Below, one piece after another: positions 1 through 45,296 of a DNA stretch of 45,296 nt (within the stretch, counting starts at the first letter, position 1; each line of letters opens with the position of its first letter). The notes under the pieces are model-generated. The model was not told the origin of the DNA. It saw only the letters and a program-made list of their open reading frames with translations, and did no database searches. The DNA is taken from assembly GCA_018607365.1 (NCBI GenBank), contig JABBBT010000011.1, positions 1 to 45,296 of the forward strand. The letters are read 5' to 3'. Source of the DNA: SAR86 cluster bacterium (GTDB taxonomy: Bacteria > Pseudomonadota > Gammaproteobacteria > Magnimaribacterales > D2472). The translations under genes and the position numbers were made by a program.

Positions 1-95
1 CATTACGTGAATCAAGTAATGTTGGTGGTGGTGCTTTATTAGGTTCATTTACTGACCCAAGAACTTACGGTGTTGAGTTCGGAGCAAAATTCTAA
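1..95 (+). CDS. TonB-dependent outer-membrane receptor, C-terminal end only
   Basis: The window opens inside a reading frame whose codons begin at base 3 and stop at TAA 93-95. The last 30 residues contain GSFTDPRTYGVEFGAKF, and the final residue is phenylalanine. The PRTYGxExxxxF ending is the usual last beta-strand of TonB-dependent receptors, which end in an aromatic residue recognised by the BAM complex. Such receptors import siderophores, vitamin B12 or glycans across the outer membrane, but the substrate cannot be told from this fragment. A strong terminator follows directly, so this is the end of its transcription unit. Confidence 0.75.
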   Translation, partial: LRESSNVGGGALLGSFTDPRTYGVEFGAKF

Positions 96-111
96 GAGAT
101 TAGAGATAATT

Positions 112-142
112 AAAAAAGCCCAGTTTACTGGGCTTTTTTTTT
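112..142 (+). terminator. Rho-independent terminator after the TonB receptor
   Basis: A stem AGCCCAG/CTGGGCT with a TTTA loop is flanked by an A run on the left and a nine-T run on the right. This is the textbook intrinsic terminator layout. The A/T flanks could pair and make it work in both directions. Confidence 0.9.
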
Positions 143-157
143 GCTTCATAATAGCTT

Positions 158-631
158 ATGTTTAAACTCCCATACCTAGCAAATCAGATAACTGTCACCT
201 CAGATATGTGTGATCACAACGATCATATGAATGTTAATTATTATTATAAAATGTTTGATGAAGTCTATTCTAAACTCTATTTTGAAGAGCTTGATTTCTC
301 TCCTGAGTATGTAGCAAGTGGCTTTTCTACATTTACTTTAGAGGATAATATTAGGTACCTTAAAGAGTTTCGTCTAGGAGATAAGATATACCCTTCATTT
401 CTTTTAAACAATGCAAATGAAAAAATGCTCCATTTCGTAGGTATCTTACTTAATGAAAATAATGAGCTTGCTGCAATTTTTGAAACCGTTCTAGGACACA
501 TAAATTTAAACGAAAGGAAGATGGTTGCATTTTCAGATGATAGACTAAAAAATATTCTTGAATACAAAGAGCGAACGAAACTAGATCAAGATCTTCCATT
601 CGAACTTAAGCTTAAGATTAGAGATTTATAG
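158..631 (+). CDS. Hotdog-fold acyl-CoA thioesterase (4-hydroxybenzoyl-CoA thioesterase/YbgC-like)
   Basis: This 157-residue protein has the hotdog-fold start motif CDHNDHMNVNYY (residues 18-29), where an Asp and a following MNxxxY helix form the active site of 4HBT/FadM/YbgC thioesterases. It probably hydrolyses an acyl-CoA in the cytoplasm; the natural substrate cannot be read from sequence. Length is normal for a single hotdog domain. It begins about 16 bases after the terminator, so it probably has its own promoter overlapping that element. Its TAG stop is directly followed by the ATG of the next gene, so the two are probably co-transcribed. Confidence 0.75.
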   Translation: MFKLPYLANQITVTSDMCDHNDHMNVNYYYKMFDEVYSKLYFEELDFSPEYVASGFSTFTLEDNIRYLKEFRLGDKIYPSFLLNNANEKMLHFVGILLNENNELAAIFETVLGHINLNERKMVAFSDDRLKNILEYKERTKLDQDLPFELKLKIRDL

Positions 632-1630
632 ATGAATATACAATTTAAGCTTTATCTTTTAATGGCTTTAATGATTCCTGTTGCTCAATCAGAATCTTTT
701 ACCATTATGACTTTTAATGCTCAAAATCTTTTTGATACAAAGGATGATGCGGGAAAGGACGATAAAGCATATTTACCATTAGAGCTTAAGCAAAATGAAG
801 AACATCAAAGATCTTGCAGCAATATAAATGTAAAAGCTTGGAGAAATGAGTGCTTTTTTCTAGATTGGAATGAAGAAACTAAGAATGCAAAGTTAGATAT
901 ACTTGTAAAAAATATCATCACTTATAATGATGGCGGTGCCGATATTATTGCACTTCAAGAGATTGAAAATAAGAATATCTTGGGACAACTTTTTGATTTG
1001 CTTAAGCCCTATGGCTACATCGACTATGAGCTTCTTGACAGTACAGACAAGAGAGGTGTTGATACTGCTTTTATATCAAGATACAAGCTCTCTGATCCAT
1101 CTCTTCACTATGTGAGTTTTTCACCAAAATTCGCTACCTATGACACGAGACCTATTTTTAAAATAACAGCATCTATAGATAACAAAGACGTAGTTATTTA
1201 TAACCTGCACTTTCCTTCTAACTTTAATGATATCCAAATGAGAATAGAGTCTTTTGATTTACTAAGAGATCTTTTGAAATCAAATAATGAGCCCTCAATT
1301 GCTCTTGGTGACTTCAATTTAAGCTCAAAAGATGACACTAAATTAAATATATATAACAACCAGCAGGATATTTGGTATGTCTCACATCTCGAGGGTTGTA
1401 AGGATTGCAAGGGGACTTCTTACTATAGCTATGATAAAACCTGGAGTTTTTTAGATGCGATATTTGTTTCAAGAGATAGAGGCATTAGGTTTAATAATGA
1501 AACTATTCAATTGCACAAAACAGAATTTAATAGCTATGCTGATTCCGGAAAACCAATAAGATTTAATGCAAAAGCTAGAAAAGGTGTTTCAGATCATTTT
1601 GCAGTTGTAGCCGAAGTTGTTATTAATTAA
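632..1630 (+). CDS. Secreted endonuclease/exonuclease/phosphatase-family protein
   Basis: A 332-residue protein with an N-terminal signal peptide (about residues 1-20, ending VAQS). The mature part carries the EEP-fold motifs in order: TFNAQN with the metal-linked Asn (about 27-32), ALQEIEN with the catalytic Glu (E110), GDFN, and C-terminal SDH (about 320-322). Members of this fold cleave phosphodiesters or phosphomonoesters in nucleic acids, lipids or inositol phosphates. A periplasmic or secreted member in a marine bacterium could scavenge phosphate or nucleotides from extracellular DNA, but that role is inference. It follows the thioesterase with no gap, and its stop overlaps the convergent MerC-like gene by 4 bases. 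Confidence 0.8.
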   Translation: MNIQFKLYLLMALMIPVAQSESFTIMTFNAQNLFDTKDDAGKDDKAYLPLELKQNEEHQRSCSNINVKAWRNECFFLDWNEETKNAKLDILVKNIITYNDGGADIIALQEIENKNILGQLFDLLKPYGYIDYELLDSTDKRGVDTAFISRYKLSDPSLHYVSFSPKFATYDTRPIFKITASIDNKDVVIYNLHFPSNFNDIQMRIESFDLLRDLLKSNNEPSIALGDFNLSSKDDTKLNIYNNQQDIWYVSHLEGCKDCKGTSYYSYDKTWSFLDAIFVSRDRGIRFNNETIQLHKTEFNSYADSGKPIRFNAKARKGVSDHFAVVAEVVIN

Positions 1631-1971
1631 CCAGTTTTCAGTTTGTTATTCCAGTAGTGGGCAAAGATAAGCAAACTACCAAAGACTATAGTCAAAACAA
1701 TTTCCAAAGTTGTATCAAAAAACAGAGCAAGAAAGATGCCAACTGTTCCAATCGCTCCATATAACATAGGCCTTGGATTATGATGGAATTTATATGATGA
1801 GGGGAAGCTAATTAACCCAATCATTACAACGAAAACAAGAAGAATTGGATGCACTAACTCCTCAGATACCTTGAGAAAGGTTGCACCAGCGCCACCAAAT
1901 ATTAGGGCGGTAGAGAGTAGACAGTGAACAACACACAGTCCTGAGAAAAATATCCCTATTTTATCTTTCAT
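1627..1971 (-). CDS. MerC-domain membrane protein
   Basis: This 114-residue protein has four predicted membrane helices and an N-terminal SGLCVVHCL motif (C13, H16, C17), the signature of the MerC family of small inner-membrane proteins. The founding member takes up Hg(II), but most chromosomal MerC-like proteins are uncharacterised, and no merR, merA or merT lies nearby. A mercury role is therefore not supported here, although a metal-binding Cys pair is present. It ends by a 4-base convergent overlap with the EEP-family gene and lies 18 bases downstream of the cupin gene on the same strand, so those two may form an operon. Confidence 0.7.
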   Translation of the reverse strand: MKDKIGIFFSGLCVVHCLLSTALIFGGAGATFLKVSEELVHPILLVFVVMIGLISFPSSYKFHHNPRPMLYGAIGTVGIFLALFFDTTLEIVLTIVFGSLLIFAHYWNNKLKTG

Positions 1972-1989
1972 AAATATTTATGCTAGGAG

Positions 1990-2388
1990 TTATTTTCTCC
2001 AACCACCTCTATCAAATATTCTAAGGTAGGTAAGCTGGTCATGATCTGAGTCATTAATAACTTTACAATAGTCACCTGATTGCACTAAAACAACATCTCC
2101 AGATGTTAGTTCATAAGAATCTTTGTGCTCAACACCATAAGAAGGATCTGATCCATGACCTTCATCTGAATTCATGTATTCGATGACTTCCATAGTTCCT
2201 CTTCCATTGGTAATGACATAAACAACGTCAGAATCAATAAGCTTATGACCATGCGTTCCTTTACCAGGTTGAATCACTGTCTTACTTGCTATTACTCTAG
2301 TAAGAAGATCGTTTGTCCATACAGCATAATCCTCATTCACATTGTGTGGGGATCCGCCAACTCTAAAATTATTATATTTTTTTGCCAT
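1990..2388 (-). CDS. Small cupin-domain protein
   Basis: A 132-residue single-domain protein. A cupin motif 1-like stretch (GKGTHGHK followed by VVYVITNGRGTMEV, about residues 43-68) is followed by a motif 2-like segment (LTSGDVVLVQSGDYCKVIND). The two His of GTHGHK are probable metal ligands. Cupins of this size can be enzymes, sugar-binding proteins or metal sensors, and this one has no recognised substrate. It is divergent from metY across a 201-bp regulatory gap and sits upstream of the MerC-like gene. The function remains unknown. Confidence 0.65.
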   Translation of the reverse strand: MAKKYNNFRVGGSPHNVNEDYAVWTNDLLTRVIASKTVIQPGKGTHGHKLIDSDVVYVITNGRGTMEVIEYMNSDEGHGSDPSYGVEHKDSYELTSGDVVLVQSGDYCKVINDSDHDQLTYLRIFDRGGWRK

Positions 2389-2458
2389 GAAGTTTTCCTT
2401 ATGTTTCCATGATTATAGATATTAAACATAAACATGTCAGCATATTATTGCCATACTG

Positions 2459-2486
2459 TTGTTATTTAATTAACTATAAATATAAT
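2459..2486 (+). promoter_or_regulatory. Sigma-70 promoter of metY
   Basis: A -35 element TTGTTA (2459-2464), a 16-bp spacer and a perfect TATAAT -10 box (2481-2486) predict transcription starting near 2493. That is the first base pair of the riboswitch-like P1 stem, so promoter and leader structure fit together. Confidence 0.7.
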
Positions 2487-2490
2487 AGGT

Positions 2491-2540
2491 ATGCGCTTTT
2501 TGATATCAGCTTGCCGGCGCAACAAAATAGGCTAAAGAGA
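2491..2540 (+). promoter_or_regulatory. SAM-II/SAM-V-like riboswitch candidate upstream of metY
   Basis: The leader can form an H-type pseudoknot. P1 pairs TGCGCT (2492-2497) with GGCGCA (2516-2521). The P1 loop segment CTTGCC (2510-2515) can pair with the downstream GGCTAAAG (2530-2537) as GCC/GGC plus CTT/AAG, leaving a TA bulge. This architecture and the GCTAAA core resemble the SAM-II and SAM-V aptamers, which control methionine-synthesis genes in proteobacteria including marine ones. The next gene is metY, a typical target. The aptamer starts at the predicted transcription start, and the RBS AAAGGA (2578-2583) lies about 40 bases beyond it. A weak hairpin (about 2537-2557) lies between. 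The assignment rests on hand-folding. Confidence 0.65.
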
Positions 2541-2589
2541 ATTTTTAATCATTTCTCAAAGTTGTTTTTAATATATTAAAGGACAAATT

Positions 2590-3882
2590 ATGAGCAAAAC
2601 CTACACAAATCCAGAAACAATAGGCCTTCATGCAGGTTGGAGGAAAGATGAAAATACTAATTCTGTAGCTGTTCCCATTCACCAAACTACAAGCTTTCAG
2701 TTTGATGATACTGACCATGCTGCAAATCTATTTTCATTATCAGAGCTAGGTAATATCTACTCTAGGATCATGAATCCAACAGTTGCTGTTCTAGAAGACA
2801 GAATAGCTGCACTTGAGGGTGGCGTTGGTGCTCTTGCTGTCGCATCAGGACAAGCGGCATCCGCAGTAGCTATTCAAAACATAGCTAAAAATGGAGATAA
2901 TATTGTTGCCTCTTCTCATCTATATGGTGGAACTTATAATTTATTTAAAAATGTTATGTCAGATATGGGGATTGAAGTGAGATTTGTAGACCCATCTGAT
3001 CCTCAGAATTTTGCAAATGCTACAGATGATAAAACAAGAGCCTATTATGGAGAGGTTTTACCTAACCCAAGTTTTGAAGTTTTTCCTATTTCTGAAGTTG
3101 CTGAGATCGGAAGACCTTTAGGAATTCCTTTGATTGTAGATAATACTGCAGCACCAGTTCTTTGTAAGCCGTTTGATCATGGTGCAGCTATTGTGATGCA
3201 TTCAACTACTAAATTCATTGGAGGTCACGGAACTTCTATTGGTGGAATTATTGTGGATAGTGGTAATTTTGATTGGGAAGCTGTTCCTGAAAGACAGCCA
3301 GCATTAAATACCCCAGATCCTTCATATGGTGGTGCTATTTGGACTGAGGCAGTTAAACCTTTAGGACCAATAGCATATATCTTAAAAGCAAGGACTACTA
3401 TTTTAAGGGATATGGGAGCAGCCATGAGCCCATTTAATGCATTTATGTTCATACAAGGCCTAGAGACTCTAGCCTTAAGAATGAAGGAGCATACAAGCAA
3501 TGCGGAGAAGGTAGCAGATTACCTATCAAACCATGATGCAGTCGAAAGAGTAATCTACCCCTCTAAGATGGAAGGTTATGCCAAAGAAAGAGCTGATAAA
3601 TACTTAACTCGTGGAAACGGCGGTTTAATGGGATTTGAAATCAAAGGCGGAATTGAAGCTGGTAAAAAATTCATTAATGCTCTAGAAATGGTCTATCACG
3701 TTGCTAATATAGGCGACGCAAGAAGTCTTGCCATACATCCTGGCAGCACAACACATAGCCAATTAAACGAGGAAGAATTACTTGCAGCAGGAATTACTCC
3801 TGGTTTTGTTAGATTGTCTATAGGCTTGGAGCATATCGACGATATTATTGCTGATTACGAGCAAGCATTATCTAAAGTATAA
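2590..3882 (+). CDS. metY: O-acetyl-L-homoserine sulfhydrylase (PLP-dependent)
   Basis: A 430-residue enzyme of the Cys/Met metabolism PLP family. It makes L-homocysteine from O-acetylhomoserine and sulfide in the cytoplasm, the direct sulfhydrylation route to methionine. The PLP-binding Lys is K208 in MHSTTKFIGGHG, preceded by the LIVDNT aspartate motif. IYSRIMNPT near residue 57 and SGQAA near 87 are typical of the family. Length matches MetY (about 425-435) rather than MetB/MetC (about 380-400). The start is fixed by the RBS AAAGGA six bases upstream. Control by the SAM riboswitch-like leader would shut off synthesis when SAM is plentiful. Confidence 0.92.
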   Translation: MSKTYTNPETIGLHAGWRKDENTNSVAVPIHQTTSFQFDDTDHAANLFSLSELGNIYSRIMNPTVAVLEDRIAALEGGVGALAVASGQAASAVAIQNIAKNGDNIVASSHLYGGTYNLFKNVMSDMGIEVRFVDPSDPQNFANATDDKTRAYYGEVLPNPSFEVFPISEVAEIGRPLGIPLIVDNTAAPVLCKPFDHGAAIVMHSTTKFIGGHGTSIGGIIVDSGNFDWEAVPERQPALNTPDPSYGGAIWTEAVKPLGPIAYILKARTTILRDMGAAMSPFNAFMFIQGLETLALRMKEHTSNAEKVADYLSNHDAVERVIYPSKMEGYAKERADKYLTRGNGGLMGFEIKGGIEAGKKFINALEMVYHVANIGDARSLAIHPGSTTHSQLNEEELLAAGITPGFVRLSIGLEHIDDIIADYEQALSKV

Positions 3883-3894
3883 GATAGAAATATT

Positions 3895-4407
3895 TTGAAC
3901 CAGGAATTAGTAACTTATATAGTTCTTGGTTCAGAATCTAGATTAAAAAATATTAAACTGCCATCAGCTAATAAATATGAAGAATATTTGTTAGCTAATT
4001 TTTCTTCAAATGCATCTTACCAAAATCAATTAGATGATTTGGTTACAAGATCTAAAGGTGAGGTCGTTGTATTTTTACCTCCATCCTCATTCCCAAATAT
4101 AGAAGCTAAAGAGGCATTAAAAAAAATTGCATTAATAGGTTTGTCATCATGGGGTTGGTTTGAATATAGCCTTAAAAGAAAAAATATTCTCCAAAATATA
4201 AAAAAAATTACGACTTTAGTAAGAAGTATTCCTGATATTGAACAGGGTATTTTTTTTACAAAACGATTATATTTTTCTATCGGTGGATCTGGTTCATTTT
4301 CGTCGGAAACCTTTTCTGAAATATCAAAAAGACTATATTCACGAATTGATCCACAAAAGCCACTCCCAGCTCTTATAATAAGAACTAAGAATCTTAAATT
4401 AAATTAG
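3895..4407 (+). CDS. Degenerate glycosyltransferase-like protein (related to the TIGR04283 family)
   Basis: A 170-residue protein starting at TTG. The part from about residue 50 follows the family-2 glycosyltransferase pattern of the 'rSAM/selenodomain-associated transferase 2' group: KGEVVVFL at the normal HADT strand, WGWFEYSLKR, then EQGIFFTKRLYFSIGG where the family has GDQGIFVRR..F..IGG. The metal-binding aspartate motif is replaced by PPSS and the N-terminal nucleotide-sugar-binding part is missing; the family is usually about 220-230 aa. It probably has no transferase activity or has a new role. It ends 5 bases before ccmA and may share its transcript. The family assignment is from remembered motifs. 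Confidence 0.45.
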   Translation: MNQELVTYIVLGSESRLKNIKLPSANKYEEYLLANFSSNASYQNQLDDLVTRSKGEVVVFLPPSSFPNIEAKEALKKIALIGLSSWGWFEYSLKRKNILQNIKKITTLVRSIPDIEQGIFFTKRLYFSIGGSGSFSSETFSEISKRLYSRIDPQKPLPALIIRTKNLKLN

Positions 4408-4412
4408 GCAAT

Positions 4413-4988
4413 ATGAAAAAAATTTTAGTTGCAGAAAATCTAAGCTATAAAATTAATGATACGAAGCTGTTTCAAAATCTTTCCTTTTCATTAAATGAAG
4501 GAGCTGCTATTCATATTTTAGGCAGTAATGGGTCTGGCAAAACATCTCTTTTAAAAATAATTAGTGGCCTAACTAAACAAACCAAGGGCGAGATTGAAAA
4601 AAATTATAATAAAGATATTTGCTTTATTGGGCATAAAAATGCCCTAAAACAGTACCTTACAGTCGAAGATAATTTATCTTTATTGGAAATAGAAGCTCAT
4701 GGCAACCTTAAAAGCTTTCTTCAACTGTTGGGCTTAGACAAGTTATTAGATGTGATGGTGGCTAATCTTTCGTATGGCCAACAAAAAAAATTAGCCTTGC
4801 TAAGGCTTTTTTTAAATAACTCAGATCTATTGGTACTTGATGAACCATGCGTTGGATTAGATAAGAAATCACAAGATATTCTCTGTACTTTTTTGAGTGA
4901 TGAGCTGAATGCTAAAAAAGCTTTAATTTTTTCATCTCATATATCTTTGGATATTAGTTCTGAAGTTCTTCAACTCGATAAAGCTTAG
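4413..4988 (+). CDS. ccmA: Cytochrome c maturation ABC transporter ATPase CcmA
   Basis: A 191-residue ABC ATPase with Walker A GSNGSGKT (37-44), a signature NLSYGQQKK (about 118-126) and Walker B LLVLDEP (about 139-145). CcmA works with CcmB in the inner membrane. ATP hydrolysis releases holo-CcmE from the CcmC:heme:CcmE complex, so that heme can be delivered to apocytochromes. The protein is slightly shorter than the E. coli one (about 205 aa). It is the first of nine closely packed ccm genes. Confidence 0.92.
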   Translation: MKKILVAENLSYKINDTKLFQNLSFSLNEGAAIHILGSNGSGKTSLLKIISGLTKQTKGEIEKNYNKDICFIGHKNALKQYLTVEDNLSLLEIEAHGNLKSFLQLLGLDKLLDVMVANLSYGQQKKLALLRLFLNNSDLLVLDEPCVGLDKKSQDILCTFLSDELNAKKALIFSSHISLDISSEVLQLDKA

Positions 4989-4991
4989 ATT

Positions 4992-5639
4992 ATGAAATTA
5001 CTTAAATTTGAATTATTAAAACTTAGAAAAAAATCAAGAGGGTGGCTTGGACCAATCCTTGTATTTGTTTTAATTATGACTGCTTTTCCTTTAACTGTAG
5101 AAATATTAAATAAAGATATAGATCAGTCTTTCCTTTCTGTTTTATGGATAGCTACATTATTAGTTATGATGTTGGCAACAGAAGATATTTTTCTTGAAGA
5201 TTTTAATGACGGCACTCTTGAACAGATGGCAATCAAACACAATTCACTTTCTGGTGTTATTACTATAAAGATATTTGTATATTGGTTGCTCATAGGCTTA
5301 CCAATCTCATTATTAGGTGCCTTATATGGTTTTGGTATTACAAGTTCTGCTGATTTAGCCATTCAATTAATACCCATTTTGATGATTACAACCTATATAT
5401 TTTTAAATGTTTTTAGTTTTGGAAACGCCCTTAGTCTTACAAAGGGATCAATATTAGGGATATTGATTACTATGCCACTAGTACTACCATTACTTGTTGT
5501 TTTAGGGAAGGTGGTCATAGTTATAAACTTAGGTATGAATTTTTTAGGTTTTCTTTTTCTCTTATTAGGAATCTTATCGATTATAATACTGGTACTACCA
5601 ATTATTATCTCTTTTGTTATCAAGGCGCATTTAGAGTAA
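4992..5639 (+). CDS. ccmB: Cytochrome c maturation ABC transporter permease CcmB
   Basis: A 215-residue integral membrane protein with about six hydrophobic segments. The N-terminal conserved block FPLTVEIL (about residues 35-42), then ATEDIFLEDFNDGTLEQM (about 62-79), is diagnostic of CcmB. It is the membrane partner of CcmA. It starts 3 bases after the ccmA stop. The 27-base gap to ccmC is the widest inside the operon and shows no terminator. Confidence 0.9.
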   Translation: MKLLKFELLKLRKKSRGWLGPILVFVLIMTAFPLTVEILNKDIDQSFLSVLWIATLLVMMLATEDIFLEDFNDGTLEQMAIKHNSLSGVITIKIFVYWLLIGLPISLLGALYGFGITSSADLAIQLIPILMITTYIFLNVFSFGNALSLTKGSILGILITMPLVLPLLVVLGKVVIVINLGMNFLGFLFLLLGILSIIILVLPIIISFVIKAHLE

Positions 5640-5666
5640 TTTTGGCCTAAATCTATTAGCTATATT

Positions 5667-6398
5667 GTGATAAAAAAGTTTATACATCAGTTTGCATCAC
5701 CTAAAACCTATTTATTTCAGGTTGATAGGGCGTATCCCTATATTTTTTATACTTCTTTATCTATTTACCTTGTTGCTCTTTTTTGGGGTTTATTTTTAAC
5801 ATCAGAAGATTTCGTTCAAGGAAATTCATATAGGATTATTTACCTTCATGTACCAGCTTCATTTATTTCACAATCCCTATATTTAGCCATGGCATTTGCA
5901 AGCGCTATTTTTTTAATATGGAAAGTAAAATTATCAGCTTATTTAGTTAGATCAATCGCACCAATAGGAGCAATCACAACATTTATAGCTTTAGTTTCTG
6001 GAGCCATATGGGGTATCCCTACATGGGGAACATGGTGGGCATGGGATGCAAGAATTATCTCTACTCTTATTTTATTTATAATGTACTTAGGCCTTATTTC
6101 TCTTCATGACTCATTTACAGATAACGAAAAGGCAGATAAATTTTTAGCAATCTTAGTTATTGTTGGCTCTGTTAATATTCCAATTATAAAGATGTCAGTT
6201 GAGTGGTGGAGCACACTTCATCAAACAGCATCGATTACAGTAACAGAGAAACCTGCTATCGATCCTTCAATGCTTTATCCTTTATTTGGCTCAATTATTG
6301 GTTTTACTGGGATTGTTGTTTGCCTCGTAATCCTTTCTTCTAAACTTCAGATTCTTAAGAGAGAGAAGAACAAAAGTTGGGTAAAAGACTATGTTTAA
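5667..6398 (+). CDS. ccmC: Heme exporter/heme-handling protein CcmC
   Basis: A 243-residue membrane protein with six helices and the periplasmic tryptophan-rich WWD motif (TWGTWWAWDAR, 119-129). Conserved heme-ligand histidines are seen at H61 (in HVPASF) and H185, matching the E. coli positions. CcmC presents heme to CcmE for covalent attachment. The start codon is GTG at 5667, with no clear RBS; translation may depend on coupling to ccmB. The last 8 bases overlap ccmD. Confidence 0.93.
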   Translation: MIKKFIHQFASPKTYLFQVDRAYPYIFYTSLSIYLVALFWGLFLTSEDFVQGNSYRIIYLHVPASFISQSLYLAMAFASAIFLIWKVKLSAYLVRSIAPIGAITTFIALVSGAIWGIPTWGTWWAWDARIISTLILFIMYLGLISLHDSFTDNEKADKFLAILVIVGSVNIPIIKMSVEWWSTLHQTASITVTEKPAIDPSMLYPLFGSIIGFTGIVVCLVILSSKLQILKREKNKSWVKDYV

Positions 6399-6564
6399 TT
6401 TTAAATTTAACTCTATTTCAGATGCTATTTTTATGCAGAGCTCTAATGGCCAGTATCATGGATTGTATGTCTGGTCTGTTGTCTTAATAGTGCTGCTATC
6501 TATATCAATAACTTTTTTAGTATATAAAGTGCAAATTAAAAATATCGGTAAAAAAATTAAATGA
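6391..6564 (+). CDS. ccmD: Small cytochrome c maturation membrane protein CcmD
   Basis: A 57-residue reading frame between ccmC and ccmE. It has the CcmD signature: a short N-terminal stretch ending NGQYHGLYVW (about 19-28), one membrane helix (about 29-45) and a basic tail ending KNIGKKIK. CcmD stabilises the CcmC:CcmE complex and helps release heme-loaded CcmE. The ATG overlaps the ccmC end (stop at 6396-6398). Its TGA overlaps the ccmE ATG in an ATGA junction, so translation is probably coupled on both sides. Confidence 0.9.
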   Translation: MFNFKFNSISDAIFMQSSNGQYHGLYVWSVVLIVLLSISITFLVYKVQIKNIGKKIK

Positions 6565-6965
6565 AGGCAATAAGAAAAAAAAGATTAACCACAGTTCTAT
6601 TGTTACTACTTACTTCTGGCCTTGGAACGATATTAATTATTAAAGCACTTGATTCTAATTTAGACTTTTTCTTCACTCCGTCTGAAATATTTGCTGAAGA
6701 TCTACCTGAAAATAAAAGAATTAAAGTTGGTGGAATGGTTCTCGAGGATTCTGTTGTAAGAGATGGAACCAATATAATTTTTCAAATTACAGATTATGAA
6801 GAGTCGATTGAGGTAGAATTTAACGGTATTGTTCCTGACTTATTTAAAGAAGGAAGCGGTGTTGTTGTTTTGGGGTATCTTTTTGAAGGCTCAATTAAAG
6901 CTGAAAAAGTTCTAGCAAAACATGATGAAAACTATATGCCTCCAAGCTTGGATATAGAAAAATAA
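6561..6965 (+). CDS. ccmE: Heme chaperone CcmE
   Basis: A 134-residue periplasmic heme chaperone anchored by an N-terminal helix (about 9-28) with an OB-fold domain. The heme attachment motif HDENYMPP holds the covalent heme ligand His (H121) and the axial Tyr (Y125). CcmE takes heme from CcmC and passes it to CcmF. The C-terminal tail is short compared with E. coli, where it is dispensable. ccmF starts directly after its stop. Confidence 0.94.
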   Translation: MKAIRKKRLTTVLLLLLTSGLGTILIIKALDSNLDFFFTPSEIFAEDLPENKRIKVGGMVLEDSVVRDGTNIIFQITDYEESIEVEFNGIVPDLFKEGSGVVVLGYLFEGSIKAEKVLAKHDENYMPPSLDIEK

Positions 6966-8861
6966 ATGTTAATTCAGATCGCTCATTTTTTAGCAATCCT
7001 ATCTACTGGTTTATTTTTAACTACTTTCGTATTTTCATTTCTTTTTACTAAAAAAGATAGAAATATTACAAGGCTGATATCACGAATCTATTCACATGGT
7101 TTTTTGATGCTGACTTCATCTTTTTTTATTTATATTTGGTTGGCACTTAATGATAACTTTAGTGTTTTATACATTGCTCAGCATTCAAACAGCCAGTTAC
7201 CTAGTTTCTATAAAATAACATCTATATGGAGTGCCCATGAAGGCTCTATGTATCTTTGGATAGTATTTTTATGCCTATGGGGATTTCTATATAGTTCATA
7301 TTCTCCTAATGATAATATTCTTAAGGCACGAACCATTGGCGTTATCTCATTAATAGCTGTTGGATTTTTATCATTTCTTTTACTAACATCAAACCCATTC
7401 GAAACAATATTACCAATAGCACCTATGGATGGGGCAGATATAAATCCTGTTCTTCAGGATCCTGCTTTAGCAATTCATCCACCAATGCTATACCTTGGTT
7501 ATGTTGGTTTTGTTATAGCTTTTGCTAATGCAATATCATTTTTAATAAATGGTGATAAAAGTATTAAGTGGGAAGAATCTATCAGAATATGGTCAATCTC
7601 AGCATGGGTTTTTCTAACTGTTGGTATAGCTCTTGGAAGCTGGTGGGCATATTATGAATTGGGATGGGGAGGTTATTGGTTCTGGGATCCGGTAGAGAAT
7701 GTTGCTCTTATGCCGTGGCTGGCAGCTACTGCGTTTATTCACTCGCTAAGTGTTTCTTCTAAGTCACAACTTTTAAGAATTTGGACTATTCTTTTATCTA
7801 TCATAGTTTTTTCATTGAGTCTGTTCGGAGCATTTATTGTTAGATCCGGAATAATTGATAGCGTTCATTCTTTTGCAAATGACCCTGAAAGGGGTTTGTA
7901 TCTTCTGAGCTTTACTGGGCTTTTAGTTTTCTCGTCTCTAATCTTATTCTCATACAGATTACCATTATTGACTTCAAAAAAACTTATAACCCCATTTTCA
8001 AAAGAGTCATTTATTTCAATAAATAATATTATCTTTGGAACATTAATTTTTTCAACAATGCTTGGTATTCTTTATCCATTGATATATGAATATTTATATC
8101 TTAAAAAAATAAGCGTTGGAGCCCCTTACTACAATGCAATTTTTGTTCCAGCTACCATCCTTGCATGTATTTTCTTATTTTTTTCAATTGACTCTAAATG
8201 GCAGAGAACCTATAGAATTATAAATGCTTATACCTCGATGTTCTTTTCTGGCATATTCTCGTTAGCAATAACAATATCCGTTATGCTCTATTGTGTAATT
8301 TCAGATTTATGGATTCTTGTTTCTTTATTTACTGGTTTATTGATAATAATTAGATATCTTTTTGTAATATTTGAATTTCTTATAAATAAAAAATATTCAA
8401 ATCCTTATAGTATTGCCGCTCATATTGGTTTGGGCTTGTTAATAATCTCAATCTCACTAAATAGCCAGTTTAGCTCTGAAAGAGCAATTAACATAAAAAT
8501 TAACGGCGATGATATTTACAAGGATTATAGGATTAAATTTGATAATCTTGAGCTTATAAAGATGTCAAATCATGATTCTGTAATGGCATCATTTATTATA
8601 GATAGTCCAAGTGGCAAAACTTTTGTATTAAATCCAGAAAAGAGGAAGTATTTTACAAGAGGACAAATAACAACCGAAACTGCAATACATGCAACGCTAC
8701 TAAAGGATATTTATGTAACACTTGGTGACCAACTTGATGATGGAAGTTGGATTGTTAACATACAATTTAATTATTTCATACGCTGGATATGGATTTCAGC
8801 ACTGTTAATGGCAATTTCAGGTTCATTTCTAGCCTTTTCGCTAAGAGGCACCTCAAGATGA
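6966..8861 (+). CDS. ccmF: Cytochrome c heme lyase subunit CcmF
   Basis: A 631-residue polytopic membrane protein of normal family length. It has the long WWD signature (about 226-244: SWWAYYELGWGG then YWFWDPVEN) and conserved HPPMLYLG (H171). CcmF with CcmH/I attaches heme to the CxxCH motif of apocytochrome c on the periplasmic side. A periplasmic domain is present near the C-terminus before the last helix. Its TGA overlaps the ATG of ccmG. Confidence 0.95.
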   Translation: MLIQIAHFLAILSTGLFLTTFVFSFLFTKKDRNITRLISRIYSHGFLMLTSSFFIYIWLALNDNFSVLYIAQHSNSQLPSFYKITSIWSAHEGSMYLWIVFLCLWGFLYSSYSPNDNILKARTIGVISLIAVGFLSFLLLTSNPFETILPIAPMDGADINPVLQDPALAIHPPMLYLGYVGFVIAFANAISFLINGDKSIKWEESIRIWSISAWVFLTVGIALGSWWAYYELGWGGYWFWDPVENVALMPWLAATAFIHSLSVSSKSQLLRIWTILLSIIVFSLSLFGAFIVRSGIIDSVHSFANDPERGLYLLSFTGLLVFSSLILFSYRLPLLTSKKLITPFSKESFISINNIIFGTLIFSTMLGILYPLIYEYLYLKKISVGAPYYNAIFVPATILACIFLFFSIDSKWQRTYRIINAYTSMFFSGIFSLAITISVMLYCVISDLWILVSLFTGLLIIIRYLFVIFEFLINKKYSNPYSIAAHIGLGLLIISISLNSQFSSERAINIKINGDDIYKDYRIKFDNLELIKMSNHDSVMASFIIDSPSGKTFVLNPEKRKYFTRGQITTETAIHATLLKDIYVTLGDQLDDGSWIVNIQFNYFIRWIWISALLMAISGSFLAFSLRGTSR

Positions 8862-9394
8862 TTACTTTACTTAGGTTTATAATTTTTGTCATACCAATAT
8901 CCCTAATAAGTTTTTTATATTTTTTTATAAACGATAATGATTATTATCCAGGAGCGGATTTCAAGGTATCAGATATGCCAGCTTTTGAGTTGAACTCCCT
9001 TTACGAAAATTCAGTAGTCAACAATTTTGATTTAGAAGGGAGCTACCTTATAAATGTCTGGGCTAGCTGGTGTATTACTTGCAGGATAGAGCATGGGTTT
9101 TTAGTTCAACTAAACTCTCAAAATATTCCAATTATTGGTTTGAATTACAAGGATGAAAGGAATGATGCAATTGAGTGGTTAGGTAAATATAAAGATCCCT
9201 ATAGAATAATTATCCATGATTATTCGGGTTCATTAGCTCTAGACTTGGGAGTTACTGGTGCTCCTGAGACGTTTCTAATTAAAAATGGGAAGATCATTGC
9301 TCACTTCAGCGGAGAAGTTAATAAAAGAGTTTGGGGTGATGTTTTTGCCCCCGTTATCAAAAAAGAAAAGGTGGTATGGAATGATCAAATATAG
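8858..9394 (+). CDS. ccmG: Thiol:disulfide interchange protein CcmG/DsbE
   Basis: A 178-residue thioredoxin-fold protein tethered to the inner membrane by an N-terminal helix (about 4-24). The active site is WASWCITC (C72, C75), and GAPETF supplies the cis-Pro region. CcmG keeps apocytochrome or CcmH cysteines reduced for heme ligation. The longer in-frame start at 8789 lies inside ccmF; ATG 8858 is chosen because it forms the ATGA stop/start junction with ccmF and begins the signal anchor. Confidence 0.93.
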   Translation: MITLLRFIIFVIPISLISFLYFFINDNDYYPGADFKVSDMPAFELNSLYENSVVNNFDLEGSYLINVWASWCITCRIEHGFLVQLNSQNIPIIGLNYKDERNDAIEWLGKYKDPYRIIIHDYSGSLALDLGVTGAPETFLIKNGKIIAHFSGEVNKRVWGDVFAPVIKKEKVVWNDQI

Positions 9395-9755
9395 TTTCTT
9401 AACATTATTACTTTTCTCAAATTTTATAATGCCTGAATCTTTATATAATTTTGAAAATGCTGCGGATGAAAAAAGGTTTTATAGCCTCATTAAAGAAATA
9501 AGATGCCCAAAATGCACAAGTGGTTCACTTGCAAGCTCAAATGCACCCGTCTCCATAGATATAAAAAATAAAATAATTGAATTAATAAAGGATGGAAAAT
9601 CTGACAAGGAGATTAAAGAGTATATAGCTAGCAGGTTTGGAAGTTCTGTTTTATATAACCCTGGGTTTAATCAAGATACCTATATTTTATGGATTGCTCC
9701 TTTTGTAATACTCTTGATTGCATTAAGCACTTATATCTTTAGAAGAAAAGTTTAA
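9381..9755 (+). CDS. ccmH: Cytochrome c maturation protein CcmH
   Basis: A 124-residue protein with an N-terminal signal peptide, the conserved redox motif EIRCPKCTSG (C42, C45) and downstream SNAPV, a three-helix domain, and a C-terminal membrane helix (about 98-118). CcmH reduces the apocytochrome heme-binding cysteines together with CcmG. An upstream ATG at 9285 would lie deep inside ccmG. ATG 9381, preceded by AAGGTGG, gives the proper signal peptide. It overlaps the end of ccmG by 14 bases. Confidence 0.92.
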   Translation: MIKYSFLTLLLFSNFIMPESLYNFENAADEKRFYSLIKEIRCPKCTSGSLASSNAPVSIDIKNKIIELIKDGKSDKEIKEYIASRFGSSVLYNPGFNQDTYILWIAPFVILLIALSTYIFRRKV

Positions 9756-10528
9756 TGATCTTTATTTACTTATTATCTTTTTTTGCTTTATTGCCTATTT
9801 TCGCTTATTTGCTTAATCAGGGAACTGCTAACAAGGGTTACATCATTGGTATATCAACTATTATTATTTTTTTATGTATTTTTAGTTTTATTGGAAAATT
9901 CTCATATCTCGGGTTTTTTGAGGAACAAGTTTTAACAAATGAAATGAAAGATGATATAAAAAAAGATACTAGCATTTCAACTACAACCCTTAATAAATTT
10001 GAGCGACTCATTGAAGATGAAAATAAAATTTATTGGATGCAAAGTCTCATCTTGGAGGCTATAGATAATAAGAAATTCAATGCAGCAGAAGGCCTTATTA
10101 CTTATTCTGAAAGGTATTTCAAATCTAGTGAAGAAAAATTCATTTTTTATAGCCTTTATAGAGACTTGAGAGACTCTAAATTCCCCTTATTCGCAAACTC
10201 AACAATTTTTATTGATTTCGACAGGCCTACTAATTGTTCAAATTACGAAGGTCTAGTAGAGGTTTTTATTATGAATGGGCCCGATATACCAATTGCTAAA
10301 ATTAATGTTAATAAAAATACAATGGCTATTTTAAATAACACTAGCTCTTCTATTCCTGGATTTGATATTAGTTCTGCCTATCTAAATAAAGAGACTGTTG
10401 ATATTCAATTTTCGCTAATGTGCATAAATAGCGACACTCAATACATAACAGAAGCATTAATATTGCTTGACCAGAGCGAGCCTTCAAATACCTATAAAAT
10501 TAGCTCAAATGAATGGTTAAAAAAGTAA
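9755..10528 (+). CDS. ccmI: CcmI-like cytochrome c maturation factor, compact
   Basis: A 257-residue protein in the ccmI position, starting on the last base of the ccmH stop (TAATG). It has the CcmI topology: two N-terminal membrane helices (about 1-20 and 28-47), a soluble linker, a helical region (about 75-140) and a beta-rich C-terminal domain. That last domain (GPDIPIAKINVNK, then SSIPGFDIS) follows the pattern of the CcmI C-terminal domain, which binds apocytochromes. The helical part is too short for the usual full TPR array. CcmI is the apocytochrome c chaperone of System I. The call rests on position, topology and the C-terminal pattern. Confidence 0.65.
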   Translation: MIFIYLLSFFALLPIFAYLLNQGTANKGYIIGISTIIIFLCIFSFIGKFSYLGFFEEQVLTNEMKDDIKKDTSISTTTLNKFERLIEDENKIYWMQSLILEAIDNKKFNAAEGLITYSERYFKSSEEKFIFYSLYRDLRDSKFPLFANSTIFIDFDRPTNCSNYEGLVEVFIMNGPDIPIAKINVNKNTMAILNNTSSSIPGFDISSAYLNKETVDIQFSLMCINSDTQYITEALILLDQSEPSNTYKISSNEWLKK

Positions 10529-10567
10529 CAATAGTTTAATATATTCATAACAAAATAACTCTTCGCA

Positions 10568-13555
10568 ATGCAGCTTAAACACATAAAACTAGCAGGTTTT
10601 AAAAGTTTCGTAGATCCAACGAAGATATCCTTTCCTACAAATTTAGTCGGCGTCGTCGGTCCTAATGGATGTGGTAAATCAAACGTAATTGATGCTGTTA
10701 GGTGGGTGCTAGGGGAGCTTTCTGCGAAGAACCTGAGAGGCGAGTCAATGGTTGATGTTATTTTTAATGGGTCTGAAAATAGAAAGGCATCGGGCCAGTG
10801 CAGTATCGAACTACTTTTTGATAACTCAAGCGGAAAAATAGGCGGAGAATATGCAGCATTCAATGAGATATCCATTAAAAGAGTAATGAATAGGGATGCC
10901 CAATCAACTTACTTTATAAATAGTACTAAATGCAGAAGAAAAGATGTTCAGGATATTTTTCTTGGAACAGGCCTTGGCCCTAGCTCTTATGCGATCATTG
11001 AACAGGGTATGGTAAGTAGGCTTGTTAGCGCTAAGCCAGAAGAATTAAGAACGCATATTGAAGAAGCTGCTGGAGTATCTAAATATAGAGAAAGACGAAG
11101 AGAGACTGAGAGCAGAATTAAGAAAACTAAAGAAAACTTATCTCGAGTAAAAGATATTAAAGATGAGATAGAAAGATTGATACGTAGGCTAGAGAACCAG
11201 GCTAATGCAGCTGAAAAATATAATTCTTTAAAGAAAGAAGAATCTGAAAACCAAATCAATACAGCGATATTGTTTTCACTAGAAGCTAAAAAAAATAGAG
11301 ATCAACTTCAAAAAAGTCTTGATGGCTTAAATAGAGATTTAAAAATAAAACAAGCAGAGTCTGACACGAAGCAATCTCAGATTGATGAATTTAGAACTCA
11401 AAATGAATCTGTTGTCGATTCTTATGAAACAGCTCAAAAGAATTTTTATACTATTGGTGCTGAAATTGCTAAGCATGAGGCTAACCTCCAGAATATATCT
11501 AAGTCCGAGGCATCTAATCTTGCGGCATTAGAAAGAGCAAAAGAGAGCTATGAAAAAGCTGTAGAAAAAGAATCTACTTTTAAGGATCTTAGCCCAAAAC
11601 AACAAGAACTTAAGCTCAATATCTCAATAATTAAAGCTTTAGATGCTGTAAAAAATAAAGATGCTATTGTAGAAAAAATTAAACCTTTAGAAGATTCAAT
11701 TGAGTCTAAGCAGTCTGATTTAGATTCTCGCGAAGAAGCAATAAATTCTGTTAAAGAAAAGCAAAAAACTGCAAACTTGAAGTTGGATGAGTTAAAGGCA
11801 TCAAGCTTTTCAATTGGTGGGAATATAGCTAGGCTTGAAGGCAGTATTTTGAACCTAGAGAAAGTTGAGTCCCAAGCAAATAGGGATTTAGTATCTGTAA
11901 AAGAAAGCTATAAAAAAGCTAAAGAAAAAGAATCTAGTACAGATAACTTAAGTCCTAAAGAAAAGGCAATTCATTTAATTGATAGTATTTCAGATTTATT
12001 GACAAATCTTGGGTCTAGCGCAAATGTAATAAATGATAAAGTTAAAGAATTAAAAGAGTTGCTTATGAGCATACTTAAAATAGCTTCAGATCAATCAAAA
12101 TCATATACAGAAGAATTCCTTAAAAGACAACACGAAGTTGAAGCTTTAATCCAAAAAACTTCAGAAGAAAAAGTATCAGCAAAACAAAGTCTTGTAACAT
12201 TAACTAGTCAACAAGAAAGCTTAAATGAGAGCCTTATAACAAGCTCATCTGCGTTAGCCACACTTGATGCAGAGGTTAGAGAATTGGATGGTGGTAAGTT
12301 GTTTGTAGCAAACGAAATGAGATCTCTAGAGAAGGATGTAAGCAATCTCAGGTTAGACTTAAGAACCTATGAGATTAATCTACAAAATGCATCTCAAGTT
12401 CTAGATAAGGCTGGGATTAATATTTCAGAACTAGATCAAAATAAATATCAAGGAATGGATCTTGAAGGCTTAGAAGTGTCACTTGATGACATACAAAAAA
12501 ATATCAACGACCTAGGTTCTATTAATCTGGCATCACCAGATGAATACCTTGATAGACAAAATGAACTATTTGAAACTATAAAAAATAGTAAAGATAAGAA
12601 ATTAGAAATACAAAATATAATGTCGGATCTTGTTAATAAGAGCTCTAATGCTGAGTCTATTCTATTAGAAATACGCCAAAAACAATCTAGGTTTAATGAA
12701 AGCATGAGAGAGCTTGAGAACAAAAAATCTATAGCTGAACTAGATCTCAAATCCATATCTGAAAAAGTAACGAATGTAAGACTTGATCTCAAAACCTATG
12801 AAATAAATCTTGAAAATGCTAATGCCAAGATAAAAGATGCTGGCCTAAAAATTGAAGATATTGATTACTCTAAATATGATGGAATGCAAATAAAAGAACT
12901 TCAGGACAGGCTTGCAGATATTCAAGCTAAGATCATTAGATTGGGGGCAATAAACCTAGCGGCACCTGAAGAAATTGCTCAAGAGTCAAAAAGAAAAGAA
13001 GAATTAGATATTCAATACAATGACTTAACAGAAGCCCTTGATAAATTGTCAGGTGCAATTAAAACTATTGATACTGAAACTAAAACTAGATTTCAAGACA
13101 GTTTTGATGCAATTAATGCAAGAATGAAAGAGGTTTTTGCAAAACTTTTTGGTGGTGGTTATGCAGAATTGGCTCTAACAGAAGGGGATGCTCTTAATGC
13201 TGGCGTCATAATAATGGCAAGACCTCCTGGTAAAAAGAATTCATCTATCTCTCAATTATCTGGCGGTGAAAAAGCCCTGACTGCATTGGCATTAGTTTTT
13301 GGGATATTTGAATTGAATCCAGCTCCTTTCTGTATATTGGATGAGGTTGACGCTCCCTTAGATGACTTAAATACAATGAGATTTATCAATATGGTTGAAG
13401 AGATGTCAAAGACTGTTCAGTTTATTTTCATAACTCATAACAAAGTTTCAATGGAAAAAAGTGACCACTTGATGGGAGTTACTATGCAAGAAGCTGGAGT
13501 ATCAAGAATGGTTTCGGTTGATGTAAATCAAGCACTTGAATTCGCAGAGGCCTAA
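10568..13555 (+). CDS. smc: Chromosome segregation ATPase SMC, short and hinge-less
   Basis: A 995-residue SMC protein. The N-terminal head has Walker A GPNGCGKS (31-38) and the conserved GLGPSSYAIIEQGMV block. The C-terminal head has the signature LSGGEKA (about 897-903) and Walker B FCILDEVDAPLDD (about 921-933). Both heads are closely of gammaproteobacterial type. SMC dimers organise and separate chromosomes, usually with ScpA/ScpB. This one is about 170 residues shorter than usual. No hinge motif is visible in the middle (about 200-780), which is almost all coiled coil. Two segments are internally repeated (325-357 with 445-477; 591-660 with 734-803). It heads the smc-zipA-ligase cluster. 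Confidence 0.9.
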   Translation: MQLKHIKLAGFKSFVDPTKISFPTNLVGVVGPNGCGKSNVIDAVRWVLGELSAKNLRGESMVDVIFNGSENRKASGQCSIELLFDNSSGKIGGEYAAFNEISIKRVMNRDAQSTYFINSTKCRRKDVQDIFLGTGLGPSSYAIIEQGMVSRLVSAKPEELRTHIEEAAGVSKYRERRRETESRIKKTKENLSRVKDIKDEIERLIRRLENQANAAEKYNSLKKEESENQINTAILFSLEAKKNRDQLQKSLDGLNRDLKIKQAESDTKQSQIDEFRTQNESVVDSYETAQKNFYTIGAEIAKHEANLQNISKSEASNLAALERAKESYEKAVEKESTFKDLSPKQQELKLNISIIKALDAVKNKDAIVEKIKPLEDSIESKQSDLDSREEAINSVKEKQKTANLKLDELKASSFSIGGNIARLEGSILNLEKVESQANRDLVSVKESYKKAKEKESSTDNLSPKEKAIHLIDSISDLLTNLGSSANVINDKVKELKELLMSILKIASDQSKSYTEEFLKRQHEVEALIQKTSEEKVSAKQSLVTLTSQQESLNESLITSSSALATLDAEVRELDGGKLFVANEMRSLEKDVSNLRLDLRTYEINLQNASQVLDKAGINISELDQNKYQGMDLEGLEVSLDDIQKNINDLGSINLASPDEYLDRQNELFETIKNSKDKKLEIQNIMSDLVNKSSNAESILLEIRQKQSRFNESMRELENKKSIAELDLKSISEKVTNVRLDLKTYEINLENANAKIKDAGLKIEDIDYSKYDGMQIKELQDRLADIQAKIIRLGAINLAAPEEIAQESKRKEELDIQYNDLTEALDKLSGAIKTIDTETKTRFQDSFDAINARMKEVFAKLFGGGYAELALTEGDALNAGVIIMARPPGKKNSSISQLSGGEKALTALALVFGIFELNPAPFCILDEVDAPLDDLNTMRFINMVEEMSKTVQFIFITHNKVSMEKSDHLMGVTMQEAGVSRMVSVDVNQALEFAEA
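11540..11998 (+). repeat. Internal protein repeat 1 in SMC
   Basis: Bases 11540-11638 and 11900-11998 encode two related segments of about 33 residues: KESYEKAVEKES followed by DLSPK, and KESYKKAKEKES followed by NLSPK. They lie in the predicted coiled coil, 120 residues apart. The DNA copies have diverged, so the duplication is not recent. Confidence 0.7.
12338..12976 (+). repeat. Internal protein repeat 2 in SMC (C-terminal neck segment duplicated)
   Basis: Bases 12338-12547 (residues 591-660) and 12767-12976 (734-803) encode two copies of a 70-residue segment, identical at about 36 positions in a hand alignment. Both contain RLDL(R/K)TYEINL near the start and LG(S/A)INLA(S/A)P at the end. 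In normal SMC proteins the LGxINLAA segment occurs once, just before the C-terminal head. Confidence 0.8.
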
Positions 13556-14176
13556 ATGCAAAGTAATCTTGATATTTATCTTATAGGCCTTTCTGTACTA
13601 ATATTTCTAATCATTGTTTTTCTTTTTATTAGAAAGATATCTAGTGGCAATGAGTTGAAGGTAAAAATAGAGGAAGTATCCGATTCTTTTGAAATCAAAG
13701 AATTTGATGATGTTAGGTTAGAAACTCAGAAATCATTTGACTTTGAAGAACAAGAATTTATAAATGATCAAGAATTAGTGGTCCTCAATTTAATTTCTAT
13801 GGATAAGTCATCTTTTGATATTGAGCAGTTATTTGGTTTTATGAGTAACTCAGGAGCTAAGCTGGCTCATGGATTTTTTTCACTTAAGGGTAAAAGTAAT
13901 AAAGAAATTTTTAGGGTCGCTAATGCTTTAAACCCAGGAACTTTTGAAGAAAATACAAAGACTTTCGCTGTAATAATGGCAACAGATCTTAATAATGTTG
14001 AAGAGCCATTATTGGCAGTAAGAGAGATGGTTGCGTTTGCTTATAACTTCTCTGAAAAATTCTATGCCAATATCTGTGATGGGGAAAGATTGCCAATTAC
14101 TAAACAAATGATTTCACATATTGAAACAAAAGCTCAAGAGGTTACGAGGCTAAGACAACTTAAAAATTTTGATTAG
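13556..14176 (+). CDS. zipA: Cell division protein ZipA
   Basis: A 206-residue protein with an N-terminal membrane anchor (about 7-26), a short acidic linker and a C-terminal ZipA domain (about 70-206). The domain contains SGAKLAHGFFSLKG and MATDLNNVEEPLLAVREMV, typical FtsZ-binding elements. ZipA tethers and bundles FtsZ protofilaments at midcell and is restricted to Gammaproteobacteria. E. coli ZipA (about 328 aa) has a long Pro/Gln linker that is nearly absent here. It begins on the base after the smc stop. Confidence 0.88.
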   Translation: MQSNLDIYLIGLSVLIFLIIVFLFIRKISSGNELKVKIEEVSDSFEIKEFDDVRLETQKSFDFEEQEFINDQELVVLNLISMDKSSFDIEQLFGFMSNSGAKLAHGFFSLKGKSNKEIFRVANALNPGTFEENTKTFAVIMATDLNNVEEPLLAVREMVAFAYNFSEKFYANICDGERLPITKQMISHIETKAQEVTRLRQLKNFD

Positions 14177-14187
14177 CATTAAAGATA

Positions 14188-15483
14188 ATGGCAAATAAAA
14201 TACTTCCTTGGCAAATCATCCAGAAACTTGAGAGTGATAATAGCAGGCTCTTTAAAGAAGATGTTATTGAAGAGCACCTAAGCAAAATAGATATTCAAGA
14301 AGGCTTAGCAATGTGCTTAGACTCATTGATAACTTTCGGCGTTAAGCAAGTTCCTGAATCCAAAGAGGATGGACCTGGGCTTAATTGGGAGGATTTTAAA
14401 TCGAGTGCTTTATTATTAATTGAGCGTGAAAAAACAGGACATGCTGCTCGTGATCTTATTATTGAATTATTAAATCAAGCAACATCAGAACAGTGGAATG
14501 ATTGGTACAGAAGAATCCTAATTAAAGACTTGAGGTGCGGTGTAAGTGAAAAAACAGTTAATAACGTTGCTAAGAGAATGGATATTCAATACAGAGTTCC
14601 AGTATTTTCTTGCATGCTAGCTCACGATGGAGCTAAGCATCCAAAAAAAATTCAAGGCTCATGCTTGGTAGAATATAAATATGATGGTGTAAGAGTTATT
14701 GCTATTACAAAGAATAATTCAACAACACTGTATAGCAGGAATGGAAAAATCTTGAGTAACTTTCCACATATAGAAGAAGCACTGAATAAAAAAGAATTCA
14801 ATGGTCTTGTTTTTGATGGTGAGGTTATGAGTGATGATTTCCAATCCTTAATGAAGCAGGTGCATAGAAAAACAAATGCAAAAACTGAAGATGCATATCT
14901 TGCTCTTTTTGATGTATTGCCTATTAAAGAATTTAATGAAGGTAAAAGTTCTCTTGATACACTCCAACGAAAAGAGGTTTTAACTACATTGGCAAATAAT
15001 TTTAGTGATTGTATAAAACCAGTAGAATTTACTGTTATTGATTTTGATACAGAGGCTGGAGAAAAAACATTTGCTTCAATGAATAAAAAGGCATTAAGTG
15101 AAGGGTACGAAGGTTTAATGATTAAACCAGAAAAAGCTTTATATGAAAGCAAGAGAAGCCATGCATGGCTAAAGATTAAACCATTTATAGAAGTAACTTT
15201 AAAAGTAGTATCTATTCAAGAGGGTACTGGTAAACATGAAGGCAAGCTTGGTGCATTTAGTGTTGAGGGAGATGATGATGGTAAGTTTTTTTCACTGAGC
15301 GTAGGGAGCGGTCTCACAGATGAAGATAGAGAGAGTTTTTGGGCAGCAAAAGACTCACTTGTTGGACAGCTTATAGAGATTAGAGCAGATGCAATCACTC
15401 AAAGCATGGAAGGTGAAAATTACAGTCTTCGATTTCCAAGGTTCAAAACTTTTAGAGGGTTTGATGCCGGAGAAAAAATCTAA
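14188..15483 (+). CDS. ATP-dependent DNA ligase in the ligA position
   Basis: A 431-residue ATP-dependent DNA ligase. An N-terminal helical domain (about 1-135) is followed by an adenylation domain with motif I KYDGVR (164-169; K164 takes the AMP), motif III FDGEV (209-213), motif IV EGLMIK (308-313) and motif V WLKIKP (327-332). An OB-fold domain ends SLRFPRFKTFRGF. The DLRCGVSEKTVN segment of the helical domain recalls T4-type phage ligases. None of the NAD-ligase zinc-finger, HhH or BRCT parts is present. In related bacteria zipA is followed by NAD-dependent ligA. Here this gene fills that place, 11 bases after zipA, so it may be the replicative ligase; that is inference. Confidence 0.9.
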   Translation: MANKILPWQIIQKLESDNSRLFKEDVIEEHLSKIDIQEGLAMCLDSLITFGVKQVPESKEDGPGLNWEDFKSSALLLIEREKTGHAARDLIIELLNQATSEQWNDWYRRILIKDLRCGVSEKTVNNVAKRMDIQYRVPVFSCMLAHDGAKHPKKIQGSCLVEYKYDGVRVIAITKNNSTTLYSRNGKILSNFPHIEEALNKKEFNGLVFDGEVMSDDFQSLMKQVHRKTNAKTEDAYLALFDVLPIKEFNEGKSSLDTLQRKEVLTTLANNFSDCIKPVEFTVIDFDTEAGEKTFASMNKKALSEGYEGLMIKPEKALYESKRSHAWLKIKPFIEVTLKVVSIQEGTGKHEGKLGAFSVEGDDDGKFFSLSVGSGLTDEDRESFWAAKDSLVGQLIEIRADAITQSMEGENYSLRFPRFKTFRGFDAGEKI

Positions 15484-16097
15484 TGAATTCTAAAAAAATA
15501 AAATTTTTGAGCGTCTTGTGTATTGCTGTTTTCTTTCAATCATGTGTTACTAAACCACCTGAGAACCCAGACAATATATGTCTTATATTTAAAGAAAAAA
15601 GAAGTTGGTATAAGGCTGTAATGAGATCAGAAAAAAGATGGAAAATTCCTCCTTATGTTTTAATGTCATTCGTTTACCAAGAATCTAGTTTTAAATCAGA
15701 TGCTAGACCAGAAAGAGATAAGCTTCTTGGATTTATTCCATGGTTTAGGCCATCAACCGCAGTTGGTTACTCTCAAGCTCTCACTATGACATGGGATGAC
15801 TATAAAGATGAAACTGGAAATTCTGGAGCCAATAGAAAAGATTTTAAGGACTCAGCTGACTTTATCGGCTGGTATGCTAGCAAAGGCTACTACCAAGGAT
15901 TTGAAAGAACAGATGCAAGATCTCTTTACCTTGCATACCACGAGGGTTATGGCGGGTTTAAGAAAAAAACTTATAGAAAAAAACAATGGCTAGTAAAAGT
16001 TTCAGATAGAGTTCAAGCTAGATCAACTAAATATCAACAGCAATATTGGGGTTGCGCAAAAGAACTAAAGAAAAAGAAATTCCTATTTTTTGGATAA
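15483..16097 (+). CDS. Lytic transglycosylase-like (SLT-domain) lipoprotein
   Basis: A 204-residue outer-membrane lipoprotein candidate with a signal peptide and lipobox FQSC (C21). The SLT-like domain starts near residue 40; YQESSF carries the probable catalytic Glu (E67), and GYSQALTMTWDDY replaces the usual GLMQLMP element. Such proteins cleave peptidoglycan glycan strands to make 1,6-anhydroMurNAc ends. Its ATG shares a base with the ligase stop (TAATG), so it ends the smc-zipA-ligase operon. Its last base abuts the stop of the convergent peptidase gene, with no terminator visible between them. Confidence 0.8.
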   Translation: MNSKKIKFLSVLCIAVFFQSCVTKPPENPDNICLIFKEKRSWYKAVMRSEKRWKIPPYVLMSFVYQESSFKSDARPERDKLLGFIPWFRPSTAVGYSQALTMTWDDYKDETGNSGANRKDFKDSADFIGWYASKGYYQGFERTDARSLYLAYHEGYGGFKKKTYRKKQWLVKVSDRVQARSTKYQQQYWGCAKELKKKKFLFFG

Positions 16098-18965
16098 TTA
16101 AATATTTTTTAAATTAAAACCTAGGTCTTTTATTTCATCCTGGAAACTCTCTCCGGCAATTATAGATTTCTTAGATTCATTGAATAAGTACTTTTTAGAA
16201 ACTCTAATCAAATCATCTATTGAGCATTCTTTCACTTTATTTCTAAATAGCAGTCTGTCTTCTTGAGTTCTATGATCCAGCTCACTCATAAAATCACTCA
16301 TAGCTTCACCATATGGCGACATGGGTTTATCAATGCTAGAAATCACACCCAAAACCCCCTCATCTAAATGCGCATTGGTAATATTTTTTAATGACCACTC
16401 TCTAGCATTATTAAATTCTGAAAATGTCTCAGAACATTTAGGATCTCTATATGAAAAGAATTTAAATACACTGTTGTTGGAATCTTGCATGGCTCCAGCT
16501 CCATATGCACCACCTTTCTCTCTTATGGCAGAATGAAGATAGCCATTTCGAAGAACGGTCCCTAAAACAGATAGAGCAGGTGCATCTTCATGAGATGAAT
16601 CAACTGTTAAGAAAGCTTCTGCGCAAAAACAAACTTGTGATCCAGTTATCCATCCTATAGATTTATCTTGAACCTTAATAAAATTCTGTTCGTCAACATC
16701 AGCAGCATTTAAACCACTAAAAGATTTCAAGTCCATTTCATCCGGGTTCAAAGACGAAGCTGTAAATATATTTTTTGGTGTTAGAGAGATTTTTGATTGA
16801 ATAGATTTTAAATTTTTAATATAGATATCAAGACTACCTTCATCACTAATATTTTTTGATAAAAGACCTGTATTATTAATAAATCTTATGCCAGAAGTTA
16901 AATCATTGGTTGAAGCTACCTCGGTAAGCTGAGATGCAGCATTAGCCATGGCTAAAACATGACCATTTTGAGTCAGTGATTGTTCGTTATCTGCCGAGAT
17001 GAAGCTAAGCAACTCTTGGATTCTTTGATGCTCACCAAAATTGGCTTCTTGAACAGTTCTGATCATTAAATCTTGCATTAAATGAGCATTCTTTTCTAAA
17101 CTTTTACCACTAATTTTAAGAGCTAGCTTATGCTCAGAATCACCTTTATTTGGAATCATTGTAAATGATGCTGAAATACCACCTGTAATAGAAGATTGAT
17201 ACTTTTGAACATCCTCATATGAATCAGACCCTAGACCTATATCTGTAAGAGAGCTCGTGAATAAACTAGCAATTTTCAGCTCATCAATGGTAAGTGCCTC
17301 ACAAGGAAATAACATTGAATGGTAAACCAAGCCATTGGTTCCAGATTTATAAAAATAATTTTCTATATTATTTACTATAGATAAATTTGGATTTGGATAA
17401 TTCCTTGATAAAGGAATATCTTCTTTAGTAACTTTAGGGAGAATTTCTGGATCATCAATTCTTTCTTGACGTTTTTCTAGAGCTTCAGACAGGGCAACAA
17501 TTTTATTTTTATCATCAACTGAAAGACTTTTAGTTTTTTGATGAACTTTTTCAATAATAGCGTCCTCATTTCTCCTATTAAATTCTGTGTCAGGGACTAA
17601 AGAGTAATTTAATTTATGGGGATTATTAATCAGATGCTTTTCAATCAAGCTTTCGATATAGTTCTTTTGATTTAATCTTTCTTTAATAACATTAAAGGCA
17701 TTATCTAAATCTAATATATTCAAAGGATCATCATTGTGGATACAAGCAGGGAGGCATGTAAGCATGATTTGAAGTCCAAATGGCATGCCTGAGCCTGTTA
17801 TTTCTCTCTGTCTTATTTCTAGCTGATGAAGAGAGGAATCAACTAGTTCTCTTGGAATCCCATCCCGAACAAGATTTTGTAAACAATCAGTAATTAAACT
17901 TTCAATAGCAATATGTTGATCCTTTTTAACACCCTCAAGACCTGCTGCAAAAACCATTTCTTTTTGATCCGCCTCAAGACCAGTGAGAGGCGAAGGCGAC
18001 TTACCTAGTTTTGAATTTTCTAAAACTTTTCTTAACGGAGAAGCAGAATTATCTAAAAGAATATTAGACATTAAGTATGTCTCTAATAACTCAACAGGAT
18101 CATGACTTTCATTTAAGAGCCAGCTAATAACAACATGGTGGTTATCTTCATCACCAGGTAATGGGTTATATGAATCAGCTACTATTTTTGGTGACGTGAT
18201 TCGATCTTCATTTTTTACAGCAATAACCTCAGATGATGGTTTAAAGCTACCCAAAACATTTTTTTTAATAAATTCTTGGATTTGAGCTGGATCAATTTTT
18301 CCATAGGTAAAGAATGTTGCGTTAGAAGGGTGATAGTGTTTTCGATGAAAATTTACCAACTCTTCATGTGTTAGATCTAGAATTTTATCAGGATCTCCAC
18401 CACTGTTATGCTTATAGGTGGATGAAGAATACAAGTGTTTTGACATCCCATGCCATAGCTGACTTGTAACAGAGCTCATGGCACCCTTCATTTCATTATA
18501 GACAACCCCTTTAATCTCAATTTCACTCTCAATATTTGTTTTATCTTTAAATTCTAATCTATGTCCTTCTTGAGCAAAGTCCAGACTATCAAGATTAGGA
18601 AAAAATGCTGAATCAAGATATACACCTAAAAGGTTATCAAAATCTTTATTATTTAAAGTTGCGAAAGGGTAAGCTGTCCAGTCGCTTGAGGTAAATGCAT
18701 TCATAAAAGTATTAAGAGATCTTCTTATCATCATAAAAAATGGATCTCTAACTGGGTATTTTTTTGAACCGCATAGGGCTGTATGCTCAAGAATATGTGC
18801 AACACCAGTAGAATCTTCAGGTATAGTCCTAAAAGCAACCATAAAGACCATTTCATCACTATCTGAATCTAGGTGAACATGCTTGCAATTGAATTCAGAT
18901 TCATTATATATTTGAGCATTGAGATCTAATAAAGGGATATATTTTTGGTCTTGAAGGTTAAACAT
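16098..18965 (-). CDS. M16C zinc metallopeptidase, presequence protease (PreP)-like
   Basis: A 955-residue protein of the M16C (PreP/pitrilysin-related) family, which forms a closed chamber of four domains and degrades peptides. The inverted zinc motif is HILEH (H57, E60, H61), with the third ligand E158 in VVYNEMKGAMS. KKYPVRDPFF just after the zinc motif and GGAYGAG near residue 815 are typical. Length fits bacterial PreP-like enzymes (about 970 aa). No signal peptide is seen, so it is probably cytoplasmic and digests short peptides. It is divergent from the DUF4136 lipoprotein with a very short gap. Confidence 0.9.
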   Translation of the reverse strand: MFNLQDQKYIPLLDLNAQIYNESEFNCKHVHLDSDSDEMVFMVAFRTIPEDSTGVAHILEHTALCGSKKYPVRDPFFMMIRRSLNTFMNAFTSSDWTAYPFATLNNKDFDNLLGVYLDSAFFPNLDSLDFAQEGHRLEFKDKTNIESEIEIKGVVYNEMKGAMSSVTSQLWHGMSKHLYSSSTYKHNSGGDPDKILDLTHEELVNFHRKHYHPSNATFFTYGKIDPAQIQEFIKKNVLGSFKPSSEVIAVKNEDRITSPKIVADSYNPLPGDEDNHHVVISWLLNESHDPVELLETYLMSNILLDNSASPLRKVLENSKLGKSPSPLTGLEADQKEMVFAAGLEGVKKDQHIAIESLITDCLQNLVRDGIPRELVDSSLHQLEIRQREITGSGMPFGLQIMLTCLPACIHNDDPLNILDLDNAFNVIKERLNQKNYIESLIEKHLINNPHKLNYSLVPDTEFNRRNEDAIIEKVHQKTKSLSVDDKNKIVALSEALEKRQERIDDPEILPKVTKEDIPLSRNYPNPNLSIVNNIENYFYKSGTNGLVYHSMLFPCEALTIDELKIASLFTSSLTDIGLGSDSYEDVQKYQSSITGGISASFTMIPNKGDSEHKLALKISGKSLEKNAHLMQDLMIRTVQEANFGEHQRIQELLSFISADNEQSLTQNGHVLAMANAASQLTEVASTNDLTSGIRFINNTGLLSKNISDEGSLDIYIKNLKSIQSKISLTPKNIFTASSLNPDEMDLKSFSGLNAADVDEQNFIKVQDKSIGWITGSQVCFCAEAFLTVDSSHEDAPALSVLGTVLRNGYLHSAIREKGGAYGAGAMQDSNNSVFKFFSYRDPKCSETFSEFNNAREWSLKNITNAHLDEGVLGVISSIDKPMSPYGEAMSDFMSELDHRTQEDRLLFRNKVKECSIDDLIRVSKKYLFNESKKSIIAGESFQDEIKDLGFNLKNI

Positions 18966-18999
18966 AATAAAAATCTATAAAAACATGTACACTTATTCT

Positions 19000-19512
19000 A
19001 TGAAAATAATTACAAAATTAGCCAGTATATTAATTTTGGTAGGCTGCGCCACCACTCAATCCAACATCGAGGTTGATTCAATCGATACTTTTAACTTAAG
19101 CAATTATAACGACTTTTATATAAATATAAATGAATCAAATATAAGCGCAGAAATTAACCCAATTGAATTAGAGAGATTTAAAGTTAATCTAAAAAATGCT
19201 CTTGAAACGAGAGGCTTAAAATACTCATCTGACTCAAGCTTGATTTTTAATATTAACCTAAGCAGTAAGGATAAAGTCCAATCTGATAGGTCTAACTTTC
19301 ACTATTCAAGATATTATTGGAACAATTATATGTACGACAATAACGTGCGAACTATTACTGAAAATATCTTAAGAATAAATCTCAAGGATGCATCTAAAGA
19401 TACAACCCTATGGACTGTGGTTACTGTCTGGAGATCTGATTACTCAAGCGCTATTGCTAATGAGGATAAATCTGACGTTCTTGTAGACGAAATAATGATT
19501 AGTTTTCTCTAG
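19000..19512 (+). CDS. DUF4136-type lipoprotein
   Basis: A 170-residue lipoprotein with a signal peptide ending in lipobox LVGC (C16). The remainder looks like a DUF4136 domain: an N-terminal FNLSNYNDFYININ strand, a L..ALETRGLKYS element, then a Tyr/Asn-rich stretch and LWTVVTVWRSD. The function of this family is unknown. An in-frame ATG at 18985 exists, but a TATAAA box at 18976-18981 would place transcription near 18988, so ATG 19000 is preferred. No RBS is seen at either start. The alkylsulfatase-like gene follows after 17 bases and may share the transcript. Confidence 0.65.
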   Translation: MKIITKLASILILVGCATTQSNIEVDSIDTFNLSNYNDFYININESNISAEINPIELERFKVNLKNALETRGLKYSSDSSLIFNINLSSKDKVQSDRSNFHYSRYYWNNYMYDNNVRTITENILRINLKDASKDTTLWTVVTVWRSDYSSAIANEDKSDVLVDEIMISFL

Positions 19513-19529
19513 GAATTCTCTATAAATAA

Positions 19530-21251
19530 ATGAAAGTTAGCATGAGATTATTTAATCTTTGTTTTATTTTTATTGTATGTATTTTTATTTCTGCATGCTC
19601 TCAATCAGATTCCGTTGAAGTTCCAAAGATCTCTAAAGTTGAAAAACTAATAAAGCACTCAGAGGAGTTTAATAAAGAAGTATTAACCTATCAGACTCCT
19701 GGCGGGAGAGTTCATGTAGCTATTGGCTTCGGTATTGCTAATTCAATCATGGTTGAGGGCATTGACGGCAATATTATTATTGATTCGGCAGATAGCGTAT
19801 TTGAAGCAGAAGAGATTTATTCATTTTTTAAGAAAAAAAATTCAAATCCTATAAAAGCTGTTATATATACTCATAACCATGGTGATCATACCTTTGGAAC
19901 ATCATTCTATTTAACCTCTCAATCAGAAAGACCAAAAATTATTGCACATGAATCTACAGATTATTATATGCAAAGAATATTAGGGATAATTAATCCTATT
20001 GTTTCAGTTAGAAGCGCCCGAATGTTTGGAACTCAATTACCTGAAGAGGACTTGATTAACGTTGGAATAGGCAAGAGTCTTAATGTATCCAAATCACCAC
20101 CAGGTTATGTAAAACCAGATACCACCTTCAAGGATAAATTAATACTCGATATAGCAGGCATCGATATTCAATTATTTCATGCCCCCGGAGAAACTAACGA
20201 TCAGTTATTTGTTTGGTTGCCAAAACATAAATCACTTATGCCGGGTGACAATATTTACAAGACCTTTCCTAACCTGTATACAATTAGAGGAACCACTCAT
20301 AGAGATGTAATGGGCTGGATAGGTAGTCTAGATCATATGAGAACACTTGACCCAGAATTTTTATTTCCAAGCCATACAAGGCCTATAGTTGGACAAGATG
20401 TATCAGAAGCATTAACTTTATATAGAGATGCTATTCAGTTTGTGCATGACCAGACTGTAAGACTTATGAATGAAGGCTATTATCCTGATCAAATTGTTGA
20501 AATGATTGATTTACCAAAAGAGCTAAAAGAATCACCTTTTTTATATGAGTTTTATGGAACGGTGCGATGGTCTGTTAAAAGTATCTATAATGGTTATTTG
20601 GGATGGTTTAATGGAAATCCATCTGACTTAGATCCGCTATCACGAATTGAAGAGGCTAAAAAATTCTCTAAATTAGTAGGCGGCAATGTCGAGCTTCTTA
20701 AGTCATTAAATGAAGCAATAGCTGAAGAAGACATGCAATGGGCACTCCAATTAAGCGATAGATTGATCGCTCTAGAATTCTCTTTGGATGAAACGAAAGC
20801 CCTGAGAAAAAAGGCATTAATTCATATTGGTGAGCGTTCATCTAACCCTAATAAAAGAAACTATTTTTTAACTTCTGCTATAGAGCTAAATGAGAGCTTT
20901 GATGGCTTTCCAGCGTCAGAACGTTCTCCTGATTTGGTTAATGAAATATCCACAGATACCTTATTTAATCTTCTATCGGTAAAATTAAATCCAAAGAATA
21001 TTTATAAGAATAACTATGTGGCTTGTTTTGAATTTACTTCAGGGTTAATAAAAACAGTAACTATAAGGAATGACGTCGCAGAAATTTCTAATAAATTAGA
21101 AAAATGTAATATTACTGTTAGGAGTAGCGAGGTAGAACTTAAGTTGGCCTTGTCAGGTTTAAAAAATCCTGTGCAGTCTCTTGCATCAGGTGATATTGAG
21201 GTTGATGGGGGAAAGGTTGAGTTTCTTCAGTTTCTATCAAGCTTCAAGTAG
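19530..21251 (+). CDS. Alkylsulfatase-like metallo-beta-lactamase-fold lipoprotein (SdsA1-like)
   Basis: A 573-residue protein with a lipoprotein signal (ISAC, C23). The metallo-beta-lactamase domain (about 55-300) has the zinc motif YTHNHGDH (H115, H117, D119, H120), a later APGETNDQLFVW His-free loop and FPSHTRPI. An alkylsulfatase dimerisation-like helical region (about 300-430) and a C-terminal SCP2-like lipid-binding domain (about 460-573) follow. SdsA1-type enzymes remove sulfate from long-chain alkyl sulfates in the periplasm or outside. This version is shorter than SdsA1 (about 660 aa). A role in using organosulfate compounds in seawater is inference. Confidence 0.78.
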   Translation: MKVSMRLFNLCFIFIVCIFISACSQSDSVEVPKISKVEKLIKHSEEFNKEVLTYQTPGGRVHVAIGFGIANSIMVEGIDGNIIIDSADSVFEAEEIYSFFKKKNSNPIKAVIYTHNHGDHTFGTSFYLTSQSERPKIIAHESTDYYMQRILGIINPIVSVRSARMFGTQLPEEDLINVGIGKSLNVSKSPPGYVKPDTTFKDKLILDIAGIDIQLFHAPGETNDQLFVWLPKHKSLMPGDNIYKTFPNLYTIRGTTHRDVMGWIGSLDHMRTLDPEFLFPSHTRPIVGQDVSEALTLYRDAIQFVHDQTVRLMNEGYYPDQIVEMIDLPKELKESPFLYEFYGTVRWSVKSIYNGYLGWFNGNPSDLDPLSRIEEAKKFSKLVGGNVELLKSLNEAIAEEDMQWALQLSDRLIALEFSLDETKALRKKALIHIGERSSNPNKRNYFLTSAIELNESFDGFPASERSPDLVNEISTDTLFNLLSVKLNPKNIYKNNYVACFEFTSGLIKTVTIRNDVAEISNKLEKCNITVRSSEVELKLALSGLKNPVQSLASGDIEVDGGKVEFLQFLSSFK

Positions 21252-21256
21252 TCTAT

Positions 21257-21718
21257 TTACCATCTAAATTTATCAAAATTCTCAGGGTTAGCCCATCCCT
21301 CAGAATTGTTCCATGATCTTTTATTATTATATGTTTTAAGATTGTAAGAGAAGCACATTTTCTCTTCCTGTGTATTATTAAACTCAAGTTGAAATCCAAG
21401 CTTTGTCATCATTTCTTGGGTTTCAATAGATTTTTCTGACTTCGTGCATATTAGAATCTTCTGACTTAGAAGGTTCTTTATTTTTCCAATATCTGTTGGT
21501 GACAAATTAACATCATCAAGAACAATAAAAATATCATCATCAGATTGAGGTATGTCAACCAAACTTGGACTTATATTAATATTTTTGACATGAGTATTTT
21601 CTAAGCTTTTGGCTAACCTTGATAAGTCTTGATTTGTTATTAATTGAGCTGATTCACATAGCTCATCAATAAGGACTCCATATATAAATTTGAAAATAAA
21701 CTTATTTTCTTGAATCAT
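21257..21718 (-). CDS. Conserved hypothetical protein (possible DUF6231 member)
   Basis: A 153-residue protein without a signal or membrane helix. The middle (SDDDIFIVLDDVNLSPTDI, then KNLLSQKILICT) looks like alternating beta strands and helices. The end, SEGWANPENFDKFRW, matches the pattern WxNPxxFxKxRW that I associate with an uncharacterised gammaproteobacterial family (DUF6231); the family name is from memory. It overlaps the last 4 bases of mdh and so is probably made from the same mRNA. No function can be assigned. Confidence 0.6.
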   Translation of the reverse strand: MIQENKFIFKFIYGVLIDELCESAQLITNQDLSRLAKSLENTHVKNINISPSLVDIPQSDDDIFIVLDDVNLSPTDIGKIKNLLSQKILICTKSEKSIETQEMMTKLGFQLEFNNTQEEKMCFSYNLKTYNNKRSWNNSEGWANPENFDKFRW

Positions 21719-22713
21719 TTCATTAAATGCTCTACCGCTTGGCGCTCAGAAATGAGCTCATCAATCGATACTTGAAATTTTTGTTTAGCAAAATCAGATA
21801 AGTCTAAACCCTTTTTGATTGTAACTACACCATTGCCATCTGTAGAAAGCGGAAAACCACAAATCAAACCTTCAGGTACACCATATGAGCCATCACTTTC
21901 AACCGCAGCGCTGAAACTATCATTGCTATCAGTAGGATTTTCACACGCAATTACGGTATCTAGAGCAGCTTTAGCAGCCGAAGTTGCAGAGGATGCACCT
22001 CTAGCATCTATAACAGCTTTACCTCTTTGTTGAACAGTTGGAAGAAACTCATTTTCAACCCAACCCATATCATTAATAACTGAAGAAATCGATTCACCAT
22101 TAACTACTGCATTCTCTATATCTGGATACATAGTCGGACTATGATTACCCCAAATAATCATATTAGATACTTGATCTACATTTACATTAGTTTTTTTAGC
22201 TAACACTGATTTAGCTCTACTTGAATCAAGCATAGTCATGGCCATCCATAGTTGACTGTCTTTACCAGATGCATTTTTTCCAATTAGCGCATTTGTATTT
22301 GCTGGGTTTCCAACTACTAGTATCTTCGCATCATCTTTGGCATTGCTTCCAATGGCTTTTCCTTGATTTACAAAAATACCACCATTAATTTTTAGAAGAT
22401 CAGACCTTTCTTCAATTTTCTTTCCTTCATATACGATACCTCTTGGGATACTTCCCACGAGTAAAAACCAATCAGCATCATGAGATGCATCTTCAAAATT
22501 ATCAGTATACGTAACTTCACCCATATGAGGAAAATAGGAGTCTTCTAATTCCATAACAAGACCTTCTAACTTGCTGACAACCTGAGGAATTTCAACAAGA
22601 CATAGATCAACAATTCTATCCCCAAAAGTTTTGCCATCCACTAGCCTTGGTATCAATGAATATGCGATTTGACCAGCTGCGCCTGTTACAACTACTTTTA
22701 CTCTTGAGCTCAT
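21715..22713 (-). CDS. mdh: NAD-dependent malate dehydrogenase
   Basis: A 332-residue lactate/malate dehydrogenase-family enzyme of the longer class that includes cytosolic-type MDH. The N-terminal Rossmann motif is TGAAGQIAYSL (10-20). VVGNPANTNAL binds the nicotinamide, R91 (IPRG) and R166 bind the dicarboxylate, and H191 in IWGNHSPTMYPD is the catalytic base. It interconverts malate and oxaloacetate in the TCA cycle. A good RBS (AAAGG on the minus strand) precedes the ATG. It is downstream of the AlkB-type gene by 28 bases and overlaps the next gene by 4. Confidence 0.93.
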   Translation of the reverse strand: MSSRVKVVVTGAAGQIAYSLIPRLVDGKTFGDRIVDLCLVEIPQVVSKLEGLVMELEDSYFPHMGEVTYTDNFEDASHDADWFLLVGSIPRGIVYEGKKIEERSDLLKINGGIFVNQGKAIGSNAKDDAKILVVGNPANTNALIGKNASGKDSQLWMAMTMLDSSRAKSVLAKKTNVNVDQVSNMIIWGNHSPTMYPDIENAVVNGESISSVINDMGWVENEFLPTVQQRGKAVIDARGASSATSAAKAALDTVIACENPTDSNDSFSAAVESDGSYGVPEGLICGFPLSTDGNGVVTIKKGLDLSDFAKQKFQVSIDELISERQAVEHLMK

Positions 22714-22741
22714 TTTTTTTCCTTTATGAAATTTATTAAAA

Positions 22742-23335
22742 TTAATAACTAATTATATTCCTAAAAGTTAAATTAATTCTTGGCTTTTTAAATTTTTTTG
22801 TCTTTTTTATTTCATGTTTCCAATATGTTTGCGTATCTCCATGCATAACAAGAAGCTGACCATGATGCTGGGGAATTTTTAGACTAACATCATCATATTT
22901 ATGTTTGAATGTGATCTCCCTTTCTTCCCCAAGCGACAAAGATGCAATAAGAGGTCTTAAACCAAGCTCTTTTTCATCATCGGCATGAAGACCCATAGAG
23001 TCAGAGCCATTCCTGTAAAGGTTTGCTAAAACAGAATTAAATGTGCATTCACACACTGATTCGATGAGTATTTTTATTTCAAGTAATTCTTTATTCCAAA
23101 TATTTTGATCAAGAACTTTTCCCGAGTATGAATAATTTATTCCATGATCAGAATACCAGGCTTGAAGGCGAGGAATTTTATGGATTTTCCCAAAAATTTT
23201 AATTTCTCCTTCCACCCAATTTATATTTTGTAAACATGTTTCATACCAACTATTTATTATTGATATATGTTCAATATTTTCATAAATGGTTACATCAAGA
23301 TTAGGATAATCCTTAGGCTCATATTTTTTTAACAT
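22742..23335 (-). CDS. AlkB-type alpha-ketoglutarate-dependent DNA repair dioxygenase
   Basis: A 197-residue 2OG-Fe(II) oxygenase resembling the ALKBH2/ALKBH3 subgroup rather than E. coli AlkB. FGKIHKIPRLQAWYSDHG (48-65) is the nucleotide-recognition lid. The iron ligands are H117 and D119 (GLHADDE) and H174. R186 and R192 in PRINLTFR bind 2-oxoglutarate. It would remove N1-methyladenine and N3-methylcytosine lesions by oxidative demethylation. It lies upstream of mdh on the same strand, with no ada gene nearby. Confidence 0.9.
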   Translation of the reverse strand: MLKKYEPKDYPNLDVTIYENIEHISIINSWYETCLQNINWVEGEIKIFGKIHKIPRLQAWYSDHGINYSYSGKVLDQNIWNKELLEIKILIESVCECTFNSVLANLYRNGSDSMGLHADDEKELGLRPLIASLSLGEEREITFKHKYDDVSLKIPQHHGQLLVMHGDTQTYWKHEIKKTKKFKKPRINLTFRNIISY

Positions 23336-23414
23336 AGTAAAAAATTTAAATTTTGATTAGAATAATTGTCTATTTTAAAACAAAGAATGACTTCGAACAA
23401 AAAGGAGACACAAG

Positions 23415-24317
23415 ATGAGTATAAGATTTGATGATCAAGTTGCAATAGTAACAGGTGCGGGTGGGGGAATTGGTAAAGAGCACGCCCTTGAGCTTGCAAG
23501 AAGAGGCGCTAAGGTCGTTGTAAATGATTTAGGTGGAAGTGTAGATGGAAGTGGGACTAGTGACGCAGCAGAGGCTGTAGTGCAGCAAATTAAAGATGCA
23601 GGCGGCGAAGCTATGGCTAATGGTGCAAGCGTTACAGATTTATCAGCTATACAGGACATGGTTAAAGAAGTTATGGATAAATGGGGAAGAATCGATATTC
23701 TTGTTAATAATGCTGGTATTTTAAGGGATAAAAGTTTTCATAATGTTACTCTTGATGATTTCAATTTAGTCATGGATGTTCATTTTCAGGGAACATTAAA
23801 TTGTACTCACACTATTTACCCGATCATGAGAGAGCAAGGATATGGAAGAATAGTCTTTACAAGTTCATCTAGTGGGGTTTACGGAAATTTTGGTCAAAGC
23901 AACTATGGTGCTGCAAAAATGGCAATAGTCGGTCTGATGAATACATTAAAAATTGAAGGCCAAAAATATAATGTTTTTTCAAATTCAATTACCCCTGTTG
24001 CTTATACAAGAATGACAGAAGGTTTAATTCCAGAAGATTTTGGAAAGAACTTACAGCCTGAGTATGTTACTCCTGCTGTAATTTATCTGTCAGGAAAAGA
24101 TGCACCAAATGGAGTTATTATTGCTGCCGGAGCTGGAGTTTACGCCAGGATAATTACCCATGAAACAATGGGAGTTTCACTGGGCACTGGAGAAGACATG
24201 ACCCCAGAAAATATAGCAGCTAACTGGGATACTATTTCGGATATGAATGATGCTAGAGCTCTCCAGAATGGAGGAGAGCAAACCCTCAAAATATTTGAGT
24301 TAATTAGTAAGCAGTAA
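23415..24317 (+). CDS. Short-chain dehydrogenase, MFE-2-type 3-hydroxyacyl-CoA dehydrogenase-like
   Basis: A 300-residue SDR. The cofactor motif TGAGGGIG (13-20) is followed by VVVNDLGG (34-41), the pattern of the (3R)-hydroxyacyl-CoA dehydrogenase part of peroxisomal multifunctional enzyme 2. Other motifs are NNAG (98-101), the catalytic serine region SSSSG (150-154), and YGAAK (Y164, K168). The long C-terminal extension after residue 230 fits the MFE-2 subgroup, but the hydratase and SCP2 domains are absent. It probably oxidises a hydroxyacyl-CoA in fatty acid or sterol-like degradation. A strong RBS AAAGGAG lies about 8 bases before the ATG. It ends 1 base before the convergent GST gene. 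Confidence 0.85.
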   Translation: MSIRFDDQVAIVTGAGGGIGKEHALELARRGAKVVVNDLGGSVDGSGTSDAAEAVVQQIKDAGGEAMANGASVTDLSAIQDMVKEVMDKWGRIDILVNNAGILRDKSFHNVTLDDFNLVMDVHFQGTLNCTHTIYPIMREQGYGRIVFTSSSSGVYGNFGQSNYGAAKMAIVGLMNTLKIEGQKYNVFSNSITPVAYTRMTEGLIPEDFGKNLQPEYVTPAVIYLSGKDAPNGVIIAAGAGVYARIITHETMGVSLGTGEDMTPENIAANWDTISDMNDARALQNGGEQTLKIFELISKQ

Positions 24318-24318
24318 T

Positions 24319-24930
24319 TTATATCAAAAAACTTGGACGGCTTGAAACCTGAATAATATACTCATTCAGGTTTCCATAGTCCTCGATATCCAATTTATTT
24401 AATCGAACTAAAAACTGAAGAGAAGTTACCATTTGCAAGTCTGCATATGTAAATCTATCACCTGCTATAAACTCTCTTGATTGTATAATAGTGTCATAAT
24501 TTTCAAGCTCTTTGATTCCTAATTTTCTTTGAGCAAGTCCATATTCCTCATTTTGATTCTCCATTGTGCTCATGTGCGGATGAGTGTGCCTAAATCCATG
24601 CATCAAAGGCACCATTAATTCAAATGATACTCTCGAGTACCACATTTCAATTGAAGCTATTTCTATTGGGCTCTCTCCAAACATATTTGGTTCTGGATAC
24701 AGGCATTCAAGATATCTGCACATCGCAGTAGTTTCTAATATAACTGTTCCATCATCTAATTGAAGGGCAGGGACTCTTGAGTTTGGAGCTATTGCTCTAT
24801 ATTCCGGAGTCTTATGCTCAAGCTTCCCGAGATCAAGGTCGATGATTTCTATATCTGATATATTTTTCTCTTTTAAATATATAAGAACTTTTCTAGGATT
24901 TGGAGCAAATTTACTTGAATATAGTTTCAT
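24319..24930 (-). CDS. Glutathione S-transferase family protein
   Basis: A 203-residue two-domain GST. The thioredoxin-like N-domain (1-78) has MKLYSSKFAPNPRKV for the glutathione-activating loop, the cis-Pro segment SRVPALQLDDG and LETTAMCRYLE. The all-alpha C-domain has FIAGDRFTYADLQM, the conserved N-capping box. It probably conjugates or reduces small electrophiles with glutathione; the substrate is unknown. The gene starts 3 bases after the hemolysin III-like gene, so those two are likely co-transcribed downstream of nrdAB. Confidence 0.87.
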   Translation of the reverse strand: MKLYSSKFAPNPRKVLIYLKEKNISDIEIIDLDLGKLEHKTPEYRAIAPNSRVPALQLDDGTVILETTAMCRYLECLYPEPNMFGESPIEIASIEMWYSRVSFELMVPLMHGFRHTHPHMSTMENQNEEYGLAQRKLGIKELENYDTIIQSREFIAGDRFTYADLQMVTSLQFLVRLNKLDIEDYGNLNEYIIQVSSRPSFLI

Positions 24931-24933
24931 AAT

Positions 24934-25563
24934 TTAGTTACCAACTATTGAATAAATTACAATAAAGTGAAGTATTGCAGCTATACAGACCAGCACATGA
25001 AAGAATTCATGATAGCCAAAGTATTTAGGGCTAAAGTCTGGAAATTTCAAGCCATAACTTATAGCGCCAACCGAATATATGGTGCCTCCAGCTATAGTCA
25101 AGGCTAGATTAGTAAAGCCCATTACAGATGACATTATTGAAAGGTAGGGGATTGCTACGTAGCCTGCTATTAGGTATAAGCCTGCTCTTATCATTCGTGG
25201 TAAGTTTGTAAATAATACAGCCTGTAATATACCAACCCCAGCTATTATCCAAATTATTAACAGGAGCTGTAAGCCTGTTTCTTTAGGAAGTACTAAAAGA
25301 CATATCGGTGTAAAAGTTCCAGCTATCATTATAAAAATTGATAAATGGTCAAGTCTTCTCATTATTTTCAAGACTCTAGGTCTCCATTTTACTCGGTGAT
25401 AAAGGGCGCTAAACCCAAACATCATAAATATACCTATCGAGTAAACAATAGTTGCTGTTAACTCAATTGAACTTGAACTTTTTGATATTAGTGGGATGCA
25501 GGCTCCGATAGATACGAAGAACATCCACTCATGAAAATAGCCCCTTAAAAGGGGCTTCTTCAT
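24934..25563 (-). CDS. Hemolysin III/PAQR-family membrane protein
   Basis: A 209-residue protein with seven predicted membrane helices. Conserved family residues include the early E (FHEWMFF), SALYHRV(K), LRRLDHLSIFIMIAGT and the C-terminal GYHEFFHVLVCIAAILHF with metal-site histidines. Bacterial members are called hemolysin III or YqfA and belong to the PAQR superfamily; some may be hydrolases. The frame is open up to 25677, but that part lies inside nrdB. ATG 25561-25563 (MKKPLLRG) is chosen because it starts after the nrdB stop. An 18-bp perfect palindrome covers codons 3-8. Confidence 0.88.
   Translation of the reverse strand: MKKPLLRGYFHEWMFFVSIGACIPLISKSSSSIELTATIVYSIGIFMMFGFSALYHRVKWRPRVLKIMRRLDHLSIFIMIAGTFTPICLLVLPKETGLQLLLIIWIIAGVGILQAVLFTNLPRMIRAGLYLIAGYVAIPYLSIMSSVMGFTNLALTIAGGTIYSVGAISYGLKFPDFSPKYFGYHEFFHVLVCIAAILHFIVIYSIVGN
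25539..25556. repeat. Perfect 18-bp palindrome at the start of the hemolysin III-like gene
   Basis: The sequence AGCCCCTTAAAAGGGGCT is its own reverse complement. It lies 25-42 bases after the nrdB stop in the direction of transcription and inside the first codons of the next gene. As RNA it can form a GC-rich hairpin followed by ATTTTC, a poor U tract. It could weaken readthrough or translation after nrdAB. Confidence 0.6.
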
Positions 25564-25580
25564 AATTTTTATTGACTTTT

Positions 25581-26843
25581 TTATTCCCAGTTCAGGGCTC
25601 CGCCAACTTGATATTCGGTAACCCTTGTTTCGAAGAAATTTTTCTCTTTTCTTAGATCTATAATTTCTGACATCCAAGGGAAAGGATTGCTCACACCTTT
25701 AAACTCTTCTTCAAGACCTATTTGCGTCAATCTTCTGTTTGCAATAAATTTGAGATATTCTTCCATCATTGCAGCATTCATACCTAGCACGCCTCTTGGC
25801 ATCGTATCTCTTGCGTATTGAATTTCTAGCTCTGTTCCTTCAAGAATCATTTGAGCAGCTTCGGATTTAAGCTCTTCGTCCCAAAGATGAGGATTCTCAA
25901 TTTTTATTTGGTTGATAACATCAATACCAAAGTTCACATGCATTGACTCATCTCTAAGGATGTATTGGAATTGCTCAGATGTTCCTGTCATTTTATTTCT
26001 TCTTCCCATTGATAAAATTTGAGTAAACCCACAATAGAAGAATATTCCTTCAAGAACACAGTAAAAAGCAATCAAGTTCTTGAGTAACTGCTTGTCTGTT
26101 TCAACAGTTCCTGTTTTAAACTCAGGGTTAGAAATTTCTTGTGTATATTTTAATCCCCATGAAGCCTTTCTCGCTACGCAAGGTATCTCTCTATACATAT
26201 TAAATATTTCACCTTCATCCATACCTAGTGACTCAATACAATATTGATATGCATGAGTATGAATTGCCTCTTCAAGACTTTGTCTTAAAATATACTGTCT
26301 GCATTCAGGATTTGTTATTAGTCTGTATAGAGCAAGAACAAGGTTGTTAGCCACTAGTGAATCAGCGGTAGAGAAGAAGCCTAGATTTCTTTTAACAATT
26401 GTTCTTTCATCTTCTGTTAGACCATCTTCTGATTTCCATAAAACAATATCATTTGTCATGTTTATTTCTTGAGGCATCCAGTGGTTAGCACTTCCATCAA
26501 GATATTTTTGCCATGCCCAATCGTATTTAAATGGAACTAACTGATTGAGATCCGCATTACAATTAATCATCATTTTATCGTCGACTTGAACTCTTGAACC
26601 CATTACTTGATCAAGCTCAGCAATGCCTGCTGCTTCATCAAGGTTCTTAATGGCTTCTCTTGCGGTTTCAGCTCTTGTTCCTTCTTCTATGGTTTTATTT
26701 TCTGCAGTAGGCACTGGTGCTGCTGTATCCATTAATGGTTTAGCAGTAGCTTCTACTTTCTGTACTTCTTTCACACTTTCGCTAACATTTACTGTAGCAG
26801 GTGTATTATTTTCTTCCTTACCGTAATCATCCCAATTCAACAT
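25581..26843 (-). CDS. nrdB: Ribonucleoside-diphosphate reductase class I, beta subunit
   Basis: A 420-residue NrdB. The dimetal ligands are visible as D161 (FSTADSL), E192 and H195 (EEAIHTH), and the radical tyrosine Y199 follows in HTHAYQY. The sequence is closer to the Chlamydia/Pseudomonas-type NrdB than to the E. coli one, but it keeps Tyr where Chlamydia has Phe, so it is expected to use a tyrosyl radical. The first about 80 residues are an Ala/Glu/Thr-rich extension of low complexity, absent from E. coli NrdB. It supplies the radical for dNTP synthesis by NrdA. It is 16 bases downstream of nrdA in one operon. Confidence 0.95.
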
Positions 26844-26859
26844 TCTTTTTCTCCTTTAT

Positions 26860-29736
26860 TTATTGGCAAGCTTCGCAATCTGGTTCTTCCAAAGAGCAAG
26901 CTGAAGGAACTGGGGCCGGCGCCCCAAGTTCTTGTGGTGCAGCCTCAGTTTCACCTGAGCTCACTGCGTTTAGTTTTCCTTGCTGTACTGTAGATTTCTC
27001 TGTTGATGTAGCAGCAATAGATCTTAAATAATATGTGGTTTTTAGTCCTGAATACCATGCCATTCTGTATGTGATGTCTAGTTTTTTACCATCAGCATTC
27101 CCTATATATAAGTTTAATGATTGACCTTGATCAATCCACTTCTGTCTTCTACTAGCAGCTTCAACTATATATCTTGGCTCTACTTCAAATGCAGTAGAGT
27201 AAATAGTTTTTATATCATCTGGAATTCTAGATATTTCTGTCAGACTGCCTTCAAAATACTTGAGGTCATTAATCATAACGTCATCCCATAAGTTAAGATC
27301 TTTAAGTTTATTTACTAGATGAGGATTTACGATTGTAAACTCGCCTGATAGGTTCGATTTAACATATAGATTTTGATAAGTTGGTTCAACTGATTGAGTT
27401 ACACCTGTAATATTAGATATAGTTGCAGTTGGAGCTATAGCCATAACATTTGAGTTTCTCATTCCATCAGCTATAACTTTCTTTCTTAGAGTATCCCAGT
27501 CAAGAGTTTCGGACCTATCAATATTGATATATTCGTTCCCTCTATTTTTAGCTAGTATCTCAATCGAATCTTTTGGGAGAATTCCTTTACTCCAAAGAGA
27601 TCCCTCATATGATTTATAGCTTCCTCTTTCTTTTGAAAGCTCTGTTGAGGCATGAATTGCATAGTAGCTTATTAACTCCATGCTTTTGTCTGCAAATTCA
27701 ACAGCTTCATCACTGCAGTAAGCTATGTCTTGAACATATAATGCATCTTGGAAGCCCATCATTCCTAAACCTATTGGTCTATGCTTGAGGTTTGAGTTTT
27801 TTGCTGTTTCTACAGAGTAATAGTTAATATTAATAACGTTATCAAGCATTCTTATTGCTGTTGATACAGTCTGCTTAATTTTTTCTTGATCAAGCTTTCC
27901 ATCTTTCATATGTCTTGCAAGGTTAACAGAGCCCAAATTACATACTGCAATCTCATCTGCACTTGTATTAAGTGTTATTTCTGTACATAGGTTTGATGAA
28001 TGAATTACACCTGCATGTTGCTGTGGAGATCTTAAATTACAAGCATCTTTGAATGTGATCCAAGGATGACCAGTTTCAAAAAGCATTGTAAGCATTTTTC
28101 TCCAAAGCTCTTTTGCTGGCAGTGATTTATGCTGATCCATTTCTCCAGCCGCAGCTTTTCTTTCATATTCTTCGTATTTCTCTTCAAAATCTTTTCCAAT
28201 AAGATCATGAAGTTCTGGTGTTTCTCCTGGTGAAAATAATGTCCAGTTCTTACCTTGTTCAACTCTTTTCATAAACAAATCTGGAACCCAGTTTGCAGTA
28301 TTCATATCATGTGTTCTTCTTCTTTCATCACCAGTGTTCTTTCTTAATTCTAAAAACTCTTCAATATCTAAATGCCATGTTTCAAGGTATGCACACATAG
28401 CACCTTTTCTTTTTCCACCTTGATTTACCGCAACAGCAGTATCGTTCGCAACCTTAAGAAAAGGAACCACACCTTGGCTTTTTCCATTAGTTCCTTTTAT
28501 ATATGAGTTCATGGCTCTAACTGAAGTCCAGTCATTGCCGAGCCCACCAGCCCATTTTGAGAGCAAGGCGTTATCTTTCATTGCTCCAAATATTCCATCT
28601 AAATCATCTGGTATTGTTGTTAAATAGCAAGATGATAGTTGAGGTCTTTTTGTTCCTGAGTTAAAAAGGGTAGGGGTTGAGCTCATGTAGTCAAAGCTTG
28701 ATAGTAATTTATAAAATTCTATTGCTCTGTCTTCCCTGTTTTCCTCTTCAACTGCTAAGCCCATAGCAACCCTCATAAAGAATACTTGCGGAAGCTCATA
28801 TCTAACATCATCACTATGGATGAAGTACCTGTCATAAAGAGTTTGAAGTCCTAAATATGTAAACTGATTATCTCTTGTATGGTCTATGGCAGCTCCCATC
28901 TTGTCTAGGTCAAATGTTTTAAGAACCGGATCTAGAATATCTAACTCTATTCCTTTATCTATATATGCATTTAGTGCTTTTGGATAATGATTTTCCATTT
29001 CATCATATGTTGCCTCATCAGCAACACCAAGAAATCCTAAAGCTTCGCTTCGAATTTGATCCATTAGTATTCTTGCAGTAACAAAAGAATAATTAGGCTC
29101 TTTTTCAACCTTTGTTCTTGCTGACATGACAAGGCTTGTTCTCATATCTGCAAGTGACACTCCGTCATATAGATTTTTGAGTGCCTCTTCAAGAACCTCA
29201 TTCATTGAGACAGCTTCAAGTCCTTCACAAGCATCATTGATTAGCATAGCAACTTTATCAATGTCTAATGGAACTAAGGTTCCATCACTTTTTTTGATAT
29301 TAATTTCCGGTCTATTGGCTATATCAATTTCTGGAGCTTCTTTTTTTCTTTCTTGCGTTCTCTCAGCTCTGTATAAAATATAGCTTCTTGCAACTTTTAA
29401 CTCCTCTGTTCTCATAAGCTGCAATTCAACTTGATCTTGTATTTCTTCTATATGCAGTGTTCCACCAGATGGCATTCTTCTTTCAAAAACCTCAATGATT
29501 CCTGTTGAGATTTGATTTACTTTTTTGTGTATTCTTTCACTTGCAGCCGCATTCCCCGATTCTGTTGCAAGAAATGCCTTGGTAATAGCTACCTTTATTT
29601 TGTCTTCTTCAAATGCAACCACCTTTCCATTTCTTTTTATTACTCTTAGTTTTCCAGGAGCTGTAGTTTCAATTTCATTAACTAATGGCTGTTCTTGGAC
29701 ATTTATTGTTTTGCTTGCTTCTTGTTGTGTTTCCAT
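26860..29736 (-). CDS. nrdA: Ribonucleoside-diphosphate reductase class I, alpha subunit
   Basis: A 958-residue NrdA, longer than E. coli NrdA (761 aa) because of two N-terminal ATP-cones: about 29-125 (LRVIKRNGKVVAFEEDKI) and about 145-232 (INIKKSDGTLVPLDIDKV). ATP-cones sense dATP/ATP for overall activity control. The catalytic barrel has LSSCYLTT with the first redox Cys, SSNLCTEI with the radical-site Asn-x-Cys-x-Glu, and SVNLARH. TTYYLRS carries the radical-transfer tyrosines. The tail ends CEACQ, the flexible Cys pair that re-reduces the active site. It reduces NDPs to dNDPs with NrdB. NrdR and DnaA boxes lie upstream. Confidence 0.96.
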   Translation of the reverse strand: METQQEASKTINVQEQPLVNEIETTAPGKLRVIKRNGKVVAFEEDKIKVAITKAFLATESGNAAASERIHKKVNQISTGIIEVFERRMPSGGTLHIEEIQDQVELQLMRTEELKVARSYILYRAERTQERKKEAPEIDIANRPEINIKKSDGTLVPLDIDKVAMLINDACEGLEAVSMNEVLEEALKNLYDGVSLADMRTSLVMSARTKVEKEPNYSFVTARILMDQIRSEALGFLGVADEATYDEMENHYPKALNAYIDKGIELDILDPVLKTFDLDKMGAAIDHTRDNQFTYLGLQTLYDRYFIHSDDVRYELPQVFFMRVAMGLAVEEENREDRAIEFYKLLSSFDYMSSTPTLFNSGTKRPQLSSCYLTTIPDDLDGIFGAMKDNALLSKWAGGLGNDWTSVRAMNSYIKGTNGKSQGVVPFLKVANDTAVAVNQGGKRKGAMCAYLETWHLDIEEFLELRKNTGDERRRTHDMNTANWVPDLFMKRVEQGKNWTLFSPGETPELHDLIGKDFEEKYEEYERKAAAGEMDQHKSLPAKELWRKMLTMLFETGHPWITFKDACNLRSPQQHAGVIHSSNLCTEITLNTSADEIAVCNLGSVNLARHMKDGKLDQEKIKQTVSTAIRMLDNVININYYSVETAKNSNLKHRPIGLGMMGFQDALYVQDIAYCSDEAVEFADKSMELISYYAIHASTELSKERGSYKSYEGSLWSKGILPKDSIEILAKNRGNEYINIDRSETLDWDTLRKKVIADGMRNSNVMAIAPTATISNITGVTQSVEPTYQNLYVKSNLSGEFTIVNPHLVNKLKDLNLWDDVMINDLKYFEGSLTEISRIPDDIKTIYSTAFEVEPRYIVEAASRRQKWIDQGQSLNLYIGNADGKKLDITYRMAWYSGLKTTYYLRSIAATSTEKSTVQQGKLNAVSSGETEAAPQELGAPAPVPSACSLEEPDCEACQ

Positions 29737-29858
29737 CTTTTTTATTTTGTCCCCAAAAAATCTTACTCAAATGAGTTTTTTATATCTGCTTGAAAGAGGT
29801 TTTGTATTTGCTTTAATGCAATCACCTTAAATTTCTCAATACCGCTAATATTACTTGT

Positions 29859-29867
29859 TGTGGATAA
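29859..29867 (-). promoter_or_regulatory. DnaA box upstream of nrdA
   Basis: TGTGGATAA on the plus strand is a perfect TTATCCACA DnaA box on the minus strand. It lies 122 bases before the nrdA start, just downstream of the predicted nrdA promoter. In E. coli, DnaA boxes in front of nrdAB tie dNTP supply to replication initiation. Confidence 0.65.
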
Positions 29868-29874
29868 AGAATCA

Positions 29875-29902
29875 AGTAAAAAAACACTATATATTGTGAC
29901 AA
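29875..29902 (-). promoter_or_regulatory. Probable nrdAB promoter
   Basis: Read on the minus strand, a -35 element TTGTCA (29902-29897) and a -10-like TTTACT (29880-29875) are separated by 16 bases. The inner NrdR box (29884-29899) lies across the spacer and part of the -35 element, as expected for a repressor site. The -10 match is modest. Confidence 0.45.
29884..29899. promoter_or_regulatory. NrdR box 1
   Basis: ACACTATATATTGTGA fits the NrdR operator pattern (acaCwATATwTwGtgt). NrdR is an ATP-cone zinc-ribbon repressor of ribonucleotide reductase genes. The site overlaps the predicted nrdA promoter, with its centre 30 bases from box 2. Confidence 0.85.
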
Positions 29903-29914
29903 TTTCATTTTTTT

Positions 29915-29930
29915 TCACTATATAGTGTAT
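29915..29930. promoter_or_regulatory. NrdR box 2
   Basis: TCACTATATAGTGTAT contains the perfect palindrome CACTATATAGTG, the core of NrdR operators. NrdR boxes typically occur as a pair about three helical turns apart, and the spacing of 30 bases between centres fits that. Confidence 0.85.
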
Positions 29931-29949
29931 ATAAGGTGTTTTTTTGCTG

Positions 29950-29979
29950 TTGGTAATCAGTTGATAAATTGTGGATAAT
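29950..29979 (+). promoter_or_regulatory. Probable glpK promoter with overlapping DnaA box
   Basis: A TTGGTA -35 (29950-29955), an 18-base spacer and a GATAAT -10 (29974-29979) lie 20 bases before the glpK ATG. A perfect DnaA box (TGTGGATAA, 29970-29978) overlaps the -10, so DnaA binding there could block this promoter or add to nrdAB control. An RBS AAAGGA follows at 29985-29990. Confidence 0.5.
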
Positions 29980-29999
29980 TATACAAAGGATGTGAAATT

Positions 30000-31448
30000 A
30001 TGAAAAATTATTTAGCCATTGACCAAGGAACAACAAGTTCTAGATCAATCATTTTTGATTCAGATTTGAATTCGATTAAAGATTCTCAGAAGGCTTATGA
30101 ATTATCTTATCCCAAAGATGGCTGGGTTGAAGCTGACCCTGGTGAAATTCTTGATACTGTAATTGCAACAATAAAAGATGTTACGAATAGTGATAATTTT
30201 AATATCACATCATGCGGCATAACAAACCAAAGAGAAACAACTATAGTCTGGTCAAAAAAAACTGGCGATCCTATCTATCCAGCCATTATCTGGCAAGACA
30301 GAAGAACTAGTTCAATGTGTTCCTCTCTTAAAGCTGATGGACATGAGGATATGGTGTCCAATAAAACTGGTTTATTGCTAGATCCATATTTTTCTGCTTC
30401 TAAAGTTAGTTGGATATTAGACAATGTTCCGAACGCTAGAAGTGAAGCAGAATCAGGTAATTTGATGTTTGGTACTGTTGATTCATTTTTAATATACAAG
30501 CTGTCTAAAGAAAAGCATCACTTAACAGATGTCACTAATGCATCGAGAACCATGCTTTTTAATATTCATACCATGTCCTGGGATTTAGATCTTCTAAATT
30601 TGTTTAATATCCCAATTTCGATGATGCCTGAAGTAAAGGATTGTGATTCTTTTTTTGGAACTCTAGATATTGAAGGAGTTGATATTAAAATTAATGGGGT
30701 TATTGGAGACCAGCAAAGCGCTCTAGTTGGCCAAGCATGTTTTAATAATGGAGATCTTAAATCAACTTATGGAACTGGTTGTTTTTTAATGGTCAACACA
30801 CAAGAAACACCGGTAACTATCAAAGAAGGATTACTAACAACTATTGGGTATAGGCTAAATAATCAAACGAGCTATGCGCTTGAAGGAAGCATATATTCTT
30901 GTGGTAATATTGTTCAGTGGTTAAGAGATAAAATGAGATTTTTTAGCTCTTCTATTGAGAGTGAAGCATTCATTGAAAAAAATGGTGAGTCTAATAATGT
31001 TAAATTTTTACCAGCATTTAATGGCCTAGGCACACCATATTGGAACTCTGACGTCAGAGCAGGTTTTAGCGGTATTACCCAGAATTCGAGCCAGGAAGAC
31101 ATGATCACTGCTGCATTTAAATCTATTTGCTATCAAACAAAGGATATTATTACTATTCTTGAATCTAATGGTATTGCAATCAATGGTTTGCTTGTTGATG
31201 GTGGAATGACTACAAATGAATCTTTTTTACAAATTCTTGCAGACTCTCTTCAAAAAGAAGTTGCAAAGCCAAGCAATACTGAATCAACAGCACTCGGTGC
31301 TTGCATAGTTTGTCAGATTGCAGATGGGGTTGCTATGGAAGATATTAAAACATTAATCGAAAGCAAGCATAGACCAAATAGTGAATTAAATAATTTTTAT
31401 AAAAAAGACTATGCAGAATGGAAAATGTTCATAGATGCATCTTTATAA
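30000..31448 (+). CDS. glpK: Glycerol kinase
   Basis: A 482-residue FGGY-family kinase close to the usual GlpK length (about 500). The N-terminal phosphate-binding loop is AIDQGTTSSRSIIFD (6-20). ITNQRETT and IIWQDRRT are the glycerol-site blocks typical of GlpK. STYGTGCFLMVNT is the adenosine-region loop, and LLVDGGMTTNESFLQILAD completes the ATP site. It phosphorylates glycerol to glycerol 3-phosphate. No glpF, glpD or glpR lies nearby, so the glycerol source and next step are encoded elsewhere. It is divergent from nrdA. Confidence 0.93.
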   Translation: MKNYLAIDQGTTSSRSIIFDSDLNSIKDSQKAYELSYPKDGWVEADPGEILDTVIATIKDVTNSDNFNITSCGITNQRETTIVWSKKTGDPIYPAIIWQDRRTSSMCSSLKADGHEDMVSNKTGLLLDPYFSASKVSWILDNVPNARSEAESGNLMFGTVDSFLIYKLSKEKHHLTDVTNASRTMLFNIHTMSWDLDLLNLFNIPISMMPEVKDCDSFFGTLDIEGVDIKINGVIGDQQSALVGQACFNNGDLKSTYGTGCFLMVNTQETPVTIKEGLLTTIGYRLNNQTSYALEGSIYSCGNIVQWLRDKMRFFSSSIESEAFIEKNGESNNVKFLPAFNGLGTPYWNSDVRAGFSGITQNSSQEDMITAAFKSICYQTKDIITILESNGIAINGLLVDGGMTTNESFLQILADSLQKEVAKPSNTESTALGACIVCQIADGVAMEDIKTLIESKHRPNSELNNFYKKDYAEWKMFIDASL

Positions 31449-31535
31449 ATTAAATTTTATTTAGGTTTATAAAAAGATATTTAAATCTTTCTAAATATAG
31501 CTATATAATGATTTTTTTTATTAATCCTTTAAAAA

Positions 31536-32711
31536 ATGTATACATACAAAATTTATAACAACATCGCAGAAGATGGAATTAAAATATTGGCTAAAAATGA
31601 CCTTCATATAGATGAAATCAATCCTGATTCACTATTAATAAGAAGCCAAGTTCTAACGGATGGCGATCTTAATCGGTCATTAAAATGCATAGGAAGAGCA
31701 GGTGCTGGGACTAATAACGTTCCTGTTATAGACGCAACAAATAAAGGAATAGTTGTATTCAATACTCCTGGAGCTAACGCAAATGCTGTAAAGGAGCTGG
31801 TTGTTTGTGGCATGCTTTTATCGTCGAGGGGCATTATTCAGGGAAATGCTTATGCTAAAACACTGTCTGGCCAAGATAATGCATTGCTTAACGCCTCAAT
31901 GGAGTCTCAAAAGAAGAATTTTAAAGGCAATGAATTAAAAGGCAAGACATTAGGTATCGTGGGTCTTGGAGCTATTGGCTCATTGTTAGCCCAAACAGCA
32001 GAAGTAATGGGTATGAAAATAATTGGATTCGACCCTCATATTTCTGTAGATTCGGCATGGAGACTTCCAAGGGATGTTGAAAGGGCAGAGACCATGGAGT
32101 ACCTTTTAAGTAATTCTGACTATATTTCACTTCACGTCCCCTTGATAGACGCAACTAAAGATCTCATATCTAAAGAGACAATTAAATTTATTAAAAAAGG
32201 TGCAAAACTTATCAATTTATCACGTGGAGGAATTGTAAATAATGAAGATATTATTGATGCATTAAATCAAAATATATTGTCTGGCTTTGTTACAGATTTT
32301 CCAACCCCTGAATTGATTGAAAGGTCCTCTTCATTTCATGATGTAATCTTGCTTCCGCATATCGGTGCAAGCACAAAAGAGGCTGAGGTTAATTGTGCGG
32401 TTATGGCTGCGGATCAGGTAACTAATTTCTTAAAAAATGGCGTGATAATAAACTCGGTTAATTTTCCAAGAATAAAGCTTGGAAAAACAGCGGAACATAG
32501 GCTGGTTATTATCAATAAAAATGAGCCTGGAATGATTGGTAAAATTACAGATGAGCTTGGTAGTAATAAAATTAACATTGCAGATATGACGCACAAAAGC
32601 AGAGATTCAATTGGCATTAGCTTAATAGATTTAGACGAGAAGCCATCAAAAGAACTGGTAGAAAATATTAAAAATATTGACCATGTTATAAGCGTTAGAC
32701 TCTGTAAATAG
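31536..32711 (+). CDS. serA: D-3-phosphoglycerate dehydrogenase
   Basis: A 391-residue D-2-hydroxyacid dehydrogenase of the short SerA type. It has the NAD-binding motif VGLGAIGSLLAQ, the active-site Arg in NLSRGGIV, VTDFPTPEL in the place of the usual DVFxxEP segment, and the catalytic His in LLPHIGAST. A C-terminal ACT domain (about 320-391, LVIINKNEPGMIGKI) suggests feedback by serine. It catalyses the first step of serine synthesis. A TATAAT box at 31504-31509 lies 27 bases before the ATG. A terminator follows the gene. Confidence 0.9.
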   Translation: MYTYKIYNNIAEDGIKILAKNDLHIDEINPDSLLIRSQVLTDGDLNRSLKCIGRAGAGTNNVPVIDATNKGIVVFNTPGANANAVKELVVCGMLLSSRGIIQGNAYAKTLSGQDNALLNASMESQKKNFKGNELKGKTLGIVGLGAIGSLLAQTAEVMGMKIIGFDPHISVDSAWRLPRDVERAETMEYLLSNSDYISLHVPLIDATKDLISKETIKFIKKGAKLINLSRGGIVNNEDIIDALNQNILSGFVTDFPTPELIERSSSFHDVILLPHIGASTKEAEVNCAVMAADQVTNFLKNGVIINSVNFPRIKLGKTAEHRLVIINKNEPGMIGKITDELGSNKINIADMTHKSRDSIGISLIDLDEKPSKELVENIKNIDHVISVRLCK

Positions 32712-32745
32712 TTTACGGAAATTATCTCAAAATACTTAAAATAAT

Positions 32746-32765
32746 AAGAACTTATGTTCTTTTTT
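32746..32765 (+). terminator. Probable intrinsic terminator after serA
   Basis: A short stem AAGAAC/GTTCTT with a TTAT loop is followed by a T run ending at 32765. The stem is only six pairs and weak, but the U tract and the position 35 bases after the serA stop support it. Confidence 0.55.
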
Positions 32766-32976
32766 GTTAATATATAAAAATCATTACAAAAATTACTTGT
32801 CAACAGTCGATTTAAGTGTTATTGAGTTATATAACTTATTTACATATTGTGTACATTATGTTTGACATATTTTACTTAAGTTATTGATTTGCGGTATTTA
32901 AATGTATTATTGTATAAATTTTAGACAACTTTACCAAACCCTTATTTTATATAGGTTTGAGGTATTAAAAATAAAG

Positions 32977-33011
32977 TTATCCATAACTTTATCCACAGAT
33001 TCTGTGGATAA
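32977..33011. promoter_or_regulatory. Cluster of three DnaA boxes with a 23-bp inverted repeat
   Basis: TTATCCATA (32977-32985) and TTATCCACA (32989-32997) are direct repeats 12 bases apart. TGTGGATAA (33003-33011) faces the second box. The last two form a perfect inverted repeat TTATCCACAGA / TCTGTGGATAA around a single central T. The cluster lies 13 bases before the ung ATG and next to a highly AT-rich stretch. It could be part of a replication origin, a DnaA-regulated promoter, or a DnaA titration site. Confidence 0.7.
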
Positions 33012-33024
33012 AATTTCATAGTAA

Positions 33025-33702
33025 ATGAACAAATTTAACGACCTACTTCAATTACCAGCCGACTGGCATAAGGCGCTTAAAGAAGAGGGTGTTGCTATTG
33101 ATTTATCTAAGCCAACTACCGAGCTTGAAACTCTATTTAAAAATAAAAAAAATTTCTATCCGGAAACCAATGATATCTATAATGCATTTAAATTATGTAG
33201 TTTTAAAGATACAAAAGTCGTCATACTTGGGCAAGATCCATATCATCAAAAAGGTGTAGCAAATGGCCTTGCATTTTCTGTTAACAAGGGAAAAAAAATA
33301 CCTGCATCTTTAAGAAATATTTATAAAGAAATTCATTCTGATTTAGGGGTTGTAACTCATCATTCTGGAGATCTAAGTTCCTGGGCTAGACAAGGAGTAT
33401 TATTGATTAATTTTTCATTAACTGTTGAGGATTCAAAACCCGGATCTCATTTTTCAATCGGGTGGTCAAATGTAGTTGAATCTGTCATTGAAATTTTAAA
33501 TAAAAAACATAATTTAGTGTATTTATTATGGGGTGCAAATTCCATAAATAAGAGGCACTTAATTAATGAAAAAAGACATGTCGTATTTACAGCTCCTCAT
33601 CCATCACCACTTTCTGCGTATAGAGGATTTTTTGGGTGCAGGCATTTCTCAAAGACCAATTCTTTTTTATTAAAAAATAAAATTATTCCTATTGATTGGT
33701 AA
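33025..33702 (+). CDS. ung: Uracil-DNA glycosylase, family 1
   Basis: A 225-residue family-1 UDG. The water-activating loop is GQDPYH (69-74, with D71 catalytic). LLINFSLTVE is the uracil-binding pocket, and APHPSPLSAYRGFFGCRHF is the minor-groove intercalation loop with the catalytic His. It removes uracil from DNA to start base excision repair. The ATG lies only 13 bases after the DnaA-box cluster, with no strong RBS. Its 3' end overlaps the convergent ygfZ by 14 bases. Confidence 0.95.
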   Translation: MNKFNDLLQLPADWHKALKEEGVAIDLSKPTTELETLFKNKKNFYPETNDIYNAFKLCSFKDTKVVILGQDPYHQKGVANGLAFSVNKGKKIPASLRNIYKEIHSDLGVVTHHSGDLSSWARQGVLLINFSLTVEDSKPGSHFSIGWSNVVESVIEILNKKHNLVYLLWGANSINKRHLINEKRHVVFTAPHPSPLSAYRGFFGCRHFSKTNSFLLKNKIIPIDW

Positions 33703-34498
33703 GCATAGAAAATAATTCATGCTTATTTGATTTGATTAGCTCATTTTGAATATCTTGCTCTATAAAACAATTATATATTTTATAGTTTTCATATTCTAAC
33801 TTTTTACCCAGGGGCTTGATATTATTTTCAAGTGGGTGATCAGTGTTTTCAATTACAGCACAGAAAGATCTCCTATTCACACCCAAGTAATGCATTCTAG
33901 CTATTATTTCCTGCCCTCTAAAACACCCTTTGGTAAAGGAAACTCTTAACTTGTCATAATTAAGCTCTAGTGGTCTATATAAAGCTATATCATCAAAACA
34001 AAGGGAGTGGTTAAGTGCTAATTTATTAATAATTTGCCATTTAGCAAGGCTTATTTCATTAGAAATAGATTTTTTATTTTCTATAATTTCTACCTCAAGA
34101 TCAAATCTACCATTTGAAAGAAACGAATTTTTATTTTTTGGCTTTTTTATGCTCTCAATAACATGACCTTGAATGCTCTCGTCTCCTAGATGAAAAGTTA
34201 CTCCAAAAAATTTAGCATATGGCATTAAATCTTCAACAAATGTCTCTATTAAGGATTCTTCAATAATTATTTTAAAGTTTTTATTAACTTTTTGAATCAA
34301 GAATCCTGCCATTACAAGGCCTTTTTGATTGCATATGCAAGAGAGTTGAGATGACAAATCACTAAGCTCAGAAATATCTGAAGATACCTGACCTTGAAGA
34401 AAGTCTTTTATCTTTTGATCATCACCCTTAATATGTAAGACTTTTAAAGATCTTAAATATAGCGAACCAAATGATATTAATTTATTTTGTATATCTAT
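33689..34498 (-). CDS. ygfZ: tRNA-modifying/Fe-S-related folate-binding protein YgfZ, with no canonical start codon
   Basis: YgfZ is a GcvT-like folate-binding protein needed for some Fe-S enzymes, including MiaB. The signature KGCFRGQEIIAR with its conserved Cys is present. The only canonical start, TTG at 34357, would cut off the N-terminal domain. The frame stays open from there up to a TAA at 34511-34513, and those extra codons read as a proper YgfZ start (LHIKGDDQKIKDFLQGQ, then SSDISEL). No ATG, GTG or TTG occurs in that stretch; ATA 34498-34496 is given as a guess. With it the protein is about 269 aa. It is divergent from sdhE, as in many Gammaproteobacteria. Confidence 0.82.
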   Translation of the reverse strand: MDIQNKLISFGSLYLRSLKVLHIKGDDQKIKDFLQGQVSSDISELSDLSSQLSCICNQKGLVMAGFLIQKVNKNFKIIIEESLIETFVEDLMPYAKFFGVTFHLGDESIQGHVIESIKKPKNKNSFLSNGRFDLEVEIIENKKSISNEISLAKWQIINKLALNHSLCFDDIALYRPLELNYDKLRVSFTKGCFRGQEIIARMHYLGVNRRSFCAVIENTDHPLENNIKPLGKKLEYENYKIYNCFIEQDIQNELIKSNKHELFSMLTNQ

Positions 34499-34538
34499 TT
34501 TCTTGTAAAATTATTCTATAACAAAACTATATTAACCA

Positions 34539-34796
34539 ATGAATCAAGAAATAAACAGAATATACTGGAAATGCAGAAGAGGAATGAGAGAAATAGATCT
34601 TTTATTAAGAGAGTTTGCTCAAGAAAAATTGCCTATGTTGGATGAAAAGGACGTTAGTATCTTTGATTCAATCCTTGATTATGATGACCAGAAGCTTTTT
34701 GATTATATATTTAAGAACGTATCTCTTAACAACCCGCAACATGAATCATTTATTAATAACAACTTAAAAAAATTTACCAAGCAAGGAAACTTTTGA
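34539..34796 (+). CDS. sdhE: FAD assembly factor SdhE
   Basis: An 85-residue protein with the SdhE/YgfY signature RRGMREIDLLL; the RGxxE motif (R14, G15, E18) is needed for flavinylation. SdhE helps attach FAD covalently to the flavoprotein subunits of succinate dehydrogenase and fumarate reductase in the cytoplasm. Length is normal (about 85-95 aa). Its divergent pairing with ygfZ is a conserved gammaproteobacterial arrangement. rpoE follows after 38 bases. Confidence 0.93.
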   Translation: MNQEINRIYWKCRRGMREIDLLLREFAQEKLPMLDEKDVSIFDSILDYDDQKLFDYIFKNVSLNNPQHESFINNNLKKFTKQGNF

Positions 34797-34834
34797 TCTA
34801 TTTACCTGTCTTAAAGTAAAAGGAATTAATTTTA

Positions 34835-35410
34835 ATGAAAACTAATGTCCACAACGAAGATGACCTTTTAATAATTAAGGCACAAAATGGAGATGAAGGA
34901 GCTTTTAAATTTTTGATGACCAAATATTATCCCAGAGTTTATGCGTCGCTTTTTGCATTCACCAAATCAAGAGAGGACTCCGAAGACTTAACCCAACTAA
35001 CTTTTATTAAGGTGTGGCAAAAGATTAATTCTTTTAGAGGCGATAGTGCTTTTTTTACATGGGTATATAGAATTGCAATCAACCTTGCAAAAAATCATTT
35101 TGCTAGCTCTTCATCTAAAAAAGATAAAGTAAATATATCCTCAGATGATCTGGAAATAGATATTCCATCTTATGAAAATCCTGAAATTTCTTTAATGCAT
35201 AAACAATCACTTCAAAACATTCAATCATATGTAAAAACATTACCTGAATCTCTCAAAACAGCATTTACCTTGAGGGAGGTCGATGGAAAAAGCTATGAAG
35301 AGATATCTATTATTACTGACACACCTATTGGCACAGTAAGGTCAAGAATTTTTAGAGCAAGAGAAAGCATCATTAATTATATTAATGGAGGAAATGAAAA
35401 TCATGGATAA
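34835..35410 (+). CDS. rpoE: RNA polymerase ECF sigma factor RpoE/AlgU
   Basis: A 191-residue ECF sigma factor. Region 2 (about 12-80) contains DSEDLTQLTFIKVWQ and FFTWVYRIAINLAKN, nearly as in E. coli sigma-E. Region 4 (about 125-185) has LPESLKTAFTLREVDGKSYEEIS and GTVRSRIFRAR. It directs transcription of envelope-stress genes and is held by an anti-sigma factor, encoded next. The RBS AAAGGA-type sequence lies before the ATG. Its end overlaps the rseA start region by 8 bases. Confidence 0.95.
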   Translation: MKTNVHNEDDLLIIKAQNGDEGAFKFLMTKYYPRVYASLFAFTKSREDSEDLTQLTFIKVWQKINSFRGDSAFFTWVYRIAINLAKNHFASSSSKKDKVNISSDDLEIDIPSYENPEISLMHKQSLQNIQSYVKTLPESLKTAFTLREVDGKSYEEISIITDTPIGTVRSRIFRARESIINYINGGNENHG

Positions 35411-36083
35411 AAATAAAGAGAGACTATCAGCACTATTTGATGGTCAATTAAATGATATTGAATCTAGTGAAGTTTTAGCCTTGTTGGAATCAGACAAAGA
35501 ATTGCAAAATGAATTAGCTGACTATGCCTTAATTCACTCTGCAATGAACGATGAAGATTCTAAAATAATATCAATGGAGTCTATAAAGAAAACGAGGAAT
35601 CCAAATATTTGGCTAACAAGCGGTCTCACTGCAGCTGCATCAGTGCTAATGACAGTTCTGATATTAAATGAAGGCAGCTTTTCAAGAATGTCTGTAAATT
35701 CTGATGCTCAAGACAAACTTGCAGTTGCAATTAATAGCACTGAAGCACAAGAAATTATAGAAAATAGCGGCAATAGTCTAGTGGACCATGTTTTGAACGT
35801 TATTAATAATCCGGATTTCATGAATTCAACAAGTCAAAACATCGATTTAAGAAATGTTGGCTTTGCTTTACAGAATGACCAAAGGAGAATCTATAGAAGA
35901 GGCAATGAAAACTTTACTCTACGAGTTGAAAAAAAGAATTTAGGTCTTAATAAGGTTAGATATTGGAAACATAACAATAAAATGATTTATCTAGTACCTT
36001 TGAATGACGGAACTGTTGTAACTATCTATGGAAACATTGATACTAAATCAGCTATAGAAATTGCTAGAAATATTAAAAAATAA
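35403..36083 (+). CDS. rseA: Anti-sigma-E factor RseA/MucA-like with an RseB-like C-terminus
   Basis: A 226-residue single-pass membrane protein. The N-terminal anti-sigma domain (about 1-60, ERLSALFDGQLNDIESSEVLALLE) is typical of RseA/MucA. A membrane helix spans about 69-88. The periplasmic part ends with a strand-rich segment (FTLRVEKKN, then IYLVPLNDGTVVTIYGNID and an IEIARNI helix) that resembles the end of RseB/MucB. In-frame ATGs exist at 35385 and 35394; ATG 35403 has the best spacing from GGAGG. No separate rseB or rseC follows: mucD is next. Confidence 0.8.
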   Translation: MDKNKERLSALFDGQLNDIESSEVLALLESDKELQNELADYALIHSAMNDEDSKIISMESIKKTRNPNIWLTSGLTAAASVLMTVLILNEGSFSRMSVNSDAQDKLAVAINSTEAQEIIENSGNSLVDHVLNVINNPDFMNSTSQNIDLRNVGFALQNDQRRIYRRGNENFTLRVEKKNLGLNKVRYWKHNNKMIYLVPLNDGTVVTIYGNIDTKSAIEIARNIKK

Positions 36084-36096
36084 CCTACCCAAAAAT

Positions 36097-37500
36097 ATGA
36101 ATATTACAAAAACTAAATTATCTTCCTTGATTATATCTCTATCATTTGCATCAAGTCTTTATGCCTCAGGTTTACCAGAGAATATATCGGAATTAGTTGA
36201 TGATGCTGCTCCTGCGGTAGTGAACATAACCTCAAAAAGAGAAGTAAAACAAGGTCAGTCATTTGGCTATGGAGGTATTCCGGAAGAAATGCTTGAAAGA
36301 TTTGGCATCCCAAGACAATACAGAGAAGCCCCTGAAAGAACGAGAGAGTCTATTTCATATGGATCAGGCTTTATTTTAAAAGATAATTATATTTTAACAA
36401 ACTACCATGTTGTTAAAGATGCAACAGAGGTTATTGTTTCTCTTGCTGATAGAAGAGAGTTTGTGGCTGAGATTATTGGAGTAGACGCATTGTCTGATTT
36501 AGCAGTACTAAAGGTAGATGGGAATAAACTTCCAAAGGTCAAGGTTGGAGATAGCGATAAGCTAAAAGTTGGGGATTGGGTTGTTGCTATAGGATCTCCT
36601 TTTAGTTTTGATTTCTCGGTTACAGCAGGAATTGTTAGCGCTAAGGGAAGAAGTATTCAAAATAATAATATTGGTAATTATGTTCCTTTTCTTCAGACTG
36701 ATGTTGCTATTAATCCAGGCAACTCTGGGGGTCCATTGTTTGACCTTGATGGGAATGTTGTTGGAATCAACTCGCAAATATACTCAAGAAGCGGAGGCTA
36801 TCAAGGCCTTGCTTTTGCTATTCCAGTTAATGTGGCTGTAGATGTTGCAGATCAAATTATTAATACGGGAGAAGTTCTAAGAGGATATCTAGGTGTAAGA
36901 ATGAGCGAGGTAGATAGTGATCTTGCTGATGCACTAGGCATGAATAAACCATATGGCGCACTAATCAATGATGTTGAGGAGGGAGAATCAGCTGATGATG
37001 CAGGCTTGCTTCCTGGCGACGTTATAATTGAATTCGACGACAAAGAAATAAAATTTAGCACTGATCTTCCTCATGTAGTTGGTCAGCTTCAACCAGAAAC
37101 AAAAACATATGCAAAAGTAATCAGAGACGGTGAAGAAATACAGCTTAGCTTTTCTCTTGGCGAGCTTCCAGCAAATAAAGAGTCTTTCGTTCCTGCAAAA
37201 TCTCAAAACTCTTCTGATCCAATTGGTTTAAAGGTTGCTGAAATTGATAGAGACAATCCATCAATGTCGAACCTTCCTGAGGGCGTTATAGTTTCAAGAG
37301 TCAATCAAGGGTCTCCTGCTTCAGGAAAGATATCCCGAGGAGATGTCATCACAATGATGCAACATAAAGGAAAAAAATTTAAGTTTGAAGATATCGAATC
37401 TTTTGAGCTAGCTTTAGAAAACTTTACTTCTGGAGATAAGGTAGCATTTCATATAAATAGAAATGGCTCTCGTTTAATAAGATCAATAACTATTAATTAG
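36097..37500 (+). CDS. mucD: Periplasmic serine protease of the DegP/HtrA family (MucD)
   Basis: A 467-residue secreted HtrA protease with a signal peptide (about 1-24). The trypsin-like domain has the catalytic triad H104 (TNYHVV), D134 (LSDLAVLK) and S210 (NPGNSGGP). Two PDZ domains follow (about 265-360 and 375-467). It degrades or refolds misfolded envelope proteins and, in the MucD subgroup, damps sigma-E/AlgU activation. An in-frame start at 36061 lies inside rseA; ATG 36097 gives a clean signal peptide. Its place directly after the sigma/anti-sigma pair matches the mucABCD arrangement with mucB and mucC missing. Confidence 0.93.
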   Translation: MNITKTKLSSLIISLSFASSLYASGLPENISELVDDAAPAVVNITSKREVKQGQSFGYGGIPEEMLERFGIPRQYREAPERTRESISYGSGFILKDNYILTNYHVVKDATEVIVSLADRREFVAEIIGVDALSDLAVLKVDGNKLPKVKVGDSDKLKVGDWVVAIGSPFSFDFSVTAGIVSAKGRSIQNNNIGNYVPFLQTDVAINPGNSGGPLFDLDGNVVGINSQIYSRSGGYQGLAFAIPVNVAVDVADQIINTGEVLRGYLGVRMSEVDSDLADALGMNKPYGALINDVEEGESADDAGLLPGDVIIEFDDKEIKFSTDLPHVVGQLQPETKTYAKVIRDGEEIQLSFSLGELPANKESFVPAKSQNSSDPIGLKVAEIDRDNPSMSNLPEGVIVSRVNQGSPASGKISRGDVITMMQHKGKKFKFEDIESFELALENFTSGDKVAFHINRNGSRLIRSITIN

Positions 37501-37509
37501 CATTTATAA

Positions 37510-37533
37510 GGAGCAATAGCTCCAAAGTTGCTC
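37510..37533 (+). promoter_or_regulatory. Alternative hairpins in the mucD-lepA gap
   Basis: Two mutually exclusive stems can form: GGAGC/GCTCC (37510-37514 with 37519-37523) and GAGCAA/TTGCTC (37511-37516 with 37528-37533). There is no T run after them, so an intrinsic terminator is unlikely. A TATAAA-like box just downstream could be a lepA promoter. Significance is uncertain. Confidence 0.3.
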
Positions 37534-37560
37534 TATATAAATGTAAAATAGCAGCATCTT

Positions 37561-39348
37561 ATGAAACATATTAGAAACTTCTCAGTTATTGCCCATATTG
37601 ATCATGGCAAATCAACCCTGTCAGACAGATTGATAGAGTATTGTGGTGGCCTGACTAAAAGAGAGATGTCAGAGCAAATCCTTGATTCTATGGATATTGA
37701 AAGGGAAAGAGGAATTACTATAAAAGCTCAGGCAGTAACTTTAGAATATACAAAAGGTGATGTTCAATACCTTCTTAACTTTATTGATACACCTGGTCAC
37801 GTAGATTTTTCATATGAAGTATCAAGATCTTTATCAGCATGCGAAGGGGCATTACTGGTCGTTGACGGCTCCCAAGGTGTAGAAGCCCAAACCCTTGCAA
37901 ATTGCTATACGGCTGTTGATCAAGGATTAGAGGTAGTTCCAGTAATTAATAAAATTGATTTACCTCAAGCTGAGCCAGATAGAGTTAAGCAAGAAATAGA
38001 GGACATGATTGGTATCAATGCAATCTCTGCGCCTCTTGTTAGTGCCAAGACTGGGGTAGGCATAGAAGACCTATTAGATGTCTTGATATCAGACATTCCA
38101 TCACCTGAAGGAGACCCTGAAGCACCGCTTCAAGCTCTTATAGTAGATTCATGGTTCGATTCCTATTTGGGGGTAGTCTCTTTAATCAGAATAAAGAATG
38201 GCTCTCTAAGTAGCGGACAAAAATTTAAAATTCATTCAACAGGCCTAAGTCATAACGCAGATGAGATTGGCATTTTTTCTCCAAAAAAAGTGAAGAAGCA
38301 AAAGCTTTCTGCTGGAGAAGTTGGCTATCTTGTTGCAGGAATTAAAAATATCAAAGGCGCCCCTGTTGGCGATACGATTATGAACTCAGCAGATGAGACT
38401 ACAGAAGTCTTGCCTGGGTTTAAAAAAGTAAATCCTAAAGTTTTTGCTTCAATGTTTACTGTGAACTCTGATGATTACGAAAGATTTAGAGATGCTTTAT
38501 CAAAACTTGTTCTTAATGATTCCTCATTAGTATATGAACCAGAGGTTTCTGATGCACTAGGGTTTGGCTTTAGATGTGGATTCCTTGGAACTCTTCATAT
38601 GGAAGTTATCAGAGAGAGACTAGAAAGAGAATACGATTTAGATCTTATATCAACAGCTCCATCTGTTGAATATGAAGTTCTGAAGACGGATGGCACTGTC
38701 CTAAAATGTGATAATCCTTCCCAGCTTCCTGCTCCAAATGATATAGATGAAATCAGAGAACCTATTGTTAATACAACAATCCTTACTCCTAACGAGTATG
38801 TTGGCAATGTAATAACTTTATGTACCGGCAAAAGAGGCATCCAAAAGGATATGACTTATTTTGGTAACCAGGTATCCATTGTTTTTGAACTTCCTTTATC
38901 ATCAGTGATTGTAGATTTTTTTGATCAAATAAAATCATCTACTAAAGGTTTTGCATCTATTGAGTATTCTCTAATTGGATTTATAAAATCTGATCTAACT
39001 AAGATAGATATCCTTATTAATAATCAAAAAATCGATGCTTTATCAATGATTGTTCATAAATCATTCTCGAATCAAAAGGCTAGAGAAATTGCAGCAAATC
39101 TTCAAAAGCTAATACCAAGGCAAATGTTTGATGTTCCAATTCAGGTAGCGCTAGGTTCAAAAATTATTTCTAGAGAAACAGTAAAAGCGCTTCGTAAGAA
39201 CGTTACTGCAAAATGCTATGGCGGAGATATTAGTAGAAAAAAGAAGCTTCTTGAAAAACAAAAAGATGGAAAGAAGAAAATGAAACAGTTTGGTAAGGTT
39301 TCGATACCACAAGATGCTTTCTTAAATTATTTTAAATCAGGAGAGTAA
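37561..39348 (+). CDS. lepA: Elongation factor 4 (LepA)
   Basis: A 595-residue translational GTPase of the exact family length. It has the G1 loop AHIDHGKST, the switch II motif DTPGHVDF, the G4 motif NKID, and the LepA-specific C-terminal domain rich in Lys (ending near [13 protein letters not shown]). LepA acts on ribosomes, affecting translocation and 30S assembly. It lies upstream of lepB as in most proteobacteria. No RBS is obvious before the ATG. Confidence 0.97.
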
Positions 39349-39349
39349 T

Positions 39350-40297
39350 TTGTTAACGGATCCTTTATTTATACTTTCTTTACTAGGAATGGGTGTATGT
39401 CTTGGTGTTTGGGTTAATGACACTATAAAAAAACCAGAGACTAAAAGTTTTCTTGTTGAGAATATTTCTTCAGTTTCAACTGTATTTGGCATGCTTATGC
39501 TTGTCAGTATTTTTATCAACGCAGGTGACCTTGGAATCATTCTTTTATTTGGATCGCTAATTGCACTTATCGTTCTTGTGATTGGGATTGGACTTAAAAA
39601 CAAAGAGATAATATCAACATCCAGAGGTTACTTTATTCCTTTATTTATTATTTTTATTTTAAGAACTTTTTTATATGAGCCTTATCAGATTCCATCAGGC
39701 TCAATGATGCCTGGGTTAAAGGTTGGCGACTTTTTGCTTGTTGATAAAAATTCATATGGCTTGAAGGTGAATAGAGTAGGTGGTCCTTTTGCATTAGATC
39801 ATGACCCTGAATATGGCGATGTTGTAGTTTTTATACCTCGCAACAATCCTGTGCCCTACGTAAAAAGACTCATCGGTAAACCTGGCGACTCAATCAGAAT
39901 AATAGATAAAAAAATATATATAAATGGCGCGCCAGTTCAAAAAGATTTCCTAAAATCAGAGAAGGAAACTATTACTAAAAGATTTAGAAATTCTTCAGGA
40001 GAAATTTTTACACGTGAGAAAGAGGTTGTAGTGGATTATTTTTCTGAATCTCTTGGGGATGCTGTATTTACCACTAGAAATATCAGAGGCGAGAATGTTC
40101 AATACCCCTCTGAATGGACTATCCCATCAGGCCATTACTTTGTAATGGGCGATAATAGGGATAACTCAAATGATAGTACAAAAGATGTAGGCTTTGTTCC
40201 TAGAGAGAATTTTTTTGGCACTGCAAGTTATCTTTTCATGACCTGGGAATGTTGGACTTGTATCCCGCACTTCTCAAGAGCTGGTAAGATCAATTAA
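39350..40297 (+). CDS. lepB: Signal peptidase I
   Basis: A 315-residue membrane peptidase. N-terminal hydrophobic helices (about 5-22, 42-60, 63-82) precede the last anchor at about 95-108. The catalytic Ser is S118 in IPSGSMMPGL, the Lys base is K172 in YVKRLIGKPGD, and box E GHYFVMGDNRDNSNDS is intact. It cleaves signal peptides of exported proteins on the periplasmic face. It starts with TTG, one base after the lepA stop, supported by an AGGAG RBS about 6 bases upstream. Confidence 0.93.
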   Translation: MLTDPLFILSLLGMGVCLGVWVNDTIKKPETKSFLVENISSVSTVFGMLMLVSIFINAGDLGIILLFGSLIALIVLVIGIGLKNKEIISTSRGYFIPLFIIFILRTFLYEPYQIPSGSMMPGLKVGDFLLVDKNSYGLKVNRVGGPFALDHDPEYGDVVVFIPRNNPVPYVKRLIGKPGDSIRIIDKKIYINGAPVQKDFLKSEKETITKRFRNSSGEIFTREKEVVVDYFSESLGDAVFTTRNIRGENVQYPSEWTIPSGHYFVMGDNRDNSNDSTKDVGFVPRENFFGTASYLFMTWECWTCIPHFSRAGKIN

Positions 40298-40959
40298 TGT
40301 CTTATAACGAACTACAAACCAGGCTTGGATATAGCTTTAAAAATATTGAACTACTAAAACTAGCTCTTATCCATAAAAGCTATAGCAATACTACCAATAA
40401 TGAAAGACTGGAGTTCTTGGGTGACTCTATTCTCAATACCGTCATATCTCAGTATCTTTTTTTAAAATTTAGTAACGAGAAGGAAGGACTTTTGACCAGA
40501 ATGAGGGCTTATCTTGTTAAGGCTGAGACTCTCACAATGAAAGCTGAGGAGCTTGGTCTTATCGATTATATTCAACTATCGAAGGGAACCGCTAATCTTT
40601 CAAGAGAACGTAAGAACTCAATTTTAGAAGACTCATTTGAAGCTACTATTGGTGCCATATTTTTAGACTCAGGCTGGGAGCAGGTAAATATGATTGTCCT
40701 TGGAATTTTTAATAACGAACTTAAGCATTTATCAGCTGATATGAGTTTTAAGGATCCAAAAACTGAATTACAAGAACTGCTTCAGTCAATGAAGCTCGAT
40801 CTTCCAATTTATTCTATTGAAGAAATTGCTGGCGGGGGCTTCAATTGTAGTGTGAATTACGATGATAATATCTTTGCCTCATCTGGGGTTACAAAACGTT
40901 CAGCAGAAACATCAACTGCTACCAAAGTTTTAGAGTATATGAGGAATATTAATGACTAA
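40297..40959 (+). CDS. rnc: Ribonuclease III
   Basis: A 220-residue RNase III with the endonuclease signature NERLEFLGD (35-43), a second acidic cluster EDSFEATIGAIFLD and a C-terminal double-stranded RNA-binding domain (about 150-220). It cleaves structured RNA, including rRNA precursors. The ATG shares a base with the lepB stop (TAATG), and the end overlaps era by 8 bases, as expected for coupled translation in the lepB-rnc-era unit. Confidence 0.96.
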   Translation: MSYNELQTRLGYSFKNIELLKLALIHKSYSNTTNNERLEFLGDSILNTVISQYLFLKFSNEKEGLLTRMRAYLVKAETLTMKAEELGLIDYIQLSKGTANLSRERKNSILEDSFEATIGAIFLDSGWEQVNMIVLGIFNNELKHLSADMSFKDPKTELQELLQSMKLDLPIYSIEEIAGGGFNCSVNYDDNIFASSGVTKRSAETSTATKVLEYMRNIND

Positions 40960-41854
40960 TTACTGTGGTTACATTTCTATTATTGGCAAACCCAATGTAG
41001 GCAAGTCTACGATCTTGAATCATATCCTTGGAAAAAAAATATCTATAACTTCAAGAAAATCTCAGACCACTAGAAATAATATATTGGGAATAAAGACTTC
41101 AGGAAATAAACAAATGATATTTGCTGATACGCCCGGGATGCACATCAAATCTCCAAAGACCATGAACAAGGTCTTAAATCGTTCAGCGCAAAGTTTGATA
41201 GATGACTCTGATCTCATTCTATTTGTAGTTCAGAGACTAACCCTTGATGAGCAGGACTTGTCGGTGCTTGAAAAACTTAAAGAGGCAGGCTCTCAGGTTA
41301 TATGTGTTGTGAACAAGGTAGACCAAATTACAGATAAAAACAAACTCTTACCTATGATGGCTAGATTAATGAGTGAATACAGCTTCTTAGATATCATTCC
41401 CATATCTGCAATCAATGATGAGGGTATAACTAATCTAGAAGAGCTTATCCACAAATACTTACCTGAAAATGAACATATTTACGGTGAGGAAGGTATCGAA
41501 AGTAAGCATAGAGATACTTTCATGATCTCTGAGCTGATTAGGGAAAAGATAATAAGAATGCTTGGTGACGAACTTCCTCATGACACTTTTGTCCAGGTCG
41601 AGCTGTTGGAGGATGAGAAGCATATTTTAAAAATCCATGCTGTTATCTATGTTGTTCGTGATAGTCAAAAACAGATAGTCATTGGCAGAGGCGGCTCAAC
41701 ATTAAAAAAGATAGGACAGCAGGCAAGAATAGAGCTGGAGGAATACTTTAGTAAAAAAGTATTTTTAAAAACCTGGGTTAAGGTAAAGAAAAATTGGAAT
41801 ACGGATTCAGATTACATTCAGAGTTTAGGAGTTGGCGGCAGCTATGAGTCTTAG
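40952..41854 (+). CDS. era: GTPase Era
   Basis: A 300-residue Era with G1 GKPNVGKST (12-20), a switch region near TTRNNILGI, G3 DTPGMH, G4 NKVD and a C-terminal type II KH domain containing VIGRGGSTLKKIG. Era binds the 3' end of 16S rRNA during 30S assembly. It follows rnc with an 8-base overlap. The end overlaps the recO start. Confidence 0.97.
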   Translation: MTNYCGYISIIGKPNVGKSTILNHILGKKISITSRKSQTTRNNILGIKTSGNKQMIFADTPGMHIKSPKTMNKVLNRSAQSLIDDSDLILFVVQRLTLDEQDLSVLEKLKEAGSQVICVVNKVDQITDKNKLLPMMARLMSEYSFLDIIPISAINDEGITNLEELIHKYLPENEHIYGEEGIESKHRDTFMISELIREKIIRMLGDELPHDTFVQVELLEDEKHILKIHAVIYVVRDSQKQIVIGRGGSTLKKIGQQARIELEEYFSKKVFLKTWVKVKKNWNTDSDYIQSLGVGGSYES

Positions 41855-42539
41855 TGACTGGGATGAGTGCTTCTTACTTCATCAAAGGTCATTTGGAGAA
41901 ACAAGCCTCATAGCAGAGGTCTTCAGTAAAAATAATGGAAAAATGTCTCTTATGGCAAGAGGTGCAAAGAAACCAAAATCTAAGTTCTTTGGATACCTAA
42001 CACCCTTTACTAAGCTTCAGGTAACTTATTCAGGAAGGTCAGATATGAAAACTCTGACCAATATAGATAGGGATTTCTCAACTACTACCAATAGTTTTTC
42101 AAAAACAAGTTACAGCCTTTTGTATATTAATGAATTGCTCATGAGGTTACTTCCAAAGGATGCCGCCCAGGAAGACCTATTTTTTTTATATGAAGAATTT
42201 TTACATAAAGTAGCTAGGGGAGATGAGCTAGAAATTACCTTGAGGCACTTTGAGTTAGATCTTCTAGATATGCTGGGATATGGGTTAGATTTTGAAAATG
42301 ATATCGATAGAAATGAGGCCATTGAATCAGAAAAGAACTATTCGTTCATTCCTGAAAGAGGGTTTAGAGAATCTATGAATTCAAATTTTTCTGGTGCAGA
42401 TATTATCAATATAAGAACAAGAGAACTTTCAAAGGTATCAAAAAAATATCTAAAACATCTCACCCAAACAGCTATTCATTTCTGTTTGGATGGAAGAGAT
42501 CTTGAGAGCAGAGATATCTTTAAGAGGATTAAGATATGA
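41844..42539 (+). CDS. recO: DNA repair protein RecO
   Basis: A 231-residue RecO with the N-terminal OB domain (ECFLLHQRSFGETSLIAEVFSKNNGKMSLMARGAKKPKS) and a helical C-terminal domain. RecO, with RecR and RecF, loads RecA onto SSB-coated gaps. The frame is open from TTG 41832; ATG 41844 is preferred because AGGAG (41827-41831) is too close to the TTG. The zinc-binding Cys of some RecO proteins are absent, as in E. coli. The end overlaps acpS by 4 bases (ATGA). Confidence 0.9.
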   Translation: MSLSDWDECFLLHQRSFGETSLIAEVFSKNNGKMSLMARGAKKPKSKFFGYLTPFTKLQVTYSGRSDMKTLTNIDRDFSTTTNSFSKTSYSLLYINELLMRLLPKDAAQEDLFFLYEEFLHKVARGDELEITLRHFELDLLDMLGYGLDFENDIDRNEAIESEKNYSFIPERGFRESMNSNFSGADIINIRTRELSKVSKKYLKHLTQTAIHFCLDGRDLESRDIFKRIKI

Positions 42540-42913
42540 TTCATGGAATTGGAACAGATATTGTTGAAATTAAAAGAATTGCAGAGATGAAATCTTTTGA
42601 TGCTTTCGCAAATAAAATATTATCTGAAAATGAACTTAGCATTTTCCATGAAATCAAAGACGCTAAGAAAGCATCTTTCTTAGCTAAACAATTTGCTGGC
42701 AAAGAAGCAATCGCAAAAGCTTTTGGTACCGGCTTTAAAAATTCAATTCAAATGAGTAACATAGAAGTACTTCGAGATGAGGCAGGCAAACCTATTTTTA
42801 ACGCTTTAAATGAACTTTCAGAAAAAATGATAGATTTGGGAATTACAAAGACACATGTTAGTCTTGCAGACGAAAGAGACTATGCAACAGCATTTGCAAT
42901 ATTAGAAATATGA
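42536..42913 (+). CDS. acpS: Holo-[acyl-carrier-protein] synthase
   Basis: A 125-residue AcpS. The metal-binding motif GIGTDIVEIKRI (4-15) and the second conserved block FAGKEAIAKAFGTGF are intact. It transfers 4'-phosphopantetheine from CoA to acyl carrier protein, needed for fatty acid synthesis. In relatives pdxJ lies between recO and acpS. Here the recO stop overlaps the acpS ATG directly. The end overlaps adk by 4 bases. Confidence 0.96.
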   Translation: MIHGIGTDIVEIKRIAEMKSFDAFANKILSENELSIFHEIKDAKKASFLAKQFAGKEAIAKAFGTGFKNSIQMSNIEVLRDEAGKPIFNALNELSEKMIDLGITKTHVSLADERDYATAFAILEI

Positions 42914-43554
42914 AAAATATTATTTTATTAGGTCCTCCAGGGGCTGGAAAGGGTACTCAAGCAGACTTGATATGCGAGTTATGTAATATTCCAAAAATTA
43001 GTACAGGCGATATGCTTCGAGAGGCTGTGGCTTCTGGAAGTGATTTTGGAAAAAAAGTATCTCATATATTAGATACAGGTGGATTAGTCTCAGACCAGAT
43101 TATCGGCTCTTTAATTGAAGATAGGCTAACCAAGCCAGACTGTTCTAATGGCTCACTATTTGATGGCGTTCCAAGGACACTTGGTCAAGCCAGCAAGCTT
43201 GATGAAATGGGCGTAAATTTCACTCATGTCATTGAGATAAGTGTTGATGATGAAGTTATTGTAAATAGAATGTCTGGAAGAAGAGTTCATCCTGGGTCGG
43301 GAAAAAATTACCATATTGATTTTAATCCTCCAGCGAGTGAGGGTGTTGATGATGATACCGGTGAACCTTTAATACAAAGAGAGGATGATAAGCCCGAAAC
43401 AGTTTTAAAAAGGCTGGATGTCTATCATGAACAAACCAAGCCTCTATCGGAATTTTATAAAAATAAATCATCGAATAGTGATCTTGTGTATTTTAGTGTA
43501 GACGGCTCAAGGTCTGTTGAGACTGTATTTAAAGACATATCAGATCAGATTTAG
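42910..43554 (+). CDS. adk: Adenylate kinase
   Basis: A 214-residue long-form adenylate kinase. It has the P-loop GPPGAGKGTQ (8-17), the AMP-binding STGDMLR, the FDGVPRT segment (usual FDGFPRT) and a LID domain (GRRVHPGSGKNYH, then GEPLIQREDD) without zinc cysteines. It balances ATP, ADP and AMP. adk is not a usual neighbour of acpS, but the 4-base overlap shows that it is now part of this unit. Confidence 0.96.
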   Translation: MKNIILLGPPGAGKGTQADLICELCNIPKISTGDMLREAVASGSDFGKKVSHILDTGGLVSDQIIGSLIEDRLTKPDCSNGSLFDGVPRTLGQASKLDEMGVNFTHVIEISVDDEVIVNRMSGRRVHPGSGKNYHIDFNPPASEGVDDDTGEPLIQREDDKPETVLKRLDVYHEQTKPLSEFYKNKSSNSDLVYFSVDGSRSVETVFKDISDQI

Positions 43555-43557
43555 CTC

Positions 43558-43989
43558 ATGAAGGTCATTGCAATTCAAAGTTCTGGGGATCAGACCTCGG
43601 TAAGTATTATTAATAATGATGATATTCTTTCTTACTCTCTAGATCACGAAAGAAAAGAACGACCAGACTGGAACAGGATGCTTCAAAATATTGGACTTAA
43701 CGTAAATTTTTCTTTTACAGATATTGATCTTTTTGCATATGCAAATAGCACTGGCTCATATACAGCTACTAGAAGTGTTGCAAGCTACCTTAAAGGTATT
43801 TCTGTAGCATTGGATAAGCCTCTTATGGCAGTTAACACAGATAATATAGATGAGCTTTCAGCTGACTCAATTGCAAAATTAGCTTTGGATAGTTTTATAC
43901 AATCCGACTGCGACGCCTCGTTATTTAATCCTGATGATGCTAATCCCATATATGCCTCAGACCCTCAATACAAAAAAATAAATGAGTGA
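43558..43989 (+). CDS. tsaB: Short TsaB-like protein (t6A37 tRNA modification)
   Basis: A 143-residue ASKHA-fold protein. The first half follows TsaB: a VIAIQSSGDQTSVSIIN strand (usual IDTST), DIDLFAYANSTGSYTATRS (usual GPGSFTGLRI) and GISVALDKPLMAVNT. The end, PIYASDPQYKK, corresponds to the TsaB tail PxYLR. The C-terminal subdomain in between is largely lost; TsaB is usually about 220-235 aa. TsaB acts as a scaffold for TsaD and TsaE in making N6-threonylcarbamoyladenosine at tRNA position 37. It starts 3 bases after adk and overlaps uppP by 8 bases. Confidence 0.7.
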   Translation: MKVIAIQSSGDQTSVSIINNDDILSYSLDHERKERPDWNRMLQNIGLNVNFSFTDIDLFAYANSTGSYTATRSVASYLKGISVALDKPLMAVNTDNIDELSADSIAKLALDSFIQSDCDASLFNPDDANPIYASDPQYKKINE

Positions 43990-44773
43990 TCTTTTTTTAA
44001 GTTTTATTCTTGGGATTATTCAAGGACTTACTGAATTCTTGCCAGTATCTAGTTCAGCCCACTTACTTTTTCCTAGCTTGCTATTTGGAACTAATGACCT
44101 CGGATTATCCTTTGATATTGCTGTTCATGCAGGAACACTCATTGCAGTGATTTATTATTTTAGATCTGAGCTCACCAGTATGATAGTGGCGGTTTTAACT
44201 AATACAGAAAATGTATTGGGTCACAGAAGATTGTCCTACCAGTTAGTGCTTGCAACCATGCCAATAGTTTTTTTTGGTTTGTTTGCGTCCGACATGGTAG
44301 CCAATAATAGGGATAGTATTGAGAGTATTGCTTTAGCAAATATTATATTCGCAGCACTTCTATTATTTGCTTATAAATTCAGTTCTAGATCAAAGGAACT
44401 AATAGAACTTTCAGTTCTTACAGCTCTTTTTGTTGGAGCTTTCCAGGTTTTTGCACTATTTCCAGGAGCATCTAGATCAGGTACGGCTATAACAGCTGCA
44501 CTCCTTATTGGTTTAAATTTAAAAGATGCATCAAGGTTTGCTTTTCTTCTAGCTATTCCTACTATTTTAGGAGCTCTAGTTTTTTTATTAAAAGATATGA
44601 TGTCATATAACGGATCAATTGATTTACTCCCTATGATAATTGGGTTTGTAACATCTATGGTCTTTGCTTTCTTAACGATTAAATACTTTCTGGCATTTGT
44701 AGAGAAAATTGGAATGTACCCATTTGTTCTTTACAGGGTCTTTCTTGGAGCAGTATTAGTCCTCTTGATATGA
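43982..44773 (+). CDS. uppP: Undecaprenyl-diphosphatase
   Basis: A 263-residue polytopic membrane enzyme of the BacA/UppP family. The two conserved blocks are GLTEFLPVSSSAHL (15-28, with the catalytic Glu) and FPGASRSGTA (160-169). It dephosphorylates undecaprenyl diphosphate to recycle the lipid carrier for peptidoglycan synthesis. It overlaps tsaB by 8 bases and rsmJ by 4 bases. Confidence 0.95.
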   Translation: MSDLFLSFILGIIQGLTEFLPVSSSAHLLFPSLLFGTNDLGLSFDIAVHAGTLIAVIYYFRSELTSMIVAVLTNTENVLGHRRLSYQLVLATMPIVFFGLFASDMVANNRDSIESIALANIIFAALLLFAYKFSSRSKELIELSVLTALFVGAFQVFALFPGASRSGTAITAALLIGLNLKDASRFAFLLAIPTILGALVFLLKDMMSYNGSIDLLPMIIGFVTSMVFAFLTIKYFLAFVEKIGMYPFVLYRVFLGAVLVLLI

Positions 44774-45296
44774 GTTGTTGTATATTCGCACAACCTGGTA
44801 AAGATTCAGAAGCTATTCAATATATTTCTGATTATCTAAGCATGAAAGTTGTGAATGAAATTCCCTTGTCTGGATCTTTTATTGATCTAAGAGAGAATGG
44901 CCTTCACTTCACAAAGGACCCAACTAATTTATCTAGTTTTCTTCATGTGGATTTCTTGTCTGGACCCATGGGTTGGCGATTAAAAAGAACCGAGCATGAG
45001 ACATCTTTTAAAAAAGCCATAGGTAAAAACAAGGATGACATAACTATTTTTGATGGTACCGCAGGACTTTTATCGGACACTATTATTTTTCTAGCTCTTG
45101 GCCATAAGGTTATTGCTTGCGAGCAAAGTAAGATCATATTTCTTTTAGTTAATGACGCTATAGAGCGAGCCAAGGCCGAATTACCATTTCTTAAAAACTT
45201 GCTTTTTTTAAACGCTAAGTCCGAAACCCAATACAAAGAAACTCAAAATATTGATATTGTTTATCTTGATCCTATGTATCCAGAACCAAGCAAGAA
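44770..45296 (+). CDS. rsmJ: 16S rRNA (guanine1516-N2)-methyltransferase RsmJ, cut by window end
   Basis: This frame starts at ATG 44770, overlapping the uppP TGA, and runs off the window after 175 codons. It carries the RsmJ features: VDFLSGPMGWRLKR (usual VDFxxGxxxxRxK), the SAM-binding IFDGTAGLLSDTIIFLALG (usual DATAGLGxDxxxLA), an acidic CEQS after the second strand, and the catalytic DIVYLDPMYP. The enzyme methylates G1516 of 16S rRNA. The full protein is usually about 250 aa, so about 75 residues are missing. Confidence 0.88.
   Translation, partial: MSCCIFAQPGKDSEAIQYISDYLSMKVVNEIPLSGSFIDLRENGLHFTKDPTNLSSFLHVDFLSGPMGWRLKRTEHETSFKKAIGKNKDDITIFDGTAGLLSDTIIFLALGHKVIACEQSKIIFLLVNDAIERAKAELPFLKNLLFLNAKSETQYKETQNIDIVYLDPMYPEPSK

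Follow-up and report, generated by a model that had tools for sequence, protein, structure and literature searches.

A hingeless Smc in SAR86 bacteria, with a predicted helical tip and nested arm duplications

The Smc protein encoded in a 45,296-nucleotide stretch of DNA from a SAR86 cluster bacterium (hereafter, the window) lacks the hinge, as do the Smc proteins of its relatives across the SAR86 order. The hinge counts among the defining parts of SMC complexes and, to our knowledge, is normally universal in Smc. Sequence comparisons indicate that its loss is order-wide and older than a duplication of the coiled-coil arm seen in one family of these proteins. We consider it likely that they form a working Smc-ScpAB in which a helical-hairpin tip replaces the hinge and in which the arm, once shortened, was extended again by one nested insertion.

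Results

The smc locus and the identity of its product

The smc frame lies between cytochrome c maturation genes on one side and zipA on the other (Table 1). Its product scores 846.5 bits against TIGR02168 (NCBIfam SMC_prok_B; cut-off, 567.35), and all the motifs of a split SMC ATPase head, namely Walker A, signature, Walker B, and H-loop, are present. Its N-terminal head is 76% identical to a canonical gammaproteobacterial head, in agreement with the preliminary description of the heads as intact and of gammaproteobacterial type. Among named genomes, the single-cell assembly Gamma proteobacterium SCGC AAA076-P13 has the closest Smc, at 98% identity, and most of the nearer named relatives carry the SAR86 label. 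The MukB model is absent among the 25 listed of the 29 NCBIfam families matched by the window protein, and no RecN-specific model is among the listed Pfam and NCBIfam families, where RecN figures solely in the shared RecF/RecN/SMC head model PF02463. The scores against the Rad50 models fall far under their cut-offs. The window protein is an Smc by descent, most likely from a canonical gammaproteobacterial Smc; since a canonical member has both the heads and a hinge, and the latter is lacking here, we describe it as a hingeless descendant of Smc. The genome of the window (1.18 Mb in 58 contigs, 89% complete) has a single Smc match, and one Smc per genome was also found in the relatives searched.

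Table 1. Features of the hingeless smc gene, its neighbor, and its partner genes
Feature	Nucleotide positions	Strand	Residues	Evidence and remarks
smc, hingeless Smc (SAR86)	10568..13555	+	995 aa	Intact ORF; identical architecture in relatives
N-terminal ATPase head	10568..11077	+	1-170	Walker A GPNGCGKS at 31; profile matches, motifs
Outer N-arm unit	11240..11599	+	225-344	Single in short relatives; best self-offset exactly 120
Inner N-arm unit	11600..11959	+	345-464	Duplicate of outer, 36/120 identical; offset scan; inner copies monophyletic
Distal tip, at the hinge's place	11936..12103	+	457-512	LSPKEK kink, helix 463-478, turn 479-484, helix from 485; AlphaFold2; no hinge by profiles
Inner C-arm unit	12098..12526	+	511-653	Duplicate of outer, 46/143 identical; offset scan
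Second joint copy, mid-arm	12410..12535	+	615-656	LGSINLAS; AlphaFold2 breaks 615-631, 648-656; motif
Outer C-arm unit	12527..12955	+	654-796	Offset scan
Head-proximal joint	12839..12964	+	758-799	LGAINLAA; AlphaFold2
C-terminal ATPase head	13067..13552	+	834-995	LSGGE 897, Walker B CILDE 922, H-loop 955; motifs
zipA	13556..14176	+		Conserved downstream neighbor of smc; PF04354
ScpA, ScpB in the window genome	contig C39, 6713-7321 and 7380-7844			Genome search

Beyond smc and zipA, at 14188-15483 on the forward strand, the window encodes an ATP-dependent DNA ligase (PF01068 plus an OB fold) for which no NCBIfam equivalog reaches its cut-off. Several relatives have an NAD-dependent ligA near this position (e.g., genomes G003, G009, G020, and G024). 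The NAD-dependent ligase (PF01653), normally the essential replicative ligase of bacteria, was not found in the window genome, in most genomes of the same genus, or in the near-complete genomes G018, G021, and G023. By these patterns of presence and absence, the ATP-dependent enzyme looks like a replacement for it.

Absence of the hinge

The canonical gammaproteobacterial Smc (1164-1170 aa) has its hinge at about residues 523-623. The Pfam hinge model PF06470 (SMC_hinge) has no match in the window protein up to an E value of 10, none anywhere in the window genome, and none in 60 relatives spanning the SAR86 order, some of them single-contig assemblies. Because this model overlooks some true hinges (it missed that of the Alteromonas Smc L087, and a Caulobacter control gave no match), we built a gammaproteobacterial hinge HMM from the hinge region of the 50 canonical sequences, holding out two of the Alteromonas type. 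This HMM finds both held-out hinges (E = 9e-10 and 6e-17), as well as a divergent hinge (2e-25), whereas every SAR86 Smc stays at an E value of 0.4 or above. Likewise, when tips from each of the four SAR86 families were aligned to the hinge with hhalign, the probabilities were 0.1-0.3%. These results rule out a hinge merely missed by Pfam and bear out the earlier proposal of its loss: the hinge is absent from the window protein and from SAR86 Smc. A zinc hook can also be excluded, since the CxxC motif is absent and no cysteine occurs between residues 122 and 922, the only ones in the protein being at 35, 78, 122, and 922.

The distal tip and the coiled coil

In the AlphaFold2 model of the window protein, the place of the hinge is taken by two helices, 463-478 and 485-614, joined by a turn at 479-484, with no beta-rich hinge; a helical turn had been anticipated near 460-500. 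The model of a 732-aa relative has arms that are all helix and a far-end turn at 361-365. In both models the confidence at the tip is moderate (pLDDT of about 54-78) and the underlying alignment is shallow. The arm was originally described as coiled coil over about residues 200-780. The model extends it from about 171 to about 861 and interrupts it at 334-342, 457-462, 479-484, 615-631, 648-656, 758-774, and 793-799. The tips of family f1, to which the window protein belongs, keep the motif LSPKEK...ELKxLLxxILxIAS, and the tip shows a modest excess of hydrophobicity. A Foldseek search with the model of the short relative returned 5xei, which comprises an Smc head together with its coiled coil and joint, as the best PDB fold match; the best 50 matches listed are SMC-type and Rad50 chains and are uninformative on the tip. 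The models suggest that a helical-hairpin tip most likely took over the hinge position.

Distribution and length classes

Across the SAR86 order, the Smc N-terminal head was found in 171 of the 199 genomes searched, and the listed full Smc frames in these genomes range from 729 to 1010 aa, with none of canonical length (about 1165 aa); the few shorter frames represent contig ends or fragmented assemblies. Among the SAR86 loci read, the four families are of characteristic lengths: 727-733 or 995-996 aa in f1, 822-827 aa in f2, 809-810 aa in f3, and 732-734 aa in f4. The long class comprises 29 sequences of exactly 995 aa and one of 996 aa (L020), a few of which are the same genome met twice. 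These 30 long-form sequences, drawn from metagenome-assembled and single-cell genomes, share both the length and the repeats of the window protein. The same architecture in independent assemblies of both kinds shows that the gene is not an assembly artifact.

Outside the order, Smc in a class and phylum sample (Pseudomonadota outside two small-genome groups) is mostly 1150-1260 aa long, and the hinge is present in an exceptional 1000-aa Smc (genome G202). Two further proteins from gammaproteobacteria with roughly 1-Mb genomes, the 944-aa Smc of genome G340 (L118) and the 940-aa Smc of genome G237 (L119), show no hinge by either Pfam or the lineage HMM. The order of G340 is gammaproteobacterial and was represented by 25 genomes of about 0.7-1.2 Mb, whose full Smc frames are all 929-956 aa long; the hinge scan in this order covered one protein, that of G340 itself.

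Nested duplications in the arms

Two pairs of repeats had been noted in the preliminary description, and both stand out clearly from background. The pair 325-357/445-477 is identical at 17 of 33 positions (maximum of 11 in 170,812 other within-arm comparisons), and the pair 591-660/734-803 at exactly 36 of 70 (maximum of 16 in 130,149). They are the best-conserved stretches of longer tandem units, one pair per arm, with offsets of 120 and 143 residues (Table 1), which substantiates the idea that the arm was partly rebuilt by duplication. The repeats were detected by ungapped offset scans; a plain blastp self-comparison reported none. Averaged over the long forms, these two offsets give 35% and 34% identity, respectively, as against at most 14% for other offsets. 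The C-arm unit carries the helix breaks and the LGxINLAA motif of the joint; thus, the long form has a second, mid-arm joint. By residue counting, the C-arm breaks at 615-631 and 648-656 lie level with the N-strand break at 334-342, and this N-strand break is what remains there of the tip motif LSPKE.

The long protein runs N-outer, N-inner, tip, C-inner, and C-outer, with the copies nested around the tip. This order, together with the unequal offsets, excludes a hairpin that was simply duplicated in tandem as a whole. It fits the insertion, in what we infer to have been one step, of an arm-tip-arm module into another copy's tip. Two local duplications in succession would leave an identical pattern; no f1 protein with just one of the two duplications was seen among the genomes surveyed. 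Residue counts give arm lengths of about 190 residues in the short form, about 305 in the long form, and about 345 in canonical Smc. A period of about 91 residues in arm length has been described for Bacillus subtilis Smc (PMC5344682), and the added 120 and 143 residues do not fit it.

Evolutionary history and selection

In a tree of the heads, SAR86 Smc proteins form one clade (support, 0.999), and the proteins of the order of G340 and of G237 fall outside it. Because this tree keeps SAR86 separate, though its deep nodes are weak, there was no fewer than one loss of the hinge, and probably there were several. In trees of the arm units, the inner copies are monophyletic (support of 0.992 for the N and C units combined, 0.87 for N, and 0.95 for C), and the outer copies and short proteins track the head tree. 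As all inner copies form one clade, they trace to a single duplication event; separate duplications in each genus are thereby rejected. The inner clade joins the lineage of genus g9 with a support of 0.63-0.86, which hints at exchange of the inner module.

Long (995-996 aa) and short (732-733 aa) alleles coexist within genera g8 (L020, of 996 aa, compared with L025/L141) and g9 (L034/L035/L132/L133/L139 compared with L049/L136/L138). Since the two forms share genera, the inner module must afterwards have been either lost or swapped through recombination within the flanking arms, and to judge from these alleles and the common origin of the module, it is a natural arm-length switch.

Some blocks of the inner arm are merely 24-34% identical among long forms despite their fixed length. 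The strict 995 aa maintained in spite of this divergence points to strong selection on arm length in the long form. Between the window gene and its homolog L003, dN/dS is lowest in the heads (0.003), takes values of 0.02-0.06 across the outer arms and tip (tip, 0.04), and is highest in the inner arms (0.12-0.19); smc is under purifying selection.

Complex partners

ScpA and ScpB, whose presence the preliminary description had proposed checking, are both encoded in the window genome. Each was found in 53 of 61 genomes of the SAR86 order, and ParB was found in 38 of 41, the window genome included; the misses of all three are mostly in incomplete assemblies. In genomes G003 and G042, ScpA appears split or shortened; the single-contig genome G045 gave no match to either ScpA or ScpB.

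Discussion

The retention of the heads, ScpA, ScpB, ParB, and the joint makes a loop-extruding Smc-ScpAB complex, the prokaryotic condensin, the simplest reading of these observations, and the hingeless descendant probably still works like Smc-ScpAB. We envisage that a plain helical-hairpin tip took the place of the globular hinge and of the distal half of the arms in an ancestor of SAR86. One family would then have gained another copy of the head-proximal arm module, consisting of the 120-aa N-unit, the tip, and the 143-aa C-unit with its joint, through a single insertion into the tip, re-lengthening the rod from about 190 to about 305 residues per arm and furnishing each arm with a second, mid-arm joint. 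The heads would bind and hydrolyze ATP, with ScpA bridging them together with ScpB and with ParB aiding the loading of the complex. Two Smc chains would pair via their hydrophobic helical tips, probably in a four-helix arrangement that closes the ring, and DNA would be moved by opening and closing of the arms without a hinge channel. Such a mode of dimerization would differ from those of Smc, MukB, and Rad50.

Dimerization by the tip, closure of the ring, and the mechanics are inferred. B. subtilis Smc in which the hinge was swapped for the unrelated zinc hook of Rad50 supports normal growth, and its authors concluded that the fold of the dimerization domain is irrelevant to chromosome segregation in this organism (PMC5344682). 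The hinge of SMC complexes has been proposed to act as a gate to bypass DNA-bound obstacles; a Wadjet complex with the elbow-to-hinge segment deleted still cleaved plasmid DNA once a crosslink closed the ring but had lost obstacle bypass (PMC12647877). By analogy with these two cases, the ring in SAR86 is probably closed by the tip in the form of a helical bundle, and no hinge bypass would be expected.

These proteins might instead have no distal dimerization at all, the hairpins being held by head engagement and the ScpA bridge only, in a V shape with an open far end. Profiles and hhalign leave no recognizable dimerization domain, and the tip has little additional hydrophobicity, as would be expected of such an arrangement. 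However, the f1 tip motif is conserved beyond the needs of a plain coiled coil, and the engineered hingeless Wadjet JetC required an artificial ring-closing crosslink for plasmid cleavage, the read-out of extrusion (PMC12647877). We therefore judge an open far end to be unlikely. A different protein, such as a heterodimeric partner, could compensate for the lost dimerization domain by giving a distal link or hinge in trans, but with neither a second Smc nor a PF06470 match in the window genome or its relatives, single-contig assemblies included, we hold this to be very improbable. The reading of the tip as a hinge so strongly diverged or reduced that it escapes sequence profiles is nearly refuted: the blindness of Pfam to some true hinges, such as that of the Alteromonas L087, would leave room for it, but the lineage HMM that recovers the Alteromonas hinges brings up no SAR86 protein below an E value of 0.4, the hhalign probabilities are negligible, and the SAR86 tip has about 50 residues, all predicted as helix without strands, whereas in canonical relatives the hinge model matches about 100 residues. 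Finally, a pseudogene, frameshift product, or assembly artifact is for practical purposes refuted by open frames of matching, strictly kept length in many independent genomes, single cells included, and by dN/dS far below 1.

A working Smc-ScpAB closed by its hairpin tips thus remains our preferred reading. A wider proposal, which we put forward tentatively and regard as somewhat doubtful in its entirety, is that hinge-free Smc-ScpAB motors operate in SAR86 and at least one other order with small genomes, either as a previously undescribed helical-hairpin dimer or unclosed, and that the duplicated joint of the long form is a mid-arm elbow or a second dock for ParB. If hinge-free motors of this kind exist, these bacteria would need neither hinge gating nor hinge bypass. 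That ScpA, ScpB, and ParB were kept while the hinge was dropped across an order of abundant ocean bacteria shows that evolution can do without the hinge, and natural proteins with two different arm lengths make its function open to direct testing. Moreover, nested duplication would be a natural way to extend both antiparallel strands of the rod together, possibly in one event. Beyond the two studies cited here (PMC5344682 and PMC12647877), we found no published account of SAR86 Smc or of a hingeless Smc in the openly licensed literature.

Of the known systems, the Smc of Smc-ScpAB (TIGR02168) is the nearest, with orthologous heads, joint, and arm, the same ScpA/ScpB/ParB context, and the smc-zipA neighborhood. 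The SAR86 proteins differ from it in having a helical tip and no hinge and in being 727-996 aa long among the loci read, as against about 1165 aa; the long form differs further in having both the head-proximal arm module and the joint twice. The B. subtilis Smc(Zh) chimera (PMC5344682) is similar in having an unrelated distal element in place of the hinge, with the ATPase and arms kept, but is engineered and carries a Rad50 zinc hook, whereas the SAR86 tip is natural and cysteine-free. Rad50/SbcC shares SMC-like heads, a long coiled coil, and the lack of an SMC hinge; in contrast to it, SAR86 Smc has no CxxC zinc hook and scores far below the Rad50 cut-offs. MukB, Wadjet II/III, and Acetobacter Smc also depart from the canonical hinge channel, and their channel-less hinges are associated with mostly longer arms (PMC12647877). 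The SAR86 proteins have no hinge and shorter arms: the short forms run opposite to this trend, and the long form merely regains a near-canonical arm length.
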